Source: a virus. From it: a stretch of 34,195 nt of DNA. The translations under genes and the position numbers were made by a program. Position 1 is the first letter of the stretch. Every line of letters starts with the position of its first letter. The DNA lies in the IMG/VR virus record IMGVR_UViG_3300005528_000119, positions 1 through 34,195 of that record; one strand, given 5' to 3'. The notes beneath the pieces were generated by a model. That model was not told the origin of the DNA, did not search any database, and saw nothing but the letters and a program-made list of their open reading frames with translations. Positions 1 to 34,195 of the stretch are shown piece after piece.

Positions 1-1091
1 CCGCCCTGTTGTTGACCACCGCTAGCCTGTGCTCCGGCTTGTGTGCCACCGGCGGATTGAGCACCGCCTTGTGCTTTACTGCTAACTCCTTGAACTCCGG
101 CTTTGGCTGCATCTTGTGCTGCTGCCATAAAAATTTTATCTAATTGGCCTTTACTTAACGCTTCTAGTAACAGATTATATTCGTATTCTAATGCTTCGCC
201 AAAACTAGGCTGTGCATTACGACTCCAATCTGCATCACCTACTTTGCCAGCTGGCTTTTTTCTTTGACGCTGTTGTTTTTGTTTTTGAGGTACTGGATTT
301 TGTTGTGGTTCTGTTTTCATTGTTACAGGATTAGAACCTGTTTGTGTTTTAACAAACTGATCAATTGCTCCACCAGTACTACTGGATTTACCAGCTGCTG
401 CTCGTTGTTCTCTTCGACGAACTGCACTCGGTGATTGGCTTTGAACGCCTGCAACCTTTCCACCGCCTTGCTTACGACCAGTTGATTGTTGTGGTGCAGT
501 TGTTGTGTCTGCAGCTGGCTTATTAACTGCTGTTCTAGGATCTGTTGTAGACGGTAATCCGCCTGCAGGTGCAGTTGCTCCGCCGGTGGATATTTTTTGT
601 TGTCCTCCACCTAGCTGATTACTAAAGTTGGGTTTCTGCGCCGGTTGTTTTTCTGCACTCGGTTGTGGTTGTTCTGGTTCTAGTTTAGGCTCAATTCTTC
701 CTTTTGGTTGAGGATTAGTATCTTGAGGAGTAGGTTGATTTCCCTGTTGAGGTTGTTCTCCTGGCTTGCCCTTAAACATTCCCTTGACAGCGTCCATGCC
801 TTTAGCAAGCACACCTTTGTCTGGACCTGCTGCAATAATTTTCTCAGCACTATCTGTAGGGATTCCTTTAGACTTTAAGAAAGCCAATACAATATCAGGT
901 TCGGCTGTTTGTCCTGTTTTACCAAGATACTCTTTGAAATCAGCAGACAACTGATTAGCCATAGTACCCGATTGTAATTTTCCACTTGCTGTAGGACTAA
1001 CTTTTGATAGTGATGTTAATCCAAACGATTTTAATGTACCCATCGGTGCTTCGTCTATTTTGTTTTCGACGATTAGATCTTTGACTTTCAT
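1..1091 (-). CDS. Gly/Gln/Pro-rich phage protein, C-terminus cut off by window edge
   Basis: An open frame runs from an ATG at 1091-1089 to the left edge with no stop: 363 codons plus two bases. The first ~95 residues look folded and start MKVKDLIVENKIDEAPMG; they include a small helical stretch (SADFKEYLGKTG, then DIVLAFLKSKGI). After that the protein becomes low-complexity, rich in Gln, Pro, Gly, Thr and Ala. A basic patch (AVRRREQRAAAGK) and a short segment, ALEYEYNLLLEALSKGQLDK, stand out as likely structured islands. The rest looks disordered. Upstream, AAGGA lies about 12 bases before the ATG, a modest ribosome-binding site. I do not recognise its function. The composition would suit a flexible virion or scaffold-like protein, but that is a guess. 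It follows the GIY-YIG gene on the same strand, separated by about 500 non-coding bases. Confidence 0.75.
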   Translation of the reverse strand, partial: MKVKDLIVENKIDEAPMGTLKSFGLTSLSKVSPTASGKLQSGTMANQLSADFKEYLGKTGQTAEPDIVLAFLKSKGIPTDSAEKIIAAGPDKGVLAKGMDAVKGMFKGKPGEQPQQGNQPTPQDTNPQPKGRIEPKLEPEQPQPSAEKQPAQKPNFSNQLGGGQQKISTGGATAPAGGLPSTTDPRTAVNKPAADTTTAPQQSTGRKQGGGKVAGVQSQSPSAVRRREQRAAAGKSSSTGGAIDQFVKTQTGSNPVTMKTEPQQNPVPQKQKQQRQRKKPAGKVGDADWSRNAQPSFGEALEYEYNLLLEALSKGQLDKIFMAAAQDAAKAGVQGVSSKAQGGAQSAGGTQAGAQASGGQQQG

Positions 1092-1128
1092 AAAAGGTCA
1101 ATTCCTTAAAGTTATTCTTTATTTATTT

Positions 1129-1218
1129 GACGAAGCAAGGCTTCGTCTTTCGCTGTTGCTTCGCAATCAGCTCAACTTTTCTTTTTTTAATTATAATTTA
1201 TTGTTAGTGCGAAGCACT
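1129..1218. repeat. Three short triloop hairpins sharing GCTTCG/CGAAGC
   Basis: Three perfect hairpins with 3-base loops occur within 90 bases. The first has arms GACGAAGC (1129-1136) and GCTTCGTC (1140-1147). The second has arms TTGC (1156-1159) and GCAA (1163-1166) around TTC. The third has arms AGTGC (1206-1210) and GCACT (1214-1218) around GAA. All are built on the same GCTTCG or CGAAGC core. None is followed by a good T-tract in the leftward direction, so they are poor intrinsic terminators for the upstream leftward operon. They could be transcript-end or mRNA-stability hairpins. Confidence 0.5.
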
Positions 1219-1232
1219 TTAAATATTATCTA

Positions 1233-1422
1233 GATTGTTCAGTCACACTTAGCCCAGACTCGGGCTAAAAAAATGAACATTATCTGAGTTGCACAATGTC
1301 ACACAGCAGTAGAGCATTACAGTGGCGGTTGTCCGGTACCACGAGCTCCGTCTTATCACAACGGCGGTATACGTTAATCTGCTATCACTAACGCACACGT
1401 GGGGTTTTTCTCCCCTCTTTTT
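1233..1422 (+). ncRNA. Candidate structured RNA (no family assigned)
   Basis: Read on the + strand, the stretch folds into an ordered set of stems. The first is TGTTCA (1236-1241) with TGAACA (1274-1279), enclosing TAGCCC (1250-1255) with GGGCTA (1261-1266). Next, AGCAG (1305-1309) pairs with CTGCT (1379-1383), closing a three-way junction. One branch is GAGC/GCTC (1312-1315, 1345-1348) with inner GTGGCGG, loop TTGT, then CCG and CCAC. The other is CCGT/ACGG (1348-1351, 1361-1364). A weak terminator-like hairpin follows at 1401-1422. The stems exist equally on the - strand, so the strand is inferred from the T-tract alone. No tRNA T-loop motif and no known RNA family was recognised. Confidence 0.3.
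1401..1422 (+). terminator. Weak intrinsic terminator-like hairpin
   Basis: GGGG (1401-1404) pairs with CCCC (1412-1415) across a 7-base loop and is followed by TCTTTTT (1416-1422). The stem has only four pairs, so this is a marginal terminator. It would end a rightward transcript, whereas the flanking protein genes are leftward. That is the main reason for placing the candidate RNA on the + strand. Confidence 0.3.
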
Positions 1423-1452
1423 GCCTTTTATATTCTTTTCAAACAGCAAAAT

Positions 1453-1529
1453 CGCAGGGCTTAGTTAGCGATCGTCATCCAAATGGGTAGTTGCTGAGTA
1501 CTTCTGCGGCGAAGATTTCCATCCCTGCG
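1453..1529. other. 77-base three-way-junction inverted repeat element
   Basis: CGCAGGG (1453-1459) and CCCTGCG (1523-1529) form a perfect 7-bp closing stem around 63 bases. Inside, CTTAG (1460-1464) pairs with CTGAG (1494-1498) and contains ATCC/GGGT around AAAT. A second arm is CTTC (1501-1504) with GAAG (1511-1514) around TGCGGC. The size and the 7-bp closing stem are tRNA-like, but neither strand has a T-arm with the TTC loop motif, and no D-arm is clear. It is best described as an unassigned folded element. Confidence 0.35.
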
Positions 1530-1549
1530 TACACGTAGACCAGGTTTAG

Positions 1550-1573
1550 AGCGCATGAAATTAGGCCTGCGCT
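1550..1573. other. 6-bp hairpin just downstream of the GIY-YIG gene
   Basis: AGCGCA (1550-1555) pairs with TGCGCT (1568-1573) across a 12-base loop. It lies 15 bases beyond the stop codon of the leftward GIY-YIG gene. No T-tract follows on the - strand, so it is not a standard intrinsic terminator. It could protect the 3' end of the transcript or be part of the adjacent folded island. Confidence 0.35.
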
Positions 1574-1587
1574 AGCCAAAAACCGCA

Positions 1588-2031
1588 TTATTTTGCCTTG
1601 TTTTCTTGAGCCTTGAGTATATGTGAGCCGTGTACTCTTACTTGAATATGACCGTTATAATAGTCTTTTGATTCCAAAACTTTCTGCGTAAATTGTTCTC
1701 TAGCCTCAATATAACTGCATTCTGCCTTGGATTTACAGTAAAAAAGTATTTCTCTTGTGAAGTTTTCTGCGCCTAAATTTTGTACATCTGCTAGCAATTC
1801 TTGATTAGACCCGTAGTAATCACGCCAATCTGAATCAATTTTACTGCGAATTTTCTTTTTCTTTTTGTTGCCGTTTTTAAGTTTGACTGTTTTATAAGTT
1901 GTTTTTGAAAATTTTGCCAGCTTTTTGCCTATGTACTTGCGCCCAGATATCAAATTAGTGATGATGTAAACAAATCCTATACAATCTTCAGGTAATTGGT
2001 CTACAGTTTGTCCGTGATAAGTCCATGTCAT
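1588..2031 (-). CDS. GIY-YIG-type putative nuclease, 147 aa
   Basis: The N-terminal part matches the GIY-YIG fold. GFVYIITN at residues 19-26 corresponds to the GIY strand, and GRKYIGKK at residues 30-37 to the YIG strand. A lysine-rich insert (KKKKK at 56-60) follows, then SDWRDYYGS at 67-75 and ECSYIEAREQF at 104-114, which could supply the acidic metal ligand. Family members cut DNA at single strands or junctions and include free-standing homing endonucleases. The ATG at 2031 overlaps the stop of the upstream 78-residue gene by four bases (ATGA), so it looks like a stable operon member and not a recent insertion. The role here is unknown. Whether all catalytic residues are present cannot be settled without an alignment. 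Confidence 0.7.
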   Translation of the reverse strand: MTWTYHGQTVDQLPEDCIGFVYIITNLISGRKYIGKKLAKFSKTTYKTVKLKNGNKKKKKIRSKIDSDWRDYYGSNQELLADVQNLGAENFTREILFYCKSKAECSYIEAREQFTQKVLESKDYYNGHIQVRVHGSHILKAQENKAK

Positions 2032-2264
2032 ATGTCCTTACTTACGTTTGGAGGTCTCCCCACTATGCCTTTTCTGGCCGCTTTTCTTTCATTTTGTTTA
2101 TCTTGTATTTCTACTCGCCTTGTGCTTGCCTCGTTACGTATTTGTGATAGCCAATATCGTGCCTTAATTCCGGCCTCTTTTGATCTTTTGTACTCAAAAC
2201 GTGTTTGCCATTTGAAATATTGCTGAAAAGCATAGATCATTCTGTCGTGCGCTTCTGTACTCAT
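2028..2264 (-). CDS. Small basic helical protein downstream of gp46, 78 aa
   Basis: A short protein rich in Arg, Lys, Glu and Gln, with no membrane segment. The sequence is predicted mostly helical (YAFQQYFKWQTRFEYKR, then ARYWLSQIRNEASTRRVEIQ) and ends in a basic tail with GRPP. It overlaps the gp46 stop codon by four bases at its start, and the GIY-YIG start by four bases at its end. This argues strongly that it is translated and coupled. Similar small proteins beside gp46 occur in T4-like phages of marine hosts, as far as I recall, but none has a function I can name. A role as an accessory to the recombination nuclease is only suggested by its position. Confidence 0.7.
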   Translation of the reverse strand: MSTEAHDRMIYAFQQYFKWQTRFEYKRSKEAGIKARYWLSQIRNEASTRRVEIQDKQNERKAARKGIVGRPPNVSKDI

Positions 2265-4036
2265 ACCAATTCTACATCTGTAGCGTAGCTAGTAAACCCG
2301 TTTTCTTTGATAACTTTAAGAACTTGATTAACTCTGTTAGTTAAATCATCTCTGTGACTGATTAAAAATACATTCTTATCACGTTCACGAGTCATTTTCT
2401 TAAGTATCTTAATAGAACTTTCCACACCGCTAGCATCCATGCCACTGTCGACTAACTCGTCAATAAACAATAAGTTGATATTTTGATAGAGGTTTTCCCA
2501 CACGTCGCGGAATGCAAAGCTTAAACTTAGAATTAAACGATTACGCTCGCCTCTTGATAGGTTATCAAAATCTAAATCTTGCCCTAGCTGTGTAATCAGC
2601 ACAGTAAGATCGTTTTGGAACTTAACAGAATGAGGTAATCCGATTGCATCAAGATAGTAGCCTAATCTGTTGTTTAAGAAACTTAGATTCTGATCAATAA
2701 TCTTTTTACGAATAAAACTGTCCTTGTTAGTCAACAATTTAAGTAAAAACTCTTGATGCTCTTTAACACGGGTCAGTTCGTTTACAGAATTCCAGTCAAT
2801 TTCTTGTAGTGCTGTATTTTTTAATTCTTCAATTTGTTCTGTGTAGGGATCTACTTCTTTAGTTTTAGTAGCAACTTCTTTGATCAAGTTGTCTACAGTA
2901 TTTTTATGATTGAGTGCTTCCTCTAAACTGTCATAGTTTGTTGCAGGTTGTGGACCCAATTCACCAAGAATAGACTTTGCTTCATTAAGAGCTGCAAATT
3001 CTTGTTCATGTTCCTGTACCAGACGTAGACTTTCTTCTACGGCTGCTTGTTTTTGTGCTAGCATGTCTGTATGTTTACTGTCGTGGATATCTTGTCCACA
3101 GGCATGACATTTGTGATCTAGTAGTTGAGCTAATTCAGATTCTGATCTAACAAGAATTTTTTGTTCTTTTTCCAGCTGTATATTCAACTTACTGATAAGA
3201 CTATTAACGTTGTCAATATCAGACTTAGTTTTTAACCATTCTGTAAGATCTTTATGTGCTTGAATTTCTTTTTCAATGTCTATCAAACTGAGTTTTTTGA
3301 TAGATTTATTTAGGCTATCGATGTTTGCTTCTTTGGTCTGCTGCCAAAGTGTTTGTTTTCTTTGCAGCGCATCAATACTCTGTTGAATTTTTTGATTGCT
3401 GAGTTTGACAGTTTCAATTTTTGTATTTTCTTGTGTGATCAATTCTTTAGAAAGACGAATACTTTCTTTTAGACTGTCAGCTTTTTCACTTAATATTGTG
3501 ATACCCAGCAGTTGTTCAATAATATCTCGTTGATCCCCGGCCTTCATACTTAGGAAAGGCTCAGTATAAGTGTTAAGAGCCATAATATGTTTAAACATAT
3601 CATGAGTCATTCCAAAAGTATCTTCGATGGCCTTTTGTGTTTCTCGGCTATCTCCCTGACTTTCGTCTTGATCTATGCTCTGCAGTTCTTGTCCGTTAAT
3701 ACTAAACTTTAATAGATTAGGTTTACGACCACGCTCTATGTGATATTCTAATCCGTCTTTTTCAAATGTCACAGTAACCAACATACTTTTGTTGTTGATT
3801 TTATTAATTAGGTTATCTTTTTTAATGTTAGTTAAAGCATTGCCGTAGATTGCATAGCTGAGACCATTGATAATAGTGGTCTTACCAGTACCGTTACGTG
3901 CCCCAGTATCGTCTCCGCCTAGATCCATGTTTTCGCCCAACACTAGAGTTAGGTGACCTTTGTCAAAATCTACGGCTTGGGTTTGATTTCCAACGCTCAT
4001 AAAGTTTTTAACAGTTAAATTTTTAATTCTAATCAT
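2261..4036 (-). CDS. 46: gp46-like recombination endonuclease subunit (Rad50/SbcC family ATPase)
   Basis: SMC-like ATPase partner of gp47 in the T4 Mre11/Rad50-type complex, which resects double-strand ends for recombination-dependent replication. The motifs are complete. Walker A GARNGTGKTT lies at residues 45-54. A long coiled-coil region at about 180-450 is interrupted by a CxxC zinc hook (C310, C313). The ABC signature LSRGE is at 493-497, Walker B NLLFIDE at 521-527, and an H-loop SHR at 560-562. The length of 591 residues is close to T4 gp46 (560). The start ATG at 4036 overlaps the gp47 stop by four bases, the usual arrangement of this pair, and the stop overlaps the next gene in the same way. 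Nothing is missing or broken. Confidence 0.97.
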   Translation of the reverse strand: MIRIKNLTVKNFMSVGNQTQAVDFDKGHLTLVLGENMDLGGDDTGARNGTGKTTIINGLSYAIYGNALTNIKKDNLINKINNKSMLVTVTFEKDGLEYHIERGRKPNLLKFSINGQELQSIDQDESQGDSRETQKAIEDTFGMTHDMFKHIMALNTYTEPFLSMKAGDQRDIIEQLLGITILSEKADSLKESIRLSKELITQENTKIETVKLSNQKIQQSIDALQRKQTLWQQTKEANIDSLNKSIKKLSLIDIEKEIQAHKDLTEWLKTKSDIDNVNSLISKLNIQLEKEQKILVRSESELAQLLDHKCHACGQDIHDSKHTDMLAQKQAAVEESLRLVQEHEQEFAALNEAKSILGELGPQPATNYDSLEEALNHKNTVDNLIKEVATKTKEVDPYTEQIEELKNTALQEIDWNSVNELTRVKEHQEFLLKLLTNKDSFIRKKIIDQNLSFLNNRLGYYLDAIGLPHSVKFQNDLTVLITQLGQDLDFDNLSRGERNRLILSLSFAFRDVWENLYQNINLLFIDELVDSGMDASGVESSIKILKKMTRERDKNVFLISHRDDLTNRVNQVLKVIKENGFTSYATDVELV

Positions 4037-5043
4037 AGATTATGGTAAATGTCCAATAACAGTTTTTTATCGTATGCTTCTGAGTCAATGGCTGTTAACT
4101 GGTTAACAACAATAGTGTCTACGCTTTCAAATGCAATATCACCCGTAAATTCTATGTCTTGCATTTCTTCTTTTTGCGGAATCAGCATCATTTCTCGTAG
4201 CTTGTATTGTTTAATAAATGTTTCTTTGATGAAATTGGATTCCTCAAACGTAATAGGAATGTCAATATTGACCCTGACGTGCATTTTTTCACGCAAATAC
4301 TTTTCATGCTCTTCTACAATTTGACTGAGTTTATAGACTCTAAACACAGGTTGTCCAGGCCAAGTATGATATTCGGGCTCTTTGCCCCATTCTAAAATCA
4401 TCATGCCGCGATCATCGTCGCCTGCATCTGCATAGTTGTGAGGAAATGCATTACCAATGTAGGTAATATTTCTGCTGGTCTGACGCTTGTGGAAATGTCC
4501 AGTGAACACATATTCTTGATTTTGAAAATGTGTGCTCTGCAACTGTCCGTGATCTGGCATCTGCACCATGGCATTCATATAAAAGTGCGGAAGTTCTAAG
4601 TGACCAAACATATAGCGGCTTTTAATTTTAGAAACTTTTTGCCATTCGTCACCAATTAACCAAGGCATAATAGTTACATCACCGTCGGTATGTATTTTGT
4701 TAATGGGTACAATGTTAGGAAATAGTCTAGCAAATTCTAAACTGTGTATTTCTCGTTTGTCTTTATAGTACTCGTCGTGATTACCTAGGATCAAATATAC
4801 ACGTTCAAACGAATTATTCAATTTTTCTAGATTACTAACAGTATAATTCATTGTACTGACATCAGTAGTTGATCTATTATGATGCCAATCGCCTAGAAAT
4901 ATAGCTGTTTCGCAACCATTAGCTTTGGCTGTTTCACAAAACCATGTAACAAAATCTTCACAATCTTGATTGTGGACCCTACTGCCGCCTTTGAGTCCAA
5001 AATGGATGTCAGTAAAGCAGGCTACTTTTTTAAATAGATTCAT
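4033..5043 (-). CDS. 47: gp47-like recombination endonuclease subunit (Mre11/SbcD family)
   Basis: Metal-dependent phosphoesterase subunit that cuts DNA ends together with gp46. The calcineurin-type motifs appear in order: DIH (residues 12-14), GDWHHNR (51-57), GNHDEYY (87-93), GHLE (147-150) and GHFH (182-185). These supply the two-metal site. The C-terminal ~120 residues would form the capping and gp46-binding part. The length is 336 residues, against 339 for T4 gp47. The ATG at 5043 lies 31 bases after the gp55 stop with no strong ribosome-binding site. A TATAAAATA box at 5049-5057 on the - strand lies too close to the start to be convincing as its own promoter. Translation of gp46 is probably coupled to it. 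Confidence 0.96.
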   Translation of the reverse strand: MNLFKKVACFTDIHFGLKGGSRVHNQDCEDFVTWFCETAKANGCETAIFLGDWHHNRSTTDVSTMNYTVSNLEKLNNSFERVYLILGNHDEYYKDKREIHSLEFARLFPNIVPINKIHTDGDVTIMPWLIGDEWQKVSKIKSRYMFGHLELPHFYMNAMVQMPDHGQLQSTHFQNQEYVFTGHFHKRQTSRNITYIGNAFPHNYADAGDDDRGMMILEWGKEPEYHTWPGQPVFRVYKLSQIVEEHEKYLREKMHVRVNIDIPITFEESNFIKETFIKQYKLREMMLIPQKEEMQDIEFTGDIAFESVDTIVVNQLTAIDSEAYDKKLLLDIYHNL

Positions 5044-5074
5044 AGATGTATTTTATAACAACAGGATTTAAAAA

Positions 5075-5926
5075 TCAATCCCAATCGCCACCGCCACCAC
5101 TACCGTCTGTTACAGGGCCGCTGTAATTGTTACCGCTACTGTTTTGTCTGGTCCAGCTAGGATTCATACCATTCATTTCTAGTATGTCGTCTCTAATATT
5201 TTGATTACGTTTTTCGATGTTAATGATGCGCACGAATGAGTTAGTGACAGCAGCAGTATAATAAGCAAAAGGATTATTAGATTTAGATTCATCAAATTGT
5301 AAACCTATCTGTGTTAGTTGCAGAATAGCTTGTCCCCGCATTTCGTCGTTGTATGTGTAACCTCTAACGTTACCTCTGGTAGCGTATCGTTCGCACAATT
5401 TAATAAACATACGAGCCAGATTGTTAGTCATTTGTCCGTGTTCTTTATTAAATTCGCCTAGTTGTACATCGCCCTTCCAATGGCTTTTACCCACACAAAT
5501 TAGATTGTCATTTTCATCAAACTTCCAATGTTGAAAAGGAGGAAAGTTTACTTTTTCGTGACTGTCAGCTCTAGACTTAACAGTCTTTTTACGACCAGGA
5601 GCAAGCGGAACATGATCGAATGTCATGACCCTAAACACAACATCAGATTTGGCTACTTTTTTATAGTCAATTTCATGATCTCTAGCCGATGCTTTTTTAT
5701 CAGTAAGTTGAGCTCTTTCGTGTGCTTGTTTAGATAATTTAGCTGCTTTGTTACGTTTGGCTTCTGCAATGGTTCGAATGTTAATTTTACTAAGATCCGT
5801 AACAATCATATCATATTCTGAATAAGTTGGATCTGTAAATGTGCAGTAAGTGTTTTTGCTTAGGTGTATTTCTCTTAATAAATCTTTATTTGTTAGATAT
5901 TTTATTTTTGGTATTGTTGTGTTCAT
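5075..5926 (-). CDS. 55: gp55-like late-transcription sigma factor with long N-terminal extension
   Basis: Phage sigma factor that directs host RNA polymerase to late promoters. The recognisable part is the C-terminal half, about residues 160-262. A helical segment (NNLARMFIKLCERYATRG) leads into NDEMRGQAILQLTQIGLQFD, then SNNPFAYYTAAVTNSFVRII and NIEKRNQNIRDD, the sigma region 2-like core shared by gp55 proteins. The first ~150 residues are lysine-rich and unfamiliar; T4 gp55 has only 185 residues, against 283 here. The C-terminus ends in a Gly-rich acidic tail (DGSGGGGDWD). The clamp-binding tail of T4 gp55 is not obvious to me. I chose ATG 5926, with GAGGA ten bases upstream; an in-frame TTG directly before it (5929) is an alternative. 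It is transcribed divergently from the baseplate block it would activate. Confidence 0.87.
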   Translation of the reverse strand: MNTTIPKIKYLTNKDLLREIHLSKNTYCTFTDPTYSEYDMIVTDLSKINIRTIAEAKRNKAAKLSKQAHERAQLTDKKASARDHEIDYKKVAKSDVVFRVMTFDHVPLAPGRKKTVKSRADSHEKVNFPPFQHWKFDENDNLICVGKSHWKGDVQLGEFNKEHGQMTNNLARMFIKLCERYATRGNVRGYTYNDEMRGQAILQLTQIGLQFDESKSNNPFAYYTAAVTNSFVRIINIEKRNQNIRDDILEMNGMNPSWTRQNSSGNNYSGPVTDGSGGGGDWD

Positions 5927-5944
5927 CAATAATCAGTCCTCTAC

Positions 5945-5952
5945 TACTTATA
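5945..5952 (-). promoter_or_regulatory. Candidate late promoter box upstream of gp55
   Basis: On the - strand this reads TATAAGTA, one base from the T4 late consensus TATAAATA, and lies 18 bases before the chosen gp55 start. A GAGGA ribosome-binding site falls between the box and the start. In this AT-rich divergent region chance matches are likely, so this is a suggestion only. Confidence 0.35.
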
Positions 5953-5967
5953 ATAATAGCACATTTT

Positions 5968-5981
5968 TATAATAATAAATA
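5968..5981 (+). promoter_or_regulatory. Candidate late promoter for the rightward structural block
   Basis: TATAATAATAAATA contains a close match to the T4 late promoter TATAAATA and sits 26 bases upstream of the first baseplate gene, with GAGGAAAG (5991-5998) as the ribosome-binding site. It is the only sizeable gap before a run of about 28 kb of rightward genes, so a promoter is expected here. The exact box is uncertain because of the local AT content. Confidence 0.45.
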
Positions 5982-6007
5982 GAGTAAACAGAGGAAAGAT
6001 CACCAAA

Positions 6008-7120
6008 ATGTCACTATCAGTTAACCCAGTTACAAAATTTTTAAATGATGCATCTGCTGCCGCAAGTAAAGCTACTAATGCTGTTAGTGGATTTTTAGGA
6101 TTTGGTGGTGCTGGTACTTCTAAGTCTGATTTAGATAATAAAGTATCTAGAGCTAGCGGAGGAGCAGGCGTAGCATGGTCAACTACAGCCGGCGCAGCTA
6201 ATAACTCTCAAAGGTCCTTGGGTGGTGCTAGTTCTACTAATGGAACTAATGGTAGTGTATCGACTATTGTTGGTGGTTTTAGAGGTGCGTTAGGTCTTGC
6301 CGGGTCGGCTGCTGGTGTAATATCAAACGCAGCATCGGATACTGCAGGGGTTATTAATGCTCTGACTGGCGGAGAAGCTAGCTCAGGAGGAGTTGGCTCT
6401 GGCATACTTGCTGCCGCTGGTCAAATATCTGCTGCCGCCGGCGTACTTAATAATATTTTAAGTCGAGGCAGAGGAAAAAACTTACCTAGTGGTGCTGAAC
6501 TTTTTGAACAAACAGCAAGAATTAATCTAACACCGGCATTAGAGGGCGACTGGCGTGTTCGTCTTAATTGTGATTTTGATACTTTATTTGGTGCCGGTAC
6601 GTTTCCAAGATTAGGATTAACTAGGGGATTGGTATTCCCTTTTACACCAAATATGAATATTTCCAGTAAGGCAAATTATTCATCAATTGATCCGGTTCAC
6701 AGTAATTTTCCATTTCAAGCATATAAAAATAGTCAAGTAGATGATATAACTATCAGCGGAGATTTTCCAGCAGAGACTTCTACAGATGGCGAATATTATT
6801 TAGAAGCTACTATGTTTTTAAGATCTGCAACAAAAATGTTTTATGGTGAAGGAGCGTTTGCTGGTAACCCTCCAATTGTGTGTACACTTTCTGGATACGG
6901 TCCTCAGTTATTAAACAATATACCAGTAGTAGTTAAATCCTTTCAAATAGAATTAAAAGACGATGTAAATTATATCGAAGTACTTCGTGGCGGCACAAGC
7001 ACATGGGTGCCAGTTCTTTCGTCATTAACTGTAACGCTAATGCCAGTATACAACAGAGAACGTTTACGTAAGTTTAGTTTACAAAACTTTGCAGCAGGAA
7101 AAGAGGTAGGATTAATATAA
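6008..7120 (+). CDS. 48: gp48-like baseplate tail tube cap protein
   Basis: Structural protein that in T4 sits between the baseplate hub and the first ring of the tail tube. Residues 1-165 are rich in Ala, Gly and Ser and look flexible or helical. The folded C-terminal part begins near residue 171. It holds family-like blocks: LVFPFTPNMNISSKANYSS (about 207-225), then DITISGDFPAE, and a YLEATMFLRSATKMFYGEG stretch. These resemble tube-type proteins of the gp48/gp54 group. At 370 residues it compares well with T4 gp48 (364). gp54 would be the main alternative. GAGGA lies 12 bases before ATG 6008. It is the first gene of the rightward block and is followed after one base by gp53. Confidence 0.8.
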   Translation: MSLSVNPVTKFLNDASAAASKATNAVSGFLGFGGAGTSKSDLDNKVSRASGGAGVAWSTTAGAANNSQRSLGGASSTNGTNGSVSTIVGGFRGALGLAGSAAGVISNAASDTAGVINALTGGEASSGGVGSGILAAAGQISAAAGVLNNILSRGRGKNLPSGAELFEQTARINLTPALEGDWRVRLNCDFDTLFGAGTFPRLGLTRGLVFPFTPNMNISSKANYSSIDPVHSNFPFQAYKNSQVDDITISGDFPAETSTDGEYYLEATMFLRSATKMFYGEGAFAGNPPIVCTLSGYGPQLLNNIPVVVKSFQIELKDDVNYIEVLRGGTSTWVPVLSSLTVTLMPVYNRERLRKFSLQNFAAGKEVGLI

Positions 7121-7121
7121 T

Positions 7122-7421
7122 ATGGCAATTTACAATAATAATAGTCCGTGGTCCTTAACTACACAAAATAATCTTTATCTTGAAACTTTAAGAATTAGAC
7201 CAGTGCCATCTGAACCAGATGATTTTTTATACATTATTGAAAATCAGTACAAATATAGACCAGATCTTTTAGCTTATGATTTATACTATGATAGTAAACT
7301 GTGGTGGGTATTTACACAACGAAACATGAATATTTTAAAAGATCCTATATTTGATTTTTTACCCGGAACACAAATTTATCTACCTAAAAAATCTAATCTT
7401 TCTACATTTTTAGGAGTATAA
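7122..7421 (+). CDS. 53: gp53-like baseplate wedge subunit
   Basis: Short wedge component. The signature is clear: YKYRPDLLAYDLYYDSKLWW (residues 47-66), then VFTQRNMNILKDPIFDF and a closing GTQIYLP. The last part has the look of a LysM-like fold (residues about 45-90). It has only 99 residues against 196 in T4 gp53, so it corresponds to the conserved core. It starts one base after the gp48 stop, and its own last codons contain the AGGAG (7412-7416) that serves the next gene, which begins one base after its stop. This spacing fits coordinated production of baseplate parts. Confidence 0.9.
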   Translation: MAIYNNNSPWSLTTQNNLYLETLRIRPVPSEPDDFLYIIENQYKYRPDLLAYDLYYDSKLWWVFTQRNMNILKDPIFDFLPGTQIYLPKKSNLSTFLGV

Positions 7422-7422
7422 G

Positions 7423-9780
7423 ATGCCATTAAGCGTTTATAGTCCAAAGGTAACTGCACCTGCTTCAAAGGTACAAAAAGGTTCAGCATTTCAAACTACC
7501 AATGAGCGTCCGGCTAGTGCTACAACAAAGGTGGGTCAAAATACTGATGGATCAGTTTCAGCGGCACCGTCTTCTGCTAATACAAATAACGCTTCTAATG
7601 CCAGCGGTAGTGGCAGTAACGATAGCGTTTTTACATATAGCCCCTCATATAAATCAGAATTAATTTCTAATCCATTAGATAGCTTTGCATCTTATTCGCC
7701 ATTATGGACATTGGCAGTTTTAACTCCTAAACAATTTAACAATCCTCGTTCCTACAGAGGATCGGGTGCAGCATTTGCCGGCGATGCATATGTAGATCCA
7801 GTTGGCAACGTAATTCAGTCTGGTATAATATTTGCGTCTGCTGGTAGGTATGATCAATATAGAGTAGGAACAGAATACGGGGCTCCCGAATATTTTGTTA
7901 ATAACTTTGTTATGACATCAGTTATTGCTCCCAATCAAAAAACAGGAAATTCTAACGCTATAAAATTTACGTTTGACATTTACGAACCTTATTCGATGGG
8001 ATTATTTTTACAAAGTCTTCAAAATGCAGCATTAAAAGCAGGGTATGCTAGTTACTTAGACAACACACCTTACCTTTTAAAATTAGACTTCCAAGGATAT
8101 AAGGATGACGGTACTCCGGTAAAATTAAAAGTATCAAAATATTTTACCTGTAAATTATTATCAGTAAAATTTGATGTAACAGAATCAGGAAGTTCTTACA
8201 AAGTTGAAGCAATACCTTTTAATCATCAGGCGATGGGTAAAGTTACTAATACCATTTATAAGGATATTACTCTAGTTGGCTCAAGTGTATTAGAATTGTT
8301 AGCTACGGGCGAACAATCTTTATCAGCAGTTTTAAATGAAGAACAAAAAAATAATGTAAAAAATGGTAACCATCAAACTAAAGAAAATCAATATGTCTTT
8401 ATATTTCCCAAGGATGGAAATGATTCTTTTGGGTTAGATGCTGAAACGCCAGATGTTAGCGGAGGAGCCACTGTTACACCATTTGAATACATTCCGGTAA
8501 AAGTTATTTCTCCACCTTCTGCTACAACAAATTTTGGTAATAATGAAATTGGAAACAGCGATATGGGATTCAATGCTGCCTCGGGTGGTACATACCCTAT
8601 GCAAAGAGAATCATCATCATATAATCCTGATACTGGTAAATTAGATAAATCAAAAGTTGAAATGAGTGCAACTAAGAGAGAATTTAAATTTACGCAAGGT
8701 CAAACAATCACTCATATTATAACACAAATCATTATTAGTAGTAAATTTGGTCAAGAAACGTTTAAAAAAATCTCTGAAGCCGACGGAACGATTGCTTGGT
8801 TTAAAATTGATGTACAAATTCAATTACTTGATTTTGATACTGTGGCAAAAGATTTTGCTAAAAAAATAATTTATAGAATTGTACCTTATCGGGTACATTA
8901 TTCTTTCTTTATGAATCCAACTTCTGCTGTTGGCGGATATCCGGGATTAGAAAAGAAAATTGCCAAAAGATATGATTATATATACACTGGTCAGAATAGT
9001 AATATAATAAAATTTGATATGCAGTTTAATACTGCGTTCTTTTCAGGTGCTAATCCCTCCCCACCGGATAAGACAGGTGCAGTTGAGAATCGAGGATCGC
9101 AATCGTCGGCTGCTAAAGTAGTTACAAAATATGTAACACAACCAAAAGCTGGGGTAGAAACAATCACAGCTAAATCTGGAGTTGCTCCAATTAAAAATGA
9201 CCCTGCATTATTATGGAAGCAATATTCCGGAGGTAGTAGTGACTCGAGTCCGGAGAAAAAAGTTGCTGAAGCGTTTCAACGCAGTTTCTTAAACAGTGGA
9301 GATATGATTGTCTGTAATATTGAACTGCTAGGAGATACTTTTTGGTTGATTGATAGCGGAATAGGTAATTATATAGCTCCAAAATTTGATGATGCCGTAA
9401 CCATAGACGGAACTCCTACTTATGAAGGTAGTGATGTTTATATCTATGTTACTTTTAGAACTCCGTCGGATGTGTTAGAAGGAAAGGGATTGTACGGTTT
9501 TCCTAATGAAGGAAAAATTAGTGGGTTTAGCGGAATATACAAAATTTTAAGTTGCGAAAGCAAATTTAACGACGGAAAATTTACTCAATTATTAAAGATG
9601 AATAGAATGCCAGGTCAAGCAACAGATTACAATATAGAAACACAACCAAAAATAGATCTTTCGTCGGCTCTACAAGTTCAAGAATCGGGTGTAGTTACAT
9701 TTGATGGAGTAACAGTAGAGCCAGACCCAGATCTTCGATCAGATGCCGGTTTTGCAAATACAGATGGAGACGAAGCATGA
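7423..9780 (+). CDS. Probable baseplate hub protein (gp27-like position), 785 aa
   Basis: A large structural protein between gp53 and gp5. In contractile-tailed phages the central hub that binds the gp5 spike is expected near here. Residues 1-70 are a Ser/Asn/Thr-rich, disordered lead. Residues 80-290 form a folded region (SPLWTLAVLTPKQFN, FTFDIYEPYSMGLFLQSLQ). A helical stretch starts near residue 425 (TQGQTITHIITQIIISSKF), followed by RIVPYRVHYSFFMNP and RYDYIYTGQNSNIIKFDMQF. The C-terminal third includes GDMIVCNIELLGDTFWLIDS. The length is twice T4 gp27 (391), and I see no direct motif for gp27; the assignment rests on order and on the gp5 overlap. The stop overlaps the gp5 start by four bases. 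Confidence 0.6.
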   Translation: MPLSVYSPKVTAPASKVQKGSAFQTTNERPASATTKVGQNTDGSVSAAPSSANTNNASNASGSGSNDSVFTYSPSYKSELISNPLDSFASYSPLWTLAVLTPKQFNNPRSYRGSGAAFAGDAYVDPVGNVIQSGIIFASAGRYDQYRVGTEYGAPEYFVNNFVMTSVIAPNQKTGNSNAIKFTFDIYEPYSMGLFLQSLQNAALKAGYASYLDNTPYLLKLDFQGYKDDGTPVKLKVSKYFTCKLLSVKFDVTESGSSYKVEAIPFNHQAMGKVTNTIYKDITLVGSSVLELLATGEQSLSAVLNEEQKNNVKNGNHQTKENQYVFIFPKDGNDSFGLDAETPDVSGGATVTPFEYIPVKVISPPSATTNFGNNEIGNSDMGFNAASGGTYPMQRESSSYNPDTGKLDKSKVEMSATKREFKFTQGQTITHIITQIIISSKFGQETFKKISEADGTIAWFKIDVQIQLLDFDTVAKDFAKKIIYRIVPYRVHYSFFMNPTSAVGGYPGLEKKIAKRYDYIYTGQNSNIIKFDMQFNTAFFSGANPSPPDKTGAVENRGSQSSAAKVVTKYVTQPKAGVETITAKSGVAPIKNDPALLWKQYSGGSSDSSPEKKVAEAFQRSFLNSGDMIVCNIELLGDTFWLIDSGIGNYIAPKFDDAVTIDGTPTYEGSDVYIYVTFRTPSDVLEGKGLYGFPNEGKISGFSGIYKILSCESKFNDGKFTQLLKMNRMPGQATDYNIETQPKIDLSSALQVQESGVVTFDGVTVEPDPDLRSDAGFANTDGDEA

Positions 9781-11426
9781 GTCAGGATATATGGGAATCG
9801 TCTGAAAATACTTCTCGTAGAAATATGGGAACAGGAATATACAAGGCTATTGTAGTAGGCCATGTTGATCCTTCATATATGGGGACATTGCGTGTTTGTC
9901 TATTAAGAGAGCAGGGTAATGATAAATTTGACGTTAAACAGCAATATTCTGTCAAATGTGCAACACCATTTTATGGATCAACCGATTTTAATTTTCAAGG
10001 TCAAAACACTGCTGCTAAAACAAATGCACAAACTGGATTTGATGATACACAAAAAAGTTACGGAATGTGGTTTGTTCCTCCTGATGTAGGCGTAACAGTT
10101 CTATGTATGTTTGCCAACGGCGAGCCAGATGATGGATTTTGGGTGGCATGTGTACCAGATAAATTTGCCAATCATATGATACCAGCTATTGGCGGTAGTT
10201 TAGAATTAGATATTAATGCGGCAGATAAAAAAAGATATTCTACAGAAATGCCGCTACCTGTAGCAGAAATTAATAGAATTGCAAATGATTTAAAAAATTC
10301 CACTAAGGTTGAAAAAATTCCCAAACCAGTCCATCCAATTGCGGATAGATTTTTACAACAGGGATTATTAGAAGATGATTGTCGAGGAACGTCACCATCA
10401 ACTGCTAGGCGCAATCTTCCAAATATGGTATTTGGAATTTCAACTCCTGGTCCCTTAGATCAAAAAGGTAAAAAAGTAAAGATAGGCGATTCTCCTAAAC
10501 CAATTCCGGTAAGTAGATTAGGTGGTACACAGCTGGTAATGGACGACGGAGATGATCAATATGTTAGAAAAACTTCGGCAGACAAGGGTGGAGTAGAATA
10601 TGCCGATACTCTAAACGGTGAAAAGGGTCAAGATAATATTCCTTACAGCGAGTACTTTAGAATACGAACTAGAACAGGTCATCAGTTATTATTTCACAAC
10701 AGCGAAGATTTAATTTATATTGGCAATGCCAAAGGCACAACCTGGATAGAATTAACCAGCAATGGAAAAATTGATATTTTTGCAGATGACAGTATAAGCA
10801 TCCATACACATAACGATTTAAACATCCGTGCCGATAGAGACATTAATTTAGAAGCAGGTAGAAATATTAATATGGCCGCTACAGGTCAATATAAAAGTGC
10901 TAAAAATTTATATGGAACTCCAACAACAGGCAGTGATGGTGTTGTTAGAGATGAGGCTAAGCGTGAGTCTGGAAGAATTCATCTTGAAGCTGCAGGAAAT
11001 TATAATTTATTAGTTGGAAAAAATGGAACAATATTAGTAAATGGTAATAGTGATGAAGTTGTTCTTCAAGACAAAAAAATTACTGTTCAAGGCGGTTACG
11101 ATTTAAAAGTTGGTAAAGATACAAAGATTACTACCGTAGGAAATACTGACGTAAAGTCTGGTAAAAATTATACAGAACAAGCGGCACGAATCGATATGAA
11201 TGGTCCAAAAGCCAAAGAAGCTACAGAAGCTACAGTAGCCCAACCGTTGAATAAACGAGAGAATTTTATCAACGATACTAATCTTGGATGGGAAAAGAAA
11301 TATCAAGATACGAAAACGTTGTCAAGCATTATGCGTAGAGTTCCCATGCACGAACCTTGGCTAGGACACGAAAATTTTGCTCCAACAATTTGGACCAAAG
11401 AAAACACCGATAGGGACTTTGATTAA
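9777..11426 (+). CDS. 5: gp5-like baseplate spike protein without lysozyme domain
   Basis: Central spike (puncturing) protein. Residues about 20-135 form the OB-fold of gp5/VgrG proteins: YKAIVVGHVDPSYMGTLRV near the start, then MWFVPPDVGVTVLCMFANGE and GFWVACVPD. Residues about 320-480 hold short beta-helix repeats (GKIDIFADDSISIH, NDLNIRADRDINLEAGRNIN), which form the needle. The C-terminus carries a conserved-looking block, RVPMHEPWLGHENFAPT. T4 gp5 has a lysozyme domain between OB-fold and helix. Here the connecting ~185 residues show no lysozyme-like sequence, although the total length (549) is close to T4 (575). Its start overlaps the upstream hub gene (ATGA), with GGAGA as a ribosome-binding site. 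Confidence 0.9.
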   Translation: MSQDIWESSENTSRRNMGTGIYKAIVVGHVDPSYMGTLRVCLLREQGNDKFDVKQQYSVKCATPFYGSTDFNFQGQNTAAKTNAQTGFDDTQKSYGMWFVPPDVGVTVLCMFANGEPDDGFWVACVPDKFANHMIPAIGGSLELDINAADKKRYSTEMPLPVAEINRIANDLKNSTKVEKIPKPVHPIADRFLQQGLLEDDCRGTSPSTARRNLPNMVFGISTPGPLDQKGKKVKIGDSPKPIPVSRLGGTQLVMDDGDDQYVRKTSADKGGVEYADTLNGEKGQDNIPYSEYFRIRTRTGHQLLFHNSEDLIYIGNAKGTTWIELTSNGKIDIFADDSISIHTHNDLNIRADRDINLEAGRNINMAATGQYKSAKNLYGTPTTGSDGVVRDEAKRESGRIHLEAAGNYNLLVGKNGTILVNGNSDEVVLQDKKITVQGGYDLKVGKDTKITTVGNTDVKSGKNYTEQAARIDMNGPKAKEATEATVAQPLNKRENFINDTNLGWEKKYQDTKTLSSIMRRVPMHEPWLGHENFAPTIWTKENTDRDFD

Positions 11427-11428
11427 CT

Positions 11429-11869
11429 ATGGCTAGCAAATTATATAACCAAAAAACCGTTGCAATTAACAAAGCTTCGACCGGAGATAACAATTCTAGT
11501 TTCTTTACCTATAAAGGATTTAGTAGTCAGCAAACTAAAAAGAAATTTAAATTATACGATATAGATCTTGTCAAGCAAGATTTAATAAATCACTTTCATA
11601 TTAGAAAAGGTGAAAAACTAGAAAAACCTGATTTTGGTACAATTATATGGGATATGATTTTTGAACCAATGACTGAAGAAAATAAAAGATTAATAACTAA
11701 AGACGTTGAAGACATTGTAAATTATGATCCAAGGATTACAATTACTAAAGTTACTATAGACACTACAGATCAAGGAATGAGAATAGAAGTAGACTGTGTT
11801 TATATGCCTTTTAATGTTAACGAACGCATGACTTTTAATTTTGATAAAGAAAATAATATTATTAGATAA
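11429..11869 (+). CDS. 25: gp25-like baseplate wedge subunit (gpW/gp25 family)
   Basis: Small wedge protein that helps hold gp6 and gp53 and contributes to sheath initiation. The family pattern is plain: DLVKQDLINHFHIRKGEKL (residues about 46-64), then PDFGTIIWDMIFEPMTEE, followed by an alternating strand region, ITITKVTIDTTDQGMRIEVD. It has 146 residues, against 132 in T4. The start ATG lies two bases after the gp5 stop, with AGGGA inside the gp5 end acting as ribosome-binding site. A 47-base gap separates it from gp6, the longest gap in this part of the block. Confidence 0.93.
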   Translation: MASKLYNQKTVAINKASTGDNNSSFFTYKGFSSQQTKKKFKLYDIDLVKQDLINHFHIRKGEKLEKPDFGTIIWDMIFEPMTEENKRLITKDVEDIVNYDPRITITKVTIDTTDQGMRIEVDCVYMPFNVNERMTFNFDKENNIIR

Positions 11870-11892
11870 TAATAGCACTTAATTTTATTGGG

Positions 11893-11909
11893 TAAATATG
11901 TGATAGGGA
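11893..11909 (+). promoter_or_regulatory. Start region of gp6: TAAATA box and AGGGA ribosome-binding site
   Basis: In the 47-base gap before gp6, TAAATA (11893-11898) partly matches the late promoter consensus and AGGGA (11905-11909) sits seven bases before the ATG at 11917. The ribosome-binding site supports the chosen start. The box is a weak promoter candidate. Confidence 0.35.
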
Positions 11910-11916
11910 CAGTAAA

Positions 11917-14900
11917 ATGACTACAACTGCAAGACAAAATAATTTAATTTTAGCTGAAGATTGGACAAAAATTTATCAGACATTTAAGAATGCTGATTTC
12001 AAATCCTACGACTTTGAAAATCTTCGCAGAGTAATGATCACCTATCTGCGTGAAAACTATCCAGAAGACTTTAATGATTATATTGAAAGCAGTGAATATC
12101 TTGCACTTATTGATGTTATTGCATTTTTAGGTCAAAGTCTAGCATTCCGTATTGATCTTGCATCTAGAGAAAATTTCATTGATCTTGCAGATAGAAAAGA
12201 GAGTGTATTAAGATTAGCAAAAATGCTTTCTTATAATGCCAAAAGAAATATAGCAGCTTCAGGGTTATTAAAGTTTGATACTATAACCACAACAGAACCC
12301 ATAATAGACAGTAATGGAAAGAATCTAGCACAACAAACTATTGTATGGAACGATCCTACAAACTCTAATTGGTATGAGCAATTTATTTTAATATTAAATT
12401 CTGCAATGACTCCAAACACTGAATTTGGAAAAAGCCAAGGCGAAGCAACTATTGATGGAATTAAGACTCAGCAATATGTGTTCAATACATTTTCTTTAGA
12501 TGTTCCAATTTTTTCTTTTACTAAAACAGCCGCTGCAAGAACTACAGTTTTTGAATTAGTAAGTACACTAATTGATTCAGAAAAAAATATCATTAAAGAA
12601 GAAGCGCCGACACCCGGATCCCAACTAGGATTTATTTTTAAAACAGACGGTAAAGGAGCATCAAGCTCTAATACAGGATTTTATCTGTTGTTTAAACAAG
12701 GCAGTATGGAGTTAGCAGATTTTGCAATTCCTCAACCAACTACAAATGAAAAAGTGTCTGTAGAAAATGCAAACATTAATAATGACGATGTTTGGTTGTT
12801 TTCTTTAGGTGCAAACGGCACACAAGGAGAACAATGGACTCAGGTGTCAAATTTATCTGGAAACAATATTCTTTATAATAGTGTTAGTAAAAATATTAGA
12901 AATATCTATAGTGTAATAACTAAGGCAGATGATAAAATTGATTTGCAGTTTAGTGATGGTATTTACGGAAATTTGCCGCAGGGAAGTTTTAGAGTTTATT
13001 ACAGAGTTTCTAACGGTTTAAATTATTCTATAAGCCCAAGCGAAATGAGAGGAATTAGTATTGAAATCCCTTATGTTAATAAGAGGGGTGTTTCTAATAC
13101 ATTGTCTCTATCATTAGGATTAAAATATACGGTATCAAATTCTTCCTCATCGGAAGATATCGAAAGTATTAGATCAAAAGCACCTGCAGTTTATTATACA
13201 CAAAATCGAATGATTACTGCGGAAGATTATAATCTAGCTCCATTAGATGCTTCCCAAGAAATTTTAAAAGTCAAAGCAGTTAACAGAACTACTAGCGGTA
13301 TTAGTCGTAATTTTGATATTATTGATGCTACTGGAAAATATTCTACTGTAAATGTTTTTGCAGATGATGGTTTAATTTATAAAAACGAAATAGAAAAAGC
13401 ATTATCTTTTAAATTTTCTAATCGTCCGCAGATTGTTAATTTTTTAAGAAACACAATCGAAAAAGAAATTTCTTCAACAAGTGTTTATAATTTTTATCTA
13501 ACAAGATTTGATAGAGTGGTGTTTACAGATAATAATATACACTGGCTACAAGTAACCAAAGATAGAGACTTATCTACCGGATATTTTCGTAATGTCAACG
13601 ATCAAACAAAAATTAAAGTGGGAAATTATACTTCCACTAACATGAGATTTTTTGAAGCAGGTTCTTTGGTAAAATTTGTAGCTCCAATCGGTAAAGCATT
13701 TAAAAATGGAGTCTTAGTTACAGCAAATGTTAATGATCCGTTTCAAACAGACAGACTATGGGTTAAAGTAGTTAATACAGTAGGCGACGGAACAAATGCC
13801 GATCGAGGTGTACTAGCGAACGGGTTAGGACCAATTACTTTTAGTGAAGTTGTTCCTACTGATGCTGTAATATCAAGAATTGTACCAAAGTTTATTACAG
13901 ATTTTGATGCAGCACTGGAAACCGAAATAACCAATCTAATGTTTAATCTTCAAAATTTTGGTTTAAGATATAGTATTGAAGATAGAAAATGGAGAATCAT
14001 TACTTCTTCAAATCTTAATATTAACAGTACATTTTTTAGTTCTGCACAAAGTGGTGATACTTCTGGGACCAATCTTGATGGATCTTGGATAGTTGCGTTT
14101 GTTTATACAGGAGTTCAGTATTCAATTCATATTAGAGAGCTTGATTATATTTTTGAAAGTTTAGAACAAAATAGATTTTATTTTGATAATCAAGAAAAAA
14201 TTTATGATTCAAAAAATGCAGCAGTAATTAAAGATCAAATTAAAATACTTGGAATTAATTCTAATTATACGAAAATTACACCTTTAAAACAGGATATATC
14301 TTTTGAAATCAGAGACAGCGTAAGATTTAATGATGGATATCAAAGTACTAGTTCTATAAAATTGGGATTTTTTGATTCTGATGATGACGGGATCATTGAT
14401 AATCCAGATGCATTTGAAATAGTTGCTGGCGAGGATAAAGATTTAAAATATCTATTTTTTCAAAGAACCATCGACGAATATGGTGCAGAAATTTACAAAT
14501 ACATAGAAAGTAGCGACGATGGAAATATTTTAGTTAAGGACAAAACAGCTAATGAGATAGGAAATATTAATGCCTATGATGTTGGACAACTAATATATTT
14601 TTATGATCAGTCTGAAGAAGTAGTCAAACGAGTTATTCAAACCAGCACTGGCAGTAAAACTTTTGAACTTGATAGTTCTTATAGAGCAAACATTGGAAGA
14701 AACTCAGTAAAGTTTCAATACATCCATAATGCAGGAGTAGACAGAAGAATTGATCCTAGTGTAAGTAATATTATCGATGTTTATCTATTAACAAAAAACT
14801 ATGAAATTGCCTATGTAAATTGGTTAAGAAATGACGGGACCAAACCAGTAGCACCAAACAGTAATGAATTAAGAACACAGTTTGGATCTAAACTAAGCTC

Positions 14901-15345
14901 TATTAAATCAGTCAGTGATGAAATAATCTATCATCCCGTACAATTCAAACCATTGTTTGGAGCAAAAGCAGATTCTCAGTTTAGAGCTCAGTTTAAGGTT
15001 GTAAAAAATCCTAATAAAACTATTAGCGATAATGATTTAAAGGTTAGAATTATTGGCGCTATTAATGAATTTTTTAATGTTGACGGTTGGGATTTTGGAG
15101 ATAAATTTTATTTTAGTGAATTAGCAACTTATGTTATTAACTCAGTATCTCCTGATATTAGTAATTTTGTTATTGTTCCAAGACAAATAAGTCAAGAGTT
15201 TGGAAGCTTGTTTGAAATACAATCCCGCCAAGATGAAATTTTTACCAATGCAGCAACAGTGGATGATATAGAAATTGTAACAGGCATTACCGCAGCAGAA
15301 TTAAATTTAGCTGCTACCTCAGTTATTAGTAATACGAGCCAATAA
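11917..15345 (+). CDS. 6: gp6-like baseplate wedge subunit (baseplate J family), 1142 aa
   Basis: Main wedge protein that forms the inner ring of the baseplate and contacts gp25, gp53 and gp7. The N-terminal block is characteristic: FENLRRVMITYLRENYPEDF (residues about 36-55), then EYLALIDVIAFLGQSLAFRI and RENFIDLADRKESVLRLA. A baseplate-J-like segment lies at about 405-462, with SIRSKAPAVYYTQNR and MITAEDYNLAP. The C-terminal part (about 930-1120) includes FKVVKNPNKTISDNDLKVRI and VDGWDFGDKFYFSEL, similar in layout to gp6 C-termini. At 1142 residues it is much longer than T4 gp6 (660). The additional sequence lies mainly in the middle (about 500-900). AGGGA precedes the ATG by seven bases. 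Confidence 0.93.
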   Translation: MTTTARQNNLILAEDWTKIYQTFKNADFKSYDFENLRRVMITYLRENYPEDFNDYIESSEYLALIDVIAFLGQSLAFRIDLASRENFIDLADRKESVLRLAKMLSYNAKRNIAASGLLKFDTITTTEPIIDSNGKNLAQQTIVWNDPTNSNWYEQFILILNSAMTPNTEFGKSQGEATIDGIKTQQYVFNTFSLDVPIFSFTKTAAARTTVFELVSTLIDSEKNIIKEEAPTPGSQLGFIFKTDGKGASSSNTGFYLLFKQGSMELADFAIPQPTTNEKVSVENANINNDDVWLFSLGANGTQGEQWTQVSNLSGNNILYNSVSKNIRNIYSVITKADDKIDLQFSDGIYGNLPQGSFRVYYRVSNGLNYSISPSEMRGISIEIPYVNKRGVSNTLSLSLGLKYTVSNSSSSEDIESIRSKAPAVYYTQNRMITAEDYNLAPLDASQEILKVKAVNRTTSGISRNFDIIDATGKYSTVNVFADDGLIYKNEIEKALSFKFSNRPQIVNFLRNTIEKEISSTSVYNFYLTRFDRVVFTDNNIHWLQVTKDRDLSTGYFRNVNDQTKIKVGNYTSTNMRFFEAGSLVKFVAPIGKAFKNGVLVTANVNDPFQTDRLWVKVVNTVGDGTNADRGVLANGLGPITFSEVVPTDAVISRIVPKFITDFDAALETEITNLMFNLQNFGLRYSIEDRKWRIITSSNLNINSTFFSSAQSGDTSGTNLDGSWIVAFVYTGVQYSIHIRELDYIFESLEQNRFYFDNQEKIYDSKNAAVIKDQIKILGINSNYTKITPLKQDISFEIRDSVRFNDGYQSTSSIKLGFFDSDDDGIIDNPDAFEIVAGEDKDLKYLFFQRTIDEYGAEIYKYIESSDDGNILVKDKTANEIGNINAYDVGQLIYFYDQSEEVVKRVIQTSTGSKTFELDSSYRANIGRNSVKFQYIHNAGVDRRIDPSVSNIIDVYLLTKNYEIAYVNWLRNDGTKPVAPNSNELRTQFGSKLSSIKSVSDEIIYHPVQFKPLFGAKADSQFRAQFKVVKNPNKTISDNDLKVRIIGAINEFFNVDGWDFGDKFYFSELATYVINSVSPDISNFVIVPRQISQEFGSLFEIQSRQDEIFTNAATVDDIEIVTGITAAELNLAATSVISNTSQ

Positions 15346-15346
15346 A

Positions 15347-18300
15347 ATGACAGATAAAGTTTTTGATCAAAGTGGATTACCAATAAGAAGATCAACGGAT
15401 TTTCTTCCTTCTGTTTTTAAGACAGATGCCAACAGTAAATTTTTAGGTGGTGTTTTTGACCCACTAATACAGCCCGGAGTTTTAGAAAAAATTTCTGGAT
15501 TTATTGGGAGAAGATACGGTAAAAGTTATAACGGCAATGACATTTATATTGATACTGATAATACTTTAAGAAGTAGATATCAGTTAGAACCAGGAGTGGT
15601 TGTTACTGACGGCAACGGATCAGTAAACAATTTTTACGATTATTTAGATTTTAAAAATCAATTAAACTTCTTTTTTAATAAATTAGAAAGAGATGATTTA
15701 ATTACGCAAAGCCAGTGTTACTCGTGGGATCCTCCCATTGACTGGGATAAATTTGTTAATTTTAGAGAATATTACTGGCAGGTTAATGGACCGCCCTTAG
15801 TAGCTGTTGCAGGTCAAGCACAACAGATAGAATCGACTTATAGAGTTAGATCTGATGACACAGGCGATGTCCCGTCATGGATGTTTTATCCAGATGGACT
15901 GACATTTAATCCCAAATTAGTTTTGTATAGAGGCCAAACTTATAAGTTTGAGGTTAACTCTCCAAGAAATAAATTTTCAATTAGAACAACAAATTCAGTA
16001 GATCTTGTAATGGGAGAATTTAACCCATTAATGAATTACCAACCGGGCGACGTTGTTGAATTTAATAATAAACTATGGAAAGCAAAAGTCGATGTTTACG
16101 GTGACGGCAGTACTATTGATGAATTTTCACAAGATTGGGAATTAACTGAATTAATAGATGTTAACTATTATAATAAAGGTGTAATTAATAACGGTATTGA
16201 AGTTGGCACTGTTACATTCACAGTACCTGTAGATTCTCCTGATATGCTATATTATGTCAGCGATCAAGAGCCTTTGCGAACAGGCCAATTTATTATCAAG
16301 GATATTACAGAAAATACATTTATAGATGTTGAAAAAGAAATCTTACAAAAGTTAGCCTACACTAGTAGTAATAATGTAAAATTTACTAATGGTTTAATGA
16401 TTTCCTTTTTAGGTAAAACATATCCTGAAAAATATAATTCTGGACGTTGGATAATTGAAGGTGTTGGTAAAGGTATTAATCTAATAAATTTTGACGATTT
16501 GACCCCGCCAATTACTTCTAATAATCAACCTGAAATAATTTTTGATAACGAGGGATTTGATACCGTTCCTTTTGATGAAGCAGCTTTTTACCCTGGCGTA
16601 AAAGATTATATTATTTCAAATCGTGCTAGTAATGATAATAATCCTTGGTCTAGGTCAAATAGATGGTTTCATAAAAGTGTTATAGAATATGCTCATCAAC
16701 TTAACAATTCGTCTCCAGATGCAGACGAATCATCAAGAGCAAAAAGACCAATTATCGAATATCATCCTAATATTCAATTGTTTAATCACGGCTCTACCTC
16801 TAAAAAGTCAGTTGATTTTATAGATAATTACACATCTGATATTTTCAGTGTTATCGAAGGAACTAGTGGTTATAATATTGACGGAGAGGCACTATTCAAT
16901 GGTGCAAGATTATTAGTTACTGCCGATACAGATACTCTAGTTAACAATAAAATTTATATTGTTAATTTTATATCAACACAATATAGTGGCAATACTGGTA
17001 GACAAATTAGTTTAGTTGAAGCCAGTGATGCAGTTAGTCAATCTGGCGAATGTGTTCTTATAAACAAAGGTAAAAAGTATAGAGGAAAGATGTTTCATTA
17101 TGACGGAACTGCTTGGTCAAAGAGTCAAGAAAAAACAGCAGTAAATCAAAGTCCGTTATTTGATGTGTTTGATTCTGACAAAGTTTCTTTTGGAAATTCT
17201 ACCAAATATCCTGTTACAAATTTTAAGGGAACAACAATTTTAAGTTATAAACTCGGCAACGGTATTGTGGATTCTGAAATAGGAATTTCATTAAGTTATC
17301 TTAATATTGATAATATTGGCGACGTTTTATTTGAAATAAATTGGGATGTTGATTCTTTTACCTATCAAAATCAGTTAGTTAAAACTTTAAAAATTTCTAG
17401 CGGATTTTTAAAGTTTAATACTTTAAACGGCGAAGTCTATTCTAATACTTGGATTAAAACGGATAAAGAATTCTTACAACCAATAATTGATAGTCAAGTA
17501 ATAACATCGGTAACTAAATCAATTACATTTAACAGTGTCAACTGGAACGAGTCGACTACTGAAAGAATTATTTTTTACAAAAACGGTTCCTTATTTAAAG
17601 ATCAGTTTACAAGAACTGGAAATAGAAATCAAACTTTTGTATTTGCGAATAATTTTGCAGTTAATGATGTTATAACAATTAAAGTATATACCGATGCAAC
17701 TCCAGATCAGGGATATTATGAAATTCCTGTTGGATTAGAAAAAAACCCTTTAAATCAAGATTTAACATCTTTTACCTACGGTCAAGTTTTAGATCATTTA
17801 GGAACTATGCTTGAACTCGATACAAGATTTACTGGATTATATCCGGGCAATAGTAATATTAGAGATATTTCAGGATTTCAAAAATACGGCAGAAGATTAT
17901 TAAAGCACGAAGGAATTTCTGCATTATCACTAATGTTGCTCTGCGACAAAGAAATCAATGTTATTAAATCTATTGATTATGCTGCTAAAAGTTATAATCA
18001 GTTTAGAAATAATTTTTTAAATCTAGCAGTTACATTAGCATATGACTTAAACCCAATTAATTTTGTAGATCAAATTATTACAGAAATGAGCAGAATTAAA
18101 ACTGCAAGTAATTCGTTTGCAGATTCTGACATGATTGGATCTGGCTCATATAAAAAAGTAATTTGTAAAATTGAAGATCAAATTAAAACATTTGCATTAA
18201 ATGAAAAATTTAGTCTTGACACCTTATCAAGAAAAGCTGTCTATGTTTACAAAAATAATGTTCAATTATTGCACGGAGCAGATTATACATTTAATCAAAC

Positions 18301-21300
18301 CTTTGGTTACATAAACTTTTCTGGTAATTTAAATGAAGGTGATGTATTAGAAGTGCGGGAATATAATACCACTTCGTTTAATTTTATACCCTCAACTCCT
18401 ACTAAGTTGGGACTTTATAAAAAGTATGTTCCAAGAATTTTTATTGACGACACATACATAACACCAACTAAAGTTATACAAGGACATGATGGAAGTATCA
18501 CAGTTGCCTTTAATGACTTTAGAGATGATTTGTTATTAGAATTAGAAAGAAGAATTTATAACAATATTAAAGTTCAATACGAAAGTACTGTTTTTGATAT
18601 TGATGCAACATTGGGCGGTTATTATAATACGGGTATTTTTACTAAAGAACAAGTTGATTCAATTTTAGAACCATATTTTTTAACGTGGATTACTAGCGGT
18701 AATGTAGATTATGTAAACAATACATACTTTGATTCTGAAAATACATTTACCTATACTTACAATTTAATGACTGATTTTACTCAGCAAAAAAATCTTGTAG
18801 GTTGGTGGAGAGGTGTTTATCAGTGGGTTTATGATACTGATAGACCACATACATGTCCTTGGGAAATGTTAGGGTTTAGTGAAAAACCAATTTGGTGGGA
18901 CGAAGAATATGGACCTGCTCCTTATACTAGAAATAATTTAATTCTTTGGGAGGATATTCGTGATGGCAGAATTCGTCGAGGATCTCGTGCAGGCACTCAT
19001 CAAAGATATCGACGATCTACTATTTTATCTCATATACCCGTAAATGATCAAGGACAGTTGCTATCTCCGTTGCAGGCAAATTTAGCACAAGATTTTGTAT
19101 TAATTAATTCAAAAGGTAATTTTAAGTTTGGAGATATTAGTCCTGCAGAAGCCGCATGGAGAAAGAGTCCACAGTATCCATTTGCCTTAATGTCTGCGCT
19201 ATCATTGTTAAGACCGTTTGAATTTATTTCTAAGTCTCTTGATTCATTTAGAGTTAAAACAAATATAATTGGACAAACAGTTTATTCTGAAACAAATAAA
19301 TTTATTGATATTAATTCAATACTAATTCCATCGGTAAATGGTTTACAAACAACAGGTTTATTAAATTATATTATTGATTATATTAAAGGACAAGATAAAG
19401 ATACTGAGTTATTAACTAAAAAAATTAAAAATTTAGATATTAAATTATCAAATAAACTGGGGGGATTCGTCGATGCTACTCAGCAAAAATATCTTTTAGA
19501 TAGTAAAAATCCTAAATCAAAATCGAGCAGTATTTTTATTCCTCAAGAAAATTATAATATAATTTTTAACATTGGAACACCGTTCTTAACTATTAACTAT
19601 AGTGGCGTAATAATTGAAAAAGTTAATACTGGATGGAGATTATCTGGGTATGACAACAAAAATCCTTACTTTAATTATTATGAAGCGGTAGAATCTAAAA
19701 CAGATCCGTTTATTACAGTTGGTGGAGTAACTGACAGTTTCTTGGTATGGGAACCTAACAAAAATTATCAAATTGGTCAAACAGTTCAGTATCAGGGCAA
19801 ATATTTTAAAGTTTTATCATCACATCAAAGTATCACATCCTTTGATGAAAAGTTGTTTAAACAAATATCAAAACTTGAGCAGGTTGGTGCAGTCGAAGTT
19901 TTAAAAAGACAGAATTTTAATTTTAATACTTTGAAAAAATTATCCTACGGAACAGTATTACCAACTTTACAATCTGTTGCTAATTTTATTTTTGGATATG
20001 ATCAATACCTATTAACTTTAGGAATGATATTTGATCAATACAATTATGAAACTCAAACGGTTAATAATTGGACCACCTCAGTTAAAGAATTTATGTTTTG
20101 GAGTAAGCATAATTGGGCAGAGGGACAATTAATAACTCTAAGTCCGGCAGCATACAAGTTTCATATTAAATTTGGGTTAGGTTCAGTTGATAACTTATTA
20201 GATAGTTTTTATGATTATGCCATTTATAAGCGTGATGGCACAGTTTTGTCAAGTTCGTTTATTAACGTTAACAGAGATTATCAAGAATTTTCTATTACTG
20301 TAACAGATACTCTAGATGGAATCTATTTTGCAAATATTAACTTTGTATTAAAAGAACATGTAGTATTATTTGATGATAAAACTGTTTTTAATGATGTGTT
20401 ATACGATAAAACTTCTGGATATAGACAGGATAGAGTTAAAGTAATCGGTTTTAGAACCACAGACTGGGACGGAGATTACACAAGTCCTGGATTTATATTT
20501 GACAATGTTAATGTACAGTCGTGGCAACAATATACAGATTATAATTTGGGTGATATTGTACGCTATAGAGAATTTTTCTGGACTAGTAAGAAAAAACAAG
20601 AAGGTACAATAGAGTTTAATGAAACTAACTGGACTAAATTAGATAACATTCCTAGCAAAGGTTTGGTAGCAAACTTTGATTATCGCATTAATCAGTTTGA
20701 AGATTATTATGATCTTGATTCAGACGGCCTTGGATCAAGCCAACGAGATCTAGCACGTCATTCTATTGGTTATCAATCGAGAGAATATCTTAATAATCTA
20801 AGTGAAGATTCAGTTTCTCAATTTAAAATCTATCAAGGATTTATTAGAGAAAAAGGTACAAAAAATGCTATTACTAAAATCTTTGACAAATTAAGTAGAA
20901 ATAATACTGATAGTGTAATTCTCAAAGAAGAATGGGCATTTAGAGTAGGTGACTTTGGCGGAACAGATCAATATAAAGAATACGAAATTGCACTAAACAA
21001 AGGTCAGTTTAAACTAACTCCTCAGCCTCTTTTAATTAATAACTCTATTGAATATTCTGAAACCAATGACTTATATTATCGAATTCCAATTAATGATTTT
21101 GTAATTAAACCTTACGGTGCAGATAAAAATATAATTCCAGTTGCTTATCAAAATGTTCCAAATAGAACCGCTGGATATGTAAGAGAAGATCAAGTAGATT
21201 TTAAAACTGCAAAGTTAGAAAACGTTCTCAGTTTATCTGCAGATACTATTAATTACGGTGATCATATTTGGACTACATTTGTAGAACCAGATCAATGGTC

Positions 21301-24300
21301 AGTTTTTAGATACACACGATCTAATATTTTAATTGATAGTTTAGAAGTTAATAACTCAGATAAAATAGTTACATTAACCTGTAATGTAAGACATAATTTT
21401 ACAGTCGATCAAATTATAGGAATTGAGGGAATAGCTAGATTATCCGGTTATCATAAGATTATTTCAGTTGAACCTTTTACTTTTAATGTTGCATTACCTA
21501 CAGGCGGCGATCCAGAAATAGATAACAGTTCATTATTAGCAGTTGGTATATTTGTTGATTCACGACTAACAACAGCTAAAGAATTATCAGATCCTCAAAT
21601 TGCAAAATTAAAAGTAGGCGATAAACTATGGATCGATAATGACGAAAACAATAGATGGGAAGTAATAGAAAAAATAAGTTCAATTTACACCAGGAATGAA
21701 ATTAGTGATTATGGTTATTCAATTCCCCGAGGTGCAGGAACAGCAGTAATTCATTTAACATTTAGAAATCAAACTATTGCGTCACTCCCAGGATCAAATG
21801 GAGTAGCAGTTTACAAAGACAATTTTGACGGAACATTAAGAAATGTTCAAACTCTAATAGCTCCAGATTCTTTTACAACAAACTTACTAGGAAAGTTTGG
21901 ATATTCGTTACATGCTACATCTGACGAACAATGGTTATTTGTTGGTTCACCGTTAGTTAGTGGCATAGGATCTCGTTTTCAAGGAATTTTTTCTGAAACA
22001 GAAGATTACGAACAAAATGATATAGTATTGTTTGCAGGCAAACTTTGGAGAGCAACACGTAATCTTAATGGTGATGGAAGTACTATCACTTTAGAATCTG
22101 CAGATTGGGAATATGTTTATAATATTCCGGCAGATACATATCAAGATTCTTATGATCCAAGCAGATTTTATAGAAAAGGTTCTATAGTTAAATTTGGTAT
22201 TTTTTCATATATTGCTTTACAAAATACTACAAACAATTTACCAATCAATCAAACTTATTGGGCGTTAACTACCGCTGGAAATTCTGGTTATATCGAACAA
22301 GGTATGGTTTCAATATACAGATGGTATGAAGAACAATGGAATTATGAAGGATCGTTTGTAAGTCCTCGTCCTCAACCAAACGAATTATTTGGATTTAGTA
22401 TAACTTCCGGAATTTCAAACGGAAAATATTATCTAGCTATTTCTGCTCCTGGAGCAGTTAATGCCACAGGAGCAGTATATCTTTATACATTAAATGATAC
22501 AGACAATGATAATCCAATTTGGGAATTAATAGAAGACGAATCGTATCAGGGAGTGTATGATCCATCAAGACAATACATTGCAGGTTCGATAGTTTATTAC
22601 GCTAATAAGTTATGGAAAGCAAAATCTAATCAGCAAGCCGATGGTAGCACAATTACTGTAAATTCTGCAGATTGGATCGAGATGGAAGATACAATTACAC
22701 AAAGTTCTCTTCCGACTAGTGCTGCAATGGTATCTGACGGTACAATTTCAGAAGTAGGGTTACTTCCGGATTCGTCAATATTTAGATTACCAGAAATTGT
22801 CAAACAAGGCGATCAGTTTGGTACCTCAATTGCATTTAATAGTGATGCATCTACATTAATAGTAGGGTCGCCATACGGGGATGATAGATCATTTACTAAT
22901 TACAAGGGTGTGTGGAAATCTTATACACTTTATGGGGGCGGCGATGTTGTTAGATACGAGTCTAACTATTATCGTGTAAATGGTTCTACATCTATTAACG
23001 ATATTCCAACAACAGGAATTAATTGGACACTAATTGATATTGGTACTTTCGATAGTTCAAATAAAAAATTTGGTAAAGTATTTGTTTATAAACGTAATGA
23101 TCTCGGAGTTTATAGATTATTTCAAACAATTAACAATCAGAATCTATCGTTATTAAGTGATATCGGACTTCAAATAATTGAAACCGGAGATCGTTTAGGA
23201 TCGTCGGTTGACATTGACGCTACTGGTGACACTTTGGTTGTATCGGCCCCGTATGGTGATTATGGTTATGTTGACAACGGATATGTTTATGTTTTTAAAT
23301 ATTCTCGAACAAATGAAAAATACGTTATAACAAATAAAATTAGTGGATCCGATGCATCAAACTTTGAGTTATACGGTACACAGGTAAAAATTTCTAATGA
23401 TGCTAATTCATTAGTAGTTTCAGGTCAAAATTCAATTACAAAATTTAATATTAAGTACGATTTAAGTAAAACTAGATTTGATCAGAATACCACTACATTT
23501 TTTGATAAACGAGGAAACACCGGTCGAGTTTATGTATATGAAAAACAAGATACAGAGTACTACCTTGCCGAAGAATTAGATCCGCCAAATTTAATACCTA
23601 ATGAAAGTTTTGGGTTCTCATTAGATCTTAATGACAATGTAATAGTTGTTGGTTCTCCAACACTTAAAACAGCTCAGGGAGTTATTGGTCAAGTTAGAAA
23701 ATTTAAACGTTCTGCCACAGCTAAAACTTGGTCAACAATCGGTCAACAGGAACCGCAGACAAGAATAGATTTAATTAAGAGTCTTGCGTTATACGACGTT
23801 GAAAATAATAAAAAAATTACAGATGTTGATATTGTTGATCATTACAAATATAAGTTTTTAGGAATTGTAGAACAAGAAATTTCTTTTAAAAATCCCTACG
23901 ATCCTGCAATTTATTCTAAAGGAAATGATTCGGTTATTGTTGATTCTTCAAGAACTTGGTATGAAACTAATGTAGGAAAGATTTGGGTTAATTTTAAAAC
24001 AGTTAAATGGACTAACTACGAACAGGGAGAGTTATCCTATAAAATTGGTCATTGGAATGAATTAGCAGATTCGTCGTCAGTGGATGTGTACGAGTGGGTA
24101 GAAACAAAAATTTTACCGTCTCAATGGTCGTTAATTGCCGATACTACTGAAGGTTTGGCATTAAACATTTCTGGACAACCGTTATATGCCAACGATACTG
24201 TTTATAATATTAAAGAAGTATATGATGAAAAAACAGGAACAGTACTCACTAGTTATTATTATTACTGGGTAAAAAATTCTGTAGTTGTTCCGGATAGCAG

Positions 24301-27300
24301 TAATAGAAAAATATCAGCAGCAGAAGTTGCCTTGTATATTACAAGTCCAATTAGTTCTGGAATTCCTTTTGTTGGGTTTATATCTCAAGATAGATTATTG
24401 GCATATAATTTTGAAAAATATCTTCCTAGTACAAGTGCCGCATTGAATATTAAATTCAATAACTCTAATAAAAATATTAATTTAATACATCATGAATATG
24501 AACTGTTAACGGAGGGACAGGGCGATAGTGTACCTACTTTACAATTAGAACAAAAATGGATTGATAGTTTAATTGGCTATGATCAGGCTGGTAACAAAGT
24601 TCCCGATCCAAATCTAGCCCCTAAACAAAAATATGGAATTTTATTTAGACCAAGACAGAGTATGTTTGTTAACAAATCAACTGCTCTTAAAATTTTTGTT
24701 GATGATGTAAATGCAGTATTAAGAGAAAAACCATTTGCTGAAACATTAGATTTTACAAATTTAAATGCAATAGATGAAGTTCCAACCGAAACATTAAAAT
24801 TATATGATGTCTCTGTCGAAACATATGCAGAGTTAATCACAATTAATGCTGCAAGAGTTAGACCAGCATTATTAAGAGCTAATTTAATTGATGGACAAAT
24901 TGAATCGATTGATATTGTTGATTCTGGATTTGGTTACAGAGTAGCTCCCCCTGTATCAATAGTTGGGACAGGATCTGGTGCTAGAGTTACATTAACAATT
25001 GATAATTCTGGTAAAGTAACAGGTTACGTTATTAATAATCCAGGCAAAAAATATGACAATGTAATTTTAAATGTAAGAGGTTTTTCTGTGTTAGTTAAAA
25101 CAGACGAGACCTACAGAAATTACTGGGCAATTTATCAATTTAATGAAAGAAACAAAACATTCTACAGATCCTTAACTCAAGACTTTGATACTACAAAGTA
25201 TTGGTCTTATATTGACTGGTGGGCTCAAGGTTATAATTCTTCAAATAAAATTATTGACGAAATTCCAGGAACTTATTACGAACCACAATTAGCTAAATTA
25301 ATAGATTTAAAAGTTAATGATTTAATAAAAGTTTCCGAATATGGAAGTGGCGGATGGGCTGTTTTAAAATTAATAAATCTTTCTGCTACTACTATAAATG
25401 AAAAATACGAATTAGTTGGAAGATACCGAGGAACTATTGAAATTTCTTCTTTAATCTACGATGATGCACAAAATCAAGTAGGATACGATAATGTTGGAAC
25501 ATATGATTTAATATCATACGATAATCAGCCAGTTAGCGAAACAAGAAATATTATTAAAGCAATTAAAGAAAATATATTAATTGATGAATTTAAATTTTAT
25601 TGGAATAAACTATTTTTTAATAGTATTCATTTTATTTTTTCTGAACAATTATATGTTGATTGGGCCTTTAAAACAAGCTTTTTAAATGCAATACATACTA
25701 TTGGGGATCTTGAACAAAAGTCTCATTATAAGAATGACAATCTTGAAAGTTATGAACAGTATCTAAAAGAAGTTAAACCTTATAGAACAAAAATTAGAGA
25801 ATTTACTAGTACATATAATTCTTTAGAAAATACACAATCATTACTGACTGATTTTGACCTTCCTCCTTATTACGAAGATACAGAAGGTAAATTAATCCCA
25901 GTAAAAACAAATAATGAAATTTTAAACACATATCCTTGGAAACTTTGGAAAGATAATAATACCTACAAAGTTATTGAGATAACGGTATATGATTCTGGTT
26001 CTGGATACATTAATCCTCCTACTGTTGTAATTAACGGCGGCGGTGGCAGCGGTGCCGAAGCATTGGCATATGTTTCTAACGGTAGTGTAACCGGAGTTGT
26101 TATTACTAAAGAGGGTATAGGATATACATCTGCACCTACAGTTACATTAGTTGGCGGATTTTCTGATACCGGAACTCAAGCCAAAGCTAGTGCTATAATT
26201 GGAAAAGGAACAATTAGATCTTTTGATATTACTATGAAATTTGATAGAATATCAAAAAATGGAACTTATTCTTCTTTTGTACAAGACGAAACAATTGTAG
26301 CCAGCGGAGTTACTTCTGTTTTTAATTTAAAATATCCTCCATCAAGAGATAGATCAAAGATAACTGTTTATCTAAACAACGGATTGATTTTGTCAAATGA
26401 GTATGAATTATCTTTATTTGAACAAATGATTGATGGGTTTACTTTCATTCAAGGAAGAATTAAATTTTTATTAGTTCCGGCTACAGGGACTGTAATTAGA
26501 ATCATATATTCAAAGAACGATGAAATTTTAGATAGTGTAGATAGGATTAAAAAATATTATAATCCGTTAGATGGAATGACTGGAAAAGATGTATCTCAGT
26601 TAATGACCGGCATTGACTTTGGCGGTGTAATTATTCAGGGAAGTTCTTTCAATTCAACCGGAGGTTGGGATGCATTGCCTTGGTTTAGCGATAGTTGGGA
26701 TAGTGTTACACCAAACTCGGATTACTATGTTATAGCCGATGGTAGTACTACTAGTATTCAGTTACCGTACACTCCGTCAATTGGGCAAGCAATTAATGTT
26801 TATATCAAACGAGGTGATTTTTCTACCTTGCCAGATAAAACTGGAAGATTTACTCGCATCGATGATCCTTACTATAACGTATATGATGGTTCAACAGTTC
26901 AACCAAATGGTAAAAGATCAGCACCTGCCGGGGTATTAATGAATACATTTATTGGTAATGGAGTGATTAAAGATATTGACTTGCCTATATTATTAGCAAC
27001 ACAAGCCGGGGATATATTAATCTTCCGTCCAAGCACAAGTGACGGTTCGGTCAATATTACTGATACAAATGTTCAAGACACTCTTTTAAGTGGTGGTTCG
27101 TTACTTAATACCAACAATATATATTCTACTGCTAACGGTTTAACCGCAGAAGAAATAGTTGTATCTGGGGATAAATTTATTTCCCCAGATCAAGTTCCTT
27201 CTCCGGAGGAAAATGTACCAGGACAGGTATTAGATACAGTATCGATTAAAACTTTTCATAGAACATATGTCGGAGCTGCACAAGTTAAGAGTAATGTTTA

Positions 27301-29242
27301 TTTTACTGATGGAATTGCAAAAAGATTTAAATTTACAAATAAAATTTTAGAATCAAAATCTGTTTCTGTGTATCTTGATAAAGTTAAACAGGGTCAGAGC
27401 TTAGATCTTTATAATATTTCTTATGATTATTACTTAGATTTTAAAAATAGTGAAATAGAATTTTTTGTAACTCCTCCTGCTGGTAAAATTGTTGAAATAG
27501 TTTCAATTGGGCCAGGCGGGTATGCTATTCTTGATTTTTCTGAATTTGTAGGAGATGGTGCAACAAGATATTTTTTAACAAAAGCTCAACATGTAGAAAC
27601 ATCTTATATAATAGTTACAGTAAATGGATTAGAGGTTCCTGTATCGTTTGTAACATCAAAAGGGTTATTAAACGATAAAGATGAAACAGTAATTGAATTC
27701 TCAGTTCCGCCTAGTTTTAATCAAGTTGTTAAAATTTTAGTTCTTGGGACATCTATAGAAGCAGACAGTTCCGGTCAGAGTGCAATTAGAATCAATGAAC
27801 AAATAATTATACATGATGGTAGCACCAGACTCTATGACCTAGACAAATTTGTTAATTTAGAAAGAAGCTCGGCAGCTGGAAATATGTTAGTTGAAGTTAA
27901 CAATAGATTAATACCATCTGGCGATACACAAGTTATTGTTTATAATGGTTCTAACAATTCAAATATCATTGGACAAGATCCGTATTTTGGTCCAGGCAGT
28001 ATTGATGTAAGAAATATATCTGTATATATTAATGAAATAAAAACTGAATTTATTTCAGATTGGATTTTAGAAGGATCGACTAATCTTTTAACAATTACTA
28101 AATCATTGATAATTGGAGACGAAATCAGAATTGAAATTGCGCAAAACAATTCTTATAAAATTGAAAACAATGAAATTAGATTATTACCAGTATTGTCTCT
28201 GAACCCGGGTGATCTTATTAAAGTTATTTGGTTTAGCGAATATCCAACAATGTCTTTAATAAAAGACAGATTTCCTGGAAATTACGGAGTAATGAAATTA
28301 AGAAGAAAAGTAACTGATATTTCAACAGTGTGGGTTTATAAAAATGGTTTTAGATTAGCTCCTGAAGTTGAATACGAAGTTAATTTAACAGATAACTTTG
28401 TAAAATTAACCAATTTAGCGTTATCAACAGATGACATAACGTTGGTTATTTTTGGACAAGAAAATTACAATCCAGTCTTTGCATATGAGATTTTTAAAGA
28501 CATGTTAAATTTAACTCATTATAAGAGATATATAATAGGGCAAGTAAAACTAACACAAGAATTAAATTATTATGATACACAAATTACCGTTGATAACGGT
28601 GATTATCTCTTTGTTCCAGATATAATTAATAAAATTCCCGGAACTGTTACAATTAACAGTGAAAGAATTAATTATTATCAAAAAAATGGCAACATTTTAT
28701 CTCAGTTAACTAGAGGAATTTTGGGAACATCGATTCCGGAAAAACACAATATTAATTCTGATGTAGTTGATGTGGGAATTGGAGAATCTCTTCCTTATAG
28801 AGAATATCAAAATAAAGAAGAATTTATCAGTGACGGAACCTCGTTATTGATTGGTCCTTTACTGACTACTCCTATTAAGTCTACAAGAAATACAGTATGG
28901 TACAGATCTACAATACCTGCAACTCACGGACCGAACGATCAATATGAAGTATTTGTTAACGGAAAACGACTTAGAAAAAATCCTTATAAACGTTATCAAG
29001 AAACTAATGGACTAGCAAGCCCATTGGCTGATATCGATGTTGAGGCAGAATTTTCAGTAGACGGCACTACTCCATATATCAGACTAACAACTGCAATATC
29101 TGCAGGTAGCAGAATTGTAATTATTAGTAAAACCGGTAATATTTTCTACGATACTGGATTATCAACAGCGGCCAGCGGAATTACTTTAATTAACAATGAT
29201 TCTGTTGTAGCACAGTTTTTAAGAAATAAGAGTACAAAATAG
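15347..29242 (+). CDS. Giant modular baseplate/tail protein (gene 7 position), 4,631 aa
   Basis: One uninterrupted frame of 13.9 kb directly after gp6, where T4 has gene 7 (1,032 aa). It probably builds the outer baseplate. The N-terminus (1-170) has FLPSVFKTDANSKFLGGVFD and a Trp-rich block ending DWDKFVNFREYYWQVNGPP. Other landmarks are a helical block near 815-950 (LLCDKEINVIKSIDYAAKSY), a Trp/Pro-rich block at 1152-1292 (HTCPWEMLGFSEKPIWWDEE), FG-GAP propeller blades at 2180-2795, and CBM5/12-like modules from 228 to 2565. DSGxGY repeats lie at 3185-3246 and 3542-3604, and a helical block at 3402-3498 contains EVKPYRTKIREF. Ig-like strand modules fill about 3645-4375, followed by ERINYYQKNGNILSQLTRG. 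The start follows the gp6 stop by one base and has no clear ribosome-binding site. Direct homology to gp7 is not shown. Confidence 0.85.
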   Translation: MTDKVFDQSGLPIRRSTDFLPSVFKTDANSKFLGGVFDPLIQPGVLEKISGFIGRRYGKSYNGNDIYIDTDNTLRSRYQLEPGVVVTDGNGSVNNFYDYLDFKNQLNFFFNKLERDDLITQSQCYSWDPPIDWDKFVNFREYYWQVNGPPLVAVAGQAQQIESTYRVRSDDTGDVPSWMFYPDGLTFNPKLVLYRGQTYKFEVNSPRNKFSIRTTNSVDLVMGEFNPLMNYQPGDVVEFNNKLWKAKVDVYGDGSTIDEFSQDWELTELIDVNYYNKGVINNGIEVGTVTFTVPVDSPDMLYYVSDQEPLRTGQFIIKDITENTFIDVEKEILQKLAYTSSNNVKFTNGLMISFLGKTYPEKYNSGRWIIEGVGKGINLINFDDLTPPITSNNQPEIIFDNEGFDTVPFDEAAFYPGVKDYIISNRASNDNNPWSRSNRWFHKSVIEYAHQLNNSSPDADESSRAKRPIIEYHPNIQLFNHGSTSKKSVDFIDNYTSDIFSVIEGTSGYNIDGEALFNGARLLVTADTDTLVNNKIYIVNFISTQYSGNTGRQISLVEASDAVSQSGECVLINKGKKYRGKMFHYDGTAWSKSQEKTAVNQSPLFDVFDSDKVSFGNSTKYPVTNFKGTTILSYKLGNGIVDSEIGISLSYLNIDNIGDVLFEINWDVDSFTYQNQLVKTLKISSGFLKFNTLNGEVYSNTWIKTDKEFLQPIIDSQVITSVTKSITFNSVNWNESTTERIIFYKNGSLFKDQFTRTGNRNQTFVFANNFAVNDVITIKVYTDATPDQGYYEIPVGLEKNPLNQDLTSFTYGQVLDHLGTMLELDTRFTGLYPGNSNIRDISGFQKYGRRLLKHEGISALSLMLLCDKEINVIKSIDYAAKSYNQFRNNFLNLAVTLAYDLNPINFVDQIITEMSRIKTASNSFADSDMIGSGSYKKVICKIEDQIKTFALNEKFSLDTLSRKAVYVYKNNVQLLHGADYTFNQTFGYINFSGNLNEGDVLEVREYNTTSFNFIPSTPTKLGLYKKYVPRIFIDDTYITPTKVIQGHDGSITVAFNDFRDDLLLELERRIYNNIKVQYESTVFDIDATLGGYYNTGIFTKEQVDSILEPYFLTWITSGNVDYVNNTYFDSENTFTYTYNLMTDFTQQKNLVGWWRGVYQWVYDTDRPHTCPWEMLGFSEKPIWWDEEYGPAPYTRNNLILWEDIRDGRIRRGSRAGTHQRYRRSTILSHIPVNDQGQLLSPLQANLAQDFVLINSKGNFKFGDISPAEAAWRKSPQYPFALMSALSLLRPFEFISKSLDSFRVKTNIIGQTVYSETNKFIDINSILIPSVNGLQTTGLLNYIIDYIKGQDKDTELLTKKIKNLDIKLSNKLGGFVDATQQKYLLDSKNPKSKSSSIFIPQENYNIIFNIGTPFLTINYSGVIIEKVNTGWRLSGYDNKNPYFNYYEAVESKTDPFITVGGVTDSFLVWEPNKNYQIGQTVQYQGKYFKVLSSHQSITSFDEKLFKQISKLEQVGAVEVLKRQNFNFNTLKKLSYGTVLPTLQSVANFIFGYDQYLLTLGMIFDQYNYETQTVNNWTTSVKEFMFWSKHNWAEGQLITLSPAAYKFHIKFGLGSVDNLLDSFYDYAIYKRDGTVLSSSFINVNRDYQEFSITVTDTLDGIYFANINFVLKEHVVLFDDKTVFNDVLYDKTSGYRQDRVKVIGFRTTDWDGDYTSPGFIFDNVNVQSWQQYTDYNLGDIVRYREFFWTSKKKQEGTIEFNETNWTKLDNIPSKGLVANFDYRINQFEDYYDLDSDGLGSSQRDLARHSIGYQSREYLNNLSEDSVSQFKIYQGFIREKGTKNAITKIFDKLSRNNTDSVILKEEWAFRVGDFGGTDQYKEYEIALNKGQFKLTPQPLLINNSIEYSETNDLYYRIPINDFVIKPYGADKNIIPVAYQNVPNRTAGYVREDQVDFKTAKLENVLSLSADTINYGDHIWTTFVEPDQWSVFRYTRSNILIDSLEVNNSDKIVTLTCNVRHNFTVDQIIGIEGIARLSGYHKIISVEPFTFNVALPTGGDPEIDNSSLLAVGIFVDSRLTTAKELSDPQIAKLKVGDKLWIDNDENNRWEVIEKISSIYTRNEISDYGYSIPRGAGTAVIHLTFRNQTIASLPGSNGVAVYKDNFDGTLRNVQTLIAPDSFTTNLLGKFGYSLHATSDEQWLFVGSPLVSGIGSRFQGIFSETEDYEQNDIVLFAGKLWRATRNLNGDGSTITLESADWEYVYNIPADTYQDSYDPSRFYRKGSIVKFGIFSYIALQNTTNNLPINQTYWALTTAGNSGYIEQGMVSIYRWYEEQWNYEGSFVSPRPQPNELFGFSITSGISNGKYYLAISAPGAVNATGAVYLYTLNDTDNDNPIWELIEDESYQGVYDPSRQYIAGSIVYYANKLWKAKSNQQADGSTITVNSADWIEMEDTITQSSLPTSAAMVSDGTISEVGLLPDSSIFRLPEIVKQGDQFGTSIAFNSDASTLIVGSPYGDDRSFTNYKGVWKSYTLYGGGDVVRYESNYYRVNGSTSINDIPTTGINWTLIDIGTFDSSNKKFGKVFVYKRNDLGVYRLFQTINNQNLSLLSDIGLQIIETGDRLGSSVDIDATGDTLVVSAPYGDYGYVDNGYVYVFKYSRTNEKYVITNKISGSDASNFELYGTQVKISNDANSLVVSGQNSITKFNIKYDLSKTRFDQNTTTFFDKRGNTGRVYVYEKQDTEYYLAEELDPPNLIPNESFGFSLDLNDNVIVVGSPTLKTAQGVIGQVRKFKRSATAKTWSTIGQQEPQTRIDLIKSLALYDVENNKKITDVDIVDHYKYKFLGIVEQEISFKNPYDPAIYSKGNDSVIVDSSRTWYETNVGKIWVNFKTVKWTNYEQGELSYKIGHWNELADSSSVDVYEWVETKILPSQWSLIADTTEGLALNISGQPLYANDTVYNIKEVYDEKTGTVLTSYYYYWVKNSVVVPDSSNRKISAAEVALYITSPISSGIPFVGFISQDRLLAYNFEKYLPSTSAALNIKFNNSNKNINLIHHEYELLTEGQGDSVPTLQLEQKWIDSLIGYDQAGNKVPDPNLAPKQKYGILFRPRQSMFVNKSTALKIFVDDVNAVLREKPFAETLDFTNLNAIDEVPTETLKLYDVSVETYAELITINAARVRPALLRANLIDGQIESIDIVDSGFGYRVAPPVSIVGTGSGARVTLTIDNSGKVTGYVINNPGKKYDNVILNVRGFSVLVKTDETYRNYWAIYQFNERNKTFYRSLTQDFDTTKYWSYIDWWAQGYNSSNKIIDEIPGTYYEPQLAKLIDLKVNDLIKVSEYGSGGWAVLKLINLSATTINEKYELVGRYRGTIEISSLIYDDAQNQVGYDNVGTYDLISYDNQPVSETRNIIKAIKENILIDEFKFYWNKLFFNSIHFIFSEQLYVDWAFKTSFLNAIHTIGDLEQKSHYKNDNLESYEQYLKEVKPYRTKIREFTSTYNSLENTQSLLTDFDLPPYYEDTEGKLIPVKTNNEILNTYPWKLWKDNNTYKVIEITVYDSGSGYINPPTVVINGGGGSGAEALAYVSNGSVTGVVITKEGIGYTSAPTVTLVGGFSDTGTQAKASAIIGKGTIRSFDITMKFDRISKNGTYSSFVQDETIVASGVTSVFNLKYPPSRDRSKITVYLNNGLILSNEYELSLFEQMIDGFTFIQGRIKFLLVPATGTVIRIIYSKNDEILDSVDRIKKYYNPLDGMTGKDVSQLMTGIDFGGVIIQGSSFNSTGGWDALPWFSDSWDSVTPNSDYYVIADGSTTSIQLPYTPSIGQAINVYIKRGDFSTLPDKTGRFTRIDDPYYNVYDGSTVQPNGKRSAPAGVLMNTFIGNGVIKDIDLPILLATQAGDILIFRPSTSDGSVNITDTNVQDTLLSGGSLLNTNNIYSTANGLTAEEIVVSGDKFISPDQVPSPEENVPGQVLDTVSIKTFHRTYVGAAQVKSNVYFTDGIAKRFKFTNKILESKSVSVYLDKVKQGQSLDLYNISYDYYLDFKNSEIEFFVTPPAGKIVEIVSIGPGGYAILDFSEFVGDGATRYFLTKAQHVETSYIIVTVNGLEVPVSFVTSKGLLNDKDETVIEFSVPPSFNQVVKILVLGTSIEADSSGQSAIRINEQIIIHDGSTRLYDLDKFVNLERSSAAGNMLVEVNNRLIPSGDTQVIVYNGSNNSNIIGQDPYFGPGSIDVRNISVYINEIKTEFISDWILEGSTNLLTITKSLIIGDEIRIEIAQNNSYKIENNEIRLLPVLSLNPGDLIKVIWFSEYPTMSLIKDRFPGNYGVMKLRRKVTDISTVWVYKNGFRLAPEVEYEVNLTDNFVKLTNLALSTDDITLVIFGQENYNPVFAYEIFKDMLNLTHYKRYIIGQVKLTQELNYYDTQITVDNGDYLFVPDIINKIPGTVTINSERINYYQKNGNILSQLTRGILGTSIPEKHNINSDVVDVGIGESLPYREYQNKEEFISDGTSLLIGPLLTTPIKSTRNTVWYRSTIPATHGPNDQYEVFVNGKRLRKNPYKRYQETNGLASPLADIDVEAEFSVDGTTPYIRLTTAISAGSRIVIISKTGNIFYDTGLSTAASGITLINNDSVVAQFLRNKSTK
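16028..16154 (+). repeat. CBM5/12-like module 1 in the giant protein
   Basis: Encodes residues about 228-269: YQPGDVVEFNNKLWKAK, then GDGSTIDEFSQDWEL. This has the short aromatic pattern of carbohydrate-binding family 5/12 modules: Tyr, Gly-Asp-x-Val, a strand with Trp, and a closing Trp. It stands alone near the N-terminus, far from the main cluster. Confidence 0.55.
19757..19873 (+). repeat. CBM5/12-like module 2 in the giant protein
   Basis: Encodes residues about 1471-1509: NYQIGQTVQYQGKYFKVLSS. The opening pattern matches the other modules, but the closing Trp is replaced (EKLFKQIS), so this copy is degenerate. Confidence 0.4.
20527..20652 (+). repeat. CBM5/12-like module 3 in the giant protein
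   Basis: Encodes residues about 1727-1768: QYTDYNLGDIVRYREFFWTS, closing with NETNWTKLDN. The Gly-Asp-Ile-Val strand, the aromatic positions and the closing Trp are all present, making it a good match to the CBM5/12 pattern. Confidence 0.5.
21885..23720 (+). repeat. FG-GAP-type beta-propeller blades in the giant protein
   Basis: Six repeated segments follow the FG-GAP_2 pattern (FGxSv..., a short strand, LvVGaP, G.VyVf) at residues about 2182-2206, 2343-2385, 2488-2513, 2612-2653, 2674-2702 and 2751-2791. Examples are GDQFGTSIAFNSDASTLIVG, GDRLGSSVDIDATGDTLVVS and NESFGFSLDLNDNVIVVGSP. The fifth is degenerate (YGTQVKISNDANSLVVSG). Such repeats form the blades of integrin-alpha-like propellers, usually six or seven per ring. 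The calcium-binding DxDxDG loop of classical integrin blades is not seen. Confidence 0.7.
22003..23043 (+). repeat. Cluster of CBM5/12-like modules between propeller blades
   Basis: Four module copies sit in the linkers between FG-GAP blades: residues about 2219-2257 (YEQNDIVLFAGKLWRATR), 2270-2309 (YRKGSIVKFGIFSYIALQ, closing QTYWALT), 2405-2447 (YIAGSIVYYANKLWKAKS, closing SADWIEM) and 2518-2565 (GGGDVVRYESNYYRVNGS, closing INWTLID). Two begin with the same YDPSR lead (SRFY and SRQY). Two share GDGSTIT or ADGSTIT followed by SADW. These near-identities point to internal duplication. Confidence 0.6.
24899..25084 (+). repeat. DSGxGY glycine-rich repeat, copy 1
   Basis: Encodes residues 3185-3246: IDIVDSGFGYRVAPPVSI, then GTGSGARVTLTIDNSGKVTG and NNPGKKYDNV. 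The pattern is a strand, DSGxGY, PPxVxI, a Gly-rich turn, and a second half with a similar G-x-Y turn. It occurs again about 360 residues later. Confidence 0.6.
25970..26158 (+). repeat. DSGxGY glycine-rich repeat, copy 2
   Basis: Encodes residues 3542-3604: ITVYDSGSGYINPPTVVING, a GGGGSGAEA turn, NGSVTGVVITKEGIGYTSAP, then TVTLVGG. It aligns well with copy 1 over its whole length and contains two half-repeats, so it probably forms a small beta structure. Confidence 0.6.
26281..28470 (+). repeat. Tandem Ig-like strand modules near the C-terminus of the giant protein
   Basis: At least five diverged modules share the layout: Asp-Gly-x-Thr lead, strand, vVYlN(g/k) strand, YeL/Y turn, IxF(l/f)VpPa strand and closing hydrophobic strand. 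Examples are ITVYLNNGLILSNEYELS, VSVYLDKVKQGQSLDLYN, IIVTVNGLEVPVSF, ISVYINEIKTEFISDW and VWVYKNGFRLAPEVEYEV. Such modules are common in phage fibres and baseplates. Related single modules also appear near residues 720-785 and 965-1020. Confidence 0.5.
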
Positions 29243-29258
29243 AAGAAATAAATACAAA

Positions 29259-29909
29259 ATGAGAAATATCATGTTAACAGATAAAGATAAAACAACTATG
29301 ACAAAACCAAACGAAACCATGGGTTTTTACATCGAGGGACATATTAAAATTTGGGATCCAAAAACTGGAGAAGTTTTTCGAGACAAAAGAAATGCAATTC
29401 ATTATGAAAATATGAGTGTTGCTTTAGCCCAAAGTTTATCCTCTCAAGGCAAAGGAACAGTTTATCAAATGGTTTTTGGTACAGGGGGCACAACAGTTGA
29501 CCCCACTGGTTTAATTACGTATCTAACTCCGAACACGACCGGTACTAACTCAAGTCTGTATAATCAAACATACGCTAAAGTAATTGATCAAACAGCTAAA
29601 GAAAATTTAGATCCTATTAGAAATAAAATGGAAATTCGTCATATTAGCGGTGCAACATACTCAGATATTGTAATTACATGTTTTTTAGATTACGGAGAAC
29701 CTGCAGGTCAAGAGGCATTTGATAACAGCCAAACAATGGATGGAAATTTTATTTTTGACGAGCTTGGATTAAAAGGATACGATCCTTCGGGCAACGGAAA
29801 ATTATTAACTCATGTAGTTTTTCATCCTGTACAAAAATCATTGAATAGATTAATGCAAATAGATTACACAGTTCGTATCCAGAGTTTAACTGGTTTTAAT
29901 GAGGTTTAA
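29259..29909 (+). CDS. Virion structural protein between giant baseplate gene and fibres, 216 aa
   Basis: No catalytic motif or membrane segment is visible. Landmarks are YIEGHIKIWDPKTGEVFRDK (about residues 24-43), NAIHYENMSVALAQSLS (46-62) and an FGTGGTTVDPTGLITYL stretch. It looks like a compact beta-rich structural protein and, as far as I recall, resembles proteins next to fibre genes in marine T4-like phages. By position it could join the baseplate to fibres, as gp9 or gp10 do in T4, but no sequence evidence supports those names. The start is uncertain: ATG 29259 follows AGAAG, while in-frame ATGs at 29271 and 29298 (MTKPNETMGF) are possible. AATAAATA just upstream (29248-29255) is a weak late-promoter match that would favour a later start. 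Confidence 0.75.
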   Translation: MRNIMLTDKDKTTMTKPNETMGFYIEGHIKIWDPKTGEVFRDKRNAIHYENMSVALAQSLSSQGKGTVYQMVFGTGGTTVDPTGLITYLTPNTTGTNSSLYNQTYAKVIDQTAKENLDPIRNKMEIRHISGATYSDIVITCFLDYGEPAGQEAFDNSQTMDGNFIFDELGLKGYDPSGNGKLLTHVVFHPVQKSLNRLMQIDYTVRIQSLTGFNEV

Positions 29910-29911
29910 AG

Positions 29912-32053
29912 ATGCCATATATTGTAACGTTTACTGAAAAAGATCAAAAAGTACCTATTACAGTATATGACAATACGTCAAATACTGACACTAGTCTTAC
30001 ATTACCAGGTCGTAATGTGACGGGATACGGCCAAATTATTGCAGAAAATTTTGTTAGACTTTTAGAAAATTTTGCAGGTCCTGGTAGACCTGTAAATCCT
30101 GTTGAAGGTCAACTATGGTACGATACTACAAATGAACAATTAAAAATATGGGACAGTGTTGATTGGAAAGCAGCTTCTAATATACAAACTAGTGTTGCAG
30201 AACCTGCGGTTGGTGCAAGTAGAAAAGGCGATTTATGGGTTAATACTAGTAAACAACAATTATCTATTTTTTCTGGAAGTAAGTGGATATTGGTTGGTCC
30301 GTATATTAGTACTATTGATGGAAAACGAACTGGTCCAATTGTTGAAACTATCATTGATCAAGATAACACAGAAAAAACTGTAGTTACATTTTATGTAGAT
30401 GACAGCCCATTGGTTATTATTAGCAAAGACAGATTCTTTCCTAAATCGGATATTTTTGGATTTACTGTAGATGGAATTAAACCGGGTATTAATATTACTA
30501 CAGAAACTTTTTTAACAGGATTTCCGACTAGACTATTAGGAATAGCATCATCGGCTGAAAATTTAAGAATTAACGATGCTAATGTAGCATCTTCTAAATT
30601 TTTAAGATCGGACACAATTAATACAACTGATTTTCAGTTCAATGTTAGAAATAATTTAGGTATTACTGTTGGCGCTGATAGTACATTAAACATTTTAAAC
30701 GGCACAAATGGTGCAAAAATTTATAATTCGTTACCCGGTGCTGTTGTTGATATTCAAACTTCAAAATTGGATCTTCCTTCTACTGTACTAAGAGTTAAAA
30801 ACGATAGAGTTGGTATTAATTCTTTAGATCCTCAAGAATCGTTAGATGTAACAGGTAATGCATTATTAACAGGAACATTTTATATAAAATCTGAATCTGA
30901 TGCGGTTAATGTTAACAGCGGAGCATTACAGGTTACGGGCGGTGCATCTATTAAGAAAAAACTAGTTGTGGGAGGAAATATAGATTCCCAAGGAATAATG
31001 ACCACAAGAAATATTGTTCCTCCAGCAACGGATACTTATTCAATTGGTGGATCTATAACAAATAGATATAAAGAGATTTATGCCAAAACAATTACTGCTC
31101 AAGAATTTAATGGATCGTTTACTGGTAACATAAATGGAAATGCCGACACCGCTAATGCACTTAAAAATCCAACAACTTTTAGATTTAAAGGTGCAGTAAC
31201 TTTAAGAAATGATGTTTCATTTGACGGATCAGGAACCTCAACAGTTAAAGAATTTGATACAGTGTTATCTGTTGATCTAATTCAAAGTCAGGATTTAATT
31301 ACACGTTCTACATATGATACAAATATTTTAATATATCTTCCAAGATCATCAGCATCTAATAAATTAGGAAGAATTACTAGAGATAATTTTGTAGGAGAAC
31401 TTGCAGTACCGGTAGGAACAATTTTGCCGTTTGCCGGCACAACGGTTCCTGCAGGATATCTTCTATGTGATGGCAGCGAAATTTTAAAAAATAGATATGC
31501 TGATTTATTTGATATTATTGCTAACAATTATGTCCCTATTGGATATACTTGGAGATCCGGATCAGACTTTAATTTGTATTTTAAATTACCTGATTTTAGA
31601 GGTAGATTTCCGTTAGGTGCTGATAATATGGCAAATGGTTTACAGATATCTTCGAACAGTCAATCGGCCGGCGGAGGTACTGCTAACGTGGTAACAGGTG
31701 CTGCTGCTGCAACTGTTGGGGGAACATCCGGTTCACAATCATATACTTTAGCAATTACCAATTTACCTCAGCATGAGCATAATATGCAAGGAACGAGGGC
31801 GGACGGTGTTACACCGGGGGATCAATATTATGCTGTAAATGCAACTAATGCTAGTCCAACTGATGTTGGATCTAGTTCAAGACCTGGAGGTTTACCAGTT
31901 GCCGGTCAGTTAGCAAGTTTACCAAGTTCTGGTAAAATTAAAGATCAATCGTCTGCAACCTTAAGTCAACCGTTCTCGATTATGAATCCATATCAAACTA
32001 TTAATTATATTATTAGATACGGTAGAGATTTCTTTGATCCAATCAATTCTTAA
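29912..32053 (+). CDS. Tail fibre protein with tail-collar domain and HxH motif (gp12-like tip), 713 aa
   Basis: Probable receptor-binding fibre. Residues 1-185 are the shared fibre N-terminal module (GQIIAENFVRLLENFAG, EGQLWYDTTNEQLKIW, KGDLWVNTSKQQL). The middle is beta-rich shaft sequence (GVTV-type repeats, ITVGADSTLNILNG, LDVTGNALLTGTFYIK). A phage tail collar domain begins near residue 499 (VPVGTILPFAGTTVPAGYLL, CDGSEI) and continues to FKLPDFRGRFPLGAD. Near residue 617 LPQHEHNMQG carries the His-x-His motif that in T4 short and long fibre tips binds metal. The C-terminus ends with IMNPYQTINYIIRYGRDF, typical of collar-type fibres. It starts two bases after the previous stop, with GAGG eight bases upstream. 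Confidence 0.85.
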   Translation: MPYIVTFTEKDQKVPITVYDNTSNTDTSLTLPGRNVTGYGQIIAENFVRLLENFAGPGRPVNPVEGQLWYDTTNEQLKIWDSVDWKAASNIQTSVAEPAVGASRKGDLWVNTSKQQLSIFSGSKWILVGPYISTIDGKRTGPIVETIIDQDNTEKTVVTFYVDDSPLVIISKDRFFPKSDIFGFTVDGIKPGINITTETFLTGFPTRLLGIASSAENLRINDANVASSKFLRSDTINTTDFQFNVRNNLGITVGADSTLNILNGTNGAKIYNSLPGAVVDIQTSKLDLPSTVLRVKNDRVGINSLDPQESLDVTGNALLTGTFYIKSESDAVNVNSGALQVTGGASIKKKLVVGGNIDSQGIMTTRNIVPPATDTYSIGGSITNRYKEIYAKTITAQEFNGSFTGNINGNADTANALKNPTTFRFKGAVTLRNDVSFDGSGTSTVKEFDTVLSVDLIQSQDLITRSTYDTNILIYLPRSSASNKLGRITRDNFVGELAVPVGTILPFAGTTVPAGYLLCDGSEILKNRYADLFDIIANNYVPIGYTWRSGSDFNLYFKLPDFRGRFPLGADNMANGLQISSNSQSAGGGTANVVTGAAAATVGGTSGSQSYTLAITNLPQHEHNMQGTRADGVTPGDQYYAVNATNASPTDVGSSSRPGGLPVAGQLASLPSSGKIKDQSSATLSQPFSIMNPYQTINYIIRYGRDFFDPINS

Positions 32054-32066
32054 TAGGATATAAAAG

Positions 32067-33965
32067 ATGGCATATATTGTTAACAAAACCGATACTAATA
32101 TACTAGCAACTGTACCCGACGGACAGGTAGATCAATTAAGTTCGTCGCTAACTCTTATTGGAAAAAATTACAGCGGTTTTGGAGAATTTTTAAACGAAAA
32201 TTTTGTAAAATTATTAGAAAATTTTGCAAATAACAGCGCACCTCTAAGATCTATAAGAGGACAGTTGTGGTACGACACTGCCGAACAACGAATTAAGGTT
32301 TATACAGGTAACGAGTTTAAGTCTGTTGGTTCGGCTGCATTAACTTCAGTTCAGCCAGTTGGCCTAGGTGCCGGAGATTTTTGGTACAATACATCTAAAG
32401 AACAATTGTATTTTTATGACGGAACAACACCGTTATTGGTATCTCCAGCCTATAGTAAACCACAGGCAAAAAGCGGATTTGTCGTTGAGACGGTTAAAGA
32501 TAGTCTTGGATCGGATCAGACAGTTGTTTTATTATATGCAGGAGGATCGTTACTTGGAATTTTTAGTAAATCTAAATTTAGACCAGTAAATCAAATTGTT
32601 GGATATCCTTTAAACACTGATATTAATATTGGTTTTAATTCTGGAAAGTTTCCTGGATTTGAAACTAATCCGGCGTTTGATGTAAAATTTGATACCACCG
32701 CAGCAAATTCAGAAAAATTAGCAGGACAATCAATTTCGTCGTTCATGAGAACAGATGTTCCTGCGGTCACAATGGTTGGTTCAATTACTAGTTCTTCTAA
32801 TGCAGGTTATACATTTGGTTCTCAAAATCAAATTAATTTAAGTGTAAACGGCATTGGGACATTTCTCATAGCTAATCGTGAACAAGGAAAAAATATTGAT
32901 ATTATTGTAAACAAGGATAATATTACCTTTCCTACAGTTATAGGTGTTCAAACTTCCCAAGACATTATTGATTTTTATAATGGTGTTCCAACAAGCGAAG
33001 CTAGATTTGGGGGCAATGTACAAATTGCTGGAAATTTAACGGTACTTGGTGATACATTTACATTGAATACTGTAAATGTTACAGTTGAAGACAAATTAAT
33101 AGAATTAGGAAAGATTGTTACTCCTACAGATGAAACTGCCGACGGCGGCGGAATTATTTTAAAAGGCACAACTGATAAATTAATTATTTGGTCTACTACT
33201 GCAAAAGCACCAACAGATCAATTACCAGCACTATCTTCTCAGGCTTGGAATCTTAATGGCGATATTAACTTAACTAGTCCAACTGCTGCTATTAGAATTA
33301 ATGGTGTAAAAATACTCGATGCTGCATCGCTTGGTGCAACAGTTCAGACTGCTTCTGGATTAACTAATTTTGGAGCATTTGATACTTTTACTGTTGATGA
33401 TTTGTTTTTTAATGATAATGAAATATCAACTAGATTTACCAACACAGATTTAATATTAAACCCGTCCGGTACAGGTGCAATTAGAGTTAGCAGCACAGAA
33501 ATTAAAGATGTCAAATATGTTTATAATAGTTTTACCAATTCTGTAGAAAGTCCAAGTCTACCGAACGATGCTGCACCAAAAGCCTATGTTGATTATGCAG
33601 TTTCTAAAGCACCGTTAGCATTTGCTATGGATATTTCTGATCCAAGTAATCCGGGAAATCCAATAACAGATAATGCAATTTCTGGATTTTTAATACAATT
33701 ATTTCCAGCGGTAGAACATCAGGAAAATACAACGTTACGAGTTCTATGCTCATACTTTACAAATACAACAGAAACTCTTACAGTCACAGGCCAGTTGATT
33801 AAATCATATGAAACATATGTAACATCGGTAAGTCCGACGTCATTTGGTACGGCATTACAAGATATAACATTGAATCCAATAACTTTACCAACTAGCGATA
33901 TTGTAATTACAAGAGTAGTAAAAACATTTAGATTGATATCGTCTGTATGGACAATACAGCCATAA
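32067..33965 (+). CDS. Tail fibre paralogue with shared N-terminal module, 632 aa
   Basis: Second fibre in the series. Residues 1-180 align with the upstream fibre (GEFLNENFVKLLENFAN, RGQLWYDTAEQRIKVY, AGDFWYNTSKEQLYFY, FVVETVKDSLG). The middle includes a familiar fibre block (AGNLTVLGDTFTLNTVNVTV, EDKLIELGKIV, DGGGIILKGTTDK). The C-terminal ~120 residues differ fully from the upstream gene and contain no collar domain. It probably forms another baseplate- or fibre-associated trimer, or a proximal part of a fibre. AGGA (32055-32058) lies eight bases before the ATG. The gene order suggests that the fibres arose by duplication followed by exchange of distal parts. Confidence 0.85.
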   Translation: MAYIVNKTDTNILATVPDGQVDQLSSSLTLIGKNYSGFGEFLNENFVKLLENFANNSAPLRSIRGQLWYDTAEQRIKVYTGNEFKSVGSAALTSVQPVGLGAGDFWYNTSKEQLYFYDGTTPLLVSPAYSKPQAKSGFVVETVKDSLGSDQTVVLLYAGGSLLGIFSKSKFRPVNQIVGYPLNTDINIGFNSGKFPGFETNPAFDVKFDTTAANSEKLAGQSISSFMRTDVPAVTMVGSITSSSNAGYTFGSQNQINLSVNGIGTFLIANREQGKNIDIIVNKDNITFPTVIGVQTSQDIIDFYNGVPTSEARFGGNVQIAGNLTVLGDTFTLNTVNVTVEDKLIELGKIVTPTDETADGGGIILKGTTDKLIIWSTTAKAPTDQLPALSSQAWNLNGDINLTSPTAAIRINGVKILDAASLGATVQTASGLTNFGAFDTFTVDDLFFNDNEISTRFTNTDLILNPSGTGAIRVSSTEIKDVKYVYNSFTNSVESPSLPNDAAPKAYVDYAVSKAPLAFAMDISDPSNPGNPITDNAISGFLIQLFPAVEHQENTTLRVLCSYFTNTTETLTVTGQLIKSYETYVTSVSPTSFGTALQDITLNPITLPTSDIVITRVVKTFRLISSVWTIQP

Positions 33966-33979
33966 AAGGAATTTAAAAA

Positions 33980-34195
33980 ATGCCATATCGTATTAATAAA
34001 TGGAACGGTAACGAACTTACTGTTTTAGAAGATGGAAGAATTAATGCTACTACTAGTGTTAAACTAGTTGGTAGAAATTATGCTGGATATGGCGAAGTTC
34101 AAAACGAAAATTTTCTTTGGTTATTAGAAAACTTTGCAGCAGATAGTGCGCCACCAACACCTCTTACTGGACAGATATATTATAATACAGCAACA
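33980..34195 (+). CDS. Third tail fibre paralogue, C-terminus cut off by window edge
   Basis: A frame opens at ATG 33980 and runs 72 codons to the right edge without a stop. AAGGA (33966-33970) lies nine bases upstream. The translation (MPYRINKWNGNELTVLEDG, then LVGRNYAGYGEVQNENF, LLENFAADSAP and GQIYYNTAT) matches the N-terminal module of the two upstream fibre genes. The rest lies outside the window, so the full length and distal domain are unknown. Confidence 0.85.
   Translation, partial: MPYRINKWNGNELTVLEDGRINATTSVKLVGRNYAGYGEVQNENFLWLLENFAADSAPPTPLTGQIYYNTAT

Follow-up and report, generated by a model that had tools for sequence, protein, structure and literature searches.

The window analysed here, that is, the whole stretch of 34,195 nucleotides of the IMG/VR virus record IMGVR_UViG_3300005528_000119, contains a T4-like baseplate operon. 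A small wedge protein (7122), two virion proteins (6008 and 7423) and a gp5-like hub protein are followed by gp25, gp6, one giant ORF, and then a small protein and fibre-like proteins (Table 1). The giant gene thus lies after gp6, as gp7 does in T4. Homology to T4 gp7 was rejected on sequence, with hhalign probabilities of <1% for four scaffold profiles. When a conserved part of the scaffold was modelled with AF2 (residues 761-1720 only, pLDDT 76.7), gp7 was absent from the best 50 Foldseek matches, none of which was listed with E <0.001, and the sequence search of the scaffold against solved structures gave nothing convincing. The gene order of the window is the same in phage PA5oct, whose homologue of the giant protein, gp355, carries an annotation as a virion protein identified by ESI-MS/MS. 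Given no gp7 homology and no significant solved match for the scaffold, it is therefore from gene order and the PA5oct proteomics that we strongly infer a baseplate protein; the position directly after gp25 and gp6 agrees with the baseplate location proposed in the initial annotation.

Table 1. Features of the giant protein and its gene neighbourhood in the window
Feature	Residues of giant protein	Window positions	Strand	Evidence or remark
gp5-like baseplate hub protein		9777..11426	+	phrog_13211
gp25-like baseplate wedge protein		11429..11869	+	phrog_43
gp6-like baseplate wedge protein		11917..15345	+	adjoins giant ORF upstream; phrog_10646, 2e-293
Giant virion protein, 4631 aa		15347..29242	+	T4 gp7 gene position, directly after gp25 and gp6
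Module outside propeller	224-268	16016..16150	+	family profile 51.2 bits; Pfam 0.0064
Conserved scaffold	765-1718	17639..20500	+	common to PA5oct, RaK2, Atu_ph07, SCTP-2
Module outside propeller	1464-1515	19736..19891	+	giant protein's best Pfam match, 3.9e-8
Module outside propeller	1724-1770	20516..20656	+	family profile 36.7 bits; Pfam 0.0077
Predicted seven-bladed FG-GAP_2 propeller with inserted modules	2134-2801	21746..23749	+	Pfam, AF2, Foldseek
Blade 0, four predicted strands, no FG-GAP motif	2134-2171	21746..21859	+	AF2, pLDDT mostly 86-94
Blade 1, strands 1-2 (FG-GAP repeat 1)		21896..21955	+	AF2
Module a, 2-3 loop of blade 1	2212-2263	21980..22135	+	family profile 58.6 bits; Pfam 0.018
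Module b, 2-3 loop of blade 1	2266-2311	22142..22279	+	family profile 23.4 bits; Pfam none
Blade 1, strands 3-4		22301..22363	+	AF2
Blade 2 (FG-GAP repeat 2)		22385..22531	+	AF2
Module c, 4-1 loop between blades 2 and 3	2400-2450	22544..22696	+	family profile 61.6 bits; Pfam 0.0016
Blade 3, strands 1-2 (FG-GAP repeat 3)		22814..22876	+	AF2
Module d, 2-3 loop of blade 3	2518-2567	22898..23047	+	family profile 26.3 bits; Pfam 0.033
Blade 3, strands 3-4		23066..23134	+	AF2
Blade 4 (FG-GAP repeat 4)		23192..23347	+	Pfam; strongest FG-GAP_2 match, 1.5e-7, over cut-off
Blade 5 (FG-GAP repeat 5), 2-3 loop of 32 residues		23366..23581	+	AF2
Blade 6 (FG-GAP repeat 6)		23606..23749	+	AF2

Compared with Pfam, the whole giant protein matched FG-GAP_2 (PF14312; E 7e-11, 42.6 bits, cut-off 23) and CBM_5_12 (PF02839; E 2.4e-15, 56.7 bits, cut-off 26.2), and residues 2100-2860 alone matched them as well (3.4e-14 and 53.2 bits; 4.3e-9 and 36.7 bits, respectively). 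The integrin-type FG-GAP family PF01839 gave matches below its cut-off only, for the whole protein and for the region, and the calcium motif D-x-D/N-x-D/N-G was not found in residues 2140-2800. A profile of the region also picked up integrin alpha E, integrin alpha M, a chitinase domain and All3316, an injection-system protein of Anabaena, at weak E-values of 0.002-0.06. In the AF2 model of residues 2100-2860, built on a 45-sequence alignment (pLDDT 73.9, pTM 0.73), confidence was mostly good for the blades, good for module a, moderate for modules c and d, and unreliable for module b (30-40). Strand counting in this model gave seven four-stranded blades, the six with FG-GAP motifs being preceded by an N-terminal one that lacks the motif. 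In Foldseek, the PDB entries that matched best were integrin alpha headpieces, with E 6e-14 and TM over target no higher than 0.61. Viral matches as long as the whole propeller reached TM over target of 0.70-0.73. Judging from the AF2 and Foldseek scores, the propeller probably closes into a ring. An FG-GAP propeller with CBM5/12-like modules in its loops, first read from the letters alone in the initial annotation, was in this way borne out by profile search over both cut-offs, by predicted structure and by the integrin headpieces, and neither of the outcomes named there as speaking against it arose. The six repeats placed at residues 2182-2791 stood as FG-GAP repeats, but the extent is wider and the blades are seven; as for the four modules set in linkers between blades, only c was confirmed in such a position, a, b and d being housed within blades.

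Counting the three outside the propeller along with its four, the giant protein has seven CBM5/12-like modules, which score 23-62 bits with a family-built profile that includes the window's own modules among its source sequences, as compared with a maximum of 5.1 in 200 whole-protein shuffles. Taken singly in Pfam, modules a, c and d fall below the curated cut-off and b is not matched, while the region as a whole exceeds it; module c also matches All3316. The AF2 model of residues 761-1720, which holds the module at 1464-1515, matched the ChiA1 domain (1ed7) at TM 0.73 over target. The ligand of CBM5 is bound by an exposed aromatic pair, Y-W or W-W, and the core is held by two further aromatics, which in CjCBM5 are Y265 and W299 (PMC8449059). 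Among the propeller modules, the core Y and W were invariant (128/128), and the exposed-pair positions were aromatic in 0/128 for the first and in about 6/128 for the second. The position equivalent to Trp687 of ChiA1 is not aromatic in modules a-d. To judge by these residues, modules a-d seem to have retained the CBM5/12 fold but not its known binding site, so that, of the sugar-binding patches originally suggested, the core was found and the known ligand-binding residues were missing. With the exposed aromatic pair and the Trp687 equivalent missing, classical chitin or cellulose binding is therefore not supported. It is very unlikely, in our opinion, that the four modules bind a chitin-like or cellulose-like polysaccharide exactly as CBM5/12 domains do and thereby give avidity, even though the protein's Pfam CBM_5_12 match lies over the cut-off and a profile match to a chitinase domain was obtained. 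The modules may bind glycans via non-classical residues.

When the loops were classed by blade position, the 1-2 and 3-4 loops were found to measure 1-8 residues in 45 sequences, and the inserts of >30 residues all lay in 2-3 loops (modules a, b and d, and the 32-residue loop of blade 5) or in the 4-1 loop (module c). In propellers, the 2-3 and 4-1 loops lie on the same face, as has been established for integrins, whose alpha chains bear the I domain between blades 2 and 3. As the module-bearing loops are all of the 2-3 or 4-1 class, the four modules should therefore share one face of the predicted ring, the I-domain face of integrins, the likeness to integrin blades 2 and 3 being one of loop class and not of proven blade number, since our blade numbering starts at blade 0. 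Integrin alpha, the best solved-structure match, thus resembles the window's propeller in its FG-GAP repeats, its seven blades and the restriction of large inserts to the 2-3/4-1 loop face. It differs in that the latter belongs to a phage baseplate-region protein, has FG-GAP_2-type repeats that lack the calcium motif, and carries CBM5/12-like inserts rather than an I domain.

Alignment with the counterparts in PA5oct, RaK2, Atu_ph07 and SCTP-2 revealed homology over most of the length of the giant protein, with no recognisable counterpart in these four for residues ~2140-2800. The corresponding slot measures 334 residues in PA5oct, 220 in RaK2, 1546 in Atu_ph07, 521 in SCTP-2 and 910 in the window. 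A propeller fills 110 of the 115 distinct slots measured, many of the 110 having been recruited with the propeller as query; the five without it are those of the four phages just named and of the relative L173. Recruitment based on the scaffold, which is free of that bias, left L173 as the only measured slot lacking the propeller. Here the core is 56% identical to the window, the two flanks are joined directly, and FG-GAP_2 was not found anywhere in the 216,704-bp record. The layout recurs in related phages, with both Pfam families matched in 15 of the 15 members of the first alignment and with 110 distinct propeller slots. The number of modules per propeller varies among these 110 (0 in 2, 2 in 17, 3 in 86 and 4 in 5), and in one relative, L175, the propeller is present with no module in it. 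A segment with an identical propeller was also found in the 209,836-bp record IMGVR_UViG_3300008111_000002. No match was returned by tblastn of phage records with the propeller or by megablast with the window's baseplate region, and no relative of the propeller was found in bacterial and archaeal genomes. The propeller is widespread in one family of large, uncultivated, mostly freshwater phages, and in the aligned sequences it appears as an insertion in a fixed slot of the scaffold.

Such an insertion might be neutral or selfish and have no role in adsorption, coming, for example, from stand-alone FG-GAP propeller genes of related phages. Genes of this kind (FG-GAP_2) do exist in a related record and in Atu_ph07, and L173 keeps an intact giant ORF without the propeller. 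We nevertheless consider this reading highly improbable, for the open frame, the seven-blade pattern and many invariant residues are kept at ~40% identity, with 110 distinct sequences.

Module b is an extra one; a module at this position was seen in the window's virus and weakly in the closest other virus (L120) only, and is missing in the relatives first aligned. It resembles one module of a 1114-aa protein in a twin genome with a score of 107, as compared with 25-63 against modules a, c and d and a maximum of 63 in 500 shuffles, which may reasonably be read as module shuffling within the genome.

With a little better than an even chance, the propeller is predicted to be an exchangeable platform for display, through which the virion meets the envelope of its host, and we favour this over a purely architectural role. 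In these large T4-like phages, the giant protein encoded where gp7 lies in T4 would have taken up a seven-bladed FG-GAP_2 propeller in a slot of constant position. Its 1-2 and 3-4 loops are short and vary little, and with the CBM5/12-fold modules held in the 2-3 and 4-1 loops the ring would be decorated on a single face, like that of integrin alpha chains. The propeller would presumably be exposed at the virion surface, and its decorated face would most likely touch the capsule, lipopolysaccharide or a surface protein of the host during adsorption, which would amount to an adhesion role, with modules gained, lost or exchanged as hosts change. Consistent with this, the same virus encodes another protein with an array of such modules, and Gp119 of phage Vp4, a baseplate wedge protein bearing CBMs, binds host cells (PMC11406892); Alg11 of AlgoCIS (PMC8894135) is a further precedent. 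On the other side, the CBM5 pair and Trp687 are not conserved, and the scaffold matched no solved baseplate protein. Furthermore, the A-1(L) neck fibre has a distal CBM that did not bind the host (PMC10966104), and CBM-fold modules on virions therefore need not be receptors.

Under the architectural reading, propeller and modules would serve for docking and spacing within the virion, where they would keep neighbouring wedges or tail fibres in place without binding any host structure. It is suggested by the aromatics, as only the fold-holding ones are kept and the known sugar-binding ones are not; by the recurrence of CBM5/12-like modules in the scaffold (residues 224, 1464 and 1724), which points to general building blocks; and by the match of module c to All3316, a protein with 18 chains in a baseplate structure. 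We regard it as rather unlikely, however, because module number and position vary and the whole propeller can be absent, which is easier to conceive for a peripheral than for a load-bearing part, and because the propeller diverges faster than the scaffold (38-41% against 50-58% identity to relatives).

Phages with FG-GAP propellers are known, and so are baseplate proteins with CBMs. Vp4 Gp119 (baseplate wedge 3) is likewise a contractile-tail baseplate protein with CBM-fold modules, missing in its Deep-Blue homologue, but it has no reported propeller, and its folds are CBM16- and Xyn10B-like instead of CBM5/12 (PMC11406892). AlgoCIS Alg11 is a baseplate protein extended by two CBMs, yet it also lacks a reported propeller, and its modules form a cage around the spike (PMC8894135). 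PA5oct gp355 (YP_010678859.1) has a homologous scaffold, the same gene order, detection in virions by mass spectrometry and one CBM5/12 module, whereas its slot has no propeller; the homologous vB_Pa-PAC2 protein bears the annotation of a chitin-binding type-3 domain-containing protein. Phage-encoded FG-GAP propellers are represented by the hemagglutinin A0A2L0UZX4 of Atu_ph07, a separate gene of ~400 aa, and by A0A6J5S3H5 of an uncultured Caudovirales phage, but neither was seen inside a baseplate giant with CBM modules. Our literature search, in which subscription journals were sparsely covered, returned no paper joining FG-GAP with phage baseplate, bacteriophage propeller or phage genome. 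The two together, with the modules sharing a single propeller face and the whole forming a cassette in a giant protein of the baseplate region, are undescribed in the literature searched, in line with the initial annotation, which knew of no phage baseplate so arranged.

In large contractile phages, host recognition is mostly explained by tail fibres. If our reading is true, a conserved baseplate protein whose fixed slot is occupied by a decorated propeller in one family, and by nothing or by something else in others, would represent a second, modular layer of recognition, for which L173 (no propeller) and L175 (propeller without modules) are natural controls. The integrin pattern, in which only one side of the ring bears inserts, would then be seen, as a predicted structure, in a phage virion protein. 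A more far-reaching version, which we put forward tentatively and hold to be less than evenly likely, is that of an integrin-like adhesin head serving as an interchangeable cassette, with a ligand face bearing re-purposed CBM5/12-fold modules, some of them from the virus's own pool, and with host recognition separate from the tail fibres.

Several further observations were made at and around the locus. On the minus strand of the window (1588-2031), a 147-aa ORF between other genes of that strand reads like a GIY-YIG homing endonuclease. Scaffold residues ~930-1010 (window ~18140-18380) form a small domain resembling, by reading, the tail-fibre adaptor domains known from nozzle-fibre complexes and from the N-terminus of CBA120 TSP4, both of which are among the top, albeit weak, Foldseek matches of the scaffold model. 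Residues 3538-3618 (window 25958-26200) match the PHROG head-closure Hc2 family via glycine-rich GsGY..PtV repeats, which also occur in the Atu_ph07 slot. A LamG-like lectin was suspected by reading in the slot of SCTP-2; Pfam gave nothing, and we do not claim it. In L027 (~14745-14755) and L012 (~12928), both near-identical to L022, deletions of ~166 bp and ~10 bp in or around propeller module c shift the frame of the giant ORF and represent either real variation at this module or assembly artefacts.

The 1114-aa protein (L204 4600-7944; ~124.6-127.9 kb of G001, the twin of the window's genome) has nine tandem CBM5/12-like modules and, after them, a stretch resembling by reading a parallel beta-helix, and multi-module proteins of 1800-3100 aa occur in related records. 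Finally, G006, the 151,108-bp record of L175, has three stand-alone FG-GAP_2 propeller genes close to one another at ~30.8-34.9 kb (L205 2262-6549). Their products measure 409-419 aa, with about seven nearly identical blades each, and the group lies next to an 805-aa collagen-like fibre protein; these propellers have apparently been amplified recently, in a fibre region.
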